Assembly: GCF_031624495.1 (NCBI RefSeq)
Contig: NZ_JAMQOP010000002.1
Span: 124,001 to 188,000 of the forward strand
DNA: 64,000 nucleotides
Origin: Halogeometricum sp. S1BR25-6
Lineage (GTDB): Archaea; Halobacteriota; Halobacteria; Halobacteriales; Haloferacaceae
Reading direction: 5' to 3'
Below, piece by piece: positions 1 to 64,000 of the stretch. Under the pieces are notes generated by a model that searched no databases, was not told the origin of the DNA, and worked only from the letters and a program-made list of their open reading frames with translations. Both the position numbers and the translations under genes were made by a program. The stretch's first letter is position 1, and each line of letters starts with the position of its first letter.

Positions 1-206
1 CGAGTCGTTCGTTCGGCGCACGAGCCTCGAAGCGTCGTCCGGCTAGAATAAAAAGACGTTTCGCATACAGCTATAGTGTTTTTTCAATCCGGTGTAACTC
101 TATTCGTCACACAATGCTATTCGATGGAGGCAGTGCTTCGGATAGTTTGCGGATGAGACTCGGGTGGTTTCTCGGACGAACCTGCCTGGAGCGAACGACC
201 GGAACG

Positions 207-452
207 ATGCCGAGTGACGAGTATCTCAACTATCGAGCCGAACTGCGCGGCGAGTGGTTCCGACTGGTCCACGAGAGTCCGGGCGGCGGGGAGACGGCGA
301 CGGTGCTCGAACGAACGCATCTGCCGGATGCGAACCCGAATACGGTCAGTGTCACGCTCTCGGACTCCGGCCGTAGCCTCGTTGCGGAGGCGCGCGACGA
401 CAGGGACGGCGTGCTCGCGGAGATGCGGTACGTGTGGGAGGATTCGAGGTAG
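207..452 (+). CDS. Small conserved-looking protein of unknown function
   Basis: An 81-residue soluble protein that I do not recognise. I chose the ATG at 207 because the residues that an upstream ATG (114) would add are not acidic and look unlike haloarchaeal protein, while from 207 on the composition is typically haloarchaeal. No membrane segment or Cys cluster is visible. The short, beta-prone sequence (alternating Thr/Val strands followed by a Glu/Arg helix) suggests a compact single domain. It lies alone upstream of a tRNA on the other strand. Real coding is likely from composition, but function is unknown. Confidence 0.5.
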   Translation: MPSDEYLNYRAELRGEWFRLVHESPGGGETATVLERTHLPDANPNTVSVTLSDSGRSLVAEARDDRDGVLAEMRYVWEDSR

Positions 453-485
453 CCGGCGCTCGTCGCGAGAACGGGTCGGCCGCAA

Positions 486-558
486 GCCAGGAGTGGGATT
501 CGAACCCACGAAGTCTCGATTACAAGTCGAGTGCATGAACCGCCCATGCTCTCCTGGC
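486..558 (-). tRNA. tRNA-Thr (anticodon UGU)
   Basis: Full cloverleaf on the minus strand: 7-bp acceptor stem GCCAGGA/TCCTGGC, D stem GCAT/ATGC, anticodon stem CTCGA/TCGAG around loop CTTGTAA (anticodon TGT), T stem GTGGG/CCCAC with loop TTCGAAT. No intron and no encoded CCA. Oddity: the base after the acceptor stem (position 8) is G, where nearly all tRNAs have U. The three other tRNAs in this window have T there. Confidence 0.95.
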
Positions 559-572
559 GCGACTCCGAGTAG

Positions 573-1076
573 TCAGTCCTCCTTTGAGTGTGTATCGCTT
601 TCGACCGCCTTCTCCAACTCGACTCGGTGGACGGCGTAGCCGTGCCGCTCGTAGAACTGCCGCGCCCGCTCGTTTCGCGCCATGGCTTCGAGGCTGATGC
701 GCGCCGCGCCCGCGTCGACCAGCGCCGTCTCCGCGGTTTCGAGGAGTCGCGACCCGACGCCGCGGCCCCGGCGCGCCGGAACGACGTAGAGGTTGCGGAT
801 GACCCCCCGGACGTCGTCCTGTTCGAAGTCGCCGCGTTCGAGGCTGAACATCACGAACCCGACGATTTCGTCGCCGGTGCGGGCGACGCGGAGGCCGCCC
901 GTGACGGCGTGCCGGGCCATCGCCTCGCGTATCCGCTCGCGGTTCTCGTCGGCCCGGAGGTGCGAGCGGTAGGACCGCTGGTCGGCGGCGAGTTCGACCC
1001 AGAGGTCCGCGAGGACGTCGATGCTGTCCGTTCCGGCCCGAACGATGCGCACCGCGCATTCGTCGGTGTGATCCAT
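573..1076 (-). CDS. GNAT-family N-acetyltransferase
   Basis: A 167-residue single-domain acetyltransferase of the GNAT superfamily, which moves an acetyl group from acetyl-CoA to an amine. The acetyl-CoA binding motif A is visible around residues 93-110 (NLYVVPARRGRGVGSRLLE), followed by the motif B region with NERARQFYERHGY, the usual C-terminal signature in this family. The substrate cannot be told from sequence. It is a lone gene convergent to nothing obvious, with tRNA-Thr just downstream. Confidence 0.85.
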   Translation of the reverse strand: MDHTDECAVRIVRAGTDSIDVLADLWVELAADQRSYRSHLRADENRERIREAMARHAVTGGLRVARTGDEIVGFVMFSLERGDFEQDDVRGVIRNLYVVPARRGRGVGSRLLETAETALVDAGAARISLEAMARNERARQFYERHGYAVHRVELEKAVESDTHSKED

Positions 1077-1296
1077 CGACTACGGTACGTTCCCCGGGGC
1101 GAAAGAACTACTCCCCGCCCCGCACCGGCGGCCGCCGGTCGTAACCTCTCGACCGACGGACGCCGACACCGAACGCTCGTCCGCCAGACCCGCGTGCGAC
1201 CGTTCGTTCGCTCGTGAATCTCGTCTGCAGTGTTCGGTGAATGAAGAAAGACTTATCATCGTTTCACGTCCGCAAATACCGTGAGGATAGTTATCA

Positions 1297-2403
1297 ATGG
1301 GTATCGCTGAGACCTACTCACGCGGTCGCCGGTTCGCAGTCGACAGACCGGGGGCGCTTCTCTTGGCCGTCGTCGGAGTTCTCCTCGTCGGAGACCTTCT
1401 CACCGGCCTCGCCTCCGGGCGGACTGCATTCAGCGACGTGGGGTCGCTGATCTGGGACGGCCTCATGCGTGGGCTGGTGATCGGGTTGGCGGGAATCGGA
1501 CTCTCGATGACGTACAGTATTCTGAACTTCGCGAACTTCGCGCACGGCGATTACATCACCGCGGGGGCGTTCTCCGGGTGGGGGACGACCTACCTGCTGG
1601 CGGGCCTCGGACGCGCCGACATCGGGTCGCTGCTGCTCGTCGGCGCGGGCGGGTCGGTGTTCGGCGGCGCACTCGGTATCGGCATCACGGGGACGCCGAT
1701 AGCCGTCGTCGCCGGTCTGCTCGTCGCCGGCGCGTTCACCGTCGCCCTCTCGCTTGCGGTCGACCGGTTCATCTTCCGGCCGATTCGCGACGAGGACGGC
1801 ATCACGCTCCTCATCACGAGCATCGGCGTCGCGTTCGCGCTTCGCTACATGATGCAGTTCGTCTTCGGGTCGGACGTGCGCGGGACGACGGCGCAACCGC
1901 CGGCCGTCTCGCTGTACTTCGTCGACGGAGCGGTCCGCGTCAACATGCACGACCTGACGCTCGTCGTCGTCGCGGGCGGTCTGATGCTCGGCGTGCACCT
2001 CCTGCTTCAGCGGACGAAACTGGGCAAGGCGATGCGCGCGATGGCCGACAACGAGGACCTCGCGCGCGTCACGGGGATTCCGACCGAACGCGTCGTGCGG
2101 GCGGTGTGGATCATCGGGGGCGGTCTCACCGGCGTCGCCGGCTACATGTTCGTCCTCTGGAAGGGAACGCTCGGCTTCAACGACGGCTGGTTGCTTCTCC
2201 TCCTGATCTTCGCGGCCGTCATCCTCGGCGGCATCGGGTCGGTGTACGGCGCCATCGCGGGCGGCCTCGTCATCGGGCTGACGGCGTCGCTGTCGGTCAT
2301 CTGGATTCCATCGGCGTTCGCCCGCGCGGCGGCGTTCTTCGTGATGATCGTCATCCTGCTCGTGAAACCGTCCGGACTGTTCAGCGGGAGGTCGACCGCA
2401 TGA
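1297..2403 (+). CDS. livH: Branched-chain amino acid type ABC transporter permease LivH
   Basis: First gene of a four-gene ABC uptake operon. The 368 residues form a string of hydrophobic helices with the LivH signature early on (GLSMTYSILNFANFAHGDY) and the cytoplasmic EAA-like coupling region (GKAMRAMADNEDLARVTGI) near residues 245-265 that contacts the ATPases. It would build the membrane channel together with LivM. The start at 1297 has an A/T-rich AAATA about 20 nt upstream, compatible with a leaderless or short-leader promoter. The stop codon overlaps the next start (ATGA). The substrate is inferred from family only and could be another amino acid, an amide or urea. Confidence 0.9.
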   Translation: MGIAETYSRGRRFAVDRPGALLLAVVGVLLVGDLLTGLASGRTAFSDVGSLIWDGLMRGLVIGLAGIGLSMTYSILNFANFAHGDYITAGAFSGWGTTYLLAGLGRADIGSLLLVGAGGSVFGGALGIGITGTPIAVVAGLLVAGAFTVALSLAVDRFIFRPIRDEDGITLLITSIGVAFALRYMMQFVFGSDVRGTTAQPPAVSLYFVDGAVRVNMHDLTLVVVAGGLMLGVHLLLQRTKLGKAMRAMADNEDLARVTGIPTERVVRAVWIIGGGLTGVAGYMFVLWKGTLGFNDGWLLLLLIFAAVILGGIGSVYGAIAGGLVIGLTASLSVIWIPSAFARAAAFFVMIVILLVKPSGLFSGRSTA

Positions 2404-3746
2404 GCGTCCGAGAGGACCTCGCGGACCGAGTGCCCGGCGGCGACGCCGGTCTCATCGTCGCCGTGCTGGTCGTGCTGTACGTCGCGTACGTGCTCGCCGG
2501 GGTCGGTCTCGGCTACTCGCTGCGCGGCCAACTCAACACCGTCGCGGTGTTGACGTTCTACATCGGCGTCTTCGCCATGCTGGCGCTGGCGCTGAACTTA
2601 CATTGGGGGTACACCGGACTCTTCAACATCGGCATCGTCGGCTTCATGGCCGTCGGCATCTACGTGATGGCGCTGGTGTCGAAGCCGCTCTACCAGTCCG
2701 GCGGCGCGGCGCAGGTGGGCGGCCTCGGTCTCCCCCTCGTCGTCGGCATCGTCGCCGGCATGGTCGCCGCGGCGCTGCTCGGACTGGTGGTCGCCCTGCC
2801 GGCGCTCCGGTTGCGGGCCGACTACCTCGCTATCGTCACCATCGCGATGTCGGAAATCGTTCGATTCAGCTTCCTCTCGGGGGAGTTCCAGCAGTTCACC
2901 CTGTTCGGCGAACGCGTCGGCTTCGGCGGCGGGTCGGGGCTCATTCTCGACTTCACCGACCCCTTGCAGGCGTTCTTCGAGACGTTCGGTCTGTGGGGCG
3001 CCTACCTGAGTTTTGTCGACACCTTCGAGGCCATCGTCCCCACGAACCCGAAACCGGTCGTCGACGGTCTGGTGTACGGCGCGGTCCTGCTCCTGTTCGT
3101 CGCGGCGTACTACTGGCTGTTGAAGCGCACCGGCGAGTCGCCGTTCGGTCGCGTGCTCAAGGCCATCCGCGAGGACGAGGACGTGGCGAACTCGCTCGGG
3201 AAGGACACCAACCAGTTCAAAATCAAGTCGTTCATGCTCGGGTGCGCACTGATGGGGCTGGCGGGCATCCTCTGGTTCATGACGCAGGGGGCGGTGACGC
3301 CGAACACGTTCCGCCCGCGCATCACCTTCTTCGTCTGGATCGCGCTCATCATCGGCGGCGCGGGGTCGAACACCGGGAGCGTGCTCGGCGGCGCCGTCTT
3401 CGCGGCGGTGCTGTACCAGGGGCCGCGGTACTTCAAGAACCTCGTCGACGCCGCGCTCCCGTCGTTCAACGCGCCGTCGAGTTTCGGCCCGGCCGTGGCG
3501 CCGCTCATCTCGAATCTCAACCCGGCGCCGCTGTTCTACTACACCGTCGACAGTATTCGGCAGTTACAGCTCGTCCTGATGGGGCTGGTGCTCATCTGGT
3601 TGATGCACAACCGCCCCGAGGGGATGCTCGGCCACCGCAAGGAGACGGCCGCGGGCATCCCGCTCACGGCGAAACGTGCGCGCACCGCCGCGACGGACGG
3701 CGGCACCGAAAGCGACGACGGAGACGGAGGCGAACGCAATGAGTAA
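2400..3746 (+). CDS. livM: Branched-chain amino acid type ABC transporter permease LivM
   Basis: Second permease of the LIV-type importer, 448 residues when started at the ATG that overlaps the livH stop by 4 nt. Hydrophobic helices alternate with the LivM hallmark near residues 60-80 (ALNLHWGYTGLFNIG) and the coupling helix region (GRVLKAIREDEDVANSLGK). The C-terminus carries a long charged tail of about 60 residues. It overlaps livG by 8 nt, indicating translational coupling. It is expected to form a heterodimeric channel with LivH. Confidence 0.9.
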   Translation: MSVREDLADRVPGGDAGLIVAVLVVLYVAYVLAGVGLGYSLRGQLNTVAVLTFYIGVFAMLALALNLHWGYTGLFNIGIVGFMAVGIYVMALVSKPLYQSGGAAQVGGLGLPLVVGIVAGMVAAALLGLVVALPALRLRADYLAIVTIAMSEIVRFSFLSGEFQQFTLFGERVGFGGGSGLILDFTDPLQAFFETFGLWGAYLSFVDTFEAIVPTNPKPVVDGLVYGAVLLLFVAAYYWLLKRTGESPFGRVLKAIREDEDVANSLGKDTNQFKIKSFMLGCALMGLAGILWFMTQGAVTPNTFRPRITFFVWIALIIGGAGSNTGSVLGGAVFAAVLYQGPRYFKNLVDAALPSFNAPSSFGPAVAPLISNLNPAPLFYYTVDSIRQLQLVLMGLVLIWLMHNRPEGMLGHRKETAAGIPLTAKRARTAATDGGTESDDGDGGERNE

Positions 3747-4626
3747 GACCGAGAACGACGCGAACACGGACGCGAGCAAGACCGAGACCGAACCGAACGC
3801 GAGCGAGCCACCGGCCGACGCTCCCATCTTGGGCGGCGGCGGGCCGGCGGTGACCGCCGAACGGCCGCTCGAAGTCGACGGTCTGCGGAAGTCCTTCGGC
3901 GGCATCACGGCCGTCGACGGCGCGTCATTCTACGTCGAGGGCGGCACGCTGACGGGACTCATCGGCCCGAACGGCGCCGGTAAGTCGACGACGTTCAACC
4001 TCATCACGGGCATGCTGACGCCCGACCAGGGGACGGTGACGTTCAACGACGAGGACATCACCGGGATGGAGCCGCACGCCATCGCGAACAAAGGGCTCGT
4101 CCGGACGTTCCAAATCGCGCGCGAACTCGAGGATATGACCGTCTTGGAGAACATGATGCTCGCGCCGAAGGGGCAGCGCGGCGAGAAGCTCTGGCGGTCG
4201 GTGACGCCCGGCGTCCGCGACGACGTCATCGCGCAGGAGAAGGAGCTCCTCGAACGCGTCTGGGACGTCCTGGAGTTCTTCGACATCGACCACATCGCCG
4301 ACGAGTACGCGGGCAATCTCTCCGGCGGCCAGCGGAAACTGCTGGAGATGGCGCGGGCGCTCCTGACGGACCCCGACATGCTGCTCCTCGACGAACCGTT
4401 CGCGGGCGTCAACCCCTCCCTGGAGAAGCGCCTGCTCGAACACATCCACGCGCTGAAAGAGCAGGGGTACACCTTCCTCCTGGTCGAACACGACATGGAC
4501 CTCATCATGGAGAACTGCGAGCACGTCATCGTCCTGCACCAAGGCCGCGTCCTCACCGAGGGGACGCCGGCGGATATCAAATCGAACGAGGAGGTCATCG
4601 AGGCCTACCTCGGGGGGAACGTGTGA
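3739..4626 (+). CDS. livG: ABC transporter ATP-binding protein LivG
   Basis: ATPase subunit that powers the LIV-type importer. Walker A is GPNGAGKST, the ABC signature is LSGGQRKLLEMAR, Walker B is MLLLDEPFAGVNP and the switch His is in LLVEHDMDL. The roughly 45 residues before the ABC domain are a Thr/Glu/Asn-rich acidic extension, common in haloarchaea but absent from bacterial LivG. The start ATG lies inside the end of livM and the stop overlaps the GTG start of livF. Confidence 0.92.
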   Translation: MSKTENDANTDASKTETEPNASEPPADAPILGGGGPAVTAERPLEVDGLRKSFGGITAVDGASFYVEGGTLTGLIGPNGAGKSTTFNLITGMLTPDQGTVTFNDEDITGMEPHAIANKGLVRTFQIARELEDMTVLENMMLAPKGQRGEKLWRSVTPGVRDDVIAQEKELLERVWDVLEFFDIDHIADEYAGNLSGGQRKLLEMARALLTDPDMLLLDEPFAGVNPSLEKRLLEHIHALKEQGYTFLLVEHDMDLIMENCEHVIVLHQGRVLTEGTPADIKSNEEVIEAYLGGNV

Positions 4627-5444
4627 GCTCCGACGTCGACGTCGACGCCGACGCCGCGGACGCCTCGACCCCCGACTCCGCCGACGCGGGGGAAACGGCT
4701 GGCGCCGCCACCGCCGGGTCGACGCCCGAGGGCGAGGGCGCCGAACTGCTCCGCGTCCGGAACCTCGACGCGGGCTACGGCGACCTTCAAATCCTCACCG
4801 ACGTCGACATGGACGTCCACGACGGCGAGTACGTCACTATCGTCGGTCCGAACGGCGCGGGGAAGTCGACGCTGATGAAGTCCGTCTTCGGACTCACCAA
4901 CCTCATGGGCGGTACGGTGACGTTCGAGGGCGAAGACGTCACCGGACTGCAACCCGAGGACATCATCCACGAGGGCATCGGCTACGTGCCGCAGAACGAC
5001 AACGTGTTCGCCTCGCTCACGGTCCGCGAGAACCTGGAGATGGGGGCGTACATCCTCGACGAGGTGCCGCAGGACGCACTCGACATGGTGTTCGAGCGCT
5101 TCCCCATCTTGGAGGAGCGAGACGACCAGAAGGCCGGCACGATGTCCGGCGGGCAACAGCAGATGCTCGCGATGGGTCGCGCGCTGATGCTGGACCCGTC
5201 GCTGCTGCTCCTGGACGAACCGTCGGCCGGCCTCGCGCCCGACCTGGTCGAGGAGATGTTCGACAAGATAGACGAGATAAACGACGCCGGCACCGCGGTG
5301 CTGATGGTCGAACAGAACGCCAAGGAGGCGCTCAGACGCTGCGACCGCGGCTACGTCCTCGCCAACGGCGAGAACCGCTACGTCGACTCCGGCCGGGCGC
5401 TCTTAGAGGACGAGCAAGTGAGACGAGACTTCCTCGGCGGATAG
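4623..5444 (+). CDS. livF: ABC transporter ATP-binding protein LivF
   Basis: Second ATPase of the importer, 273 residues starting at a GTG that overlaps the livG stop (GTGA). Walker A GPNGAGKST, signature MSGGQQQMLAMGRAL, Walker B LLLLDEPSAGLAP and the LivF-typical VEQNAKEAL at the switch region are all present. As in LivG, an acidic low-complexity N-terminal extension of about 40 residues precedes the domain. It is the last gene of the livHMGF run; the solute-binding protein is encoded on the opposite strand just downstream. Confidence 0.92.
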   Translation: MSSDVDVDADAADASTPDSADAGETAGAATAGSTPEGEGAELLRVRNLDAGYGDLQILTDVDMDVHDGEYVTIVGPNGAGKSTLMKSVFGLTNLMGGTVTFEGEDVTGLQPEDIIHEGIGYVPQNDNVFASLTVRENLEMGAYILDEVPQDALDMVFERFPILEERDDQKAGTMSGGQQQMLAMGRALMLDPSLLLLDEPSAGLAPDLVEEMFDKIDEINDAGTAVLMVEQNAKEALRRCDRGYVLANGENRYVDSGRALLEDEQVRRDFLGG

Positions 5445-5478
5445 TCCGGGCGACTCGAACGCGGACCGGGACGCGGAA

Positions 5479-5484
5479 TTTTTT
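5479..5484 (+). terminator. Possible T-run terminator after livF
   Basis: Six consecutive T residues lie 35 nt after the livF stop in the otherwise GC-rich 159-nt space between livF and the convergent solute-binding gene. Archaeal termination commonly uses such T tracts. No convincing hairpin is needed or seen. Confidence 0.4.
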
Positions 5485-5603
5485 CGAACCGACGCGAGCG
5501 CGAGCGACGACGCTGCGTGCGACCCGACGCCGCCGCTCGGGGTGCAGTACCGAAAGAAACGGTCGGAGTTCGAGAGTCGGCTTGATTCGACCCAGCTCGA
5601 CGC

Positions 5604-7019
5604 TCAGTTGCTCGACCCGGACAGCGCCGACTCGATGACCGAGGAGTACGACGACTCGCCGATGTTGAACGCCACCTGCGTGAGCACTTCGCCGTCGAAG
5701 CTGTCCTCGAAGACGCCGGAGAAGCGCTCCGAAAGCTGCTGGCCGTAGTCGTTGTTGACGTACAGCGTCGACACCGAGGAGGCGTTCAGTCGCTCGGCCA
5801 TCACCTGCGCCATCACGCGTCCCTGCAGGCGGTCCGACGGCGCCGTCCGGAAGATGTAGTCGTTGTCCTCCAGATTCGACACCGACAGCGCCGTCGACGA
5901 CGGCGAGCAGCCGATCATCTCGTTGGGGATGAACACCTGCTGAGAGACGGGGACGTTGACGCCCGAGGAGGCCGTCCCGCAGACGAACGGGACGCCCGCG
6001 CTGGCGAGCGACTGCGCCGCGGAGACGCCGGCGCTCGGCGAGGTCTGGGTGTCCTCTATCTGCTGGTTGACCGAGAGGCCCGCCGGGTTCGCGTCGTTGA
6101 CCAGCATGCCGGGAATCTGTGCGGCCTGAATCATCGGCTGGCCGGTCGAGGCGAGGTCGCCCGTCTCCGGCAGGAGGATTCCGAGCGATATCTCGCGGTC
6201 GCTGCCGCCGGGTCCGCTGTCCGCGGCGGGTCCGGCGCCGTTCGGGTTCTGTCCCTCGAACGACTGCGTCTCGAGGGTCGAGGTCGACTGCGAGTCGACG
6301 CCGTCGAACTCCCAGATGGCGTACGCCGCGGAGGCGGGGTCGCCGTTCTGGTCGAAGTTGGTCGACGAGGAGGCTCCTTGATAGTTGACGTCCTCGCCGT
6401 TGGCGGCGGCCTCGACGCCCTCGACGAAGTTGTTGGGGCCGACCTCCATCCCGCCGGGGTTGGCGATGCGCCGCATCTGTTCTTTGATGGCGGGCCCATT
6501 GTTCTCACCCGCTGCGGCGTTCGCCAGGATGCCGATGGCGGCCGAGTCGAACGACTGGGAGGTGAACACGCCGGGTGCGGAGCCGTACTCCTCCTGGAAG
6601 AGGGAGACGAACGCCTCCTGGTTCGGGCCGCCGGCCGCCGGCGCCGTCCCGGTCACGTTGTTCATGTCGTTGCCGACCTGCGCCGGGAGCGCGCCGTCGC
6701 GCAGGCCGTCGGGGATGAGGATGGCCTCGGCCCCGTCGGACTGGCTGTAGTAGTCGCGGAACAGCTGAATCCCGCTTTCGGGGTAGCCGATGACGACCAG
6801 TCCGTCCGGGCCGTCGCCGCTTCCGCCGCCGCCGCTACTGTCGGTCTCGGTGCCGGTACCCGCGTCGGTTCCCGACCCGGCGTCGGTCCCCGTCTCACCC
6901 TGCGTCTCGGTCCCGCCGTCGTCCGGGCTTCCGATACAACCCGAGAGGCCCACCACGCCCACTGCCCCGGCCGCACCCGCTCTTTTCAGAAAGTCACGCC
7001 GTACGATATCACGTGCCAT
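5604..7019 (-). CDS. ABC solute-binding lipoprotein of the LIV type, apparently circularly permuted
   Basis: A 471-residue Tat-exported lipoprotein: twin Arg at 7-8, hydrophobic segment, lipobox LSGC with Cys28, then a Gly/Thr/Asp/Glu linker to about residue 70. It should capture substrate for LivHMGF outside the cell. The order of parts is odd. Residues 71-256 begin with GLVVIGYPESGIQLFRDYY and match the C-terminal part of type I periplasmic binding proteins. A linker at 257-274 follows, then residues 275-471 open with the usual N-terminal strand (EISLGILLPETGDLASTG) and stop at SYSSVIESAL, the helix that in family members immediately precedes the GYPESG strand. Together the parts make one complete domain. 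The frame is open and clean, so this is not a frameshift. The gene has its own promoter and is convergent with livF. Confidence 0.88.
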   Translation of the reverse strand: MARDIVRRDFLKRAGAAGAVGVVGLSGCIGSPDDGGTETQGETGTDAGSGTDAGTGTETDSSGGGGSGDGPDGLVVIGYPESGIQLFRDYYSQSDGAEAILIPDGLRDGALPAQVGNDMNNVTGTAPAAGGPNQEAFVSLFQEEYGSAPGVFTSQSFDSAAIGILANAAAGENNGPAIKEQMRRIANPGGMEVGPNNFVEGVEAAANGEDVNYQGASSSTNFDQNGDPASAAYAIWEFDGVDSQSTSTLETQSFEGQNPNGAGPAADSGPGGSDREISLGILLPETGDLASTGQPMIQAAQIPGMLVNDANPAGLSVNQQIEDTQTSPSAGVSAAQSLASAGVPFVCGTASSGVNVPVSQQVFIPNEMIGCSPSSTALSVSNLEDNDYIFRTAPSDRLQGRVMAQVMAERLNASSVSTLYVNNDYGQQLSERFSGVFEDSFDGEVLTQVAFNIGESSYSSVIESALSGSSN

Positions 7020-7042
7020 GTGACACGCAAAGGCAGTTACCG

Positions 7043-7050
7043 TTTATAAA
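7043..7050 (-). promoter_or_regulatory. TATA box of the solute-binding lipoprotein gene
   Basis: TTTATAAA is centred about 27 nt before the ATG at 7019, the spacing expected for a leaderless haloarchaeal transcript. Confidence 0.65.
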
Positions 7051-7198
7051 TCTACCCTTCGACCCGTCAAAATGACTCGAATTCGCACGTCTGACACCCG
7101 TGAAACGTGAGCGATTGTTACTGACACACGAGGGAACGAGGGAGGCGCTTCGGAGGCGAACCGCCACGCTCAAATCGGCGCGGACGCGTTCTCCATCG

Positions 7199-7855
7199 AT
7201 GACCATCCCGTCGTTCGTCATCGGTATCGCGGGCGGGACCGGCGCGGGCAAGACCACCGTCGCGCGACTCATCACGGAGAACGTCGGCGAGTCCGTCACG
7301 CGCATCCCCATCGACAACTACTACGAAGACCTGAGCCACCTCGACCTCTCCGAACGCGAGGCGGTCAACTACGACCACCCCTCGGCGTTCGAGTGGGGTC
7401 TCCTGCGAGAACAGCTTTCGACGCTGTTGGAGGGGCGACCCATCGAGATGCCAGTGTACGACTTCGAGATTCACAACCGGAAGGACGAACCGACGACGGT
7501 GGAACCGACGGACGTCATCATCGTCGAGGGAATCCTCGCGCTGTACGACGAGGAGGTAAACGAGATGTTCGACCTGCGTCTCTACGTCGAGACGGACGCC
7601 GACGTTCGCATCCTCCGACGAATCGAACGCGACGTCATCGAACGCGGGCGCGACTTGGAGGGCGTCATCGACCAGTACCTCTCGACGGTGAAGCCGATGC
7701 ACGAGCAGTTCATCGAACCCTCGAAGAAACACGCGGACCTCATCATCCCCGAAGGAGCCAACAGCGTCGCGGTGAACCTCCTAGAGGAGAAGGTGATGGC
7801 GGAGGTACACGGCGACACGGTGCGCGACTGGGAGCGCCCGTCACCGGAGCGGTAG
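7199..7855 (+). CDS. udk: Uridine kinase
   Basis: Phosphorylates uridine/cytidine to the monophosphate in pyrimidine salvage. The 218-residue P-loop protein starts IPSFVIGIAGGTGAGKTT (Walker A), followed by the nucleoside-binding stretch IPIDNYYEDLSHL and DHPSAFEWGLL, then IIVEGILALYD (Walker B-like) and the lid region RRIERDVIERGR, all in uridine-kinase order. I chose the ATG at 7199, since upstream residues are not conserved-looking and the P-loop normally begins within ten residues of the start. Confidence 0.9.
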   Translation: MTIPSFVIGIAGGTGAGKTTVARLITENVGESVTRIPIDNYYEDLSHLDLSEREAVNYDHPSAFEWGLLREQLSTLLEGRPIEMPVYDFEIHNRKDEPTTVEPTDVIIVEGILALYDEEVNEMFDLRLYVETDADVRILRRIERDVIERGRDLEGVIDQYLSTVKPMHEQFIEPSKKHADLIIPEGANSVAVNLLEEKVMAEVHGDTVRDWERPSPER

Positions 7856-7870
7856 GCGCCGTCCGGAATC

Positions 7871-8194
7871 TCAGGCGCTCTTCTTGCCGCTGACGAACTG
7901 GTCGGCGCCCTCGTAGAACCAGTAGCCCGACTCGCGCATCGCCCGCCCGACCGCCTGGTGGAACGGGACGAACGCGTCGAACTCCTCCTCTTCGACGTTC
8001 TCGAAGATGTCCCGCAGGGGGACGACCGTCTGGTAGTCGATGCGAATCGGCTCGTCGCCGTGCGCCTCGACGAACTCGTCGCGCGAGAGGGGGAAGTCCT
8101 CCTCCTCGTCTATCTTCTTCGCGATGATCGCCTGTCCGTACTTCCGCATCCCCTCGCTCCCCTCCTCGCCGTCGGGGTCGTGTGGCCAGTCCAT
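7871..8194 (-). CDS. Small conserved haloarchaeal protein (DUF5785-like)
   Basis: 107 residues, soluble, starting MDWPHDPDGEEGSEG. I recognise it as a conserved haloarchaeal family (probably DUF5785) without known function. The sequence contains a Lys/Arg-Tyr-Gly rich N-terminal helix, a strand-rich middle and a C-terminal SGYWFYEGADQF stretch. It is convergent with udk, the stops being 15 nt apart. Start chosen at the conserved MDWPHD. Confidence 0.7.
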   Translation of the reverse strand: MDWPHDPDGEEGSEGMRKYGQAIIAKKIDEEEDFPLSRDEFVEAHGDEPIRIDYQTVVPLRDIFENVEEEEFDAFVPFHQAVGRAMRESGYWFYEGADQFVSGKKSA

Positions 8195-8284
8195 GATTCG
8201 ACGTTGGGAGGGCGACTCATAGCCGTTACGCATCTCGGGGACGCCGACGGCAGGGCTTTGTCGCCGGAGGCCCGATGTCGGCCC

Positions 8285-8518
8285 GTGACGACTCCTTCGT
8301 CCCACCGCGGCGACGCGTCCGACTCCGACCCCGATTCCGACAGCGGGACACTCCCGGTGCTGCTCGCCGCCGCGGCGCTCGTCTGCGGACTGCTCGCCGG
8401 GTGGGCGCTGACCGGCGTAGGGTTCGCGGCCGTCGAAGCCGTCCTCGTCGCCGGTGTGGCCGCACTCGCCGTCTTTTCCTGTCTGCGCTACGCCGTGACC
8501 CGTCTGTCGACCGAGTGA
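8285..8518 (+). CDS. Small two-helix membrane protein
   Basis: 77 residues from a GTG start: an acidic Ser/Asp-rich head of about 20 residues, then two hydrophobic segments (TLPVLLAAAALVCGLLAGWAL and AVEAVLVAGVAALAVFSCL) separated by a short polar turn, then a short basic tail. No known domain. Divergent from the DUF5785-like gene. Confidence 0.6.
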   Translation: MTTPSSHRGDASDSDPDSDSGTLPVLLAAAALVCGLLAGWALTGVGFAAVEAVLVAGVAALAVFSCLRYAVTRLSTE

Positions 8519-8545
8519 GGGACGGGGTCGGCTCCACACACGGTG

Positions 8546-8751
8546 CGCTACGCGGTGCTCGCCGGTCTGCTCGCGTCAGAATGCGGTGGGACTGGGATTT
8601 GAACCACGGTCGCTCGTTCGCTTCGCTCACGTCGCTCCCTGATTCAAATCGCCAGCGTATTCGATTCGACGCTCGCGGGTACGCGAGCACACGCTATGCG
8701 GTGCTCGCCGGTCTGCTCGCGTCAGAATGCGGTGGGACTGGGATTTGAACC
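8546..8751. repeat. 60-bp direct repeat containing the 3' end of tRNA-Ser
   Basis: Bases 8546-8605 and 8692-8751 are identical except at one position (8551 versus 8697), 59 of 60. The second copy contains the last 22 nt of the tRNA-Ser(UGA) gene (discriminator, acceptor strand, T loop, part of the T stem) plus 38 nt of its downstream flank. The first copy is therefore a tRNA-end fossil, 146 bp away. The spacer holds GATTCAAATC, an inverted near-copy of the T-loop sequence. This resembles an attachment-site remnant or a local tandem duplication. Confidence 0.85.
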
Positions 8752-8812
8752 CAGGAGGCCGAAGGCCACCGGTTTTCAAGACCGGCGCAATAGTCCACTC
8801 TGCCATCCCACC
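8730..8812 (-). tRNA. tRNA-Ser (anticodon UGA)
   Basis: Minus-strand class II tRNA with acceptor GGTGGGA/TCCCACC, discriminator G, anticodon stem CCGGT/ACCGG around loop CTTGAAA (anticodon TGA), a long variable arm built from GGCC/GGCC, and T stem CTGGG/CCCAG. The G73 discriminator and long variable arm are serine identity features. Confidence 0.95.
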
Positions 8813-8853
8813 AGCGGACCGTGATTCTCGGCGGTCGTTCTAAGGCTTGTCGG

Positions 8854-9615
8854 TCAGTCTTCGCGGACCAGCGTCGGGTCGCCCCCCTCCGCGGCGACGC
8901 GGAGGCCGTTCTCGACGACGAACTCGGCCGTGTGGCCGGGGACGATGCTGCTCGCCCGCCAGCGCGCCCGAATCGTCGGCACGAGCGTCAGGAGGTCCTC
9001 GCCCGTCCGGACGGTCGGTTGGAACTCCGCGAACGTCACGCTGTGCCCGGCGTCCGTCGCTCGGTCGGTGACGGTCTGCAGTTCCGGCGTCTCGAAGGCG
9101 TCCGCGAAGTCGACGGACTCGCAGAAGCCGGCGACGTAGCACCGCCCTCCGGAGGACGGACCGACGACGACGTCGCTCGTCCGGAGTTTCGTCGACACGG
9201 TGTCCAGTTTCGCGCGGGCGAAGAACGGCGCGTCGCCGCGGAGGAGGGCCGCGGAGGCGACGTCTTCGTCGCGGAGGAGGTGCTGTATCGTGTTTCCCGC
9301 GCGCGCATCGAACGACGACCCGACCTGCACCTCGAAGCGGACGTCGTCGGGGTCCTCCAGGGCGTCGACGGCCAGGGCGCGCATCTCGGCCTCCGCCGTT
9401 CCCTCTTCTTTCCTATCGGCCTCGGGGAGGTGCTCCTCGGCGGGGTAGTTCACGAGCAGGTCGCTACCGGAACGCGAGACGGCCACCATCGTATCTTTCA
9501 GCATCGCGGCGTGCAGGTCGGCGGCCTCCGCCTCCGACAGCGGACTCGTCGCGGCGAGTTCCGAGAGCGCGAGTCCGGGGCGCGGCGGGTCGGCCAGGAG
9601 AACGACGACAGTCAT
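8854..9615 (-). CDS. GT-A fold nucleotidyl/glycosyltransferase-like protein (DUF2064 type)
   Basis: 253 residues, starting TVVVLLADPPRPGLALSELA, which resembles the N-terminal strand of DUF2064/CofC-like GT-A proteins. The central LLRDEDVASAALLRGDAPFF segment matches the region where these proteins carry their short acidic nucleotide-sugar motif (GDSP in relatives, here GDAP). This family is often annotated as glycosyltransferase A; the reaction is unknown. The start ATG at 9615 is immediately followed by the conserved beta strand. A stand-alone gene next to tRNA-Ser. Confidence 0.6.
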   Translation of the reverse strand: MTVVVLLADPPRPGLALSELAATSPLSEAEAADLHAAMLKDTMVAVSRSGSDLLVNYPAEEHLPEADRKEEGTAEAEMRALAVDALEDPDDVRFEVQVGSSFDARAGNTIQHLLRDEDVASAALLRGDAPFFARAKLDTVSTKLRTSDVVVGPSSGGRCYVAGFCESVDFADAFETPELQTVTDRATDAGHSVTFAEFQPTVRTGEDLLTLVPTIRARWRASSIVPGHTAEFVVENGLRVAAEGGDPTLVRED

Positions 9616-9688
9616 ACTCCACCCTCGGAGAGGGCGACCCTTCAACTCGCCGTTTCGATTCAAGTGTTCCCCGGCCGAAGAGGGGAGC

Positions 9689-9958
9689 ATGCCCCCCGAC
9701 GCTCAGACCGACGGTGCTCCGGCGAGGGACGACCGACCGACCGGCGGACCGGCCGCCTCGGGACTCACGCGCGCGCTCTCGTACCTCGGCGCCGCCCTCG
9801 TGGTCCTCCTCGGCGTCGTCGCCGGTCTGTACTGGTTGTTCGCCGCGGCGGAGTGGTCGCTCCTCGTCGGCGCGTTGCTCCTCGTCGCCGTCGTCGGAAC
9901 CGTACTGTACGGCGCGCGGCGGGCGAGGAAGACGTCGACGCCGTACTGGCGGACCTGA
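9689..9958 (+). CDS. Small two-helix membrane protein
   Basis: 89 residues: a Pro/Asp/Gly-rich disordered head of about 28 residues, two hydrophobic segments (YLGAALVVLLGVVAGLYWLF and WSLLVGALLLVAVVGTVLYG), then a basic tail RRARK on the presumed cytoplasmic side. Divergent from the DUF2064-like gene. Function unknown. Confidence 0.6.
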   Translation: MPPDAQTDGAPARDDRPTGGPAASGLTRALSYLGAALVVLLGVVAGLYWLFAAAEWSLLVGALLLVAVVGTVLYGARRARKTSTPYWRT

Positions 9959-9986
9959 TAAGCCGAAGGCGGACCGCGGCCGCGAG

Positions 9987-10619
9987 TCAGCGGCCCCGAC
10001 GACCCTTCGTCTGCCGGTAGTCCCGCGAGAACACCGACTCGACGACGTGGTCGACGAACGCCTCCGTCTGCTCGTCGGTCTGCTCGTCCAGCGGCAGCAT
10101 CGGAACGAGTTCGAAGCCGCGGCCGCGAATCGTCGTCGCGTGTTCGGCCTCGACGTCGAAACTGTCCGGCGCGCGCGTCGTGTAGTCGATGGCCAACTCC
10201 TCCAGCGTTCGCTGGCCGATGGGGACGATAATCTCCGGGTTTATCATCCGCACCTCGGCGTTGAGGTAGGGTTCGCAGGTGAGCACCTCCTCGTCGGTCG
10301 GACGCCGGTCGGGGTGCCGGCAGCGCGTGAGGTAGGTGAGAAAAGCGTTCTGGAGGTCCGGCCGGTCGCTGTCCGGCGGCGACCGCGAGAACCCGAGGTC
10401 GCCGAGGATGCGCTGGAGTCGTTCGTCCGACTCGCCGGTGAACGGAATCCCGTTCCGGTCGGCGCCCTCGCTGGGTCGCTCCCCGATGAACAGGAACTCA
10501 CCGCCCACGTCGCCGTACCCGTGCGCGACGTTCTCGCGGACGTCGCAGAGGCCCGGACAGTTCTCGCAGTCGGGGTCCATGCTGAACGGGTTCTCGAGCG
10601 TGTGTTGTTCGGCGTCCAC
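9987..10619 (-). CDS. Uracil-DNA glycosylase superfamily protein (family 4-like, Fe-S)
   Basis: 210 residues with the family 4 layout. Cys18 and Cys21 (CENC), plus a second pair CRHP...C fourteen residues apart, would bind a 4Fe-4S cluster. Motif I is GERPSEGADRNGIPFTGES, in place of the usual GEAPGxxED-type loop. The C-terminal motif is PMLPLDE where family 4 enzymes have an HP-containing loop contacting uracil. It is thus a superfamily member with altered active-site loops and may have different specificity. Starts at residue 1 or at Met14 are both possible. Confidence 0.75.
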   Translation of the reverse strand: MDAEQHTLENPFSMDPDCENCPGLCDVRENVAHGYGDVGGEFLFIGERPSEGADRNGIPFTGESDERLQRILGDLGFSRSPPDSDRPDLQNAFLTYLTRCRHPDRRPTDEEVLTCEPYLNAEVRMINPEIIVPIGQRTLEELAIDYTTRAPDSFDVEAEHATTIRGRGFELVPMLPLDEQTDEQTEAFVDHVVESVFSRDYRQTKGRRGR

Positions 10620-10822
10620 GTTCGGCCCTCGGCCGCGACGGTGAAAAATGGTCGTTCTCGGCGCGTCGGCGCCGTCTGCGCGACGAGAGAGACGGCGCGC
10701 GCCGGTCGGTCCGATGGCGGGAGTGCGCGGTGAAAGTGGACGCCGAGGGAGACGCGACGCGCGGCGGGTTCGGGACCGGAGCGAAGAGAACGGACGCCGC
10801 GGCGAGAGCGGAAGTGAAGACG

Positions 10823-11152
10823 TTACTCGGTTCGCAGGCCGCCCCGCTCCTTGATGTCCATGATGTGCCGGACGTTCAGGTATATCTCCTCGGGGGAAGT
10901 GTCCTCGTCGGGGTCGTACAGGTCGCTCACGCGGTAGAGGACGGCCGAAAGCTGTCTGCTCTCGGAGGTGTCGCCGTACACGTCCTCGGCCACCGCACGG
11001 AGCAGTTCCCGGCGGTCGGCGTCCGGTTCGAACTCAGCCTCCGAGTCGGGGGCCATCTCCCAGTCGGGGTCGTCGGCGTCCGACTCCTCGGGCGCGCCGC
11101 CGTCGGTCCGCGCTTCGGACGCCGGCCGGTCGGTCATTCCCTCCTCGCTCAT
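10823..11152 (-). CDS. Conserved-looking haloarchaeal protein coupled to mrp
   Basis: 109 residues: an acidic disordered N-terminal half (Asp/Glu/Ser/Pro) followed by a helical domain with LLRAVAEDVYGDTSESRQLS and EEIYLNVRHIMDIKERGGL. Its ATG overlaps the mrp stop by 4 nt (ATGA), so it is probably co-translated with the Fe-S carrier gene upstream. An internal ATG six codons later could also serve. No domain recognised. Confidence 0.65.
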   Translation of the reverse strand: MSEEGMTDRPASEARTDGGAPEESDADDPDWEMAPDSEAEFEPDADRRELLRAVAEDVYGDTSESRQLSAVLYRVSDLYDPDEDTSPEEIYLNVRHIMDIKERGGLRTE

Positions 11153-12195
11153 CGCCCCGAGGCCTCTCGCCGCCGGACGACGCCCGCCATGTCGGCGACG
11201 TTCTCGGTCAGTCGGCGGAAGGCGTCGGCCGTCTCGCTGTCCTCCTCTAAGACGACGGGTCGGCCGCCGTCGCCGCCCGTCCGCACCGCGGGGTCGAGCG
11301 GAATCCCGCCGAGGAACGGCAGGTCGTTCTCGGCGGCGAACGCCTCGCCGCCGCCCGTCCCGAAGATGTCGTGCGAGGACCCGCAGTCGGGACACCGGAA
11401 CGACGACATGTTCTCGACGATGCCGAGCACGTTCGTGTCGTGCTTGCCGAACATCTGCAGGCCCTTCCGGGCGTCGTCGATGGCGACGTCCTGCGGCGTC
11501 GTCACGATGACCGCGCCGGTGAGGGGGAGCGTCTGGAGCACCGTGAGTTGGGTGTCGCCCGTCCCCGGCGGCAGGTCCAGAATCATGTAGTCGAGTTCGC
11601 CCCACTGCACGTCCTCGACCAACTGGGTCAGCAGTTTGTGGACCATCGGGCCGCGCCAGATGACCGGGTCGTCCTCGCCGACGAGGAAGGCCATCGACAT
11701 CAGTTTCACCCCGTACCGCTCGGGGGGGACGATCTGCTGTTCGCCCGTCGCCTGCGGCGCCTCGTCGGCGGAGACCATGCGCGGAACGTTCGGTCCGTAC
11801 ACGTCGGCGTCGAACAGGCCGACGCGCGCGCCGAGTTTCGAGAGACCCGCCGCGAGGTTCACCGCGACGGTGGACTTGCCGACGCCACCCTTCCCGGAGG
11901 CGACGGCGATGACGTTCTTCACGCCGGGGAGGACGTCCTCGTCGGCCGAGAGGCCGCCCGGAATCGACGCCGAGAGGTCCACCTCGTAGTCGGTGTCCGC
12001 GAACTGTTCTCTGATTTTCGCGGCGATGTCCGTCTCGTGCGGCGAGTACGGCGCGCCGAGGGCGACGGAGATGCGGACCACGCCCGCCTCCTCGTCCACC
12101 TCGACGGCGTTGACGAGGCCGAGCGAATCGATGTCGTCGCCGAGGTCCGGGTCCTCGACCGCCCGGAGTCGGTCGCGTACCGCGTCGTCGTTCAT
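11149..12195 (-). CDS. Mrp/ApbC family iron-sulfur cluster carrier ATPase
   Basis: 348 residues. The N-terminal DUF59 (MIP18-like) domain occupies about residues 1-85, then comes a ParA/MinD-type ATPase with the deviant Walker [10 protein letters not shown], Walker B-like [12 protein letters not shown], and the CPDCG motif whose two Cys hold the transferred 4Fe-4S cluster at a dimer interface. It is expected to load Fe-S clusters onto apo-proteins in the cytoplasm; MoaA and the UDG-like protein nearby are Fe-S enzymes. I started at the ATG just before [17 protein letters not shown]. Confidence 0.9.
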
Positions 12196-12333
12196 GCCGC
12201 GAGAATGGGTCCGTGCGCCGAATAAGGGTTTTGAAGGGGTCGTCCGAGGGAGGCGCTCTTCGTAACTCGCGGTCGACACGTCCGTCCGCTCGCGTAACCG
12301 CTCGTCGTTACTATTCGAGTTCGGCGGGCCGCG

Positions 12334-12340
12334 AATTTAT
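12334..12340 (+). promoter_or_regulatory. TATA-like box of moaA
   Basis: AATTTAT lies 26-32 nt before the moaA ATG in a GC-rich context, suggesting a leaderless transcript. Confidence 0.5.
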
Positions 12341-12365
12341 CAGCGTCCGCTCCCAGTTTCGAGAT

Positions 12366-13370
12366 ATGCTCGAGGACGATTTCGGACGCGAGGTGACCGG
12401 CGTCCGCGTCTCTCTCACCGACCGGTGTAACTTCGACTGCGTCTACTGTCACAACGAGGGGCTGGGCGACACGCGCGGGCCGATGGACCCCGACGACGAC
12501 GAGATGTCGGCCGACGACGTGGTCCGCTTTCTCGAAGTGGTCGAGGAGTTCGGCGTCGAGAAGGTGAAGTTCACCGGCGGGGAGCCGATGCTCCGGCAGG
12601 ACCTCGAAGAGATACTCGAACGCACGCCCGACTCGATGGAGACGTCGCTGACGACGAACGGCACCTTCCTCCCGGGCCGCGCCGAGGACCTGAAGGAGGC
12701 GGGCCTCTCGCGGGTGAACGTCTCGCAGGACGCCCTCGACCCCGAGGAGTTCGCCGAGATAACCCAGTCCGGCGCGTACGACCAGGTGATGGAGGGCGTA
12801 CAGGCCGCCGTCGACGCCGGCCTCTCGCCGGTGAAACTCAACATGGTCGTCTTCGAGCACACCGCGGGCTACGTCGACGAGATGGTCGAGCACGTCGCCG
12901 AGAACGAGGGCCTCCAACTGCAGCTCATCGAGTACATGCCGGAACTGACCGGCCGCCCCGAGTGGAATATCGACATCCAGCGCGTCCACGACTGGCTCGC
13001 GGACATCGCCGACCGGGTCGAACACCGCGAGATGCACGACCGCAAGCGCTACTGGGTCAGCGACACCGACCCCGATTCGGACGCCGACGCGGGCGACGAC
13101 GGCGGCGCCGGGATGGTCGAAATCGTCGACCCCGTCGAGAACGAGGAGTTCTGCGCGAACTGCCACCGGGTCCGCGTCACCCACGAGGGCTACCTCAAGG
13201 GCTGTCTCAACCGCAACGACGACCTGCGGACGATGGGCGAGATGACCCGCGAGGAGATACGCGAGACCTATCGGGAAACGGTCGAGAACCGGGTGCCCTA
13301 CTACGGCGAGTACCTCGTGCAGGACGACGACGACCAGTGGGTCGTCAACGAGAAGTACATCGGCGCCTGA
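12366..13370 (+). CDS. moaA: GTP 3',8-cyclase MoaA
   Basis: Radical SAM enzyme that starts molybdenum cofactor synthesis from GTP. The 334-residue protein has the N-terminal SAM cluster motif CNFDCVYC (residues 21-28), the SAM-contact motif FTGGEP, and the C-terminal second cluster CANC...GCL that binds substrate. The C-terminal domain contains an acidic insertion ([13 protein letters not shown]) between the two. The start at 12366 fits the TATA spacing. Divergent from mrp, about 170 nt away. No other moa genes are in the window. Confidence 0.92.
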
Positions 13371-13439
13371 GCGGGTCGACGCCGACGCTCGCTCCCCCGT
13401 CGACCGACAGTATATCACTCCGCGCGGCGTATCAACTGC

Positions 13440-14360
13440 ATGACAACCGCCTCCGACGACGCTCCCGAACCCTTCTCCGTCTCTCACATCCTCCTCGCCA
13501 CCGACGGGAGCGCCGGCGCCGAGGCGGCCGCCGTCCACGCCGTCGAACTCGCCGCGCGGACGGACGCGACGCTGCACGTCCTGAGCGTCGCCGACGACAG
13601 GCACGCCGACTCGTTCTCGACCGAGCAGATGCGCCGGCGGGAGCGAACACGTTCCGCGATGGAGGGCGAGGAGGCCACCGCCACCGCGGCGCGGCGGGCG
13701 ACGGCGGCGGGCGTCCACGCCCTGACCGCCGTCGAGGAGGGGCGACCGGCGGCCGTCATCGCGGACTACGCCGCCGACGTGGGCGTCGACGTCGTCGTGG
13801 TGGGAACGCACGGTCGAACCGGGGTCGGCCGCTTCCTCCTCGGGAGCGTCGCCGAGGCCGTCGTGGACGCCGTCGACGCCGCGGTGCTAGTGGTGCCGAC
13901 GGCCGAGGAAGGCTCGGACCCGACGCCCGACTACCGGCGCCTCCTCCTCGCCGTCGGCGGAGGCGAGAGCGGGGACGCGGACCGCGCGGCCGACGCGGCG
14001 GTGTGGCTGGCGGCCGCCTACGACGCCGAGGTGACGGCGCTGTCCGTCGTCGACGAGCGGTTCGCCCGCCCCTCGGCGCTCAGAACGTCGCTCGAATCCG
14101 CGGCGCGTGAGACGGTCCGGGGCGTCGCGGTCGACGCGGCGGAACGAGGCGTCGCGGTCGACACAGCCGTCGAGACGGGCGTCCCGGCGACGCGCGTCCT
14201 CGACTTGGGGAGCGATTCCGACCTCGTCGTGGTCGGCGGACGGGGACCCCGCGGACTCGACGCCGTCCCCCTCGGGAGCGTCGCGCGGCGCGTCGTCCGC
14301 CGGAGTCGGGTGCCGGTGCTGGTCGTCCGGGACGTACCGGCGGGAGCGAAGACCGACTAG
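13440..14360 (+). CDS. Two-domain universal stress protein (UspA family)
   Basis: 306 residues made of two tandem Usp domains. The first ends in VGTHGRTGVGRFLLGS and the second in VGGRGPRGLDAVPLGS; both fit the GxxG-x(9)-G[ST] phosphate-binding motif of ATP-binding Usp proteins. Each domain starts with a hydrophobic strand followed by an acidic residue (LLATDGS, LLAVGGG). The second domain's GGGE replaces the adenine-contacting Asp, so nucleotide binding may differ between halves. The stop overlaps the convergent thioredoxin stop by 4 nt. Confidence 0.85.
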   Translation: MTTASDDAPEPFSVSHILLATDGSAGAEAAAVHAVELAARTDATLHVLSVADDRHADSFSTEQMRRRERTRSAMEGEEATATAARRATAAGVHALTAVEEGRPAAVIADYAADVGVDVVVVGTHGRTGVGRFLLGSVAEAVVDAVDAAVLVVPTAEEGSDPTPDYRRLLLAVGGGESGDADRAADAAVWLAAAYDAEVTALSVVDERFARPSALRTSLESAARETVRGVAVDAAERGVAVDTAVETGVPATRVLDLGSDSDLVVVGGRGPRGLDAVPLGSVARRVVRRSRVPVLVVRDVPAGAKTD

Positions 14361-14719
14361 TCCGACCGCGACTCCGCGACGAACTCGTCGATGGCCGCGC
14401 CACCCTGGAACCCCTCCGCCAGCGTTCCGACGCGTTCGCCGTCCTCGAACAGGACGAGGGTGGGGACGCTCCGGATGTCGAAGCGGTCGACGAGGCCGAT
14501 GTCGTCGCGCGGGTTGCAGAGGGCGACGGTCAGGTCCTCGTGCGCGCGGGCGACGTTGCCGAGGACGGGTTCGATGCTCTGACACAGCGTACAGCCCTTC
14601 GTGTAGAAGTCGACGAGGACGAGGTCGTTCCCGGCGACGAGGGCGTCGAGTTCGGCCTCCGACTCCACGGTGACGGGTCTGTTCGGGGCGTCGGCGGTGG
14701 AGGGTGCGTCTGCGCTCAC
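14357..14719 (-). CDS. Thioredoxin-like protein with CTLC active site
   Basis: 120 residues with a thioredoxin fold: VLVDFYTKGCTLCQSIEPVL holds the redox motif Cys-Thr-Leu-Cys in place of the standard CGPC, and the cis-Pro is in IRSVPTLVLFEDG. It probably reduces disulfides in the cytoplasm, but the altered dipeptide changes redox potential. The start is GTG at 14719, with another GTG at 14737 also in frame. Convergent and overlapping by 4 nt with the Usp gene. Confidence 0.85.
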   Translation of the reverse strand: MSADAPSTADAPNRPVTVESEAELDALVAGNDLVLVDFYTKGCTLCQSIEPVLGNVARAHEDLTVALCNPRDDIGLVDRFDIRSVPTLVLFEDGERVGTLAEGFQGGAAIDEFVAESRSD

Positions 14720-14829
14720 ACGTGGTAATAGGGTCACCGCGGCTATATCGCTTCGGCGGGGTGTCGCTGTCGGCGCACGGCCGCGCGACGGGCCGTGCGT
14801 ACTTTGCGCTCCGCGACGAACGCGTCACC

Positions 14830-15690
14830 GTGATAGTCGTCACCGGTGCGACGGGGACGGTGGGCGAACCGACCGTGGAGTCGTTGCTCGCGCGCGGCGC
14901 GAACGTGCGGGCCGCGGTTCGGAATCCCTCGGTGGCGTCGGTCCCCGCGGGGGCCGAGACCGTCGAGTTCGACTTCGAGCGCCCCGAGACGTGGGGGCGG
15001 GCGTTCGACGGCGCGACGGGACTGTTCCTCCTCCGGCCGCCGACGACGACGCGGGTGTCGCGGCGCCTCCTCCCGGCGGCGGACGCGGCGGTCCGGTGCG
15101 GCGTCGGCCGGGTGACGTTCCTCTCGGTGCTCGGCGCCGAGCGGAACCCCCTGCTCCCGCACCGCCGGGTCGAACGTCACCTCGAAGCCGACGACACCGA
15201 CGCGGGCGCGAACGCGACGTACGCCTTTCTCCGCGCGAGTTACTTCATGCAGAACCTCGCGGAGGTCCACGCCCCCGACGTCCGCGAACGCGGGGAACTG
15301 TTCGTCCCCGCGGGCGACGGCGCGACCAGCCTCGTCGACGCCCGCGACGTGGGGGCCGTCGCCGCCGCGACGCTGACCGAACCCGGCCACGCGGACGTCG
15401 CCTACGACCTCACCGGCCCGGAGGCGGTGACGTACGGGGCGGTGGCGGCCGTCCTCTCGGACGCCCTCGGGCGGCCCGTCGAGTACGTCGACCCGTCCGC
15501 CTGGGCGTTCGCGCGGCGGATGCGCCGCCGGGGGCACGACTGGGGGTTCGTCGTCGCGATGCTCGGCATCTACGCGACGGCGCGGTTCGGCCTCGCGGGG
15601 CGGGTCGAACCAGACGCGTCTGCGGTGCTCGGACGACCCCCTCGGGACGTGGCGACGTTCGCCGCCGACTACGCCGACGTGTGGCGGTGA
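14830..15690 (+). CDS. NmrA-like NAD(P)-binding protein
   Basis: 286 residues, extended SDR/NmrA family. The GTG start is followed by the Rossmann strand and glycine loop (VVTGATGTVGEPTV), then VRNP and a dinucleotide-binding DFERPETW. Members act as quinone reductase-like or redox-sensing proteins rather than classical dehydrogenases; the catalytic YxxxK is not seen. C-terminal FAADYADVWR ends the domain, as in homologues. Monocistronic. Confidence 0.8.
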   Translation: MIVVTGATGTVGEPTVESLLARGANVRAAVRNPSVASVPAGAETVEFDFERPETWGRAFDGATGLFLLRPPTTTRVSRRLLPAADAAVRCGVGRVTFLSVLGAERNPLLPHRRVERHLEADDTDAGANATYAFLRASYFMQNLAEVHAPDVRERGELFVPAGDGATSLVDARDVGAVAAATLTEPGHADVAYDLTGPEAVTYGAVAAVLSDALGRPVEYVDPSAWAFARRMRRRGHDWGFVVAMLGIYATARFGLAGRVEPDASAVLGRPPRDVATFAADYADVWR

Positions 15691-15765
15691 GCGGAGGCCC
15701 GTTCGGGCGGAACCGCCCGCTTCGAGGCGTGTGTGCCGCTCTCACCCAGGCGCCCTATCGTGATG

Positions 15766-15773
15766 CTTAAGTA
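15766..15773 (+). promoter_or_regulatory. Likely TATA box for the tRNA-Ser/rps13 operon
   Basis: CTTAAGTA about 85 nt upstream of tRNA-Ser(GCU) in the spacer following the NmrA-like gene; the best TATA candidate for a transcript that reads through the tRNA into rps13. Confidence 0.45.
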
Positions 15774-15854
15774 GGGTCCACGTTTTGTTCCGACTGCAAT
15801 ACGCTGTAGGGGCGCCGGCCCCGAGTCCGAGAGGGCGACAGTACCAGAGCACGA

Positions 15855-15939
15855 GTTGCGGTAGCCAAGCCTGGCCCAAGGCGCAGGGTTGCTAACTCTG
15901 TGGCATATCGCCTCCGGGGTTCGAATCCCCGCCGCAACG
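15855..15939 (+). tRNA. tRNA-Ser (anticodon GCU)
   Basis: Class II tRNA with acceptor GTTGCGG/CCGCAAC, discriminator G, T8, anticodon loop with GCT, a long variable arm and T loop TTCGAAT in stem CGGGG/CCCCG. Its 3' end is only 20 nt before the rps13 ATG, so tRNA 3' processing would create the mRNA 5' end. Confidence 0.95.
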
Positions 15940-15959
15940 CTCGCCCCGACTTTCCAGCC

Positions 15960-16490
15960 ATGAGTGCAGAAGAACCAGAAGACGACGCTCCCGAGGAGGA
16001 GGAAAACCTCCAATACTTCGTCCGAATCGGTCAGACCGACCTGGACGGCACGAAGTCGGTAGAGCGGAGTCTCTCCGACATGAAAGGTATCGGCAAGCGC
16101 ACGGCGCGCATCGTTACCGACGCCGCGGGTGTGGACCGAACGGCGACGTTCGGACTTCTCGACGAGGACGAAATCGACTCGGTCGTCGACGTCGTCGAGA
16201 ACTTTACCGACCACGCCCCCGAGTGGATGATCAACCGCCGCGACGACTTCTACAGCGGCGAGACCAACCACAAGACCGGCTCGGACCTCGAAGAAAAGCG
16301 CCGCCACGACATCAACCGCATGAAGATGATCAACTCCTACAAGGGCGTCCGACATCAGCGCGGACAGAAGGTGCGCGGACAGCGCACGAAGTCCACGGGA
16401 CGTACCGAGGGGACCATCGGCGTGAACGTCGAAGCGATCAAGGAAGAACAGGCCGCCGAAGAGGCCGCCGAAGAGGCGGGTGACGAATAA
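15960..16490 (+). CDS. rps13: Small ribosomal subunit protein uS13
   Basis: 176 residues. The core carries the helix-turn VRIGQTDLDGTKSVERSL, the GIGKRTARIV helix-hairpin and the basic C-terminal GVRHQRGQKVRGQRTKSTGR that threads between 30S head rRNA and P-site tRNA. Acidic extensions at both ends are halophile additions. The last A of its TAA stop is the first base of rps4 ATG. Leader gene of the classical archaeal rps13-rps4-rps11-rpo3 cluster. Confidence 0.97.
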   Translation: MSAEEPEDDAPEEEENLQYFVRIGQTDLDGTKSVERSLSDMKGIGKRTARIVTDAAGVDRTATFGLLDEDEIDSVVDVVENFTDHAPEWMINRRDDFYSGETNHKTGSDLEEKRRHDINRMKMINSYKGVRHQRGQKVRGQRTKSTGRTEGTIGVNVEAIKEEQAAEEAAEEAGDE

Positions 16491-17017
16491 TGGCGACCGG
16501 TAAGAACACCAAGTTCTACGAGACGCCGAACCACCCGTTCCAGGGCGAACGTATCGCGCAGGAGGCCGACCTCCTCGGGCGCTACGGTCTGAAGAACAAA
16601 GAGGAACTCTGGCGCGCCCAGTCCGAACTGCGCGACTACCGCCGCGAGGCCCGACGCCTCATTGGCGAGGCGCAGGGCGATATGGAGGCCGCCGAAGAAC
16701 TCGGCGAGGAGTTCCTCGACCGACTCCGCCGCTACGGCATCCTCTCGCAGGACGCCGACATCAGCGAGGTGCTCGGTCTCGACGTGACCGACATCCTCGA
16801 ACGCCGCCTGCAGACCGTCGCCTACCGGAAGGGCATCGGTCACACGCCGCAGCAGTCGCGGCAGTTCATCGTCCACGGCCACGTGGTCGTCGGCGAGGGC
16901 CGCGTCACGCGCCCCTCGAAGAAGGTCGAAGCCGCCGAGGAGGACCTCGTCGCGTTCGACGAGGGCAGTCCCCTCTCGGACGAACTACACCCCGAACGCG
17001 CAGAGGGGCAGGAGTAA
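16490..17017 (+). CDS. rps4: Small ribosomal subunit protein uS4
   Basis: 175 residues with the S4 RNA-binding fold: RRLQTVAYRKGIGHTPQQSRQ and FIVHGHVVVGEGRVTRPS form the S4 domain near residues 104-145. Nucleates 16S rRNA folding in 30S assembly. N-terminal KNTKFYETPNHPFQGERI is the archaeal form. The start overlaps the rps13 stop by 1 nt. Confidence 0.97.
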   Translation: MATGKNTKFYETPNHPFQGERIAQEADLLGRYGLKNKEELWRAQSELRDYRREARRLIGEAQGDMEAAEELGEEFLDRLRRYGILSQDADISEVLGLDVTDILERRLQTVAYRKGIGHTPQQSRQFIVHGHVVVGEGRVTRPSKKVEAAEEDLVAFDEGSPLSDELHPERAEGQE

Positions 17018-17025
17018 CGTAACCA

Positions 17026-17421
17026 ATGAGCGAATCCGAAAACTCCGGCACGACGTGGGGCATCGCCCACGTGTACGCATCGTTCAACAACACCCTCATC
17101 ACCGTGACTGACCAGACCGGCGCAGAGACGGTCGCGAAGTCGTCCGGTGGCGCCGTTGTGAAGCAGAACCGCGACGAGGCGTCGCCGTACGCGGCCATGC
17201 AGATGGCCGACACGGTCGCAGAGGAGATCAAAGCGGCCGGCATCGACGCCCTGCACGTCCGCGTGCGCGGGCCCGGCGGCAACCTCAACAAGAGCCCCGG
17301 CCCCGGCGCGCAGGCGACGATTCGCGCGCTGGCCCGCGCCGGACTCGAAATCGGCCGCATCGAGGACGTCACTCCCATCCCGCACGACGGGACGCGCGCG
17401 CCGAAAAACAGCCGACTCTAA
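17026..17421 (+). CDS. rps11: Small ribosomal subunit protein uS11
   Basis: 131 residues. [21 protein letters not shown] and the C-terminal [17 protein letters not shown], with the usual Gly/Pro/basic rRNA-binding end, are diagnostic. Part of the 30S platform near the mRNA exit. It lies 8 nt after rps4 and 9 nt before rpo3. Confidence 0.97.
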
Positions 17422-17430
17422 CCCAGAACC

Positions 17431-18213
17431 ATGGCAGAAGATTTCGAGGTCGAGTTCATCGAACGCGACGACCGGAAGGCTCGCTTCCTCGTCCGCGGGA
17501 TGACCCCCGCGGTCGCGAACGGCATCCGCCGGGCGATGATCGCGGACGTGCCGACGTTCAGTATCGACACCGTCCGGTTCGTCGAGAACTCCTCGGTCAT
17601 GTTCGACGAGATGATCGGTCTGCGCCTCGGCCTCGTTCCGCTGACGACCGACTTGGACGACTTCGAGGAGGGTGACGTCGTCACCCTCGCTCTCGACGTC
17701 GAGGGGCCGGCGACGGCTTACTCGGGCGACATCGAGACGTCCGACGGACTCGTCCACCCGGCCGACCAGAACGTGCCCATCGTCGAACTGAAGGAGGGTC
17801 ACCGCCTCGAACTGGAGGCCGACGCCGTCCTCGGGCGCGGGAAGGAACACGCCAAACACCAGGGCGGCGTGGCCGTCGGCTACCGACATCTCCACCGCAT
17901 CGAGGTCGTCGGCGACGCCAACGAGTTCGACGAGCAGGAGCCGAACATCCTGCGCGGCGTCATCGAGGAACAGGCGGCCGAACACGCCGCCGACGAGGGC
18001 GCGCAGAACGGCGACCTCGTCCCCACCGATGCGTTCGACAACGACCTCACGAAGCGGTACCCCGGAAAGGAGGTCGAAGTCCACGACGTCCCCGGCGCGT
18101 TCGTCTTCCACGTGGAGACTGACGGGTCGTTTACCGTCGAGGAACTCGTTCGGCGCGCCGTCGAGAGCATCTCCGACCGCGCCGCCGAACTCGAAGAGAA
18201 AGTCGCGATATAG
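17431..18213 (+). CDS. rpo3: DNA-directed RNA polymerase subunit Rpo3 (D)
   Basis: 260 residues, homologue of eukaryal Rpb3 and bacterial alpha N-terminal domain, assembling with Rpo11, Rpo10 and Rpo12. [19 protein letters not shown] is the dimerisation motif, and LRLGLVPL follows. No Cys occurs in the protein, so the Fe-S cluster found in some archaeal Rpo3 domain 3 is absent. It sits in the ribosomal cluster and is followed by tRNA-Leu. Confidence 0.96.
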
Positions 18214-18374
18214 AACCATGACTGCCCCTCACACCATCCGACGACGACTCGCCGCCCCCGGCGCGCGAGTCGCCCAACCGGCTGCCCTGACGGCCGCGGA
18301 GCCGCGACAACGGCTCGCAGGGAACCGTCGGACCGAAACTGGTTTGAAGGGGCACGCAGTACGTCGGAGTGCGC

Positions 18375-18459
18375 GCAGGGATAGCCAAGTCTGGTCAACG
18401 GCGCGGCGTTCAGGGCGCCGTCCCATAGGGGTCCGCAGGTTCGAATCCTGCTCCCTGCA
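18375..18459 (+). tRNA. tRNA-Leu (anticodon CAG)
   Basis: Class II tRNA: acceptor GCAGGGA/TCCCTGC, discriminator A (leucine identity), anticodon stem CGGCG/CGCCG around TTCAGGG (anticodon CAG), long variable arm, T stem GCAGG/CCTGC. It lies inside the ribosomal/RNA polymerase cluster, 26 nt before rpl18e. The upstream 160 nt after rpo3 hold TTTGAAG as the only weak promoter candidate. Confidence 0.95.
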
Positions 18460-18485
18460 CTCCGTTTTCTCTCAACAGATAGACA

Positions 18486-18836
18486 ATGAGTAAGACTAAC
18501 CCGAGACTCAACAGTCTCATCGCCGAGCTAAAGGCGGCCTCGCGCGACTCCGGAGCCAACGTGTGGCAGGACGTCGCGGACCGTCTGGAGAAGCCCCGGC
18601 GCACCCACGCAGAGGTCAACCTCGGTCGTATCGAACGGTACGCCAAGGAAGACGAGACGGTCATCGTCCCCGGCAAAGTGCTGGGCAGCGGTGTGCTGGA
18701 GAAGAACGTCACTGTCGCGGCTGTCGACTTTTCGTCGTCGGCCCGCAAGAAAATCGAGCAGGTCGGTTCGACGGTGACGCTCGAACAGATCGCAGAACAG
18801 AACCCCGAGGGCTCCGACGTGCGGGTGATCCGATGA
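18486..18836 (+). CDS. rpl18e: Large ribosomal subunit protein eL18
   Basis: 116 residues. [24 protein letters not shown] and the [18 protein letters not shown] stretch are typical of archaeal L18e (related to bacterial L15). The stop overlaps the rpl13 start (ATGA). Opens the second half of the cluster after tRNA-Leu. Confidence 0.96.
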
Positions 18837-19270
18837 GTCTCGCAGAGTTCGACGCCGACGTGGTCGTCGACGCGCGGAACTGCATCATGGGTCGCGTCGC
18901 CAGCGAGGTCGCCCAGAAGGCGCTTGCGGGCGAGAAGGTCGCCATCGTCAACGCCGAGGACACCGTCATCACGGGCTCCGAGGACGACGTAATGAGCGTC
19001 TACCGCAAGCGCGTGGAAGTCGGCTCCGACCAGGGTCCGTACTACCCCAAGCGGCCGGACCGCATCTTCAAGCGCGCCGTCCGCGGGATGGTCCCGTACA
19101 AGACCGACGAGGGCCGCGAAGCGCTCTCGAACGTCCGCGTCTACGTCGGCAACCCGTTCGACGAGGACGGCGACGTCGTCGACGGCACTTCGCTGGACCG
19201 CCTCTCGAACATCAAGTTCATCTCGCTCGGAGAGGTCTCCGAGAAACTGGGTGCTAACGTCACATGGTAA
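18833..19270 (+). CDS. rpl13: Large ribosomal subunit protein uL13
   Basis: 145 residues. [19 protein letters not shown] at the N-terminus and [19 protein letters not shown] are diagnostic. I chose the ATG at 18833 overlapping the rpl18e stop. Its own stop overlaps the rps9 ATG by 7 nt. Early-assembling 50S protein. Confidence 0.96.
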
Positions 19271-19662
19271 CGAATACGTCCGGAAAGAAGAAGACGGCCA
19301 TCGCCCGCGCCACCGTGAGCGAGGGCGAGGGCCGCGTCCGTATCAACTCCCGACCGGTCGAACTGACCGAACCGGAGATGGCCCGCCTGAAGATGCTGGA
19401 ACCGTTCCGCATCGCCGGCGAGGACCTCCGTTCGCAGGTCGACATCGACGTCACCGTGTCCGGCGGCGGTTTCGCCGGGCAGGCCGACGCGACGCGCACG
19501 GCCATCGCGCGCGGTCTGGTGCAGCATCTCAACGACGCGGAACTCCGCGACGCCTACATGGACTTCGACCGCTCGCTCCTGGTGAACGACGTTCGCCAGT
19601 CCGAGTCGAAGAAGTGGGGCGGACCGGGTGCGAGAGCGCGCTACCAGAAGTCCTACCGCTAG
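19264..19662 (+). CDS. rps9: Small ribosomal subunit protein uS9
   Basis: 132 residues. [21 protein letters not shown] and [19 protein letters not shown] are S9 signatures, and the protein ends in the conserved basic tail [10 protein letters not shown], whose terminal Arg contacts P-site tRNA. Overlaps rpl13. Confidence 0.97.
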
Positions 19663-19673
19663 GTGATCCAACC

Positions 19674-19868
19674 ATGATGATTCCCGTCCGGTGTTTCACG
19701 TGCGGCAACGTCGTCGGCGAACACTGGGACGAGTTCAAGGCTCGCGCCCGCGAGGGTGACGAAGACCCCGCCGAGGTCCTCGACGAACTCGGCGTCGAGC
19801 GCCACTGCTGTCGGCGCATGATGGTCTCGCACAAAGACCTCGTGGACGTGGTGGCACCGTACCAATAA
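19674..19868 (+). CDS. rpo10: DNA-directed RNA polymerase subunit Rpo10 (N)
   Basis: 64 residues, homologue of eukaryal Rpb10. Zinc ligands are CFTC near the start and the adjacent CC pair in ERHCCRRMM, giving the characteristic CX2C...CC zinc bundle that binds Rpo3. Two consecutive ATGs open the gene; the first (19674) is used here. The stop TAA shares its last base with the next start. Confidence 0.96.
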
Positions 19869-20044
19869 TGCACCAGCGCTACAACCGATACGAGAAGGCA
19901 CGCATCCTCGGCGCGCGAGCGCTGCAGGTGTCGTACGGGGCGCCGGTCCTACTCGACACGGACCAGAGCGAACCCATCCTCATCGCGGCCGAGGAGTACG
20001 ACGCCGGTGTGCTGCCGTTCACGGTCAGACGAGAGGGTAAGTGA
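19868..20044 (+). CDS. rpo6: DNA-directed RNA polymerase subunit Rpo6 (K)
   Basis: Very short gene of 58 residues beginning [19 protein letters not shown], the hallmark of the omega/Rpb6 family: TxYE-like turn followed by a helix that clamps the largest subunit's C-terminus. The start overlaps the rpo10 stop by one base (TAATG), and its TGA stop is 2 nt before the enolase ATG at 20047. It lacks the long acidic N-terminal tail of eukaryal Rpb6, as usual in archaea. Confidence 0.93.
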
Positions 20045-20046
20045 AC

Positions 20047-21252
20047 ATGACACTCATCACCGACGTACGGCTCCGACGCGTCCTCGACTCTCGGGGCAAC
20101 CCGACCGTCGAGGCGGACGTACTCACCGAGTCGGGCGGCTTCGGCCGCGCGGCCGCGCCCAGCGGCGCGAGCACCGGCGAGTACGAGGCTATCGAACTCC
20201 CGCCGTCGGAGGCCATCGCGGCCGCCCGGCGCCACGCCATCCCGCGCCTCGTCGACGAGGTGTACGCGGGCAATCAGCGCGAGGTCGACGGGGCCCTGCG
20301 CGCCGCGGACGGGACGGACAACTTCTCGGAGGTCGGCGCCAACAGCGCCGTCGCCATCTCGATGGCGGCCGGGAAGGCCGGCGCCGACGTGCTCGGTGCA
20401 CCCCTGTACCAGCATCTCGGCGGCGCGTTCCGCGGTGAGAACTTCCCGACGCCGCTCGGCAACGTCGTCGGCGGCGGCGAACACGCGAAGGAGGCCACGC
20501 ACATCCAGGAGTTCCTCTCCGCGCCGGTCGGCGCGCCGAGCGTCTCCGAGGCCATCTTCGCCAACGCCGCGGTCCACGCCCGCATCTCCGAGATACTCGA
20601 CGACCGCGACGTCCCCGCCGCGAAGGGCGACGAGGGCGCGTGGGCGCCGCCCATCTCGGACGCCGAGGCGTTCGAGGTGGTCGACGAGGCCGTCTCCGAC
20701 GTGGAGGACGACCTCGGGTTCGAGATCGGATTCGGTCTCGACATCGCAGCGGCCGAACTGTACGACGAGGACGAGGGCGGCTACGTCTTCGGCGACGAGG
20801 TGAAGTCGACCGACGAGATGGTCGACTACGTCGCCGAGATGGTCCACGAGTACGACCTCGTCTACGTCGAGGACCCCCTCGACGAGAACGACTACGAGGG
20901 CTTCGCGGAACTGACCGAGCGGGTGGGCGAGCAGACGCTCGTCTGCGGCGACGACCTGTTCGTCACCAACGTCGAACGCCTGCAGGACGGCATCGACGTG
21001 GGCGCCGCGAACTCCATCCTCATCAAGCCGAACCAGATCGGCACCCTCTCGGACGCCTTCGACGCCGTCGAACTCGCCGTCCGGAACAACTACGACGCGG
21101 TTATCTCGCACCGTTCCGGCGAGACGGAGGACACCACCATCGCACACCTCGCCGTCGCGACCGACGCCGCCTTCATCAAGACGGGGGCGGTGCAGGGCGA
21201 GCGAACAGCTAAACTGAACGAACTCATCCGCATCGCGGACGACGCAGTATGA
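20047..21252 (+). CDS. eno: Enolase (phosphopyruvate hydratase)
   Basis: 401 residues. Interconverts 2-phosphoglycerate and phosphoenolpyruvate. N-terminal [15 protein letters not shown], mobile loop [10 protein letters not shown], and the metal/catalytic barrel segments [18 protein letters not shown] and [20 protein letters not shown] are seen, ending with [19 protein letters not shown] use ATG 20047 over a GTG two codons upstream that overlaps rpo6. Enolase between Rpo6 and S2 is a conserved archaeal arrangement. Confidence 0.96.
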
Positions 21253-22082
21253 CAGACAACGACAACGAAGCGGTCGAAGTCGTCGACGAGGACGTCGCGG
21301 AGGCCGAAGACGCCGACGCCGACGCCGCCGAGACGACCGAGGCCGAGACGACCGAAGAAGAAGTCGCCGAGGCCGACGAAGCCGACGCCGAAGCCGAAAC
21401 CGAGGAGGCTCCGGCGAAGGACGTGGCCGAGGCCGAAACGCTCGAGGAAGACGAGGAGGACGCCGGACCGGCGTTCGACGAAGACGTCATGCCGGACGAG
21501 GAGGCCGACCTCCTCATCCCCGTCGAGGACTACCTCGCCGCCGGGGTCCACATCGGGACCCAGCAGAAGACGAAGGACATGGAGCGGTTCATCCACCGCG
21601 TCCGCGACGACGGTCTGTACGTCCTCGACGTGAGCCAGACGGACTCGCGTATCCGCACCGCCGCGGACTTCCTCGCGAACTACGACCCCGAGCAGATTCT
21701 GGTCACGAGTTCGCGCCAGTACGGTCGGTTCCCGGCCAAGAAGTTCGCCGACGCCGTCGGCGCCCGCGCCCGCACGGGCCGGTTCATTCCGGGCACGCTG
21801 ACGAACCCCGACTACGCCGGCTACATCGAACCCGACGTGGTCGTCGTCACTGACCCCATCGGCGACGCGCAGGCGGTCAAGGAGGCCATCACGGTCGGCA
21901 TCCCTGTCATCGCCATGTGCGACTCGAACAACCAGCTCTCGAACGTCGACCTCGTCGTCCCGACGAACAACAAGGGTCGACGCGCCCTGTCGGTCGTCTA
22001 CTGGCTGCTCGCCAACGAGACGCTCGACCGCCGCGGCACCGACCAGGTGTACGCGCTGGAAGACTTCGAGGCCGAAGTCTAA
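21249..22082 (+). CDS. rps2: Small ribosomal subunit protein uS2
   Basis: 277 residues, starting within the eno stop (ATGA). The first ~85 residues are an extreme Glu/Ala/Asp tail, after which the S2 fold begins: [21 protein letters not shown], then the nucleotide-fold segments [19 protein letters not shown] and [37 protein letters not shown]. The acidic extension is unusually long even for a halophile. Last gene of the cluster. Confidence 0.96.
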
Positions 22083-22143
22083 CTCCGACCACGCGACCGA
22101 CGACGATTCCGATTCCTCTTTCTCTCGCCCGCCGAGCGACCGC

Positions 22144-22992
22144 TCAGTCCGACCGTTCGACCACGCCGAGTCGCCCCGCGAATCGCTCGTGGTCGAACCA
22201 CGCCGCGCGCGCCCCGTCCCCGCGTCCGAACGCGAACGGGTCGCCGAGCGAGAAGCGCTCGCGGGCCGCCTCGAAGTCGTCGACCCCGAGGAGGTACGCG
22301 CACGGCCCCTCCCCGACCGTCTCGAGTCGCTTCCGGAGCGGTCCGTCCGCCCCCGTCCCCGCCTCCGCGAGGGCGACGGGGGCGCCGGGACAGACGCGCA
22401 GGCGGTCGAACGGACCGGCGGCGTCGACGGGCGTCGGCAGGCGGTGCCGCCGGGTCAGGAGGTCCGCGGACGCGTCGGCGTCGTCGACGGCGAGGACGAC
22501 GGCGGCGGTGCCGACTAGGGGCGAGTCGAGGAGGTCGGGGTCGGGCGTCGTTCGGTAGGAGCGAGGCGTCCGGTCGGAGACGAGAAACGGGAGTCGTTCG
22601 TCGCCGTCGGGGCCCTCGAAGCACATGTCCCACTCGACGCGCGTCCCGTTCGGACGGACCCGCGAGCCCTCGTGCGGACCGTCGACGCGGACGCCGCGGT
22701 CGATGGCCGCTTTCGCCGCCGCGGCCGCGTCGGGCACGTCGAGACACCACCCCGCGGGGCCGGCGTCCGCGGCGAGGTGTGCGGGCCAGAATCCGGCGTC
22801 CGCGGGGTCGGTTCCCTCCGTCGGGGCGACGAGTTCGAGGTAGGAGCCGTCGGGGAGGCCGACGACGGCCATGTGCGTCGTTCCGGTTCCGTGCGGGCCG
22901 CCGTACGCCGTGGGGAGGCCGACGGTCTCGGCGACCGCTCGCAGGTCGTCGAGGTCGAGGCCGCTGAAGGCGACGTGGTCGATGGTGAGCAC
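22144..22992 (-). CDS. Glyoxalase-like (VOC superfamily) protein
   Basis: 282 residues. It begins VLTIDHVAFSGLDLDDLRA, the opening beta-alpha of a vicinal-oxygen-chelate module, and contains a second such module in the C-terminal half (VVLAVDDADASADLLTRRH...). Similar to Glyoxalase-like_3 proteins. Metal ligands are plausible (His4 region, GSYLELVAP Glu) but substrate is unknown. I chose the GTG at 22992, since the nine residues upstream look non-homologous. Confidence 0.7.
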   Translation of the reverse strand: MLTIDHVAFSGLDLDDLRAVAETVGLPTAYGGPHGTGTTHMAVVGLPDGSYLELVAPTEGTDPADAGFWPAHLAADAGPAGWCLDVPDAAAAAKAAIDRGVRVDGPHEGSRVRPNGTRVEWDMCFEGPDGDERLPFLVSDRTPRSYRTTPDPDLLDSPLVGTAAVVLAVDDADASADLLTRRHRLPTPVDAAGPFDRLRVCPGAPVALAEAGTGADGPLRKRLETVGEGPCAYLLGVDDFEAARERFSLGDPFAFGRGDGARAAWFDHERFAGRLGVVERSD

Positions 22993-23133
22993 GCCTCGCC
23001 ACTCGACGCGAGCGGGCATAAACGGGACGGAGCGACGGGGCGCCGAGAACCGGCCGCGTCGGCGCTCAAACCGCCCTCCCGCGGGTCGGACTGCCAGAAC
23101 AAGGGTTTTGTCTCCCCACCTCTACCGTCCTGT

Positions 23134-24114
23134 ATGGATATCCTCCGTAGCGTCCACGCGGTCGCGACCGCTTCGGGCGACGGCACCGGGACCGGCGCCA
23201 TCGATTGGGTCGCCGTCGCCGACGCCGCGAAGAACGTGACCGACCCCGGCGATATCGCGCTCTCCGATGCCGACCGCGAGGGGTACGCGACGGACGTGCG
23301 CGACGCCCGCCGCCGCCTCCGCGACGTGGGCGACGTCGAGTTCGACCTCCCAGACACCGTCGAGGTGCAGAGCCGCCACCACTGGATCGACGCGAACATC
23401 CGGACGTTCGAGCGCGTGATGCGACCCATCGAGGAGCGCGGCCGCGTCACCCTCCCCGGCGTCACCCGCGTCGTCAACACCGGGACGATGGCGTTCATGC
23501 TGTCGTTCCTCGGCAAGAACGTCCTCGGGCAGTACGACCCCCTCCTCCTCGCCGAGGACGACGAGGAGCACGGCCTCTACTTCGTTCACCCGAACATCGT
23601 CGCGGCGTCGGAGTCGCTCGACGTCGATCTCGACCGCTTCCGGCGCTGGATCGCCTTCCACGAGGTGTCGCACGCCGCCGAGTTCGGCGCGGCCCCGTGG
23701 CTCTCAGAGCACCTCGAAACCCGGATGCAGGACGGTCTCGACGCCCTCGCCGACGGGCAGTTCGACCGCGAGGCGTTCTCGGACCTCGACACCGCGATGA
23801 CGGCCGTCGAGGGGTACGCGGAACTCCTGATGGACCGCGCGTTCGACGAGGAGTACGAGGACCTCCGGGAGAAACTCGACGCCCGCCGCAAGGGCGGCGG
23901 CCCCGTCGCCCGCCTCGCCCGCCGCCTCCTCGGCCTCGGGATGAAGCGCCGCCAGTACGAACGCGGCGCGCGGTTCTTCGAGACCGTCGCGGACGAACGC
24001 GGCGTCGCCGCCGCCTCGACCGTGTGGGAGCGCCCGGAGAACCTCCCGACCGAGGAGGAACTGGAGAACCCCTGGAAGTGGATCGCTCGGGTGAACCCCG
24101 AGTCGCGGCTGTAA
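23134..24114 (+). CDS. Zinc-dependent metalloprotease-like protein (DUF2342, F420-associated type)
   Basis: 326 residues. HEVSH at residues 176-180 is the zincin HExxH motif, within the family context FHEVSHAAEFGAAPWL; FVHPNIV and RVVNTGTMAFMLSFLGKN lie before it. I recognise it as the DUF2342/TIGR03624 family found with coenzyme F420 genes in actinobacteria and archaea; actual peptidase activity is unproven. No signal peptide, so cytoplasmic. Ends two bases before the convergent histidine kinase gene. Confidence 0.8.
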   Translation: MDILRSVHAVATASGDGTGTGAIDWVAVADAAKNVTDPGDIALSDADREGYATDVRDARRRLRDVGDVEFDLPDTVEVQSRHHWIDANIRTFERVMRPIEERGRVTLPGVTRVVNTGTMAFMLSFLGKNVLGQYDPLLLAEDDEEHGLYFVHPNIVAASESLDVDLDRFRRWIAFHEVSHAAEFGAAPWLSEHLETRMQDGLDALADGQFDREAFSDLDTAMTAVEGYAELLMDRAFDEEYEDLREKLDARRKGGGPVARLARRLLGLGMKRRQYERGARFFETVADERGVAAASTVWERPENLPTEEELENPWKWIARVNPESRL

Positions 24115-24116
24115 CG

Positions 24117-26510
24117 TCAGCCCACGACGTCGACGCCCGTGATGTCGAACCGCGCGCCGCCCTCCGCGCTCTCGGTCACGCGAATCTCCCAGCCGTGGGC
24201 GTCGGCAATCTCGCGGACGATGGCGAGTCCGTACCCGGTTCCGTCCCGGTCCGTCGAGTAGCCGTGCTCGAACACGCGGTCGCGGTTCTCCGGCGGAATC
24301 CCCGGCCCGTCGTCCGCCACGTAGAAGCCGTCGGGTAGGTCGCCGACCGTGACGGTCACCGACCGGCCGCCGCTCTCGGCCTCGTGAGACGCGGTCTCAC
24401 TGCTCGTGGAACCGTGTTCCACGCTGTCTCCGGGAGCGGAGCGACCGGAGGCCTGTCGAGCACCGTGCTCGACAGCGTTCCGGACGAGGTTCTCGAACAG
24501 TTGCCGGAGCCGCGTCCCGTCTGCACGAACCGTCTGCTCGGTCTCGACTCGGAGCGTCGCGTCGGCCGTCGGAACGTTCATCCACGACTGCTCGACGACC
24601 GAGGCGAGTTCGACGGCCGAGAGGTCGTCGATGACGTCCCCCGACCGAGCCAGCATGAGCAGGTCGTCGATGAGCCCGTTCATCCGTTTGAGCGAGCGCC
24701 GCGCGGGTGCGAGGTGGTCCAGGTCCTCGGTTTGTTCGGCCAACTCGACCGACCCCATCGCCACGCTCAGCGGGTTCCGCAGGTCGTGCGAGACGATGGA
24801 GGCGAACCGCTCCAGCCGACCGTTCTGCCGCTGCAACCGCTCGTTCGCCCGCTGGCGCTGCAGCTCCGAGCTCACCCAGCGGCTCATCAGGTCGACGAGC
24901 GTCACCTCCCACTCGGAGAACGGCTCTCTCCGAGGTTCCGTATCGTAGAAGCAGAACGTGCCGTAGACGCCGTCGTCGACGAACACCGGCGTTCCGAGGT
25001 AACAGGAGATGCCCCACTCGGTGAAGCCCGCTCGGTCCGTCTCCTCCGGCGCGTCGCGCTCGATGTTCTCGAGAACGAGCGTCTTCTCGGTCGCCGCGGC
25101 GATTTCGCAGTTGGTCGCCGACAGCGGCACGATATCCCCTTCGGAGATGCTGTCGTCGGCCGCATCGACCACCTCGAAGCGGTACTCCTCGCCCCGAATC
25201 CGCGACAGCGTCCCGTAGCCGACTCCCAGTTGCGCGCGACCGAGCGCGAGGAGCCCCCGGACCTGTTCGTCGAACGATAGCTCCGGGTCGGCGGTTATCT
25301 CGTACATCTCGCGGAGGACGCGTTCGCGCGTCCGTCGGTCGGTGATGTCGCGGTCGGAGACGATTATCTCGGTTACCTCCCCGTCGTCGTTCGTCACCGG
25401 TCTGAACACGCCGCTGACGGTACGGTGCCCGTCGGCGCCGACGATTTCGGCCTCGAACGGGACGTACTCTCCGGACGCCGCGCGGTCGACCCACCGCTGG
25501 ACGTCCTCGCGGAGGGAGTCGTCGTCCCCCCACCACGGCGCCTCGCGGAACGGCGTCCCCAGCACCGCCTCGCGGTCGGCGTCGATGTACTCCATGGCGG
25601 TCCGGTTGACGTCGAGGACCGTCCCGTCGGGGGTGAGCAACCCCACGAGGACGTTCGGGTCCTCGAACACCGCCTCGTACTGGCGCTCCGCGCGGGCGAG
25701 CTCCTCCTCGCGGGTCCGACGGTACGTGATATCTCGGGTCGACCCGCCGACGTGCGTGACCCGCCCCTCGGCGTCGGTTATCGGTTCCCCTTTCACCCAG
25801 ACGTAGCGGCCGTAGCCTTCGGCTTCGTTGACGCGGTACTCGACGTCGACCGCCCGTCCGTTCGAGAGGGCCTCCATGGACCGCTCGACCCGTTCTCGGT
25901 CCTCGGGGTGCACCGCGTCGAGAAACGCGCGGGAGTCCTCCCGAAGGGTCGCGAGCGATTGCCCGTACACCGTCTCGTAGGAGTCCGTGATGAACACCAG
26001 TTCGCTCCAGTCGCGGGAGAACAACCAGAGCACGTCGTCGGTGCGGTCGACCAGTTCGGCGAACAGGTGCTGTATTTCGTTCATCGAGGTCCGCGCGCGG
26101 TCGCGTTCGACCACGTTGGCGATGCGGTTCGCGAGCACCGCGTAGTGGTCGGTGCCGGACTCCTTCTGGAGGTAGTCCGTCGCGCCGGCCGTGATGGCCT
26201 CGCTGGCCACCTCCTCGGACCCCCGCCCGGTGTAGAGGATGAAGGGGAGGTCCGGGCGCGTCGAGCGGATGGTTTCGAGGAAGTCGATGCCGGTGCGTTC
26301 GGGCATCTCGTAGTCCGAGACGACGCAGTCGAACGTCTCCTCGGCGAGTCGGTCCAGTCCCTCCTCGACGCTCGCCGCCGTCTCGACCGTCAGTCGGTCG
26401 TCCGCCCGTTCGAGGAACGCCGCGACCAGTTCGCCGAGGTCCGGCGCGTCGTCGACGTGGAGGACCCGAATCCGGTCGGTCGACGGCGATACCCCCGCGA
26501 ACTCGTTCAT
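24117..26510 (-). CDS. Hybrid sensor protein: receiver-PAS-PAS-GAF-histidine kinase
   Basis: 797 residues and soluble. A response-regulator receiver fills about 14-130 (acidic pair Asp20-Asp21, phospho-acceptor Asp66 in VVSDYEMP, Lys116). PAS domains occupy roughly 150-265 and 275-395 (both with the PAC end SxRDIT), a GAF domain about 405-550, HisKA near 560-640 with His575 in SHDLRNP, and HATPase to the end (NLVRNAVEHG, DDGPGIPP, GYGLAIV). With the receiver at the front and no membrane helix, it likely receives phosphate from a partner and senses an internal ligand or redox cue. No response regulator lies nearby. Confidence 0.9.
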   Translation of the reverse strand: MNEFAGVSPSTDRIRVLHVDDAPDLGELVAAFLERADDRLTVETAASVEEGLDRLAEETFDCVVSDYEMPERTGIDFLETIRSTRPDLPFILYTGRGSEEVASEAITAGATDYLQKESGTDHYAVLANRIANVVERDRARTSMNEIQHLFAELVDRTDDVLWLFSRDWSELVFITDSYETVYGQSLATLREDSRAFLDAVHPEDRERVERSMEALSNGRAVDVEYRVNEAEGYGRYVWVKGEPITDAEGRVTHVGGSTRDITYRRTREEELARAERQYEAVFEDPNVLVGLLTPDGTVLDVNRTAMEYIDADREAVLGTPFREAPWWGDDDSLREDVQRWVDRAASGEYVPFEAEIVGADGHRTVSGVFRPVTNDDGEVTEIIVSDRDITDRRTRERVLREMYEITADPELSFDEQVRGLLALGRAQLGVGYGTLSRIRGEEYRFEVVDAADDSISEGDIVPLSATNCEIAAATEKTLVLENIERDAPEETDRAGFTEWGISCYLGTPVFVDDGVYGTFCFYDTEPRREPFSEWEVTLVDLMSRWVSSELQRQRANERLQRQNGRLERFASIVSHDLRNPLSVAMGSVELAEQTEDLDHLAPARRSLKRMNGLIDDLLMLARSGDVIDDLSAVELASVVEQSWMNVPTADATLRVETEQTVRADGTRLRQLFENLVRNAVEHGARQASGRSAPGDSVEHGSTSSETASHEAESGGRSVTVTVGDLPDGFYVADDGPGIPPENRDRVFEHGYSTDRDGTGYGLAIVREIADAHGWEIRVTESAEGGARFDITGVDVVG

Positions 26511-26778
26511 CGGTCGGTCGCCTCGGGAGTCGACCCCGTAGAGCCTTCGGACGCGGCGGTTCGGGGATATATGTTAGTTGTCATCTGTTGGTAACTCGGC
26601 GTCGAAACGGGTCGCAGCGCCCGGTCGAGGCGGATTCGGGCGACGGAGCGACCCGGCCCCCTCCGGACGGCGAGACGGTCGCCCCGTTTGTTCGTTCCCA
26701 GGCGCTTCCGGACGCTGTCGGATAAACGTTCGTCTCGGGAAGCATCGCGGGCCCCCCCCGTCGGCCGGCGCCCGTCGC

Positions 26779-27003
26779 TCATCGACTGCGGCCGCGGTTC
26801 GTCGTCGCCAGGAAGTCGGCCCACCACCGGACGAGAAAGAAGATGAGGAGAAGGCCGACGAGCAGTCCGCCGAGGAAGCCACCGCCGACGAAGGCGAGAG
26901 AGCCGCCGGCCTGGACCGCGACCAGCGCGCCCGAGACGGCGACGAGGAGGACGAACCCGACCTTCAACCGGGCGCTCGCGGTCTCCCGTTCCTCGTCGGT
27001 CAT
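26779..27003 (-). CDS. Small two-helix membrane protein
   Basis: 74 residues: acidic head, hydrophobic segment VGFVLLVAVSGALVAVQAG, then LAFVGGGFLGGLLVGLLLIFFLV and a basic tail NRGRSR. Start placed at the ATG preceding TDEERE; another ATG five codons upstream abuts the stop of the preceding gene. Probably co-transcribed with the SnoaL-like gene. The 268 nt separating it from the kinase gene hold no gene that I can see, only an ATATAT-type promoter candidate for the kinase. Confidence 0.6.
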   Translation of the reverse strand: MTDEERETASARLKVGFVLLVAVSGALVAVQAGGSLAFVGGGFLGGLLVGLLLIFFLVRWWADFLATTNRGRSR

Positions 27004-27018
27004 GCTCGGTCCGACCAT

Positions 27019-27486
27019 TCAGCCGTCCTCCGGGTCGTGCGCGACGCTCACGTGCATCCCCAGAAACACCCACTCCTCGGAGTCGCCGCCCGTCCCGGCG
27101 TCGGGTCCGCCTCCGTCGTCCCCGTCGGTTCCGTCGGTTCCCTCGCTCGCACCGTCGGCCGCGGGACGCCGTTCGAGGGTCCCGCTCCACCGCGTGTCGA
27201 ACTCGCGGTCCGCGCCCGCCTCGGTGTCGGTCCACGCCATCCGAACGTCGTCGGCGAAGGCGGCGTGGTCGTCGCGTTCGACGACGCGTAGGTCGCCGCT
27301 CTCCACGGTCCAGTCCGTCGTCGTCCGGGTCTGCTCGCGGAGTCCCTCGGCGACCGCGTCGTAGCCGACGAGCGTCTCGCCCACCCCGAACTTCGTCACC
27401 GCCTCGGATTCCGCGAAGTAGGGGTACAGCGGCTCTCCGCGGCGAAGGGCTTCGTAGTAGTCCTCGACGGTCGCCCGTGCGCTCAT
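27019..27486 (-). CDS. SnoaL/NTF2-like fold protein
   Basis: 155 residues. The N-terminal SARATVEDYYEALRRGEPLYPYF and GYDAVAEGLREQTRTTTDW segments, followed by strands ending in EWVFLGMHVSVAH, fit an NTF2-like cone fold used as ligand pocket or dimer domain. Residues about 110-140 are a Gly/Asp/Thr low-complexity insertion. Function unknown. Confidence 0.6.
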   Translation of the reverse strand: MSARATVEDYYEALRRGEPLYPYFAESEAVTKFGVGETLVGYDAVAEGLREQTRTTTDWTVESGDLRVVERDDHAAFADDVRMAWTDTEAGADREFDTRWSGTLERRPAADGASEGTDGTDGDDGGGPDAGTGGDSEEWVFLGMHVSVAHDPEDG

Positions 27487-27559
27487 GTTCGATACGTCGG
27501 CGCGAGGGGATTTGAAAACACGGTTCCGCGCCGCGGGTGAGGCCGTCGCCCGTCCGCCG

Positions 27560-28120
27560 CTACTGGAAGCCGCGGCCGACCGCGTCCTCGTCGATGAGGT
27601 CCTCTAAGTCCTCGCTCAGCAGGTCGTCGGCGTCGGCGAACTCCTCGGTCAACTCGTCGAGTCGGTCGGGGCGGCCGTCGAACTCGTACTCCATCGGGCC
27701 GAACGCCGGACTGTCCACGGCGTCCATCAGGTCGGTGAAGAAGTCCTCCGGCGTCGTCGGCGCCTCGGCGTGGACCTTCACGGTCTCTTCGAGGCGCGTC
27801 GCCATCGACTTCGCGTGGTCCTCGTCCTCCGGTGGCGACTGCACGGCGAACCGCCCGCCGTCGCCGCCGTCGCCGCGGCGCGGGAGCAGCGGTTCGATGT
27901 CGTCGTCGATGCGGCGGGCGACGCGCGACCCGACGCCGCGGACCTCCAAGGGGTTCTTCGCGTACGTCTTCAGTTCGTAGACGCCCACGCTCGGGTGCCC
28001 GAGGAACAGTTCCTCGCCGAGTCCCTGCTCTCGATGACCGGCGACCGCCCGCCAACCGTCGGGGTCCGCGCCCGATTCGGTGACGTCCGAGAGTACGTCC
28101 TTCCAGTCTCTGACGCGCAT
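27560..28120 (-). CDS. Conserved-looking haloarchaeal protein of unknown function
   Basis: 186 residues, soluble and acidic. Starts RVRDWKDVLSDVTESGADPDGWRAVAG, continues through GEELFLGHPSVGVYELKTYAKNP and ends in an Asp/Glu-rich helix pair (ELTEEFADADDLLSEDLEDLID). No domain recognised. The start codon faces the Dna2-like gene across a 261-nt spacer in which I see no further gene. Confidence 0.65.
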   Translation of the reverse strand: MRVRDWKDVLSDVTESGADPDGWRAVAGHREQGLGEELFLGHPSVGVYELKTYAKNPLEVRGVGSRVARRIDDDIEPLLPRRGDGGDGGRFAVQSPPEDEDHAKSMATRLEETVKVHAEAPTTPEDFFTDLMDAVDSPAFGPMEYEFDGRPDRLDELTEEFADADDLLSEDLEDLIDEDAVGRGFQ

Positions 28121-28381
28121 ACGTTCGGTGGTACCACGGCGCTTCGGATGAGCGTGCCGGTTTCAGCGGGTAGTTCCGATATGTGGCGAACGTGGCTGTC
28201 AGAACGCGAGGTGCAGTTCGCGCGAGTGACTCTCGGCCATCGCGCTCCCGCGACCGTGAACACCTCGGAAGGGACCACCCGTGCCGGTCGGTCGGCCGGC
28301 TATCGCCCCCGTGCGCCGCGCCGACCCCCGTTCGACTTCAGTGACCGACAGCGTTTTTCGCGCCGACGCGGACCACTCCGT

Positions 28382-31045
28382 GTGAACCTCCGCGGCCGTC
28401 TCGTCGAGGTGGGCGAGGAACGCGAAGTGGAGACGCAGTACGGGACGCGGTCGCTCGCCGAGATGACGGTCCGCCCCGAGGGCGGCGACGTCGACGCTCC
28501 CGACGCGACCGTCCGGGTAACCCTCTGGGGGAAGTGGACCCACACCGCCGACCTCGCGGAATCCGGCATGGACCTCCTCGTCACCGACGCGGAGGAGTCC
28601 GAATATCGGGGCGAGACGACCTATGCTACGTCCAAGGAGTCGTACGTCGTCCTCGAACCCGACTTCCTCGTCGACGTGACCGACGTGCGCTCGTGGGTGC
28701 AGTGCCCCCGGATGTACTATCTGAACAAACTCTCGGGTATCCCGCTGAACTACCCCGTCGTCAAGGGGACCGTCGTCCACGAGGTGTTCGGCGACCTATT
28801 GCGGGGCCGAGATTTGGAAGACTCCATCGACGAACGCGTCGCCGAGGCGGGCCTGCAACTCGGCCTCCTCGGCTACGACGCCGAGGAGGTGCGAGACGAG
28901 GTGCGTCGCAACGCCGCCGCTATCGAGGGTTGGTTGGCGCAAGGGACCCTGACAGAAGAAGACGGGTGGCGCTCGGAGTACACGCTCATCTCGCCGACGT
29001 TCGGAATCAAGGGGCGCGCCGACGCCCTGCGACGCGGGATGCCCGTCGAGTTGAAGACAGGTAAGAACCTCAAGCGCGACCCGCGGTTTCAGGACAAGAT
29101 TCAGGCCGCCGCGTACGCCCTCGTCCTCGCCGAACGCGGCGTTCCCGCCGATACGGCGACGCTCTTGTACACGAAGAACACGGCCTTAGAGCGGAACGAG
29201 GAGTCGGGCGACCTCTCGCCCGCAAAGGAATTCTCCGTCGGCAAGGGACTCCTCGACTTCGTCGTCCGCAAGCGCAACGAGATAGCCGCGATGGAGTTCG
29301 ATTTCTCGGTGCCGACGGGGTTCGAGGCCGACGCGAAGTGCGAGTACTGCTTCGAGCAGGACACCTGCATGGTCGTCTCCGGGCGCTTGGACCAGGAGTC
29401 GAAAGCGGGACAGATAGGCACGCCGCTCCCCGAAGACGAACGCGAGTACTTCGACCGGTTCTACCGCGCCATCGAGGAAGAGCGACGCGAGACGCACGAG
29501 GAGTACCGAAAGCTCTGGGAGCAGTCCGCCGAGGAACGCGCCGACGACGACAGGGCGCTCATCGACCTCGACTACGTCGACCGGCGCGAAATCGAGGGCG
29601 GCCGCTGGGAACTCCGCGCGCGACGGCCCGACGGCGCGGTGTCGAAACTCCGCGAGGGCGACATCTGCCTGGCCAGCGACGGCGACCCGGTGGGCGGGCA
29701 CGCCGAACTCTGTCGCATCCGCGAACTGGGCGACGAGGTGGTCGTCACCGCGGACGAACCCGTCGAACTCCGGCGTCTCGACGTCTACCCCTCCGAGATA
29801 TCCGTCTCGCGGATGCTCACCGCCGTCCACGACGCCCTACTGAAGGGGTCGGAGGACCGCAAGGACGTGCTGTTCGGCCGACGCGACCCCGAGTTCTCGG
29901 CTCGGAGCGCGGAGGCGTACGTCGACAACAACGAGGCGCAGAACAGGGCGGTACGACTGTCGGTCGACGCCGACGATGCCGCACTCGTCCACGGACCGCC
30001 GGGCACGGGCAAGACGTACACCATCGCGCGCACCGTCCGCGCCCTCCTCGACGACGGTCAGCGGGTCCTCCTATCGGCGTTCACGAACCGCGCCGTCGAC
30101 AACGCCGTGGAGGCCCTGCGCGAACAGGGATTCGAGGATATCGTCCGCGTCGGCACGGAGAACGGCGTCCGCGAGGACATGCTGGACCTCCGTCTGAAGA
30201 CGGCGGGCGAACCGAACGACCGCGCGGCGGCGCTGAACGACGCGCCCGTCGTCGCCGCCACTACCTCCTCCTGCGGGTCGCGGATGATGCGCGAACAGTC
30301 CTTCGACGTGGCCCTCGTCGACGAGGCGTCGCAGTTGACCGAACCCGGCACGCTCGCGGCAATCAACCTCGCCGACCGGTTCGTCCTCGTCGGCGACCAC
30401 CAGCAGTTACCGCCGGTGGTCAGAGCCGAGAACGACCTCCAGAAATCGCTGTTCGAGCGACTCGTCGACCGCTACCCCGAGGCGTCGGTGATGCTGGACC
30501 GCCAGTACCGCATGAGCCAGCGCATCCAGGCGTTCTCCTCGGCGGAGTTCTACGACGGCGCGCTCAGACCCGCCGGCGGCGAGGTGGCCGCGCAGCGACT
30601 CTCGGACCTCGGCGTCGCGGAGTCCGCACTGCCCGAGGAACTCCGCGACCCCGTGGCGTTCGTCGACCCCGGCGGGTCGCGCGTCGGCAACACCAACCCG
30701 GCGGAGGCCGACCGCGTGGCCGAACTCGTCGACGCCTACGCCGCCGCCGGCGTCGACCCCGACGACATCGGCGTCATCGCGCCGTTCCGCGCGCAGGTCG
30801 CCGAGATAAGCAAGCGGACCGACGTCACCGTCGACACCGTCGACCGATTTCAAGGCTCCTCGAAGGAGGTGATTTTGGTGTCGTTCGTCGCCGCCGGGGG
30901 GCTCGACGGCCCCATCTTCGAGGACCATCGCCGGATCAACGTCGCCCTCACGCGCGCGAAGAAGGCGCTCGTCCTCGTCGGCGACGCCGACGCCCTCGCC
31001 TCGGACCCCTTCTACGCGCGGATGCTCGACTGGGCGCGGCGGTGA
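28382..31045 (+). CDS. Dna2-like protein: OB fold, Cas4-type nuclease and SF1 helicase
   Basis: 887 residues from a GTG start. Residues 1-95 resemble an OB fold (RGRLVEVGEE... VRVTLWGKWTHTADL). A RecB/Cas4-type PD-(D/E)XK nuclease follows with His133, Asp214 and Glu223-Leu-Lys225, bracketed by Cys108 and the CEYCFEQDTC trio (320, 323, 329), the four-Cys pattern of the Dna2/Cas4 4Fe-4S cluster. The C-terminal half is an SF1B helicase: GPPGTGKT (538-545), VDEASQ, DRQYRM and NVALTRAKKALV. Expected to trim and unwind DNA flaps or breaks in replication and repair. An in-frame open stretch upstream lacks coding character. Confidence 0.88.
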   Translation: MNLRGRLVEVGEEREVETQYGTRSLAEMTVRPEGGDVDAPDATVRVTLWGKWTHTADLAESGMDLLVTDAEESEYRGETTYATSKESYVVLEPDFLVDVTDVRSWVQCPRMYYLNKLSGIPLNYPVVKGTVVHEVFGDLLRGRDLEDSIDERVAEAGLQLGLLGYDAEEVRDEVRRNAAAIEGWLAQGTLTEEDGWRSEYTLISPTFGIKGRADALRRGMPVELKTGKNLKRDPRFQDKIQAAAYALVLAERGVPADTATLLYTKNTALERNEESGDLSPAKEFSVGKGLLDFVVRKRNEIAAMEFDFSVPTGFEADAKCEYCFEQDTCMVVSGRLDQESKAGQIGTPLPEDEREYFDRFYRAIEEERRETHEEYRKLWEQSAEERADDDRALIDLDYVDRREIEGGRWELRARRPDGAVSKLREGDICLASDGDPVGGHAELCRIRELGDEVVVTADEPVELRRLDVYPSEISVSRMLTAVHDALLKGSEDRKDVLFGRRDPEFSARSAEAYVDNNEAQNRAVRLSVDADDAALVHGPPGTGKTYTIARTVRALLDDGQRVLLSAFTNRAVDNAVEALREQGFEDIVRVGTENGVREDMLDLRLKTAGEPNDRAAALNDAPVVAATTSSCGSRMMREQSFDVALVDEASQLTEPGTLAAINLADRFVLVGDHQQLPPVVRAENDLQKSLFERLVDRYPEASVMLDRQYRMSQRIQAFSSAEFYDGALRPAGGEVAAQRLSDLGVAESALPEELRDPVAFVDPGGSRVGNTNPAEADRVAELVDAYAAAGVDPDDIGVIAPFRAQVAEISKRTDVTVDTVDRFQGSSKEVILVSFVAAGGLDGPIFEDHRRINVALTRAKKALVLVGDADALASDPFYARMLDWARR

Positions 31046-31149
31046 GGGCGGCGACGTGCGGACCGCGTCGGGGTACCGGTCCGACGGCGGCCCGTCGGCC
31101 GACCGTCACGCGAGAACGCTTTTCCTCGTGGGGTGCGAACTAGTAGCAT

Positions 31150-31638
31150 ATGTCTCAGAAACAGAGCCCGATGTCTCGGCCGGAGGCCGACTCGGAGGGA
31201 CAACTCCTCGGCGTGAGACAGGCGGCGCTGGGAGCGGCGGCCGGACTCGCGGGGATGGCGGTGATGGTCCCGCTTCTCGGCGTCGCGTGGCTGCTCGGGG
31301 CGTTCGAACTCTCGGCCGTCGCCGGTCTGGCGAGCATCGTCGGACTCGGCGAGAGCTTCCTGCTCGGCGCGATAATCTTCGTCGGCGGCGGGATGACGAC
31401 GATTCCGCTCCTGTTCGCCTCGCTGGCGGTGTTCATGCCGGGCGAGAGCATGGGGACGAAGGGCGCCGTCTTCAACGCCATCGTCTGGACCGGGTTCGCC
31501 GTCGCCTTCTGGTCCGAACAGACCGGTCTGACGCTCGCGCTGTACCTCCTGTTGACGCTCCTAGCGCACGTCGGCTACGGCTACGTCCTCGGCACCGTCT
31601 ACGGCCGCTACGCGACTATCCCCGTCTACGACGTCTGA
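31150..31638 (+). CDS. Four-helix membrane protein
   Basis: 162 residues with four hydrophobic segments: GAAAGLAGMAVMVPLLGVAWL, SFLLGAIIFVGGGMTTIPLLFASLAVF, AVFNAIVWTGFAVAFW and LALYLLLTLLAHVGYGYVLG. Looks like a conserved haloarchaeal family with no assigned role. The next gene starts 2 nt after its stop, suggesting one transcript. Confidence 0.7.
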   Translation: MSQKQSPMSRPEADSEGQLLGVRQAALGAAAGLAGMAVMVPLLGVAWLLGAFELSAVAGLASIVGLGESFLLGAIIFVGGGMTTIPLLFASLAVFMPGESMGTKGAVFNAIVWTGFAVAFWSEQTGLTLALYLLLTLLAHVGYGYVLGTVYGRYATIPVYDV

Positions 31639-31639
31639 G

Positions 31640-32029
31640 ATGCCGCTGCTCCAGTTCGACACGACGGCCGAGGCGAGCGCCGAGGAGCGAGAGCGGTTCA
31701 CCGCGGCGGTGACCGACCTGTACGCCGAGGAGATGGCGACGACGACGGGCCACGTCGCCGTGGTGATACGCGAGCACCCCCCGGCGAACCTCTCTTTGGG
31801 CCGCGCCGAGGAGGGTCCGCTGTGCTTTCTGAGCGCCGACATCCGCGAGGGCCGGTCGTTCGAGCGCAAGCGGTCGTTCGCGCTGGCGGCGATGGAACTG
31901 GCGGCCGAGCGGTTCTCGATACCCGAGACGAACCTGAAGGTGTCGTTTACCGAGCACGCGGGGGAGGAACTGATGGGCGTCGACCGGGTGGGCGGGGAGT
32001 GGTCGCCGACCGAAGAGGACGGCGAGTGA
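31640..32029 (+). CDS. Tautomerase/MIF superfamily protein
   Basis: 129 residues beginning Met-Pro-Leu-Leu-Gln-Phe: Pro2, exposed after Met removal, is the catalytic base of 4-oxalocrotonate tautomerase-like enzymes. The pattern ERERFTAAVTDLYAEEMAT, GHVAVVIREHPP and two later strands fits one long MIF-like subunit or a fused 4-OT pair. Substrate unknown. Coupled to the upstream membrane protein gene. Confidence 0.7.
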   Translation: MPLLQFDTTAEASAEERERFTAAVTDLYAEEMATTTGHVAVVIREHPPANLSLGRAEEGPLCFLSADIREGRSFERKRSFALAAMELAAERFSIPETNLKVSFTEHAGEELMGVDRVGGEWSPTEEDGE

Positions 32030-32047
32030 GCGGCGGGGAACGGAGGG

Positions 32048-33739
32048 CTACCAGAGGATGGCGGGCCAGACGAACTGGAACATGAACCAGAGGAGACCCG
32101 TCAGCACGACGGTCATCACGAGGTTGAGGATGACGCCGGCGCGCATCATGTGCTTCTGTTCGATGTAGCCCGACCCGAACACGATGGCGTTCGGCGGCGT
32201 CGCCACCGGGAGCGCGAAGGCGAAACTCGCCGCCACGGCGCCGGAGACCGAGAGGAAGACGGCCGCCGCCACCTCCGCGAGACCGAGCGTCGTGGCGAAG
32301 ACGCTGCCGATGCCGATGAGGATGGGGACGATGATGGTCGCCGTCGCGGTGTTGGAGGTCATCTCCGTGAGGAAGATGACTAGGAGAACGACCGCGGCGA
32401 CGACGAGGACGATGGGCGCGCCGGTCAGCGAACTGAACACCGTGTTGGCTATCCAGTCGGTCGCGCCCGTCGCCGCGAGGGCGTCCGCGAGCGCGATACC
32501 GCCGCCGAACAGGAGGATGGTCCCCCAGTCGATGTCGACGAGTTCGTCCCACTCCATGGTGTCCGCGAGGACCAGGGCCGGAATCGCCGCGAGACCGACC
32601 ATCACGTAGTAGAGGATGCCTTGGTGGCCCTCGACGCCGAGCACCGTCGCGCCGTCGCCGCCGAACACCGTCGTCGCCCACGCGGCCGGGAGGTACGGGC
32701 CGATGAGGTCGCCGAGGCCGCCGAGCACCCACAGCCCCGCGGTCGCGGTGAAGATGTACGCGACGCGCTTGCCGCGCGTGCTCAGTTCACCCTCCTCTTC
32801 GAGGTAGCGCGCCGCTTCCTCGCGGGCCGACTCGACGTTGTCTATCTGCGGCGGGTAGATGCGGTAGGTGAGGAGGTACCAGACGAGGGGAAGCGTGACG
32901 ACGACGATGGGGATGCCGATGAGTAGCCACCGCGCGAACCCGATTTCGTAGCCGAGTATCTGGTTGAGTTGCGCCGCGAGGATGGCGTTCGGCGGCGTGC
33001 CGATGAGCGTGCCGACGCCGCCGACGCTGGCGGCGTAGGCGGTGCCGAGCAGCATCGAAATCTGGATGTTCGTGAAAGAGTCCTCGCCCGCCCCGTCGCC
33101 GAGGCCGGCGTCGCCGACGCCCGCGCCGTCGGACATCGTGTCCGAGGAGCCTCCGGACGCTCCGCGCGCGTCGTCGTCGGTGCCCATCTCCGAGTCGAAG
33201 TCGGCGTCGGGGTCGTCGGCGGCCGCGGCCACCTCGTCCCGCCCGAGCACCTGCGTGAGGACGCCGAGCGCGATGGGCGTCATCATCGCCGTCGTCGCCG
33301 TGTTCGACACCCACATCGAGAGGAACGCCGTGGCGAGCATCACCGCCGCGACGAGTCGCCGCGGCGACGACCCCATCTTCGACATGATCCACAGCGCGAT
33401 TCTGCGGTCGATATCGTACTTCTGCAAGGCGTTCGCCAGCATGAAGCCGGCGATGAACAGGAAGATGAGGTGGTCGGCGAATCCGACCAACGCCTCGTCG
33501 AGGTCGGGATACACCCCGAACGCGGTGAGCACGAACGGTATCGACAGCGCCGTCACGGCCAAGGGGAGCGCCCCGGTCACCCAGAGGAAGCCGGCGAAGA
33601 ACATCGTCGCTATCGCGTACTGCCCTTTCACCGACAGCCCCTCCGGCGAGGGGCCGACGGCGACGAGCGCGGTGCCGAACACCGCGATGGCGAACAGTAT
33701 CAGCCGCCGCTGCGTGCGCGAGTTACCCAGCTGTATCAT
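32048..33739 (-). CDS. DASS/SLC13-type anion:sodium symporter
   Basis: 563 residues, about a dozen hydrophobic segments. The two sodium-coordinating clamshell motifs are present as SNTATTAMMTPIALGVL and TSNTATATIIVPILIGI, as in the dicarboxylate/sulfate/phosphate (DASS) family. A hydrophilic insert of about 55 residues (Asp/Gly/Ser, residues ~170-225) sits between helices after the first SNT motif. Likely imports dicarboxylates or inorganic anions with Na+, fitting a sodium-rich habitat. Monocistronic. Confidence 0.88.
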   Translation of the reverse strand: MIQLGNSRTQRRLILFAIAVFGTALVAVGPSPEGLSVKGQYAIATMFFAGFLWVTGALPLAVTALSIPFVLTAFGVYPDLDEALVGFADHLIFLFIAGFMLANALQKYDIDRRIALWIMSKMGSSPRRLVAAVMLATAFLSMWVSNTATTAMMTPIALGVLTQVLGRDEVAAAADDPDADFDSEMGTDDDARGASGGSSDTMSDGAGVGDAGLGDGAGEDSFTNIQISMLLGTAYAASVGGVGTLIGTPPNAILAAQLNQILGYEIGFARWLLIGIPIVVVTLPLVWYLLTYRIYPPQIDNVESAREEAARYLEEEGELSTRGKRVAYIFTATAGLWVLGGLGDLIGPYLPAAWATTVFGGDGATVLGVEGHQGILYYVMVGLAAIPALVLADTMEWDELVDIDWGTILLFGGGIALADALAATGATDWIANTVFSSLTGAPIVLVVAAVVLLVIFLTEMTSNTATATIIVPILIGIGSVFATTLGLAEVAAAVFLSVSGAVAASFAFALPVATPPNAIVFGSGYIEQKHMMRAGVILNLVMTVVLTGLLWFMFQFVWPAILW

Positions 33740-33768
33740 TGATACACCTCTGCTTACGAAACTCCACG

Positions 33769-33776
33769 ATTAATAC
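33769..33776 (-). promoter_or_regulatory. TATA box of the DASS transporter gene
   Basis: On the minus strand GTATTAAT is centred about 33 nt before the ATG at 33739 in an AT-rich island, giving a leader of a few nucleotides. Confidence 0.55.
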
Positions 33777-33823
33777 TTTCGGAGACGGGATGGGAGAGTT
33801 ATCGTATCACATACCGTCTGCGA

Positions 33824-34069
33824 TTAAAAGTGCTCCGCGAGCGCTTCGACCTGGTCGGCGCTGAGTTCGGCGGCGTACAGGTCGAGCAGTTCCTCCCGGC
33901 GGGACCGCGACAGCGCGCGCGCCCCCGATTCGAGCATCGACACGTGCGCTTGGAGGACGTCGTCGACTTCGCGTTCGACCGTCCGCTGGTCGTAGTCGGC
34001 GGCGACGCGGAGCAGTCGCCACGCCCGCGGGGAGAGATCCGCGACGTCGACGGACGAGGTGGCGGCCAT
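33824..34069 (-). CDS. Small helical protein of unknown function
   Basis: 81 residues, predicted almost entirely helical and acidic: LSPRAWRLLRVAADYDQRTVEREVDDVLQ..., EELLDLYAAELSADQVEALAEHF. The heptad-like spacing suggests a small bundle or adaptor. It lies upstream of the DASS transporter gene on the same strand, but a separate promoter precedes that gene. No known domain. Confidence 0.55.
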   Translation of the reverse strand: MAATSSVDVADLSPRAWRLLRVAADYDQRTVEREVDDVLQAHVSMLESGARALSRSRREELLDLYAAELSADQVEALAEHF

Positions 34070-34161
34070 CGAGTGACTCTCACGGTTGTTCCCACAAAAT
34101 CCATGCGGATGCCGGGCGCGGGTCGGTGCGTTCTTGCCCTCGGGCGACCACCTATGGAGTC

Positions 34162-34347
34162 ATGACTTCGCTGCGAGAGCGGTTCGACGACTCCGACGCG
34201 TTCAGGCGCGGCGTCCTCGGCGCCGTCTCCGGCGGCCTCGCCGGCGTGGTGCTCACGCTCCTCGGCGCGTCGACGGTCGGCGACTACCTCATCGCCATCT
34301 TCGTCGGGTGCGTCACGTTCGTCGCCCTCTGGTTGCTGGTGAACTGA
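34162..34347 (+). CDS. Small two-helix membrane protein
   Basis: 61 residues: a charged head TSLRERFDDSDAFRRG, then GVLGAVSGGLAGVVLTLLGA and YLIAIFVGCVTFVALWLLV. Convergent with the Lhr helicase gene, 12 nt apart. Function unknown. Confidence 0.6.
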   Translation: MTSLRERFDDSDAFRRGVLGAVSGGLAGVVLTLLGASTVGDYLIAIFVGCVTFVALWLLVN

Positions 34348-34359
34348 ACCGAACGACCG

Positions 34360-37158
34360 CTACGGCCGGTCCTCGCCGGCGGCCACCGCTCCGCCGTCGC
34401 CGCCATCGCCGTCGTCGATTTCGTCCAGTACGCGCGCGTGGAACTCACGCAGCACCTCGCTCTCGTCCTCGGCGAGCACTACGTCGCTGGCGGTGAGCGT
34501 CGCGAGGCCGAACGCGCGCGGCGTGGGGGAGTCGACGTTCCGCGCGACGACGTTGATATCGCCCGCTCGGACGTCGCCGAGCACGTCCTTCACGGCGGCG
34601 ACGTTCAGCTTGTCCTCCAGAATCTCCCGGTAGGTCTCCTCCATCACTGCGAAGGAGTCGAGCCCCTGCGCGAACGACAGCAGCATTTCGGAAGAGACCT
34701 GCTGTTGGGCCGCGGTCTTCTCGTAGCCCTTGTAGCGCTTCAGAATCATTAGAGAGCGCGCGGCGTTGATGCGGAAGTAGCGCTTCAGCAGGTCGGTGCC
34801 GTCGATTGCGGCGCGCAGGTCCGCGTCCACGTCCGCGGGGTCGATGTCGCGGAGGACGGCCTCGACGTCCACCTTCCGGTTCAGCGGCATGGAGACGCAG
34901 AAGCCGTTGTCCGCGACGGCCACCTGCACGTTTGCGTTCGACCGCTGGGCGCAGCGGTAGGCGACGAGGCGCGAGAGACCGTCGTTGAACCGCCGCCCGT
35001 AGTTCGAGTGGACGTAGAAGTGCCGGCGGTACGCCGCGCGGTCCAACTGCACCTCCACGACGAGTCGGTCGTCGGTGGCGACGCTCTCGGCGCCGGCGTA
35101 GCGCACCTGCTCGTCGAACATCCGGGTGACCGCCCGGACGCTGTTCTCGTCCATCGGGTACTCCCGGAGCCACGTCCGCACGCCGGGCGCGCCGCCCGCC
35201 TCCAGTCGTTCGAGCAGGTCCCCCTGGAACGCGGCTATCTCGCGGCCGAGGTCGTAGGAGAGGGGCAGGCGCTCGGAGAACCACGACGGCACCGTCGGTC
35301 GGTCGCTCGTCCGGTCGACGTGCACCTTCGACCCGCGGCGGTACCGGTAGGCGAAGCGGTCGCCGCCGAGGACGAACACGTCGCCCTTCTCCAAGGTGTC
35401 GAGGTAGTTTTCGTCCAACTGGCCGACCCACTCCTCGCCCCCCCGCGTCACCACGTCGCAGGTAAAGGAGTCGGGGATGGTGCCGATGTTCGTCATGTAG
35501 ATGACGCGCGCCATCCGCCCGCGCTTGCCGAGGAGGTGCTCACCGACGTCGTACTCGGGGTAGTGGTGCTCGCCGTCGGGCGCGTCGTTCGTGTCGCGCC
35601 ACACCTTCGCGTAGACGTTCTTCTCTTCGAGGCCTTCGTAGTCGGCCGTCAGGTACGAGAGAAGCCGCTCCCACTCGGCGTCCGAGAAGTCCCGGTAGGG
35701 GTACGCCCGCCGGAGCGTCGCCAGCACGTCCTCCTCGCGCCGAACGGCGTTGATGGCCATACCGTAGACCTGCTGTGCGGCCACGTCCTGGGCGTTCTCG
35801 GGGACGAACACCCGGTCGACAAATCCTTCTTCGGCTTTCTTCAGCATCACCGCGCACTCGACCAACTCGTCCCTGTCGAGGGCGATGACCCTCCCCTCGA
35901 CCGTCTGGCCGAGTCGGTGGCCCGCGCGTCCGACCCGCTGGAGCAGCGAGGCGACAGATTTCGGCGACCCGACCTGCACCACGAGGTCGATGTGCGGCAT
36001 GTCGATGCCGAGTTCGAGGCTCGTGGAGGTGGTCACCACGTCCAACTCGCCGGCCTTCAGTTGGGATTCTATCTCCCCCCTCCGCTCCTTCGAGAGGCTG
36101 CCGTGGTGACACCCCGAGTTCGTCTCATCGTAGCCGTCGTACTCCTCTCGCAGGTTGTGCAGCACCCGTTCGGCGCCCGACCGCGTGTTCGTGAACACCA
36201 GCGTGTTCGTGTGCGAGCGGACGAGTTCGTCCAGTCGGTCGTAGAACCCCTCCTGCACGACGTCGCGCGGCGTGTCGATGAGGTCGTCCGTCGGACACTC
36301 CAACCGCACGTCGAAGTCGCGGACGAAGCGCGTGTCGACGATTTCGTAGTCGCGCACCTCGCCGGCGTCGTCGCGCCCCACCAGAAACTCCGCCATCGTC
36401 GACAGCGGTTCGACCGTCGCCGAGCAGCCGATTCTGGTCGGGGAGGACTCGCACATCTCCTCCAATCGCTCCAAGGACACCGACAGGTGCGTCCCGCGCT
36501 TGTTCTCCGCGAGGCTGTGAATCTCGTCGACGACGACGTATTCGACCGTCCTGAGCTTCTCTTTGAACTTCGGCGAATTGAGGAGGATGGCGAGCGTCTC
36601 CGGCGTCGTGTTGAGGATGTGCGGCGTCGTCTCCAGCATCTTTTGGCGCTCGGAACTCTCGGTGTCGCCGTGGCGGATGGCGTGGCGGACGCGCACCTCC
36701 TCGCCGCGTTCGCCCATCCGCTCGGCGATACCCTCCAGCGGTTCGGTGAGGTTCCGGTGGATGTCGTTGGCCAGCGACTTCAGCGGCGAGACGTACAGGC
36801 AGTAAACGGAGTTCTCCAGGCCCTCCTCGCGCTCTCGGTCCCTGCGGAAGAGGTCGTTGAGGATGGCCGTGAAGGAGGCGAGCGTCTTGCCGGACCCGGT
36901 GGGCGCGCAGACGAGGGCGTTCTCCCCCTTGTCGATGAGCGGGATGCCCTCGCGCTGGGGCGGGGTGAAGAAGCCGCCGTTGCCGCCGACGTAGCGTCCG
37001 AACTGGTCGACCCACCACTCTCTCACCGTCGGTTCCAACCGGTCGAGGACGTCCTCGTCGGCCAGCGGTACGGTTTCGGGGTCGAACGCGAAGGGGTCGT
37101 CCTCGTCGGCCGCCCGCGACGCCGCCTCGCGGAGGAGGTGTCGGCCACCGCTACTCAT
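34360..37158 (-). CDS. lhr: Lhr-type ATP-dependent DNA helicase
   Basis: 932 residues, an SF2 3'-5' DNA helicase used in repair. Features in order: FTPPQREGIPLI (Q-like motif), APTGSGKT (motif I), VVDEIHSL (motif II, DEIH), SATVEPL (motif III), TNTRSGAERVL (IV), GSLSKERRGEIE and ATSTSLELGIDM-like TTSTSLELGIDMPHIDLVVQ (V), QRVGRAGHRLGQ (VI), then the WH and DUF4145-like Lhr-core domain with RNAARSLMILKRYKG. I start at the ATG before SSGGRHLLREAA; longer in-frame extension is Arg-rich and non-acidic. Confidence 0.92.
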   Translation of the reverse strand: MSSGGRHLLREAASRAADEDDPFAFDPETVPLADEDVLDRLEPTVREWWVDQFGRYVGGNGGFFTPPQREGIPLIDKGENALVCAPTGSGKTLASFTAILNDLFRRDREREEGLENSVYCLYVSPLKSLANDIHRNLTEPLEGIAERMGERGEEVRVRHAIRHGDTESSERQKMLETTPHILNTTPETLAILLNSPKFKEKLRTVEYVVVDEIHSLAENKRGTHLSVSLERLEEMCESSPTRIGCSATVEPLSTMAEFLVGRDDAGEVRDYEIVDTRFVRDFDVRLECPTDDLIDTPRDVVQEGFYDRLDELVRSHTNTLVFTNTRSGAERVLHNLREEYDGYDETNSGCHHGSLSKERRGEIESQLKAGELDVVTTSTSLELGIDMPHIDLVVQVGSPKSVASLLQRVGRAGHRLGQTVEGRVIALDRDELVECAVMLKKAEEGFVDRVFVPENAQDVAAQQVYGMAINAVRREEDVLATLRRAYPYRDFSDAEWERLLSYLTADYEGLEEKNVYAKVWRDTNDAPDGEHHYPEYDVGEHLLGKRGRMARVIYMTNIGTIPDSFTCDVVTRGGEEWVGQLDENYLDTLEKGDVFVLGGDRFAYRYRRGSKVHVDRTSDRPTVPSWFSERLPLSYDLGREIAAFQGDLLERLEAGGAPGVRTWLREYPMDENSVRAVTRMFDEQVRYAGAESVATDDRLVVEVQLDRAAYRRHFYVHSNYGRRFNDGLSRLVAYRCAQRSNANVQVAVADNGFCVSMPLNRKVDVEAVLRDIDPADVDADLRAAIDGTDLLKRYFRINAARSLMILKRYKGYEKTAAQQQVSSEMLLSFAQGLDSFAVMEETYREILEDKLNVAAVKDVLGDVRAGDINVVARNVDSPTPRAFGLATLTASDVVLAEDESEVLREFHARVLDEIDDGDGGDGGAVAAGEDRP

Positions 37159-37264
37159 TGGTTGCAGTGAGGGGCGCGCCTGTAAGTGGGTTGCGCCCGC
37201 GCCCGCGTGCGACTCCCCGACGGCCCGCCGACCGGCGCGGTCCGCGGCCGACGGACGCCGCCAA

Positions 37265-37270
37265 CTTATA
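37265..37270 (+). promoter_or_regulatory. TATA box of the metallo-beta-lactamase fold gene
   Basis: CTTATA centred about 25 nt before the ATG at 37292; leaderless transcription expected. Confidence 0.55.
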
Positions 37271-37291
37271 CCCGCGCCGCTTACGGCGACT

Positions 37292-38044
37292 ATGCGCGTC
37301 ACGTTCCTCGGCACCGGTAGCGCGATGCCCTCTCCCGACCGGGCGCAGACGGGCCTCCTCGTCGAGTCCGGCGACCGCTCGCTCCTCGTCGACTGCGGCA
37401 GCGGCGTCCTCTCCCGCCTCGCCGGCACCGAGACGGGCTACGAGGGCGTCGGGACGGTCCTGCTCACCCACCACCACCTCGACCACGTCTCGGACCTCCT
37501 CCCCCTGTTGAAGGCGCGGTGGCTGGCGGGCGAGATGCACCTGGAAGTCGTCGGCCCAGTTGGCACGAAACGGCACCTCGACGGCCTCCTCGACGTCTAC
37601 GACTACATGCAGAACCGCGTCGACCTGCAGGTCAGAGAGGTCGCGGCCGGGTCGTTCTCGGTCGGCGGGTTCGACGTGGAGGCGACGGAGACGCGCCACT
37701 CCGTGAACTGTCTGGCCTACCGGTTCGCGGGCGGCGACGAGGGGGGCGGAGGCGACTTCGTCTTCTCCGGCGACTCGGAGGCGTTCGAGGGCCTCGCCAA
37801 CTTCGCGGACGGCGCGGCCGTCCTCGCGCACGACTGCTCGTTTCCCGACGAGGTGGACGTCTCGAACCACCCAACGCCCTCGCAGTTGGGCGCCGCCCTC
37901 GCCGGCCGCGATATCGGCCGCGTCTACCTGACGCACCTCTACCCGCACACCGAGGGGCGACACGAGGAGATGCTCGAATCGGTCGCGCGAGGGTACGACG
38001 GCGACGTGCGCTTCGCGCGCGACGGTCTCCGAATCGACATCTGA
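37292..38044 (+). CDS. Metallo-beta-lactamase fold hydrolase, RNase Z-like
   Basis: 250 residues. VTFLGTGSAMPSPDRAQTG opens like RNase Z, and HHHLDH supplies the HxHxDH zinc motif; later ligands are Asp in FSGDSEAFEGL and the His of LAHDCSFPDE and THLYPH. It lacks the long exosite arm of true tRNase Z, and a distinct RNase Z elsewhere is likely, so it may act on phosphodiester or small substrates. Divergent from lhr. Confidence 0.8.
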   Translation: MRVTFLGTGSAMPSPDRAQTGLLVESGDRSLLVDCGSGVLSRLAGTETGYEGVGTVLLTHHHLDHVSDLLPLLKARWLAGEMHLEVVGPVGTKRHLDGLLDVYDYMQNRVDLQVREVAAGSFSVGGFDVEATETRHSVNCLAYRFAGGDEGGGGDFVFSGDSEAFEGLANFADGAAVLAHDCSFPDEVDVSNHPTPSQLGAALAGRDIGRVYLTHLYPHTEGRHEEMLESVARGYDGDVRFARDGLRIDI

Positions 38045-38062
38045 ACGGTTCGACCCGCCGAC

Positions 38063-38830
38063 TCAGCCGCGAATCACGGTCCCCGCGTCCTCGCCGGCCA
38101 GAAAGTCCGCGAGGGCGTCGGGACCGAACACGTGCGCCGGCGCGCCGAGGTCGAGGAGTGCGCGCACCTTCGCGGCCATCCCGCCCGTCACGTCCGTCGC
38201 GTCGCTGCCGCCCAACACGTCGCTGACGTCCTCGAACGCCGTTATCTCGGGAATCACCGCGCCGTCGTCGTCGAGGACGCCCGGCACCGTCGAGCACAGT
38301 CCCACGCGGTCGGCGTCGAGGCCGCGCGCCAGCGTCGTCACGAGTTCGTCGCCGCTCAGCACCGTCGCGCCCGCGCCGGCGTGGGTCACCATGTCGGCCT
38401 GTACGACCGGGACGAACCCCTCCGCCAGCATCGTCGCCACCGGGTCGAGGGGAAGCGAGAGACGGGCCTCCGAGTCCCGCGTCGCCGCCGAGAGCGGGTG
38501 AACCGGAAGGGCGTCGACGCCCGCCCCGTGAAGCCGGGTCACCACGGCGTCGTTCAGTCGTCGCATCGCGTCGTGGACGGCGAACGCCGCCTCGGCGTCG
38601 CGCGTGCCGTCGGTGTCGCTGACGCCGTGTCTCGCGGCGTGGTGGTGTCCGAAGCTCCCGCCGCCGTGGACGAGAACGAGGCGCGGGGCGTCCGCCCCGC
38701 CGTTACCGGCACCGAGCGCCTCGGCTATCGCCCCGACGGCGTCGTCGAGAGCGTCGTCGTCGACGGTCTCGGGGGCGGACTTGTCGGTGACGACGCTCCC
38801 GCCGAGTTTGAGAACGGTCGTGGTCGTCAT
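38063..38830 (-). CDS. ipk: Isopentenyl phosphate kinase
   Basis: 255 residues, amino acid kinase fold. Converts isopentenyl phosphate to IPP, the last step of the archaeal mevalonate route. VLKLGGSVVTDKS is the phosphate-binding start, HGGGSFGHHHAARHG carries the family-specific His that binds the substrate phosphate, and DVTGGMAAKV is the C-terminal nucleotide loop. Its ATG overlaps the mvk stop by 4 nt, so it is translated with mevalonate kinase. Confidence 0.93.
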   Translation of the reverse strand: MTTTTVLKLGGSVVTDKSAPETVDDDALDDAVGAIAEALGAGNGGADAPRLVLVHGGGSFGHHHAARHGVSDTDGTRDAEAAFAVHDAMRRLNDAVVTRLHGAGVDALPVHPLSAATRDSEARLSLPLDPVATMLAEGFVPVVQADMVTHAGAGATVLSGDELVTTLARGLDADRVGLCSTVPGVLDDDGAVIPEITAFEDVSDVLGGSDATDVTGGMAAKVRALLDLGAPAHVFGPDALADFLAGEDAGTVIRG

Positions 38831-39843
38831 CGCTCCTCCACTCTGACTCCGCCGCGCGCGAGTTCGGCGCGGAACGACTCCTCGCACTCCGGCGTGAATC
38901 GGAGGGCCGTCTCCGTCTCCTCCGTCCGGTCGAGGGCGACGATACAGCCGCCGCCGCCCGCGCCGGTGAGTTTCGCGCCGTGGGCGCCGGCCTCGCGGGC
39001 CGACCAGACCATGTTGTCCAGCGAACGCGAGGAGACGCCGAGCGCCTCCAAGAGACCGTGGTCGAAGTCCATCAGGCGGCCGAGTTCGGCCAGCACCGAC
39101 TCCGGCGGGTCGTCCGTCGGGTCGGCCGCCGCGAGCACCGACTCGCCCGTCCTGACCACGTCGCCGATGCTCTCGACGGTGTCGGCCGCGAAGTCGTACT
39201 TCTCGCGGAGCGACCGGACGCCGGCGACGAGTTCCCCCGTATCACCCGCGCCGCCGTCGAAGCCGACGACGAACGGGAGGTTCGGCGCGTCGATGCGCCG
39301 GCAGTCGTCCCCCTCGACGCGGACGGCGCCGCCGACCGCACAGCAGAACGTATCCGCGCGGGAGGCCTGCCCGTCCTGCACGTCGTGCTCCGCGCGGTAG
39401 GCGCGTTCGGCGAGTTCTTCGGGATCCAAGGGTGCGCCGAGTTCGCGCGTCGCGGCGTCGATGCCGGCGACGACGACGGCCGCCGAGGAGCCGAGTCCCG
39501 CGCCGAGGGGGATGTCGCTCTCGACGGTCACGTCGAACCCGGCGTCCGGGGCGTCGGCGGCGTCTCTGGCCTGTTCGACGGCCGCGGCGACGTAGGCGAT
39601 GCCGGCCTCGACGAGGCCCTTCGCCACGTTCACGTCGGGTCGGTCGTCGCCGTCGCCGCCGTACTCGACGGTGAACCCGTCGAGGCTCAGGTCGGGCGCG
39701 GTGACCCGGACCCGGTCGTCCTCGCGCGTCTCGACGGAGACGGTCGCCCGGCGTTCGATGGCGCAGGGAACCGCCGGTTCGCCGTAGACGACTGCGTGCT
39801 CCCCGAACAGGTACACCTTCCCGGGGGCGCTCGAAACGGTCAT
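38827..39843 (-). CDS. mvk: Mevalonate kinase
   Basis: 338 residues, GHMP kinase family. Phosphorylates mevalonate in isoprenoid (archaeal lipid) synthesis. PGKVYLFGEHAVVYGEPAV is motif 1, IPLGAGLGSSAAVVVA is the ATP-binding motif 2, and KLTGAGGGGCIVAL is motif 3. Forms a two-gene operon with ipk. Confidence 0.95.
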   Translation of the reverse strand: MTVSSAPGKVYLFGEHAVVYGEPAVPCAIERRATVSVETREDDRVRVTAPDLSLDGFTVEYGGDGDDRPDVNVAKGLVEAGIAYVAAAVEQARDAADAPDAGFDVTVESDIPLGAGLGSSAAVVVAGIDAATRELGAPLDPEELAERAYRAEHDVQDGQASRADTFCCAVGGAVRVEGDDCRRIDAPNLPFVVGFDGGAGDTGELVAGVRSLREKYDFAADTVESIGDVVRTGESVLAAADPTDDPPESVLAELGRLMDFDHGLLEALGVSSRSLDNMVWSAREAGAHGAKLTGAGGGGCIVALDRTEETETALRFTPECEESFRAELARGGVRVEER

Positions 39844-39866
39844 GTCCGAGGATTCCCCGGACGGCG

Positions 39867-39872
39867 CTTAAG
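39867..39872 (-). promoter_or_regulatory. TATA-like box of mvk-ipk
   Basis: CTTAAG, identical on both strands, lies about 26 nt before the mvk ATG at 39843. Confidence 0.5.
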
Positions 39873-39969
39873 GCTGTCCGACCGTCGGCACTCGGCGGGC
39901 CGGAGGCGGGTTGCGAAAGAAAGCGTGTCGAACCGCGGTCGCGGCCGCGAGCGGCCGGCGAAACGAGGC

Positions 39970-40767
39970 TTACTCCTCGTCTTCTTCGTAGTCGTGCTCG
40001 CTCTCGTCGTCCTCGTCGAGGGCGGCGTCGTTGTCGTCCGCGTCCGCGCCCGTCTCCTCGTCGTCGACGATGTTCGTCGCCGCCTCGTCGTTCGAGTCCG
40101 TGTCGAGGGCGGCGTCGTGACCGTCGTCGTCCGACTCGGAGAGGTCGTCGAGTTCGGCCAGTTCGTCGTCGCCGCTCATCAGCTTCTTCGCGACGATGAG
40201 CGCTCCCAAGAGGACGAGAGCCACGAGGATGCTGCTCTTGCTGCGACCCGACGAACCGGTGTCGTCGGCGTCGGCGTCGATATCGGCGTCGGCGTCGGTG
40301 TCGTCCTCGCCGACGACGTCGACCGCGTCTTCGGCTTCGTCGACCGCCTCGGCGGCGTCGTCCGCGTCGCCGACGGAGACGTCGGTGAGGTCGTCGAGTT
40401 CGGCCAACTCGTCGATGTCGTCGCCGCTCAGCACCTTCTTTCCGATGGCGAGGGCAGCGAGGAGGAGCAGTCCGGCGACGGTGCTCCCCTTGCCGCGTCC
40501 CGACGAACCGGCGTCGTCGTCGGCCTCGACGTCGTCGAGTTCGTCCTCGACGTCGACCTCCGCTTCCTCGTCGTCCTCGACGGCGTCGGCGTCCTCGGCG
40601 TCACCGCCGATGACGTCGATGGACTGGAACAGACCGTCGCCGTCCGCTTCGTCGGCTTCGGTGGCCTCCTCGGCCAGATTTCGGATGATGCCCGGAGCCG
40701 AGTTCGACGCGTTGAAACTGGGCTCGTGCAGATTTATCTCGAAGAGCGTGAACGATTTGTCTCCCAT
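39970..40767 (-). CDS. Acidic protein with two membrane-segment repeats
   Basis: 265 residues. After an N-terminal region (FTLFEINLHEPSFNASNSAPG, ~35 residues) the protein has two copies of one unit: SSGRxKS, a 16-20 residue hydrophobic segment ending in Lys-Lys, then LSGDD/MSGDD and ELAELDDL. Copy 1 spans about 87-127 and copy 2 about 171-209. Between and after them are long Asp/Glu/Ala stretches. It would cross the membrane twice with highly acidic loops. Family unknown to me. Monocistronic, upstream of and divergent from the M42 peptidase. Confidence 0.75.
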   Translation of the reverse strand: MGDKSFTLFEINLHEPSFNASNSAPGIIRNLAEEATEADEADGDGLFQSIDVIGGDAEDADAVEDDEEAEVDVEDELDDVEADDDAGSSGRGKGSTVAGLLLLAALAIGKKVLSGDDIDELAELDDLTDVSVGDADDAAEAVDEAEDAVDVVGEDDTDADADIDADADDTGSSGRSKSSILVALVLLGALIVAKKLMSGDDELAELDDLSESDDDGHDAALDTDSNDEAATNIVDDEETGADADDNDAALDEDDESEHDYEEDEE

Positions 40768-40945
40768 AGCACTCACAGTACGCCGACGAGCGGAATAATC
40801 GTTGTGCCCGGTCGAACAGAACGAACCGACGGGAAGAACGAAGGGAAATAGGCGAAAGAGCCACCCAGCGGTCCGGAACTGACTGAAATCGGGCATCACC
40901 CTCGGTTTCGGTGCTTTGAGGTGCGAACTGACCGTCGCCTCCCGC

Positions 40946-42010
40946 ATGGACGAAGAGCGACGCACGTTTCTGACCGACCTGCTGAGCGCGCCGAGTCCCT
41001 CCGGGTTCGAGACGGCGGGCCAGCGGGTGTGGATGTCGTACGTCGAGGAGTTCGCCGACGAGATGCGCGTCGACGCCTACGGCAACGCCGTGGCCGTCCA
41101 CGAGGGCGACGCGGACGCCGCCGAAATCGCGTTCACGGGGCACGCCGACGAAATCGGCTACATCGTCCGCGACGTGACCGACGACGGCTTTCTCCGCATC
41201 GAGGCCATCGGCGGCGCGGACCGCACCGTCTCGAAGGGCCAGCACGTCACGGTGTACGCCGAGAACGGGGAGGTGCCGGGCGTCGTCGGCCAGACGGCCA
41301 TCCACCTGCGCGAGACCGGGGACGAGGAGCACGAGGACCTCACCGAACAGTTCGTCGATGTGGGCGCGACGAGCGAGGCGGAGGCGCGCGAACTCGTCGA
41401 GGTCGGCGACCCGCTCACCGTCCAGACGCGCATCCGGGACCTGCACGGCACCCGGACGGCCGCCCGCGGGATGGACAACCGCGTCGGGACGTGGGCCGCG
41501 GCGGAGGCCCTGCGGCACGCCGTCGAGGCGGACGTCGACGCGACGGTGTACGCCGTCAGCACGGTGCAGGAGGAACTCGGCGTGCAGGGGGCGAAGATGG
41601 TCAGCTACGACCTCAACCCCGACGCCGCCGTCGCCATCGACGTGACGCACGCGACGGACAACCCCGACGTGTCGGGCAAGCGCCGCGGCCCCGTCGAACT
41701 CGGCGAGGGGCCGGTCGTCACGCGGGGGAGCGCGAACCACCCCGCCGTCGTCGAACTCGCCCGCGACGCCGCCGACGGTGCGGACGTAGACGTGCAGTTG
41801 CAGGCCGCGGGCATCAGAACGGGCACCGACGCCGACGCGTTCTACACCTCCCGAAGCGGCATCCCCTCCCTCAACGTCGGCATCCCGAACCGCTACATGC
41901 ACACGCCCGTCGAAGTCGTCGACACCGAGGACCTAGACGGGGTGTCGACGCTGCTCGGAGCGATGGCCGAACGCGCCGCGGACGCCGCGCCGTTCGCCGT
42001 CGATATCTGA
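40946..42010 (+). CDS. M42 family aminopeptidase
   Basis: 354 residues, co-catalytic metallo-aminopeptidase forming tetrahedral dodecamers (TET) in archaea. Zinc ligands and catalytic residues are seen: His in FTGHADEIGYIV, Asp in GMDNRVGTW, Glu-Glu in VQEELGVQGA, Asp in AIDVTHATD, His in NRYMHTPVEVVD. Start at the ATG preceding DEERRTFLTDLLSAPSPSG, the usual N-terminus. Likely degrades peptides released by the proteasome. Substrate preference unknown. Confidence 0.9.
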   Translation: MDEERRTFLTDLLSAPSPSGFETAGQRVWMSYVEEFADEMRVDAYGNAVAVHEGDADAAEIAFTGHADEIGYIVRDVTDDGFLRIEAIGGADRTVSKGQHVTVYAENGEVPGVVGQTAIHLRETGDEEHEDLTEQFVDVGATSEAEARELVEVGDPLTVQTRIRDLHGTRTAARGMDNRVGTWAAAEALRHAVEADVDATVYAVSTVQEELGVQGAKMVSYDLNPDAAVAIDVTHATDNPDVSGKRRGPVELGEGPVVTRGSANHPAVVELARDAADGADVDVQLQAAGIRTGTDADAFYTSRSGIPSLNVGIPNRYMHTPVEVVDTEDLDGVSTLLGAMAERAADAAPFAVDI

Positions 42011-42113
42011 CCGGTCCGGTGCGAACCGGAGTGCGAATCCCGTCACGACGGCCGTCGGCGTGACGTACACCACCGAGGTTCACCCTCGCACGTCCGTTAG
42101 CGCGAAAGAAAAC

Positions 42114-42126
42114 CGTTAAAAGTCGC
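42114..42126 (+). promoter_or_regulatory. Promoter of rpl11 (CGTTAAAAGTCGC)
   Basis: The TTAAAA core is centred about 26 nt before the rpl11 ATG. The same 13 bp recurs at 46403-46415 in front of the zinc-finger/EF-1 beta operon. Confidence 0.6.
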
Positions 42127-42144
42127 GGAAGGGTGATTTGGGGT

Positions 42145-42621
42145 ATGGCTGGAACTATCGAAGTGCTCGTTCCCGGCGGGGAGGCCAACCCCGGTCCGCC
42201 GCTCGGACCGGAACTCGGCCCGACGCCGGTGAACGTGCAGGACGTCGTGCAGGAGATAAACGACCAGACCGACGCGTTCGACGGCATGGAAGTGCCCGTC
42301 ACGGTCGAGTACGACGACGACGGGTCGTTCTCCATCTCGGTCGGCGTCCCGCCGACGGCCGAACTCATCAAGGACGAGGCCGGATTCGAGACCGGTTCCG
42401 GCGAACCCCAGAAGAACTTCGTCGCGGACCTGAGCTTCGACCAGGTGAAGAAAATCGCCGAGCAGAAGTCCTCGGACCTCCTCTCGTACGACACGAAGAA
42501 CGCCGCCAAAGAGGTCGTCGGGACCTGCACCTCCCTCGGCGTCACCATCGAGGGGAACAACCCCCGCGAGTTCAAAAAGCGCATCGACGACGGCGAGTAC
42601 GACGACCAACTCGCCGCGTAA
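42145..42621 (+). CDS. rpl11: Large ribosomal subunit protein uL11
   Basis: 158 residues. VLVPGGEANPGPPLGPELGP is the Pro-rich N-terminal signature, and NAAKEVVGTCTSLGVTIEGN lies in the C-terminal rRNA-binding domain that forms the GTPase-associated centre with the L10-L12 stalk. I start at ATG 42145, not a GTG/ATG four codons upstream, because AGTIEVLVPGG follows directly. Own transcript, separated from rpl1 by 263 nt. Confidence 0.96.
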   Translation: MAGTIEVLVPGGEANPGPPLGPELGPTPVNVQDVVQEINDQTDAFDGMEVPVTVEYDDDGSFSISVGVPPTAELIKDEAGFETGSGEPQKNFVADLSFDQVKKIAEQKSSDLLSYDTKNAAKEVVGTCTSLGVTIEGNNPREFKKRIDDGEYDDQLAA

Positions 42622-42790
42622 ACCGCTCGTCGACCGCTCCGGGGACGACTCCCTTCTTCGAATTCGTTTCGACCCCCCGTCGGAGCGAAGCGTCCGGCCG
42701 TCGAGACTACGGACCGGAATGTGCCTCCGTCACACGGAAACGCCGCGTAGCGGGCGAATACCGGATTTCTGCGGAAGCGGCTTCGACGGA

Positions 42791-42884
42791 CTTAAGGGCG
42801 CCATCCCCATTCCTTCCGACGAGGCAGGCAGACGCCTGTTTCACTGACCCGTAGGAGCAATCCTGCGTACTACGGAGGTGAATA
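42791..42884 (+). promoter_or_regulatory. Promoter and structured leader of rpl1-rpl10-rpl12
   Basis: CTTAAG at 42791-42796 is a TATA candidate, giving a leader of roughly 65-70 nt. Bases 42849-42875 form a hairpin with a perfect 6-bp stem CCGTAG/CTACGG; inside it GGA-GCAA-TCC can make a small GNRA-capped helix as an alternative or extension. The 3' arm of the stem overlaps the Shine-Dalgarno GGAGG at 42874-42878. Known haloarchaeal L1 operons carry an L1-binding leader, so this is a likely autoregulatory site. Confidence 0.65.
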
Positions 42885-43523
42885 ATGGCAGATACGATAG
42901 TTGAAGCAGTCTCTCGCGCACTTGACGAGGCGCCGCAGCGGAACTTCCGCGAAACGGTCGACCTCGCTATCAACCTGCGCGACCTTGACCTAAACGACCC
43001 GTCGAAGCGTGTCGACGAGAGCATCGTGCTCCCGGCCGGCACCGGACAGGAGACGCAGATTGTCGTCTTCGCGACCGGCGAAACCGCACTCCAAGCAGAG
43101 GACGTTGCCGACCAAGTGATGGACGGTAACGACCTCGAAGACCTCGGAGACGATTCGGACGCCGCGAAGGACCTCGCCGACGAAACGGACTTCTTCGTCG
43201 CCGAGGCCGACATGATGCAAGATATCGGCCGCTACCTCGGGACCGTCCTCGGTCCTCGCGGTAAGATGCCGACGCCGCTCCAACCCGACGACGACGTGGT
43301 CGAAGTGGTGAATCGCATGAAGAACACGGTCCAACTCCGCAGTCGTGACCGCCGGACGTTCCACACCCGCGTGGGTGCCGAGGACATGTCCGCCGACGAA
43401 ATCGCGGAGAACATCGACGTCATCGTGCGCCGCCTCGAGGCGACGCTCGAGAAGGGCCCCCTCAACATCGACGGGGTCTTCGTGAAGACGACGATGGGGC
43501 CATCGGTAGAGGTCGAAGCATGA
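42885..43523 (+). CDS. rpl1: Large ribosomal subunit protein uL1
   Basis: 212 residues. [25 protein letters not shown] and [18 protein letters not shown] are L1 signatures, as is [17 protein letters not shown] at the end. Forms the mobile stalk at the E site and usually represses its own operon. Strong Shine-Dalgarno GGAGGTG just upstream is notable in an organism where most genes here lack one. Stop overlaps rpl10 start (ATGA). Confidence 0.97.
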
Positions 43524-44572
43524 GCGAGAGCGAGAGCGTCCGCAAGACCGAAACCATCCCCGAGTGGAAGCGCATCGAGGTCGGTGAGCTCACCGAGTTC
43601 CTCGAAGAGTACCAGTCCGTCGGCGTCGTCAGCGTCACCGGCATCCCGAGCCGCCAGCTTCAGAGCATGCGGCGGGAACTGCACGGCAGCGCCGCGCTTC
43701 GGATGAGCCGTAACACGCTCCTGACGCGCGCGCTGGAGGACGTGAACGACGGCCTCGAACAGCTGACCGAGTTCGTCTACGGACAGGTCGCCTTGGTCGG
43801 GACGAACGACAACCCGTTCGGCCTGTACAAGGAGCTCGAAGCCTCGAAGACTCCCGCACCCATCAACGCGGGCGAGGTCGCTCCGAACGACGTCGTCATC
43901 CCCGAAGGTGACACCGGCGTCGACCCCGGTCCGTTCGTCGGCGAACTCCAACAGGTGGGGGCGTCGGCCCGCATCATGGACGGCTCCATCAAGGTCACCG
44001 AGGACTCCCACGTGCTCGACGAGGGCGAGGTCGTCTCCGAGGAGCTCGCCAACGTGCTCGCGGAACTCGGTATCGAACCGAAGGAGGTCGGTCTCGACCT
44101 CCGCGGCGTCTACTCCGAGGGCGTCCTGTTCGAGCCCGACGAACTCGCCATCGACGTCGACGAATACCGCGCGGACATCCAGTCCGCCGCGGCGGGCGCC
44201 CGCAACCTCTCGGTCAACGCGGGCTACCCGACGGCGCAGACCGCGCCCACCATGCTCGCGAAAGCCGCCGGCGAGGCGAAGGCCCTCGGCCTGTTCGCCG
44301 CCATCGAGGACCCCGAACTCGTTCCGGACCTCATCGCCAAGGCCGACGCGCAGCTCCGTACGCTTGCGGCGCAGATCGACGACGAGGAGGCCCTCCCCGA
44401 GGAGCTCCGCGGCGTCGAGACGCCCGAGCCGGCGGCCGACTCCGCCGACAAGGCGGACGACGACGAATCGACTGACGAAGACACGGAAGCCGACGCCGAC
44501 GACACCGACGCTGACGACGATGAAGACGACGACAGCGACGGTGCCGACGGCCTCGGCGCGATGTTCGGATAA
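43520..44572 (+). CDS. rpl10: Large ribosomal subunit protein uL10 (P0)
   Basis: 350 residues, archaeal P0-type stalk base. [22 protein letters not shown] and [23 protein letters not shown] bind 23S rRNA; the archaeal insertion domain and the C-terminal helical spine that binds three L12 dimers follow. It ends in a long Asp/Glu stretch and the DGLGAMFG tip, the factor-binding tail shared with L12. Confidence 0.96.
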
Positions 44573-44590
44573 TCAACGAGGAACACAACA

Positions 44591-44932
44591 ATGGAATACG
44601 TTTACGCAGCTCTCATCCTGAACGAATCGGGCGAAGAGATCAACGAAGACAACGTCACCGCGGTGCTCGACGCCGCCGGTGTGGACGTCGAGGAATCCCG
44701 CGTCAAGGCGCTCGTCGCCGCGCTGGAGGACGTCGACATCGAGGAGGCCGTCGACACGGCCGCCGCCGCTCCCGCGCCCGCCGCGGGCGGTAGCTCGGGT
44801 GGCGAGGTCGAGACGTCCGACGACGACGAGGACGAGGACGAGGGTGGCGACGAGGACGCCGCCGCCGACGAGGACGACGAGGAAGAAGAGGACGAGTCCT
44901 CCGGCGAGGGCCTCGGCGAACTCTTCGGCTAA
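44591..44932 (+). CDS. rpl12: Large ribosomal subunit protein P1/L12
   Basis: 113 residues. [21 protein letters not shown] starts the dimerising helical domain that sits on L10, an Ala/Pro/Gly hinge follows, then a very acidic run ending GEGLGELFG, the tail that recruits elongation factors. Last gene of the L1 operon. Confidence 0.96.
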
Positions 44933-44945
44933 CGCCGGAGTTCCC

Positions 44946-44995
44946 ACGTCCGTCCGGACGTCGCGCCTCGAATCGTCAGTACATCCCGCATTTTT
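44946..44995 (+). terminator. Possible terminator of the L1 operon
   Basis: An ACGTCC/GGACGT hairpin (44946-44961) is followed 29 nt later by ATTTTT (44990-44995), just after rpl12. Confidence 0.4.
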
Positions 44996-45094
44996 CTGGA
45001 ACCCGACCCGCGAGCGGTCGCTCCGCGCCGACGGCTCGACTCCCGCACCGAGGCGACGAACGTTCAAGTACCATCGAGCGGCCAGCACGCGCAG

Positions 45095-46387
45095 ATGGTC
45101 GCACCGCCCCCGTCCGCCGACGCCGCCCTCCTGACCCTCGGGTTCGTCGCGGGCGGAATCTGTCTCGGCACCGCGAGCGGGCTGATTCCCGGCCTCCACG
45201 TCAACGCCCTCGCCCTCCTGCTGGCGGCCGCCGCGCCGACGCTTCCCGGACCGCCGGCGGCGGTGGGCGCGGCCGTCCTCGCGGCGGGCGTCGTCCACAC
45301 CTTCCTCGACGTCGTCCCCGCCCTCGTCCTCGGCGTCCCCGACGCGGCGACGGCGGCCGGGTCGCTGCCGGGCCACCGCCTCGTCCTCGCCGGGCGCGGG
45401 AAGGAGGCGCTCCGGCTCTCTGCTCTCGGAAGCGGCGCCGCCGTCGCCGTCGCGGTGCCGCTGTCGCTCCCCCTGTCGACGCTCGTCGCGGCCGGGCGCA
45501 CGGAGTTGAACGCGGCGCTCCCGTTCCTGCTCGCCGCCGTCGTCTGTCTGCTCGTCGCCGCCGAACCGACGTGGCGCCGGCGACTCGCGGCCGTCGGCTG
45601 TTTCGGCCTCGCGGCGGCGCTCGGATTTCTCGCGCTCGACGCGCCGACGGCGGGGGCGCTCGTCCCGGACGCGGCCGCGTCGATGCTGGCGCCGCTGTTC
45701 GCCGGCCTGTTCGGGGCGCCGGTGCTCGTGGACGCGCTCTCCGGTCGCGGGGCGATACCGCCGCAGGTCGAGCGGGGAGTCGCCCTCCCTCCCCGGACGA
45801 CGCTCCGCGCGGCGCTGTCGGGCGTCGGCGGCGGGGCACTCGTGGGGTATCTCCCCGGCGTCTCCGCGGGCGTGGCGACGGTGCTTGCGCTCGGCGGCGT
45901 CGGCGGGGAGACGGGAGCGGAGGCGACCCCGCACGGGGGGCGAGAGCGCACCGACCGCGCGTACGTCGTGGCGACCAGCGGCGCCGACACCGCGACGGCC
46001 GTCTTCGCGGCGACGGCGCTGACCGTCCTCGGCGACGAGCGCAGCGGCGTCGCCGTCGCCCTCTCAGCCGTCGGCGGCGGCGGGTCGCCGTTCGGGTCCG
46101 TCCCGGCGCTCGCCGTCGTCGTCTTCGCGGCGGGCGTCGGAACGGCGCTCGTCCCCCTCGCCGGCGACCGCTATCTCGCCGCGGTCGGTCGGCTCCCCCA
46201 TCGGCCGCTCTCGCTCGCCGTCCTCGTCCTGCTGTGGGTGCTCTCGGCCGGATTCGCCGGGTGGCCCGGTCTGTGCGCGTTCGCCGTCGCGGCGCTGGTC
46301 GGCCTCGCGCCGCCGCGTCTCGGCGTCCGGCGCGTCCACCTGATGGGGGTGTTGCTAGCGCCCGTCGCGGTCGGGTCGCTCGGATAG
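45095..46387 (+). CDS. TctA-like permease (DUF112/tripartite tricarboxylate family)
   Basis: 430 residues of mostly hydrophobic helices in two inverted halves. [19 protein letters not shown] and [19 protein letters not shown] are the paired Gly-Pro-Gly motifs characteristic of TctA, each near the start of a half. Polar loops are short. No TctB or TctC (solute receptor) gene is in the window, as is usual for archaeal solo TctA proteins, so the transported compound is unknown. GTTCAAGTACC about 30 nt upstream is a promoter candidate. Confidence 0.75.
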
Positions 46388-46402
46388 CTCCGAAAAGACA
46401 AT

Positions 46403-46415
46403 CGTTAAAAGTCGC
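46403..46415 (+). promoter_or_regulatory. Promoter of the zinc-finger/EF-1 beta operon
   Basis: CGTTAAAAGTCGC, identical to the element before rpl11, with TTAAAA about 26 nt before the ATG at 46434. Confidence 0.6.
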
Positions 46416-46433
46416 CACCGGGTTGGTATTCGT

Positions 46434-46619
46434 ATGAGCCAATCCGACTCCGAGCAGCGACACGCCAGACAGTGCGTGTCCTGCGGCATCAACATCTCCG
46501 GCATGAGCGCCGCGACGTTCAGCTGTCCGGAGTGCGGCACCGAGATTTCGCGCTGTTCGAAGTGCCGAAAGCAGAGCAACCTCTACGAGTGTCCCGACTG
46601 CGGCTTCATGGGGCCGTAA
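46434..46619 (+). CDS. Small two-zinc-finger protein, HVO_2753 type
   Basis: 61 residues with four CPxCG-like knuckles: CVSCG, CPECG, CSKC and CPDCG, enough ligands for two zinc ions. It ends [19 protein letters not shown]. It closely resembles Haloferax HVO_2753, reported (from memory) to bind two zincs and to affect swarming and biofilm. Archaeal relatives are conserved next to EF-1 beta, suggesting an RNA or translation link. The next gene starts 2 nt after its stop. Confidence 0.88.
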
Positions 46620-46621
46620 CG

Positions 46622-46888
46622 ATGGGGAAGGTTGCAGCCAAGATGAAGGTCATGCCGAACAGCCCCGAAATCGACCTCGACGAACTTCAGGAGCGCCTGG
46701 AGAATTCGCTCCCCGAGGGCGCGAAGATAAACGGCTTCGAGCGCGACGACGTGGCGTTCGGCCTCGTCGCACTCCTCCCGACGGTTATCGTCCCCGACGA
46801 CGCCGGCGGCACCGAGGCCGTCGAAGAGGCGTTCACGGGCGTCGAGGGCGTCGAGAGCGTCGCCGTCGAAAACGTCGGCCGCATCTGA
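46622..46888 (+). CDS. ef1b: Translation elongation factor 1 beta (aEF1B)
   Basis: 88 residues. [25 protein letters not shown] and [24 protein letters not shown], then [15 protein letters not shown], match the archaeal guanine-nucleotide exchange factor of EF-1 alpha, a ferredoxin-like alpha/beta fold. Co-transcribed with the zinc-finger gene. Confidence 0.94.
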
Positions 46889-46921
46889 GCCGCGGCGCGA
46901 CACCCGTTCGGTTCGGACTTT

Positions 46922-47209
46922 TCAGTCGCTCAGTTCCACGGCCAGCAGGCCGGCCAGCGGCGAGACGACGAACCCGGCGCCGAGGGCGACGAAGAGGGGC
47001 AGGAGCGTGCTCCCGCCCAGCGCCCACGTGAGGGCGACGCCGACGACGGCGCCGAGGAAGATGGCCGCGGACAGACCTAGACCGAAGCGTTCGCCGAGGT
47101 GGCTCGGCACTCCGCCCACCCGCGGCGGGTCGACGGGGTCGGCGTCGTACTGCGTCACCTGCTCGTCCACGGTGCGCCTGCTGTCCCCTGCGGTGACTTC
47201 TTGAGCCAT
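46922..47209 (-). CDS. Small two-helix membrane protein
   Basis: 95 residues: about 45 hydrophilic residues ([20 protein letters not shown]...), then [21 protein letters not shown] and [23 protein letters not shown]. The minus-strand CTAAAAG at 47240-47246 is a TATA candidate about 34 nt upstream. Function unknown. Confidence 0.65.
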
Positions 47210-47286
47210 GTGCGGAGAGACGCTCGCTGAGAGCCTATCCTTTTAGCTCGTTCCCGGCGGCTGGGAACTCCGCCCCGTCGGACCGG

Positions 47287-48450
47287 TCAGAACGCGGCGT
47301 CGAACGCCGAATCGAGGTCCGCCTTCAGGTCGTCGACGTGTTCGACGCCGACCGAAACGCGGACGAGGCCGTCGGCGAGGCCGGCCGCGACGCGTTCCTC
47401 GCGCGGGATGGCCGCGTGCGTCATCGCCGCCGGCTGTTCGATGAGGCTCTCGACGCCGCCGAGGCTCTCCGCCAGCGTGAACACGTCCGTCTCGGAGACG
47501 ACGCCGGAGGCCTGACTCAGCGAGCCGTCCACCTCGAAGGAGAGCATTCCCCCGAAATCGTCCATCTGCTCGGCGGCGAGTTCGTGCTGCGGGTGCGATT
47601 CGAGACCCGGGTAGTACACCCGGTCGACGCGCTCGTGGCCCTCCAACCACGCGGCGAGTTCGCGGGCGTTCTCGCAGTGGCGGTCCATGCGGACCGGGAG
47701 CGTCTTCGTCCCGCGGAGGACGAGAAAGCAGTCGAACGGCGACGGCGTCGCGCCGACGGCGTTCTGGTAGAAGCCGAACTCCTCGTCGAGGTCCTCGCTG
47801 TCGGTGACGAGGGCGCCGCCGACCACGTCCGAGTGGCCGCCGAGGTACTTCGTCAGCGAGTGGCTCACGACGTCGGCGCCGTGTTCGAGCGGTCGCTGGA
47901 GGTACGGCGTGGCGAACGTGTTGTCGACGGCGCAGAGCGCGTCGTGCTCGTGGGCGAGGTCCGCCAAGGCGCCGATGTCGTTGACGCGCATCAGTGGGTT
48001 CGTCGGCGTCTCGACCCACAGCAGGGCCGTCTCCTCGCGCATTGCCGCCGCGACGGCGTCGTGGTCGGTGGTGTCGACGAAGTCGAACGAGAGGTCGTAC
48101 TTCTCGTACACCTGCGTGAAGATGCGGTGGGTGCCGCCGTACACGTCGTCGCCGGTGACGACGTGGTCGCCCGCTTCGAGGAGGTTCAACACGGTGTTGA
48201 TCGAACCCATCCCCGAGGAGAACGCGCGGCCGTACTCGGCTCCTTCGAGCGATGCGAGGTTGGATTCGAGGTCCGTCCTGGTGGGGTTGCCCGTCCGCGA
48301 GTACTCGTAGCCGCGGTGCTCGCCCGGGCCGTCCTGTTCGTACGTCGAGTTGGCGTGGATGGGCGTCATCAGCGCGCCCGTCTCCTCGTCGGGGTCCTGT
48401 CCGGCGTGAATCGCGCGCGTCTCGATGCGTCGGTCGTCGCTGTCGTCCAT
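47287..48450 (-). CDS. metB: Cystathionine gamma-synthase/lyase family PLP enzyme
   Basis: 387 residues. [27 protein letters not shown] opens like all Cys/Met metabolism PLP enzymes; [11 protein letters not shown] binds the cofactor phosphate of the partner subunit, [10 protein letters not shown] and [19 protein letters not shown] precede the Schiff-base Lys in [11 protein letters not shown]. Could act as cystathionine gamma-synthase, lyase or O-acetylhomoserine sulfhydrylase; sequence alone does not decide. Methionine synthases are encoded 5 kb away. Confidence 0.88.
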
Positions 48451-48548
48451 GTCGGACCCCTCTCGGGCGACCGGCGTGACTCTTCCCCTTCGACCCACCC
48501 GCACCGCCCGCGCGGACCCCTCGCACGGCCGCGGAACAGGAACGTGCG

Positions 48549-48555
48549 TTTTATA
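48549..48555 (+). promoter_or_regulatory. TATA box of rpl21e
   Basis: TTTTATA about 34 nt before the rpl21e ATG at 48586. Confidence 0.55.
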
Positions 48556-48585
48556 CCTCCGTCACCAGTAGACTGCCTCACGACT

Positions 48586-48876
48586 ATGCCGAGCTCAAAC
48601 GGTCCGCTTCACGGGACGCGAGGAAAACTCTCGAACGACCCCCGCGACCGGGGAACCTCCCCGCCGCAGCGCGCGATTCAGGAGTACGACGAGGGCCAGA
48701 AAGTCCACCTGAAAATCGACCCCAGCGTGCGCAAGGGCCGCTTCCACCCGCGCTTCAACGGCCACACGGGCGAAGTGGTCGGCAAGCAGGGTCGCGCGTT
48801 CAAAGTCGAAATCAACGACGGCGGCAAGGACAAGATCCTCGTCGTCCGTCCCGCCCACCTGCGCGCCCAGCAGTAA
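48586..48876 (+). CDS. rpl21e: Large ribosomal subunit protein eL21
   Basis: 96 residues. [26 protein letters not shown] and [21 protein letters not shown], then [15 protein letters not shown], form the SH3-like barrel of archaeal L21e. Start ATG at 48586. Followed 10 nt later by rpo4, the usual archaeal order L21e-Rpo4-DUF655-KsgA. Confidence 0.96.
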
Positions 48877-48886
48877 CTCCCTCGCG

Positions 48887-49243
48887 ATGACCATCTTCAA
48901 AGAGAAGGTACACGAGGAGTACCAGACCACGAGCGAGGTCAAAGACCTCCTCGAAGACGTCGAGGCCGAACGCGCCGCGGACGAAGAGCGCGAACTCCGG
49001 TACGAACTCGCTCGCGCCATCGAACACGTCAACCGCTTCGCCGTCCTCGACGCCGGGGAGTCGCGCGAACTCGTCGAGGAACTCCTCGAACTGGAGAAGG
49101 TGGACGAGAAGACCGCGTTCAAAATCGCGGACCTCCTGCCCCAGAGCCGGGACGAACTCCGCGCCGTCTACGCCCAGGAGCGCTACGCTCTGGACGGCGA
49201 CGAACTCGACGACGTGTTGAACGTCGTCGCGAAGTACGTCTGA
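48887..49243 (+). CDS. rpo4: DNA-directed RNA polymerase subunit Rpo4 (F)
   Basis: 118 residues, Rpb4 homologue that forms the stalk with Rpo7. EKVHEEYQTTSEVKDLLEDVEAER, then the HRDC-like helices ENVNRFA-type EHVNRFAVLDAGESRELVEEL and IADLLPQSRDELRAVYAQER are typical. Same transcript as rpl21e. Confidence 0.93.
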   Translation: MTIFKEKVHEEYQTTSEVKDLLEDVEAERAADEERELRYELARAIEHVNRFAVLDAGESRELVEELLELEKVDEKTAFKIADLLPQSRDELRAVYAQERYALDGDELDDVLNVVAKYV

Positions 49244-49342
49244 TTCGACTCCGGGACTCCGGAACTTCGGCCGACCCGATTCGGGCGACGGCCCGAGGGC
49301 GGGCGACCCCGTCGGTCGTGCGTCCGCCGAAACGGCCAACTG

Positions 49343-49350
49343 TTTAAATA
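49343..49350 (+). promoter_or_regulatory. TATA box of the DUF655 gene
   Basis: TTTAAATA centred about 26 nt before the ATG at 49373: leaderless promoter. Confidence 0.65.
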
Positions 49351-49372
49351 CGCCCTCGGCGTATCGGATGAC

Positions 49373-50005
49373 ATGACGAGCGCTGAGAGCGGAGACGCCG
49401 ACCCCGATTCGCCGGTCGACGAGACCGAGAGCGGCGCCGACGCCGAGGAGGAGGTACAGTACGCCATCGTCCTCGACCACCTCCCCCACGGACGGCCGGA
49501 CGACGACCGTCCGCGGTACAAGAAGTCGCCGCTGGCGTACGCCCTCGGGGAGCGGAACTTTCGCCTCTTCGAGCTTCGGCTGACCGGGGACTCCGACACC
49601 TCCATCGGGGACAGGGTGGTGTTGTTCCCCGCCGAACGGCGCGAGGCGGTCGAAGAACTCCGCGAGGTGGAGTACGACGACCTCTCGAACACGGCCCACT
49701 CGGAGTTGGAGTACGTCGTCGAGGACATCGTCACCGAGAACGAGCGTCGCTTCGTCGACTTCTACAACGACGCCCAACCCATCACGCTCCGCCTCCACCA
49801 GTTGAACCTCCTGCCGGGCATCGGCAAGAAACTGCGGAACAACATCCTCGACGAACGGAAGCGCGGCCCGTTCGAGAGCTTCGAGGACGTCGAAGAGCGG
49901 GTCTCCGGACTCCACCACGCCCGCGACGTGCTGGTCGAACGCGTGATGGAGGAACTGCGCGACGACGACCTGAAGTACAAGACGTTCGTCGGCCGCGACG
50001 ACTGA
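49373..50005 (+). CDS. DUF655 family RNA/DNA-binding protein
   Basis: 210 residues. After an acidic tail (~30 residues) come YAIVLDHLPHGRPDDDRPRYK and an OB-like part, then a helix-hairpin-helix domain LHQLNLLPGIGKKLRNNIL and EDVEERVSGLHHARDVLVERV. DUF655 is an archaea-wide family encoded beside rpo4 and ksgA; its nucleic-acid role is inferred from the HhH motif. Confidence 0.88.
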   Translation: MTSAESGDADPDSPVDETESGADAEEEVQYAIVLDHLPHGRPDDDRPRYKKSPLAYALGERNFRLFELRLTGDSDTSIGDRVVLFPAERREAVEELREVEYDDLSNTAHSELEYVVEDIVTENERRFVDFYNDAQPITLRLHQLNLLPGIGKKLRNNILDERKRGPFESFEDVEERVSGLHHARDVLVERVMEELRDDDLKYKTFVGRDD

Positions 50006-50051
50006 GCCCGGAGCCGGGACGTTTACACCCGCGCAGACGAAACCTCGGCCG

Positions 50052-50921
50052 ATGACCGAGCCGCAGCCGGATACGCCGGAGGCCGCGGCGCGCCCCTCGC
50101 GCGACCCGGACCGACTGATCGAACGCGCGGGCCTGCGCGGCGACCCCGACCAGGACCAGCACTTTCTCGTCGACGACCGCGTTCTGGACCGAATCCCCGA
50201 GTACCTGCCACCGGACGCCGACACCTCGCACGTGCTCGAAGTGGGCGGCGGGACGGGCGCGCTGACCGACCGCCTGCTGGGCGTCGCAGAGCGCGTCACG
50301 GTGGTCGAACGCGATACGCGCCTCGCCGCCTTCCTCCGCGAGGAGTTCGCCGACGAGGTCGAATCGGGCCGGCTGACCGTGCTCGAAGGCGACGCGCTGG
50401 ACGTCGACCTCCCCGAGTTCACCGCCTGCGTCTCGAATCTCCCCTACGGCATCTCTTCTGCGATAACGTTCAGACTCCTGCCCCGCGGCGTCCCCCTCGT
50501 CTTGATGTTCCAGAAGGAGTTCGGCGAGCGGATGGCCGCCGAGTCGGGGACGAGCGAGTACGGCCGCCTGTCGGTGAGCGCCCAGCACTACGGCGACGTC
50601 GAGGTGGTCGAAACCGTCCCGAAGGGTGCGTTCTCGCCCGCGCCGGCCGTCGACAGCGTCGTCGTTCGCGTGACCCCGCGCGACCCCGATTACGAGGTCG
50701 ACGACGAGGCGTTCTTCCTCGACTTCGTGAAGGCGCTGTTCACCCAGCGACGAAAGACCATCCGCAACGGCATCCGCAACACGGCGCACATCTCCGGGCT
50801 GTCGAACCCCGAGGCCGTCGTCGAGGCGGCCGACGAGGAGACGCTCCGGAAGCGCGCGGGGAAGATGTCCCCGAGCGAGTTCGCCGCGCTGGCGGCGCTC
50901 GCCGACGAACACGGTCGATAG
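50052..50921 (+). CDS. ksgA: 16S rRNA (adenine1518/1519-N6)-dimethyltransferase KsgA
   Basis: 289 residues, SAM-dependent. DQDQHFLVDDRVLDRI precedes motif I HVLEVGGGTGALTDRLL, VEGDALDVDLPEF provides adenine contact, and SNLPYGISSAITF is the NLPY catalytic motif. Dimethylates two adenines near the 16S 3' end during 30S maturation. C-terminal KTIRNGIRN... helical domain follows. Immediately followed by mscS. Confidence 0.93.
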   Translation: MTEPQPDTPEAAARPSRDPDRLIERAGLRGDPDQDQHFLVDDRVLDRIPEYLPPDADTSHVLEVGGGTGALTDRLLGVAERVTVVERDTRLAAFLREEFADEVESGRLTVLEGDALDVDLPEFTACVSNLPYGISSAITFRLLPRGVPLVLMFQKEFGERMAAESGTSEYGRLSVSAQHYGDVEVVETVPKGAFSPAPAVDSVVVRVTPRDPDYEVDDEAFFLDFVKALFTQRRKTIRNGIRNTAHISGLSNPEAVVEAADEETLRKRAGKMSPSEFAALAALADEHGR

Positions 50922-52199
50922 ATGACCCCCGCGTCCCTCCTCGTTCCCCTGCAGAACGGCGCCTCCCCGCTGGACGAACTCGCCTCGCTCGTGCCGTCGT
51001 TCGCGGGGCGGGTGGCGGTCACCGGCGTCATCATCTTCCTCGTGACGGCGCTTCTGGCGCGCGGGGACCGGGTCCACGACTCCGACCCCGAGCACGTCCC
51101 GGCGGCGCTGTGGAGTCTGGCCGTGACGCTGACGACGATGTCCGTGACCGTCGGGGGCGCCGCCGTCATCGTCGGCGTCTGGGGACAGGCGACGCAGGTC
51201 GCGGAGGTGTTCGAGGGGTACAGCTTCGGCTACCGCTCGTTCGTCAATCTCGGACTCTCGATTCTCATCCTCGTCGGCGCGTACACGATGACGAGTCTCG
51301 TCCGCCGCCTCGTCGACGAGGTGACGGAGGCCCGGCCGGCGGTGAGCCAGCACCAACGCGAGATAGCCTATCGCCTCGCGCAGGTGTTCCTCTACGTCGT
51401 CGGCGTCGCCATGGTGCTCGCCCTCTGGAACGTCGACCTCGGGGGCATCCTCGTCGGCGCCGGGTTCCTCGGCATCGTCGTCGGGATGGCCGCCAGACAG
51501 ACGCTCGGCGCGCTCTTGGCCGGGTTCGTCCTGATGTTCTCCCGTCCGTTCGAAATCGGCGACTGGGTCGAAGTGGGGGACCACGAGGGCATCGTCACCG
51601 ACATCACCATCGTCAACACGCGCATCCAGACGTTCGACGGCGAGTACGTGATGGTGCCGAACGACGTGGTCTCCTCGGAGAGCCTCGTCAACCGCAGTCG
51701 GAAGGGACGGCTCCGCATCGAGGTGGATGTGGGCGCCGACTACGACGCGGACCCGAAGCGGGCGTCGGACGTGGCGCTCGAAGCCGTCGAGCAGTTGGAC
51801 GAACCGCTGGGCGTCCCCACGCCGCAGGTGGTGCTGAAGCGGTTCGCCGACTCGGCCGTCGTGCTCGGCGTCCGCGTCTGGATCGACCGCCCCAGCGCGC
51901 GCCGCAAGTGGCGGACGCAGACGGCGGTCATCTCCGCCATCAAGGAGGCCTTCGAATCGGAGGGTATCAAGATACCCTACCCGCAACGCGAACTCATGGG
52001 CCGAGAGGAGGAGAACGGGTTCGTCGTCTCAGGCGGCGAGCGAGCGGCCGCCCCGCGGGACCCGAGTCCGGCACCGGACTCGCCGGCGGCGACGACCGAC
52101 GGCGGGGACGGCGAGGAGAGCGCAGAGAGCGAAGGGAAGGAAGAGGCGGAGACGCCCGACGGCGAGGGCGGCGATTCCCCGGACGGTGAGGAGTCGTGA
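50922..52199 (+). CDS. Small-conductance mechanosensitive channel (MscS family)
   Basis: 425 residues. Four hydrophobic helices lead to the pore helix and beta domain: GMAARQTLGALLAGFVLMF, SRPFEIGDWVEVGDHEGIV, NTRIQTFDGEYVMVPNDVV. The last ~60 residues are Glu/Asp/Gly-rich and disordered. Releases solutes on hypo-osmotic shock, relevant for a halophile facing dilution. ATG follows the ksgA stop directly; its stop overlaps the next start. Confidence 0.9.
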   Translation: MTPASLLVPLQNGASPLDELASLVPSFAGRVAVTGVIIFLVTALLARGDRVHDSDPEHVPAALWSLAVTLTTMSVTVGGAAVIVGVWGQATQVAEVFEGYSFGYRSFVNLGLSILILVGAYTMTSLVRRLVDEVTEARPAVSQHQREIAYRLAQVFLYVVGVAMVLALWNVDLGGILVGAGFLGIVVGMAARQTLGALLAGFVLMFSRPFEIGDWVEVGDHEGIVTDITIVNTRIQTFDGEYVMVPNDVVSSESLVNRSRKGRLRIEVDVGADYDADPKRASDVALEAVEQLDEPLGVPTPQVVLKRFADSAVVLGVRVWIDRPSARRKWRTQTAVISAIKEAFESEGIKIPYPQRELMGREEENGFVVSGGERAAAPRDPSPAPDSPAATTDGGDGEESAESEGKEEAETPDGEGGDSPDGEES

Positions 52200-52801
52200 C
52201 GGGACGCGACTTGGCCGAGCGTCGCGGCATGGAGACGAACGTCTATCAACCCGCCGAGGACTCCGCGCTCCTCGCGGAGGCCGTCGTCGACCGCGCGAGG
52301 GGTCGGTTTCTCGAAGTCGGCACCGGTTCGGGGTGGGTCGCCGAACGGGCCGCCCGCGAGGCGGACGTGACGGAAGTGGTCGCCAGCGACGTCAACCCCC
52401 ACGCCTGCGAGAGCGCCCGCGAACGCGGCCGACGGGCGGCGGCCGAGGGACACCTCGGAATCGAGGCGGTGCGCGCGAACCTCGTGGACCCCTTCGCCGA
52501 CGACGCGTTCGACACGGTGGCGTTCAACCCCCCCTACTTACCCACGGACCCCGACAACGAGTGGGACGACTGGATGGAGCAGGCGCTCTCGGGCGGTGAG
52601 ACCGGTCGAAAGTTCCTCGACCCGTTCGTCGATAGCGTGGGCCGCGTCCTCGCCGACGGCGGGCGCGTCCTGCTCCTCGTCAGTTCGCTCACCGGGTACG
52701 ACGAAGTCGTCGCCCGCGTCGAGTCGCGGGGATTCGCCCACGAGACGGTGGTGCAGGAGTCCTACCCGTTCGAGGTGTTGTCGGTGCTCGAACTAAAATA
52801 A
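52196..52801 (+). CDS. HemK/PrmC-type methyltransferase (Mtq2-like)
   Basis: 201 residues from a GTG start overlapping the mscS stop. VYQPAEDSALLAEAVV, the SAM motif FLEVGTGSGWVAERAA, SDVNPHACESAR and the catalytic AFNPPYLPTD (NPPY) motif identify an N5-glutamine methyltransferase. The archaeal/eukaryal Mtq2 type modifies the GGQ loop of the release factor with Trm112. No separate N-terminal PrmC domain. Confidence 0.88.
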   Translation: MTGRDLAERRGMETNVYQPAEDSALLAEAVVDRARGRFLEVGTGSGWVAERAAREADVTEVVASDVNPHACESARERGRRAAAEGHLGIEAVRANLVDPFADDAFDTVAFNPPYLPTDPDNEWDDWMEQALSGGETGRKFLDPFVDSVGRVLADGGRVLLLVSSLTGYDEVVARVESRGFAHETVVQESYPFEVLSVLELK

Positions 52802-52825
52802 CCATAGGTAATAGAACGCATCAGC

Positions 52826-52834
52826 AAATATTAA
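52826..52834 (+). promoter_or_regulatory. TATA box of the metE pair
   Basis: AAATATTAA about 31 nt before the first metE ATG, in the only AT-rich part of the spacer. Confidence 0.6.
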
Positions 52835-52860
52835 GCGTCGGCATTTCGTAGCCGTGGCTG

Positions 52861-53871
52861 ATGACCGAACTGGTAGCGACCTCGCCCGGGCTCTTTCCCC
52901 TCCCGGACTGGGCGAAGTCGGACCTCTCAGACCTCAAAGGGCACCAGAAGGACGACCTCATCTCCGGCGACGAGTCGGACGCCATCGTCGGCGTCTACGA
53001 GGAGGCGCGCGAGGAAGTCGTCTCGGACCAACTCGACGCGGGCCTCGACCGAGTGGTCGAAGGGCAACTCCGCTGGGACGACATGCTCGCGCACCCGCTG
53101 ACCGTCCACGACAACGTCGAGACGGGCGGTATCGTCCGGTACTACGACAACAACAACTTCTATCGGGACCCCCGCGTCGTCGGCGAACTCGACTTCTCCG
53201 GCGACGTCGCCGCGGAACTGGAAGCCGCCGCGGACCTCGCGGGCGAGACGCCCCTGCAGGCCGTCCTCCCCGGTCCGTACTCGCTGGCCGAACTCGCCAG
53301 CGACGAGCACTACGGCGACGACGCCGAGTTCCTCTCGGCCGTCGGCGACTTCCTCGCCGGCGAGGTGGAGGCGTTCCCCGAACACGAGACGCTGTTCCTC
53401 CTCGACCCCTCCTTGGTGACGGACGCGCCCGGCGACGACGACATCGCCGAACTCGTCCCCGAGGCCATCGACGCCGTCGCGGGCGCGACGGACGCCGACG
53501 TGGTCGTCCACACCTACTGGGGCGCCATCGACGAGAAGACGTACGCGCACCTGATGGACGCCGACGTCGAGGCCATCGGCTTCGACTTCGTCGCCGGCGG
53601 CCGCGAGGAGACGCTGTACAACCTCAACGAGTACGGCGCGAAGGACGACGTGGCCCTCGGCCTCGCCGACGGTCAGAACACGCTGGTCGAAGACCCCGAG
53701 ACCGTCCGCGAACGCGTCGACTGGGTGAACGGCCAGATTCAGGCCTCCGAGTTCGACACCGCCTACGTGACGACTAACACCGAACCGTTCTACCTGCCCG
53801 TGAACAAACACAAGGAGAAACTCGAAGCGTTGGCTGCGGCCGCCGACCTCGAATCGGAGGTGGAGGCGTAA
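52861..53871 (+). CDS. metE1: MetE-like protein lacking zinc ligands
   Basis: 336 residues, TIM-barrel related to cobalamin-independent methionine synthase. LPGPYSLAELASDEHYGD and VVVHTYWGAIDEKTYAHL and FDFVAGG align with the catalytic domain of MetE, but where active MetE has His-x-Cys the protein has His217-Thr-Tyr219, and the later Cys is replaced (TTNTEP); no Cys occurs anywhere. It cannot bind the homocysteine-activating zinc in the usual way. Its stop shares a base with the next start (TAATG). Probably a partner or regulatory subunit of the second protein, or a methyl-donor binding half. Confidence 0.82.
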   Translation: MTELVATSPGLFPLPDWAKSDLSDLKGHQKDDLISGDESDAIVGVYEEAREEVVSDQLDAGLDRVVEGQLRWDDMLAHPLTVHDNVETGGIVRYYDNNNFYRDPRVVGELDFSGDVAAELEAAADLAGETPLQAVLPGPYSLAELASDEHYGDDAEFLSAVGDFLAGEVEAFPEHETLFLLDPSLVTDAPGDDDIAELVPEAIDAVAGATDADVVVHTYWGAIDEKTYAHLMDADVEAIGFDFVAGGREETLYNLNEYGAKDDVALGLADGQNTLVEDPETVRERVDWVNGQIQASEFDTAYVTTNTEPFYLPVNKHKEKLEALAAAADLESEVEA

Positions 53872-54944
53872 TGTCCCGGAACGCCGAGAACCGCGAGCAG
53901 TTCCGCCCGAACGGACTGGAGACCGACCACTTCCTGCTCACCACCGTCGTCGGAAGCTACCCCAAGCCGAAGTGGCTCAACCGCTCGAAGGAACTCGCGG
54001 CGGACGAGGATTCGAAGTTCGACGCCGATGACCTCGAAGAGGCGTACGACGACGCCTCGCGCGTCATCACGCACGAACACGAGAACGCCGGCCTCGACAC
54101 CGTCGTCGACGGCGAGATGCGCCGCGAGGAGATGGTCGAGTACTTCGCCCACCGCATCCCCGGCTACGAGTTCAACGGCCCCGTGAAGGTGTGGGGGCAC
54201 AACTACTTCGACAAGCCCTCCGTCGCGAGCGAGGTCGAGTACGACGAACCCTGGTTAGTGGACGAGTTCGAGTTCACCTCGGACGTCGCCGAAAAGCCCG
54301 TCAAAGTTCCCATCACGGGACCGTACACGCTCGCCCGTTGGTCGTTCAACGAGGCCTACGACACGGAGGCGGACCTCGCGTACGACCTCGCGGACCTCGT
54401 CAATCAGGAGGTCGAGAAGTTGGTCGAGGCGGGCGCGAAGTACGTCCAGATAGACGAACCCGCCCTCGCCACGACGCCGGACGACCACGCCATCGTCGGG
54501 GAGTGTCTCGAACGCATCGTCGACGGCATCCCCGAGGACGTCCGCATCGGTCTGCACGTCTGCTACGGGGACTACTCGCGCATCTACCCCGAGATAAACG
54601 AGTTCCCCATCGACGAGTTCGACGTGGAACTCTGCAACGGCGGCTACGAGCAGATAGACGTGTTCACCGACCCCGAGTTCGAACCGGACCTCGCCCTCGG
54701 CGTCGTCGACGTCCACACCGCCGAAGTCGAGTCCGTCGAGGAGATAAAGGAGAACATCCTCGAAGGACTCAAAGTCGTCCCGCCGGAGCGACTCACCGTC
54801 TCGCCGGACTGCGGCGTGAAACTCCTCCCCCGCGAAGTCGCATATCGGAAGATGGAGAACATGGTGAAAGCCGCCCGCGAAGTCGAGGCCGAACTCGACG
54901 CCGGCGAGATAGACGTCACCGCGCCGACGCCACGCGCGGACTGA
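53871..54944 (+). CDS. metE2: Core methionine synthase (MetE C-terminal type)
   Basis: 357 residues, the catalytic barrel of MetE without the N-terminal half of the bacterial enzyme. Zinc ligands His229, Cys231, Glu253 and Cys314 are all present with spacings 2, 22 and 61, identical to those of E. coli MetE (641, 643, 665, 726). VVGSYPKPKWL at the N-terminus and ITGPYTLARWSFN, VQIDEPAL and SPDCGVKLLP are typical. Transfers a methyl group to homocysteine; the methyl donor in archaeal core MetE is not certain (corrinoid or a methylpterin). Translationally coupled to metE1. Confidence 0.93.
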   Translation: MSRNAENREQFRPNGLETDHFLLTTVVGSYPKPKWLNRSKELAADEDSKFDADDLEEAYDDASRVITHEHENAGLDTVVDGEMRREEMVEYFAHRIPGYEFNGPVKVWGHNYFDKPSVASEVEYDEPWLVDEFEFTSDVAEKPVKVPITGPYTLARWSFNEAYDTEADLAYDLADLVNQEVEKLVEAGAKYVQIDEPALATTPDDHAIVGECLERIVDGIPEDVRIGLHVCYGDYSRIYPEINEFPIDEFDVELCNGGYEQIDVFTDPEFEPDLALGVVDVHTAEVESVEEIKENILEGLKVVPPERLTVSPDCGVKLLPREVAYRKMENMVKAAREVEAELDAGEIDVTAPTPRAD

Positions 54945-54995
54945 ACGCTTTCTCTCGCCCGCACCTTTTTCGGCGATTGCGCACCACCACTTTTC

Positions 54996-55418
54996 ATGAG
55001 CCACTCGGTCGCCGACCGACTCGACGGCATCGTCCACGCCGACACGCAGGTCGCAGAGCGCGGCGTCGACCTCACGGTCGCGGAGATCTCGGTCGTGGAG
55101 GAACCCGGCCGTATCGACTTCGGCGGCGGCGAACTGACCGCCGCCGAGTCGTCTCCGGTCGAGACGGAGAAGCGCGACCTCGACGACGACTACGGCTGGT
55201 GGAATCTGGAGGCGGGGACGTACCTCCTCTCGTACAACGAGACGCTGACCGGCGGGGACTCGCTGGTCCTCCAACCGCGGACCGAACTGCGCGAACGCGG
55301 CGGTTCGCACCCGACGCTGTTCACCGACTCGCTGGGGACGGTTCCGCTGTCGGTGCCGACCGGCGGCCTCAGGCTGAAGGAGAACGCGCGCGTCTCGACG
55401 CTGCTCGAACCGCCGTAG
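54996..55418 (+). CDS. dUTPase/dCTP deaminase-fold protein
   Basis: 140 residues. Strand-rich sequence with YGWWNLEAGTYLLSYNETL, LVLQPRTELRERGGSHPTLF and VPTGGLRLKENARVSTLLEP, matching haloarchaeal dUTPase-like proteins of the DCD/DUT fold. Canonical motif for dUTP hydrolysis (GxVDxxYRG) is not seen, so the activity is uncertain. Stand-alone after metE2. Confidence 0.6.
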   Translation: MSHSVADRLDGIVHADTQVAERGVDLTVAEISVVEEPGRIDFGGGELTAAESSPVETEKRDLDDDYGWWNLEAGTYLLSYNETLTGGDSLVLQPRTELRERGGSHPTLFTDSLGTVPLSVPTGGLRLKENARVSTLLEPP

Positions 55419-55449
55419 CCGCCGCATCCGCACCGCGTTCCGGGGAGCG

Positions 55450-55827
55450 TCACGGCCACCCGACGAACACTCGCAAGAGGAGGGCGCCGCCGCCCAGCCA
55501 CGTCATGAGGGCGACGGCGGCGACCACCCACCTCGCCCGGCCGGCGTCGACGTCCTCGTCGGCGCGCGCGCGACACTCGCGCACCACCTCGTTCGGCGTC
55601 AATCGAAGCGCCGCCGCGACGCCTAGCGGCAGGACGAGCAACTCGTCGAGGTAGCCGACGACGGGCAGGAAGTCGGGAATTGGGTCGACCGGACTCAGGG
55701 CGTAGGCGACGATGAGGACGACGATTGCCTTCGCGCGCGCCGGCGTCCGGTCGTCCCGCGCGGCGAGGGCGAGAGCGTACACCTCCCGCTCCAGTTTCTC
55801 GGCGCGTTCGCGCCACGCGTCGAACAT
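55450..55827 (-). CDS. DUF1232 membrane protein
   Basis: 125 residues. RAKAIVVLIVAYALSPVDPIPDFLPVVGYLDELLVLPLG holds the DUF1232 motif: SPVDxIPDFxPxxGxxDD-like, with paired hydrophobic segments, plus a C-terminal helix ALMTWLGGGALLL. Membrane-associated, function unknown. Confidence 0.8.
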   Translation of the reverse strand: MFDAWRERAEKLEREVYALALAARDDRTPARAKAIVVLIVAYALSPVDPIPDFLPVVGYLDELLVLPLGVAAALRLTPNEVVRECRARADEDVDAGRARWVVAAVALMTWLGGGALLLRVFVGWP

Positions 55828-55890
55828 CGTCGTCGGATAGTCCGCCCGGGGACGAGAGCGCTTCGGCGGCGCCGACCGAAAGCGACGGCG

Positions 55891-56460
55891 TCAGAACCGG
55901 TCCGCGTCGGGGAGTCGCGCGCGGCCGGCGTCGACGTCCGTCACCGCCGTCGCTCCCGTCGCCGCCGGGCCGACCGCCCACCCGTCCCCGACGCGGCGCA
56001 CCGCCACCTCCTCGCCAACGGCGTCGGAGACTCGCTCCGGAGCGACGCCGCAGGCGGCGGCGACCCGCTCGAATTCGGTCCGTCCGGTCAGCCGCGCCGG
56101 TACCGGCGTCCAGACGGGTAGCGTCGCCTCGCGGTCCGCCAACGGCAGCGCCACGTCGAAGCGGACGCCCGGCGTCCGTCGGAGGCGACGGTGCAGGCGC
56201 CCGCGCCCGCGGCGCGACTCGGGGACGACGGCGCGGACGACGCCCGAGTCGACGTGCGGCGAGGCCGCGAGCGCACCGAGGTGCGCCTCCACGTCGCGTA
56301 TCGACGCCGGGGCGCCGGTCCGGACGGGAGCGATGACGGCGGACAGATGCTCGGCGACGCGCATCGTGGTCCACGCCGTCACGGCGAGGAGGCCGACGCC
56401 GAAGACGGCGGCCGCGAGGAAGAACGCGCCGAGGAGCCACGGGAGGATGGTGAGGTCCAT
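55891..56460 (-). CDS. Membrane-anchored protein of unknown function
   Basis: 189 residues. One N-terminal hydrophobic segment (LTILPWLLGAFFLAAAVFGVGLLAV) would anchor a soluble domain with Arg-rich centre and strands (RFDVALPLADREATLPVW). Composition is less acidic than its neighbours. No family recognised. Confidence 0.55.
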   Translation of the reverse strand: MDLTILPWLLGAFFLAAAVFGVGLLAVTAWTTMRVAEHLSAVIAPVRTGAPASIRDVEAHLGALAASPHVDSGVVRAVVPESRRGRGRLHRRLRRTPGVRFDVALPLADREATLPVWTPVPARLTGRTEFERVAAACGVAPERVSDAVGEEVAVRRVGDGWAVGPAATGATAVTDVDAGRARLPDADRF

Positions 56461-56617
56461 GCGCGTAGTTGGCGCATCGACGATATAGCGATTGCTCGCG
56501 GCGGACGGACCGTCGGCGTCACTGACGGGTGTGAGAAAATCGAAAGTGCGGTCGGCGGCCGTCGGCGGGTCGCAGGCGGAGCGCGGGCGCTCCTCGCGTC
56601 GACCGGTTACGTCGGTC

Positions 56618-57097
56618 TCAGTGGTCCTCTTCTTCGTACAGCCACGTCTCGTCGACGCGGTCGTAGTCGACGAGTTCGTCGTCGTCGAAGAAGAGGTCTA
56701 TCTCTCGCTCGTTGGAGCCCTCGTCCTCGTGGTCCGAGGCGTGGATGACGTTGCGGCCGAGGTCGAGTCCGTAGTCGCCGCGAATGGTGCCGGGGGCGGA
56801 CTCGGCGGGGTCGGTCTCACCGACCATCGAACGGACCTGTCGGGTCGCGTCGGCGCCCTGCCAGACCATCGCGAAGACGGGGCCGGACGTGATGAACCCG
56901 ACGAGGTCGTCGAAGAACGGCTTGTCCTCGTGCTCGCCGTAGTGCTCCTCGGCGAGGTCGCGGTCGATCTGCATGAACTTGCCGGCGACCAGTTTCAGGC
57001 CGCGCTCCTCGAAGCGGGAGACGATGTCGCCCACGAGTCCGCGCTGGACGCCGTCGGGCTTGACCATCACGAACGTGCGCTCGTCGTGGTGGCTCAC
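56618..57097 (-). CDS. ndk: Nucleoside diphosphate kinase
   Basis: 159 residues. [45 protein letters not shown], and [20 protein letters not shown], where His in NVIHASD is the phospho-acceptor. Balances NTP pools. The start is a GTG overlapping the rpl24e stop, placing ndk at the end of the L7Ae-S28e-L24e operon. Halophilic insert [10 protein letters not shown] after the active His is characteristic. Confidence 0.95.
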
Positions 57098-57300
57098 TGC
57101 TCGTCGCCTCCGGCGGGACCGCTCGCGGCCTGCCCTTCGGCGGTCCACTCCAGGTCGCGCGCCTCGCGGCCGAGGAAGTAGTTCTTCTCGGCCTTCGAGT
57201 CCTTGAAGTGGAGGATGGTGCCGTCGTTCTGGACGTACATCGTGCCCGTTCCGGGCTCGATCTGTTCACCCGTGTAGTCGCAGGTTCGCGTCTCTACCAT
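57094..57300 (-). CDS. rpl24e: Large ribosomal subunit protein eL24
   Basis: 68 residues. [26 protein letters not shown] and [15 protein letters not shown] are L24e signatures. Only the first Cys (Cys7) remains of the zinc-finger pattern of some L24e, as usual in haloarchaea. Third gene of the operon. Confidence 0.94.
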
Positions 57301-57303
57301 TGG

Positions 57304-57528
57304 TTACTGACCTCCGATGGAGTCCGCGTCGCGCTGGGTTTCGCGCAACTGGAGGACGTCGCCCTCGCGGACGGGGCCCAGCACGTTCCGCGTGATGATG
57401 CGGCCCTGGTTCGAGCCCTCGCGGATGCGGCACTTGACCTGCATGGCCTCGCCGTGCATCCCGGTCTTGCCAACGATCTCGATGACTTCGGCGGACGTCG
57501 AGTCGCTGGCGGTCTCTTCTGCGCTCAT
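57304..57528 (-). CDS. rps28e: Small ribosomal subunit protein eS28
   Basis: 74 residues. [21 protein letters not shown], then [24 protein letters not shown], the OB-fold hallmark of S28e, near mRNA exit. Second gene of the operon, 6 nt after rpl7ae. Confidence 0.96.
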
Positions 57529-57534
57529 GGTCGA

Positions 57535-57897
57535 TTACTGAAGTTCCTCGACCTTCGCGGCGATGTCTTCGACCTGCTCCTGCGCCTCGCCGGCGTCGAC
57601 GATGGCGGCGGCGGCGGAGCCGACTTCGAGACCGGCCGCGTGACCGACTTCGTCCTGCGTCTCGATGAAGATGTACGGGATGCCCTTCTCCTCGGCGAGT
57701 TCGGGGAGGTGCATCACGATCTCTTCGGGCGAGACGTCCTCGGCGACGAGGACGAGTTCGGCGTTGCCGCGCTCGACGGACTTGGTCGTCTCGTTCGTAC
57801 CTTTCTTCACTGTACCCGTATCTCGTGCGACCTCGAGCGCCTCGAGGGCGTCTTCTGCGAGGTCGGCTGGGACGTCGAATTCTACGTATACTGCCAT
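57535..57897 (-). CDS. rpl7ae: Ribosomal protein L7Ae, kink-turn binding
   Basis: 120 residues. [34 protein letters not shown] contains the NExxKxVERG RNA-binding loop that recognises k-turns in rRNA, box C/D and H/ACA sRNAs and RNase P. I use the ATG before AVYVEFDVP; two codons of upstream frame lack homology. First gene of the operon. Confidence 0.96.
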
Positions 57898-58030
57898 GTT
57901 GTTCACCTAATTCCTGCTCGCGGGCTCGACATCCTCGCCGGCGGACCACTGCTGGTCGCGGTCGTTCCCTCTCGGCGAAGAGCGTTCATCAACCCCGGGC
58001 AGGCCGTACAGTCAGTTAGCTCAGGACCCC

Positions 58031-58037
58031 ATAAAAA
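58031..58037 (-). promoter_or_regulatory. TATA-like box of the rpl7ae operon
   Basis: ATAAAAA on the plus strand (TTTTTAT on minus) is the best TATA candidate for rpl7ae, giving a leader of about 110 nt. It sits within the 263-nt divergent region to tmcA, where CCTTAC near 58130 may serve tmcA. Confidence 0.5.
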
Positions 58038-58160
58038 CGCTTTCAATGCTCCCCTGGCGTGTCACCCGTCCGCACGGCCGTTATCGGACGTTCGCGGACG
58101 TTCGGACGAGCGTCGGACGCGAGCGGAACACTCCTTACGACGCCTCCGGAAACGGCGGAC

Positions 58161-60431
58161 ATGGATATCGCGGCTCTCGCCCGTACCCTCCGGACGGCGG
58201 CGCGGCGGACGAACCAGCGCCGACTCCTCGTCCTCGCCGGCCCCCGCGACGCCGGCCTCGACGCCGCCTTCGACGCGGTAGCGGGCGCCGACGCGCCCGA
58301 CGACGAGGTGACGTTCGTCACCGCCCGCGAGGGCTTCCGCTTCGAGCGCGTCCGCCCGAAGCGCGCCGGGACGCTCTTGGGAACCACCAGAACTGTCGTC
58401 GTCTGCGACGCCCACGAGGAGTTCTCGCCGAACGTCGTCGGCCGCCTCGCGGGCGTCGTCGACGGCGGCGGCCTGTTCGTCCTCCTGACTCCCCCCTTCG
58501 ACGAGTGGTTCGAACGGGACGGCTCCTTCGAGGACTCCCTGGCTGTTCCGCCGTTCTCCCGAACCGACGTGGGCGGGCGCTTCCGCGCCCGACTCGTCGA
58601 GACGCTCCGGACGCATCCCGGCGTCGCGGTGGCGGACCTCGAATCGAAGACGGTCGAACGCGACGGCTCCGACGGCGGGTCGGTCGGCGGAACGACTGTG
58701 GGGGACGGCGCCGACCGCCGACCCGCCCCGCCGCGGGACCGCCGCTTCCCCCGCGCCGCCTACGAGGCCTGCCTGACGGCCGACCAGTCGCGCGCCCTCT
58801 CGGCGCTCGAACGGCTCAGGACCCCCGGCGAAGCGGTCGTCGTCGAGGCCGACAGAGGGAGAGGAAAATCCAGCGCCGCCGGCCTCGCCGCCGGGAGTCT
58901 CGCCGCCGCGGGACGGGACGTACTGGTGACCGCTCCCGGCTACGGCAACGCCCGCGAGGCGTTCGTTCGGTCCGCGGCGCTTCTCTCGGAGATAGGTTCG
59001 CTCGACGCGCACGACGAGGAGGCCCACGTCGTCCGCGCCGTCGACGGCGGCCGGGTGCGCTTCGCGGACCCGCCGACAGCGGCGACGCTCCCCGACGACC
59101 CGGACGTCGTCCTCGTCGACGAGGCGGCGGCGCTCCCGGTCCGCCTGCTCTCCTCCTTCCTCGACGCGCCGTCGGTCGGCTTTTTCACCACCGTTCACGG
59201 CTACGAGGGCGCGGGTCGGGGGTTCTCCGTGCGCTTCCGCGACCGGTTGTCCGAGAGCGACCTGTCGGCGACGGACGTGCGGATGGACGACCCCATCCGC
59301 TACGCCCGCGGCGACCCCGTCGAGTCGTGGTCGTTCCGCGCCCTCCTGTTGGACGCCCGGCCCGCCGTCGACCCCCTCGTCGCCGACGCGACGCCCGAAT
59401 CGACCGAGTACCGCGCGCTCTCGAAGGACGAGTTGGCCGGCGACGACCACCTCCTGCACGAGGTGTTCGGCCTCCTCGTCCTCGCGCACTACCGGACGGA
59501 ACCGGACGACTTAGCCCGCCTGCTGGACGCGCCGAACCTCTCCGTGCGGGCGCTGACGCACGAGGGCCACGTCGTCAGCGTCGCCCTCCTCGCCCGCGAG
59601 GGCGGCCTCGACGCCGAGACGCGCCGGTCGATGTACGAGGGCGCGCGGGTGCGGGGCAACATGCTCCCGGACGTGTTCACCAGCCAACTGCGGGACGAGG
59701 AGGCGGCCGTCCCCGTCGGCTACCGCGTCGTCCGCATCGCCACGCACCACGCCGCCCGGTCCACTGGACTGGGTTCGAAACTGCTCGCCGAGGTTCGCGC
59801 GGAGAAGTCGACGAGCGACGAGAAAGTCGATTACCTCGGCGTCGGTTACGGCGCGACGCCGGAACTCCTCTCCTTTTGGCGCGGGAACGGCTACGGGACG
59901 GTCCACCTCTCGACGACCCGAAACGACACCAGCGGGGAGTACTCCGCGCTGATGCTCGACCCTCTCACCGACGCCGGAACGGACCTGCGCGACAGGCACG
60001 CCGAGTGGTTCCTCGGCCGCCTCTCGGGCGTCCTCGCGGACCCCCTGCGCGATGCCGACCCGGACGTGGTCCGGGCGGCGGTGCGGGCCTGCGGCGCCGT
60101 CCCGCCCGTCGACCTGTCGGACCGCGAGTGGCGCGTCGTCGTCGGTGCGTCGTTCGGGCCGGGGATGTACACCACCGCGCCCGACGCCTTCCGGCGACTC
60201 GCCCTCCGCGCCCTGAACGACGACGACGCGGCCTGTACCGGGAGAGAGGAGCGATTGCTGGTGAGAAAAGTGCTGCAGGGCCACCCGTGGCCCGCCGTCG
60301 CCGACGAACTCGGCTACCACTCGCCGCGGAACGCGATGAAGTCCCTCGGCGACGCCTACGCCGCGGTCGTCGAACAGTACGGCGCGGACGTGGACGCGGT
60401 CGTTTCGGAGCGGCGGCGATTCGAGGAGTAG
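58161..60431 (+). CDS. tmcA: tRNA(Met) cytidine acetyltransferase TmcA
   Basis: 756 residues: N-terminal DUF1726, RecD-like P-loop ATPase (VVVEADRGRGKSSAAGLAAG, VVLVDEAAALPVRLL, TTVHGYEGAGRGF), then a GNAT domain (VRIATHHAARSTGLGSKLL) and a tRNA-binding C-terminus. Makes N4-acetylcytidine using acetyl-CoA and ATP; archaeal homologues may also act on rRNA and mRNA. Start ATG at 58161 before DIAALARTLRTA. Divergent from rpl7ae. Confidence 0.92.
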   Translation: MDIAALARTLRTAARRTNQRRLLVLAGPRDAGLDAAFDAVAGADAPDDEVTFVTAREGFRFERVRPKRAGTLLGTTRTVVVCDAHEEFSPNVVGRLAGVVDGGGLFVLLTPPFDEWFERDGSFEDSLAVPPFSRTDVGGRFRARLVETLRTHPGVAVADLESKTVERDGSDGGSVGGTTVGDGADRRPAPPRDRRFPRAAYEACLTADQSRALSALERLRTPGEAVVVEADRGRGKSSAAGLAAGSLAAAGRDVLVTAPGYGNAREAFVRSAALLSEIGSLDAHDEEAHVVRAVDGGRVRFADPPTAATLPDDPDVVLVDEAAALPVRLLSSFLDAPSVGFFTTVHGYEGAGRGFSVRFRDRLSESDLSATDVRMDDPIRYARGDPVESWSFRALLLDARPAVDPLVADATPESTEYRALSKDELAGDDHLLHEVFGLLVLAHYRTEPDDLARLLDAPNLSVRALTHEGHVVSVALLAREGGLDAETRRSMYEGARVRGNMLPDVFTSQLRDEEAAVPVGYRVVRIATHHAARSTGLGSKLLAEVRAEKSTSDEKVDYLGVGYGATPELLSFWRGNGYGTVHLSTTRNDTSGEYSALMLDPLTDAGTDLRDRHAEWFLGRLSGVLADPLRDADPDVVRAAVRACGAVPPVDLSDREWRVVVGASFGPGMYTTAPDAFRRLALRALNDDDAACTGREERLLVRKVLQGHPWPAVADELGYHSPRNAMKSLGDAYAAVVEQYGADVDAVVSERRRFEE

Positions 60432-60487
60432 ACGGCGAACGCGGGAGACGGCGACACCTCGAAGTCGCTCGCCGACCTCTCTCGACT

Positions 60488-60652
60488 ATGACGCAGTGCG
60501 CCGAAGACGGCTGTTCGGACCCGGCGACCGTCCGCGTCTACGTGCCGTGGGGCGAGGACAGGGACGTCTGCACGGGGCACGCGCGGGCGTTGGTCCAAGA
60601 AGACGGCGTCGTCGCCGAACCCCTAGAGGGGGCCGACGACGACTGGCGGTGA
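60488..60652 (+). CDS. Very small Cys/His protein
   Basis: 54 residues: Cys4-Ala-Glu-Asp-Gly-Cys9 near the start and Cys-Thr-Gly-His (28-31) give a potential zinc site of type C-x4-C...C-x2-H. Starts TQCAEDGCSDPATVRVYVPWGED. This resembles the short haloarchaeal zinc-knuckle proteins. It lies 56 nt after tmcA on the same strand. Function unknown. Confidence 0.55.
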   Translation: MTQCAEDGCSDPATVRVYVPWGEDRDVCTGHARALVQEDGVVAEPLEGADDDWR

Positions 60653-60665
60653 GAGGGGGGGGGAC

Positions 60666-61403
60666 TCAGCGGATGCGGACCGCCATCATCATCTCGTCGA
60701 CGTAGTCGTCACCGATTTTGTAGTGGTCCCCGCGGACGGCCTCGGTCTCCCAGCCGTGGGCCTCCAGGAAGGCGATGGCGTCCTCGTTCGTCGCCGGGAC
60801 GGAGTTGTACAGTTTCTCGAACCCGCGTTCGCGCGCCCAGTCGACGCCGCGTTCGAGGAGGCGACTGCCCATCCCGCGCCCGCGGAACTTCGGTCGGAGA
60901 CCGACGGTGAGGACGGCCGTGTGGCGAAGCTTCGCGGTCTCCGGCAGGTCGAGGTGGCACCAGCCGGCGAGTTCGTCGTCGACGGTGGCGACGAACACCA
61001 TCCGCGAGCGCGCGTCGTTGTGCCGGAGGACGACCTCCTCGTGGTCTATCATCTCACCCACCGTCTCCGCCTCGATGTACGTCCCCTCCTCGGCTACTTC
61101 CCGAATCGCCTCGACGAGGGCCTCCAAGTCCACCTGCTGGGCCGTCCGGATGGTGAACCCCTCGCCGTCGTCCGTCTCGAACACCTCCGCGTCGTCCTTC
61201 TCGTAGGCCACCTGTACCTTGTCGTCGACCTTTCGGATGTACCCCTCCCGTCGCAGGACGCTCAGGTGCGCGCCGAGGGCGCCCGGTTCGAAGTTGAGCG
61301 TGCGGCGAACGTCGCTCTCGCGGACGATGCCGTGACTCTCGATGTAGTCGTAGATGTCTTTGCGGTCCGCGTGGTCGAACGTCAGCGATTTCGTCACGTC
61401 CAT
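60666..61403 (-). CDS. HTH-GNAT fusion protein
   Basis: 245 residues. Residues 10-75 form a winged helix (DRKDIYDYIESHGIVRESDVRR... LGAHLSVLRREGYIRKV). Residues ~80-245 are a GNAT acetyltransferase (FTIRTAQQVDLEALVEAI, the acetyl-CoA motif TVGLRPKFRGRGMGSRLLERG, FEKLYNSVPATNEDAIAFLEAHG). Could be a regulator whose partner or DNA binding is modulated by acetylation. Start at ATG 61403. Confidence 0.8.
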   Translation of the reverse strand: MDVTKSLTFDHADRKDIYDYIESHGIVRESDVRRTLNFEPGALGAHLSVLRREGYIRKVDDKVQVAYEKDDAEVFETDDGEGFTIRTAQQVDLEALVEAIREVAEEGTYIEAETVGEMIDHEEVVLRHNDARSRMVFVATVDDELAGWCHLDLPETAKLRHTAVLTVGLRPKFRGRGMGSRLLERGVDWARERGFEKLYNSVPATNEDAIAFLEAHGWETEAVRGDHYKIGDDYVDEMMMAVRIR

Positions 61404-61542
61404 GCCATCATCTACCACGCACCGAAAGTTAATGTTTTTTAATTATTATTTGAACGTTCGAGTTCCGAACAGCACCGTCCGGGACCGAACGCGGTTCCGA
61501 CGGCGCGGCGTCGCTCTCGTCTGCTCCGGCGTCCTCGGTCGG

Positions 61543-61959
61543 TCACCGACGCGGCGGCGCGTCGGTGAGCAGTCGCGCCACCTCGCGGGCGTCGTGCGTC
61601 TGGAGCAGAATCTCCGCCGCCGTCCGGACCGTCGCGTCGGGGTCGACGCGGACCCCGTAACACCGCGCGTACAGCGCCAGCCAGTCGTTCAGCGCGCGGT
61701 GGAGCGACCGGAGTTCCGCCGCCGAGAAGCGGACGTTCCGCCCGCCGGTGTGCGCTTCGAGGTAGACGCCGGTCACGGGCGCGACGCCCTCGCGGACGTA
61801 CGACAGCGCTCGCTCCGCCGCCTCGCCGTCCGCCGGCGGCTCGAACCGCCGGCGCTCGGCGCGGGCCGCCGCGGCCAGCGCTCGAATCTCCTCGTGGGAG
61901 GCCGACCGCTCTGCGGCCCCCGACCCCGCGCTCCCGCCGTCCGCGCGTTCGTCCGTCAT
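61543..61959 (-). CDS. Small helical protein coupled to the ETF-quinone oxidoreductase gene
   Basis: 138 residues. Ser/Gly/Ala-rich head then RALAAAARAERRRFEPPADGE, a strand segment GVAPVTGVYLEAHTGGRNVRFSA and helices SLHRALNDWLALYARCYGV and EILLQTHDAREVARLL. The ATG overlaps the fixC stop by 4 nt, so it belongs to the electron-transfer flavoprotein operon. Family not recognised. Confidence 0.65.
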   Translation of the reverse strand: MTDERADGGSAGSGAAERSASHEEIRALAAAARAERRRFEPPADGEAAERALSYVREGVAPVTGVYLEAHTGGRNVRFSAAELRSLHRALNDWLALYARCYGVRVDPDATVRTAAEILLQTHDAREVARLLTDAPPRR

Positions 61960-63623
61960 CCCTGGTCGAACGCCACCCCCTTGCCGCCGCGCGGGTGCCG
62001 CCACTCGGTGTCGGCGACGACGGCGCACGTCCCGCACTCCACGCAGGGCTGCGTGTCGAGACTCACGACGCGCTCCTCGCTCCCGTTGGTCCGGACGACC
62101 TCCTCGCGGTAACAGCCGCCGCCGAAGTCCTCCGCGCTGACGGGACAGGCGGCGACGGCGGCGCCGCTGGCCGCGTAGGAGTCGTCGCGCAGCGTGATGT
62201 GGGGGTTGCCCACGTCGGTGTCGTACGTCAGTTCGCCGATGCGCTCCTCCAGGCTCGGCGGTTCGACGCCGCTCTCGTCCGCGACGCGCGTCCCCAGTTC
62301 CTCGGCGATGACCGTCGGGAGCGTCACGTACGGCGTTCGGGTGTCCGGCACGATGGCGGAGAGTCGGGGAGAGCCGTACAGCCCTTCGAGGCCGCCGCCC
62401 AACGCGCGGATACCGAGGCGGCCGAGGCGGGAGGTGAGAAGCGAGTCGACGGCGTCGGTCACGTCGTCCCGCTCCGCGACGGTCCGCACGAGGTCGTACC
62501 CCCGCGGTCTGAGTTTGTCCATCACGCCCTCGTCTCGGAGTTTCTCGGCGTACAGCCGACCGGCGTCCTCGGGCCGCCCGCGACCCCGCGCCTGCGCGAA
62601 CGCCTCGCCGGCCAGCGCCCCCGCGGTGACGGCGTGGTTCATCCCCTTGATGATGGGACCCTGCGCCTGCATCTGCCCGGCGGCGTCGCCGACGACGAGC
62701 AGTCGCCCGGCGTGAGGTTCGCGCAGCGCCACCTTTTTCGAGTCGGGGACGAGTTTCGCGGCGTACTCCCGCTCCCGGTAGTCGTCTCCGAGCCACTGCG
62801 CGAGGAGCGGGTGCGTCAACAGCGCGTCGAGCAGTTCGTGTGGTTCCGCCTGCTCGGCGACGAGGCTGTCGAGGTGGAACACCGTCCCGATGGAGAGCGA
62901 ATCCTCGTTCGTGTAGAGGAAGCCGCCGCCGCGCACGTCCGAGAACAGGTCGCCCGAGAACAGATGCGCCGCGCCCTCGTCCTCGTCGAGGGCGAACCGG
63001 TCGTTCACCGTCTCGGCCGGCATGTCGACGACCGCTTTCACCCCTTGGAACCACTCGCCGGGGTCCGCCCAGTCCATCAGACCGGCGTCGCGCGCCAACT
63101 CCGAGTTGACGCCGTCGGCGGCGATTATCACGTCCGCCTCGATGGGGTCGAGTTCGTCCGTCGTCACGCCGATGACCTCCCCCCTTTCGTCGCGGAGCAG
63201 GCCGTTCGCACGGACGCCCGTCAGCAGGCCGCCGCCCGTCTCGCGCGTCACCTCGTGGACGCGGTCCGCCAGCCACGAGTCCATCTTCCGCCGGAGGACG
63301 GCGTCGGCCCACTCGGTGTCGTGCTCGTGGAGCGGTCCCAAGTCGAACGTCTCCACCCGGTCGCCCGCGACGTTGTGGAGGTAGTAGCGCGTCACCGGAC
63401 GCTCCGCGGCCTCCGCGCGGAAGTCCGGGAACAGGTCGTCTATCGTCACCGGCGCGGACGATTCGGCGTAGATGAGACCGCCCGAGACGTTCTTCGATCC
63501 GGCCTCGACGCCGCGTTCTAAGACGAGCGTCTCGACGCCGTATCTGGCTAAGGTCGCCGCCGCCGCGGCCCCGCCGGGACCGGCGCCGACGACCACCGCC
63601 TCGTAGCGTTCGTGCTCGGTCAT
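61956..63623 (-). CDS. fixC: ETF-quinone oxidoreductase FixC with C-terminal ferredoxin (FixX-like) domain
   Basis: 555 residues. FAD site GAGPGGAAAAATLAR (residues 13-27), GDAAGQMQAQG and a quinone-side hydrophobic barrel; the last ~65 residues are FixX-like with Cys493, Cys504 and the CVECGTC trio 527-533 for a 4Fe-4S cluster, as in mitochondrial ETF-QO where both are one chain. Passes electrons from ETF to menaquinone. Its start overlaps the ETF alpha stop by 4 nt. Confidence 0.92.
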   Translation of the reverse strand: MTEHERYEAVVVGAGPGGAAAAATLARYGVETLVLERGVEAGSKNVSGGLIYAESSAPVTIDDLFPDFRAEAAERPVTRYYLHNVAGDRVETFDLGPLHEHDTEWADAVLRRKMDSWLADRVHEVTRETGGGLLTGVRANGLLRDERGEVIGVTTDELDPIEADVIIAADGVNSELARDAGLMDWADPGEWFQGVKAVVDMPAETVNDRFALDEDEGAAHLFSGDLFSDVRGGGFLYTNEDSLSIGTVFHLDSLVAEQAEPHELLDALLTHPLLAQWLGDDYREREYAAKLVPDSKKVALREPHAGRLLVVGDAAGQMQAQGPIIKGMNHAVTAGALAGEAFAQARGRGRPEDAGRLYAEKLRDEGVMDKLRPRGYDLVRTVAERDDVTDAVDSLLTSRLGRLGIRALGGGLEGLYGSPRLSAIVPDTRTPYVTLPTVIAEELGTRVADESGVEPPSLEERIGELTYDTDVGNPHITLRDDSYAASGAAVAACPVSAEDFGGGCYREEVVRTNGSEERVVSLDTQPCVECGTCAVVADTEWRHPRGGKGVAFDQG

Positions 63624-64000
63624 TCGCCCTCACCTCCCGTCGGCGCGTCGGTCCCGGGACGCTCGCTCGGCCGCCGCACCTCGCCCCCGTCCGTCGCCGC
63701 CGCGTCCTCCGCCGCGGCGCCGAACGCGAACGTTCCCCTGCGGACCGCCTCGGTCAGCGTCGGGAGCACCTCGAACAGGTCGCCCTCGACGAAGAAGTCC
63801 GAGAAGTCGCGGATTCGGGCCTCGGGGTCGGTGTTCACCGCGACGACGGTTTCGGACTCGTCCATGCCGACCTTGTGCTGGACCGCCCCGGAGATGCCCG
63901 CGGCGACGTACAGGTCCGGCGCGACGACCTGTCCCGTCTCGCCGATCTGTCGCTCCTCGCGGGCGTACTGTTCGACGTGGGGCTCGAAGGCGTACGACCC
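63620..64000 (-). CDS. etfA: Electron transfer flavoprotein alpha subunit, 3' part (runs off the window)
   Basis: The last 126 codons of a gene that continues past base 64000. VVAPDLYVAAGISGAVQHKVGM (written here across its FAD contact region GISGAVQH) and VVAVNTDPEARIRDFSDFFVEGD are diagnostic of EtfA/FixB, whose C-terminal domain binds FAD. C-terminal acidic/Ala-rich tail of ~30 residues is haloarchaeal. Operon order etfA-fixC-small gene; etfB is presumably upstream outside the window. Confidence 0.9.
   Translation of the reverse strand, partial: GSYAFEPHVEQYAREERQIGETGQVVAPDLYVAAGISGAVQHKVGMDESETVVAVNTDPEARIRDFSDFFVEGDLFEVLPTLTEAVRRGTFAFGAAAEDAAATDGGEVRRPSERPGTDAPTGGEGE

Follow-up and report, generated by a model that had tools for sequence, protein, structure and literature searches.

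Circular permutation of a LIV-type solute-binding lipoprotein at the haloarchaeal livJ locus and evidence for its repeated origin

Introduction

Why does the binding-protein gene beside the livHMGF genes of Halogeometricum sp. S1BR25-6 encode a LIV-type protein whose C-terminal half precedes its N-terminal half, and how often has this order arisen? Natural circular permutations are usually regarded as rare single events that are recognised long afterwards, and the usual route to them is a duplication followed by trimming. At the locus described here, the two orders are alternatives at one orthologous position in hundreds of species, and close sisters are found in each of the two states. The steps and constraints of a permutation, namely the cut site and the linker length, thereby become directly testable in tractable haloarchaea, as does any selective gain from where the lipid tether attaches to the binding protein. 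The window, i.e. the whole stretch of DNA that was analysed, comprises 64,000 nucleotides of contig NZ_JAMQOP010000002.1, and an initial annotation had read the gene as circularly permuted.

Two swapped halves of one LIV-type domain

The gene for the permuted LIV-type solute-binding lipoprotein (5604..7019, minus strand) was defined by its open reading frame, a profile match and a half-by-half comparison. It stands in the livJ position and encodes 471 amino acids in a frame that is open throughout exactly this interval, as the initial annotation had stated. The protein starts with an export signal that includes a lipid anchor, recognised by the Tat motif (NCBIfam TIGR01409) and by sequence (residues 1-28, RRDFLK ... 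LSGC; 6936..7019, minus strand), in which the lipobox LSGC places the cysteine at residue 28. All further segments lie on the same strand. A low-complexity tether of G, S, T and D, variable in length among relatives, covers residues 29-70 (6810..6935) and is followed by the ancestral C-terminal segment, which now comes first (residues 71-255, PDG-LVVIGYPESG ... ETQSFE; 6255..6809). The linker between the old C- and N-termini (GQNPNGAGPAADSGPGGSD; 6198..6254) measures 19 residues, close to the approximately 18 initially estimated. The ancestral N-terminal segment is now last (residues 275-467, REISLGILLPETG ... SYSSVIESALS; 5619..6197) and ends in a short new C-terminal tail, GSSN (5607..5618).

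In the native order, a Pfam search maps residues 276-465 to positions 1-186 of the PF13458 profile. The first half, searched alone, maps to positions 191-312 of the same profile. Rotation of the protein into N-half plus C-half yields a single PF13458 match of residues 4-315 onto profile positions 1-312 and raises the score from 89.9 to 103.8 bits. Likewise, the structure 4gnr_A aligns with the rotated protein in one unbroken stretch along 2-317, and with the native order in two shuffled pieces. The proposed circular permutation and the rotated alignment suggested for it are thus borne out. The profile and half-by-half comparisons find the C-half ahead of the N-half and the canonical N-to-C order absent; at the level of sequence, they show a LIV-type (Peripla_BP_6) binding protein in which both domain halves are present and swapped. 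Since profile searches match such proteins only in part (here profile positions 1-186), such searches may overlook permuted members, or these may be wrongly annotated as fragments. The window's own genome holds three other PF13458 proteins, all canonical, and no other permuted LIV-type paralogue.

The orthologous livJ locus

The neighbouring genes, all on the plus strand, encode a livH-like permease (1297..2403), a livM-like permease (2400..3746), a livG-like ATPase whose start codon is uncertain (3676..4626) and a livF-like ATPase (4623..5444) that is convergent with the binding-protein gene. A uridine kinase (udk)-like gene follows (7100..7855, plus strand). In other genomes, livJ of either order usually faces livF-livG-livM-livH in convergent orientation, and udk lies on its far side in many of them. 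Three canonical relatives from outside Halobacteriales (L212-L214) also adjoin livF, livG, livM and livH. These comparisons show that the locus of the permuted gene is orthologous to that of canonical livJ. As the locus is the same for both orders, the permuted gene replaced the canonical one in place and is not a separate paralogue.

Several loci deviate from this arrangement. Four of them (L086, L087, L094 and L095) carry permuted binding-protein genes in tandem pairs beside livHMGF, at around 5.9-8.9 kb within each locus. Of the two copies, the first carries a lipobox; the second begins in a Tat-like manner, lacks the lipobox cysteine and has hardly any tether. Two Haloquadratum walsbyi loci encode an intact permuted binding protein next to apparently incomplete or rearranged livHMGF neighbours, a quick scan having found no livH in one (L045) and neither livM nor livG in the other (L047). 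In two further genomes (G013 and G309; loci L069 and L071), a permuted gene of clade A (see below) is present without livHMGF within the fetched flanks, and its product may work with a distant permease.

Distribution and selection

The search covered 40 near relatives and 392 Halobacteriales species genomes. Of the 392, 161 contain a full-length permuted relative, as counted by a gap in E-values between genomes with canonical proteins only (1e-31 to 1e-66) and those with permuted ones (1e-92 or better). Among the first 59 loci, half-by-half blastp assigned 40 to the permuted and 15 to the canonical order, a result well outside chance and at odds with an assembly error; in total, half-by-half comparison and profile search directly confirmed the order of 106 distinct permuted and 81 distinct canonical proteins, so that orthologues of both orders, which the initial annotation proposed to look for, do exist in other haloarchaea. 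Named records of the permuted form come from Halogeometricum pallidum (95% identical to the window protein), Haloferax, Halobellus, Haloquadratum, Salinigranum, Halorubrum and Halospeciosus, and one same-genus genome encodes an identical protein. Against four relatives, dN/dS is 0.10-0.24 (Nei-Gojobori), which shows that the permuted gene is kept under purifying selection. Nothing speaks for an assembly or annotation artefact, which is ruled out by the 161 species genomes, which include named isolates of Haloferax, Halorubrum, Halobellus, Salinigranum and Halogeometricum; together with the selection on the gene, they leave a negligible chance that an artefact or a pseudogene confined to this genome is involved.

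Outside Halobacteriales, all relatives seen have the canonical order, and among the matches listed, neither plasmids nor other parts of the phylum showed the permuted order. The initial annotation had allowed that homologues might commonly share the unusual order. This holds for many haloarchaeal orthologues and fails for the relatives outside Halobacteriales, which mark the canonical order as ancestral; the widespread form is therefore still a permutation, only an old and apparently recurrent one. Two individual genomes may be added. In G178, a clade B permuted gene (locus L186, about 5966-7070) is cut short at 368 codons inside the N-half and is either a pseudogene or a sequencing error. In G042, a canonical second livJ (L199) lies with livHMGF in a different orientation and a permuted livJ is found elsewhere, so both orders can coexist in one genome.

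Cut loop, linker and tether

The cut falls in a five-residue helix-to-strand loop just before the GYPESG strand, the same loop in which the initial annotation had placed both new ends. The canonical form reads AL(S)-xDDPD-LVVIGYP; the junction between the halves of canonical proteins measures five residues (sd 0.55), and relatives outside Halobacteriales carry a five-residue junction in similar form. In permuted proteins, the xDDPD loop is opened, with P-D usually retained at the new N-terminus and in some cases at the C-terminal end as well. Where the window protein ends in GSSN, its relatives end in GPDN, GPEN or APDS, and these tails are a possible trace of the loop's DDPD. The permuted linker spans 16-22 residues (sd 1.25 in clade A, 1.0 in clade B and 0 in clades C and D). 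Its constant length suggests that it may bridge the gap between the lobes, whereas the tether behind the lipobox varies freely, from 11 to 56 residues in clade A.

Number of origins

In a tree of rotated LivJ proteins, the permuted sequences fall into four clades nested among canonical ones, which were named A (with the window protein), B, C and D after the trees were seen. A careful version of this tree supports each of them at 100/100, with four changes across the 5-95% bootstrap range. Forcing all permuted sequences into one clade costs 87 log-likelihood units (AU p=0.0033). Among partial groupings, the AU test rejects A+B (p=0.03), A+C (p=0.019), A+C+D (p=0.015), B+C (p=0.0096) and B+C+D (p=8.8e-6), and it does not reject C+D (p=0.084) or A+D (p=0.137). 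Because gene conversion inside livJ could mislead this tree, a second one was built from the LivHMGF proteins. It also separates A (apart from the single uncertain entry L093), B and C/D, each with canonical sisters, and AU tests based on a quick tree under a plain LG+G4 model reject one clade (p=8e-49), A+B (5e-6), A+C+D (4e-5) and B+C+D (3e-9). Both trees thereby show that the permuted form is spread over several LivJ and LivHMGF lineages and that these do not group as a single clade.

Gene conversion is central to one rival account, in which a single ancient permutation spread by operon transfer and by conversion between canonical copies and one or the other half, which would make the trees separate the clades wrongly. 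Donors for such conversion exist, as several genomes carry both a permuted and a canonical LIV-type protein. In addition, the cut position is identical in clades A, B, C and D, linker length is similar, and the A and D linkers are somewhat alike (13 of 200 shuffles were as good); the shared cut and the A-D likeness are what a single origin would also give and count against repeated origin. Linker homology between clades was considered as proof of a single origin and rejected, since linkers of different clades, including A, B and C, are no more alike than shuffled ones. Moreover, the LivHMGF proteins, which conversion inside livJ leaves untouched, agree with the LivJ picture, and trees of each half alone recover the same four clades, with support too weak to force more than one origin. 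On balance, a single ancient permutation appears unlikely.

In a second rival account, the permutation arose once, at the base of the haloarchaeal livJ locus, and the canonical order was then restored repeatedly; its advantage is that a single gain at this exact loop is enough. When the tree is rooted on canonical non-haloarchaeal relatives, however, it demands about eight exact reversals, each restoring the same five-residue junction that relatives outside Halobacteriales have in similar form, compared with three gains that otherwise suffice. We regard this course of events as very improbable.

The best-supported reading is that permutation at this one loop took place independently at least three times. 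Because neither C+D nor A+D is rejected, the origins number three or four, not surely four: A, B and C count separately, and D either belongs with A or C or adds a fourth. It is likely, in our assessment, that one orthologous gene at one locus was permuted in the same loop at least three times and each time fixed a new linker of nearly equal length, a case of parallel evolution of topology.

Proposed route of permutation

Each event would have begun with an in-frame tandem duplication of livJ. The first N-half, between the signal and tether and the loop, would then have been lost, and the second copy would have been truncated in the same loop; this combination of duplication and trimming is proposed to have taken place at least three times in haloarchaea (clades A, B and C). 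The initial annotation had named the same route. The retained P-D and the GPDN, GPEN and APDS tails fit it, whereas its intermediate was not found: no N-C-N-C tandem was present among the fetched loci, where each ORF, even those of 733-1005 codons, gave one N and one C match. The flanks of the window gene hold no half-remnant above noise, in agreement with the earlier remark that no remnant follows the stop codon.

Function, fold and tethering

Homology and locus make it likely that the window protein acts as the amino-acid-binding protein of the adjacent LivHMGF importer, being encoded with its cognate permease and ATPases. The permuted chain would still fold as one type I (Venus-flytrap) domain in which the linker bridges the old termini, and would bind an amino acid in the cleft and deliver it to LivHM as canonical LivJ does. 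The motifs GYPESG and PDG of the first segment and ASSGVN and SPSSTA of the second are invariant in 21 aligned clade A proteins and presumably align with those stretches of LivJ in which ligand contacts lie. From general type I topology, we take the cut loop to lie on the side of lobe 2 that faces away from the ligand cleft; folding and docking therefore need not change much, while the tether would shift from lobe 1 to the far pole of lobe 2. Attachment of the lipid anchor in lobe 2 follows as a prediction from homology to LivJ. Since a lipobox is missing altogether from some permuted relatives, re-anchoring is not the whole story.

Structure prediction for the single fold was of low confidence: AlphaFold gave pLDDT values of 50 and 57 with full-length and domain-only alignments, which contain only 21-26 close homologues. 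A fold search matches LIV-type proteins, with only model residues 205-403 aligned to LIV residues ~1-200, and this match, mainly of the last 200 residues, is compatible with their being the former N-terminal half. The halves might conceivably no longer form one closed domain and instead build domain-swapped dimers or serve a new non-transport role such as sensing, as the lack of a confident single fold and the absence of a lipobox from some permuted copies would allow. This seems quite unlikely, given that all segments are retained with the family motifs, that the permuted gene is usually the binding-protein gene adjoining livHMGF, and that the few homologues in the alignment explain the poor models. 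The best explanation of the evidence as a whole, and to us a probable one, remains a LivHMGF binding lipoprotein permuted in lobe 2 that would keep one type I fold and would have arisen by duplication at least three times.

Comparison with known systems

The best-matching families and structures of the window protein are LIV-type. With the type I, cluster B proteins E. coli LivJ/LivK, Atu2422, S. pneumoniae LivJ (4gnr) and T. maritima LivK (3td9) it shares all sequence segments, the livHMGF locus and export as a lipoprotein. It differs from them in that its halves have exchanged places at the lobe-2 loop that precedes the GYPxSG strand, and the permuted proteins have the added linker of 16-22 residues and a tether predicted in lobe 2. 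Canonical haloarchaeal LivJ proteins (e.g. L119, L122, L135 and L147) have the same locus and neighbours and about 43-60% identity per half, and differ in having the N-half before the C-half with a five-residue junction.

Among type I substrate-binding lipoproteins, a natural circular permutation has been described for TpMglB-2 (Tp0684) of Treponema pallidum, termed "Type Ic / Cluster Bc", which keeps glucose binding and ligand-induced closing (PMC4990184). There, the cut lies in the N lobe, the order of the C lobe is untouched and a fourth hinge crossing is present; the type occurs in Treponema and Gram-positives, is a sugar binder and was not described as having originated repeatedly (PMC4990184). 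In contrast, the window protein is cut before the GYPESG strand, in lobe 2 as predicted by homology to LivJ, and has no sequence tie to the sugar-binding MglB. No report of a permuted haloarchaeal LivJ or other LIV-type protein, or of repeated permutation of the LIV family, was found in the literature searched. TpMglB-2 is a precedent that is cut elsewhere, and the recurrence of the permutation is what is new.
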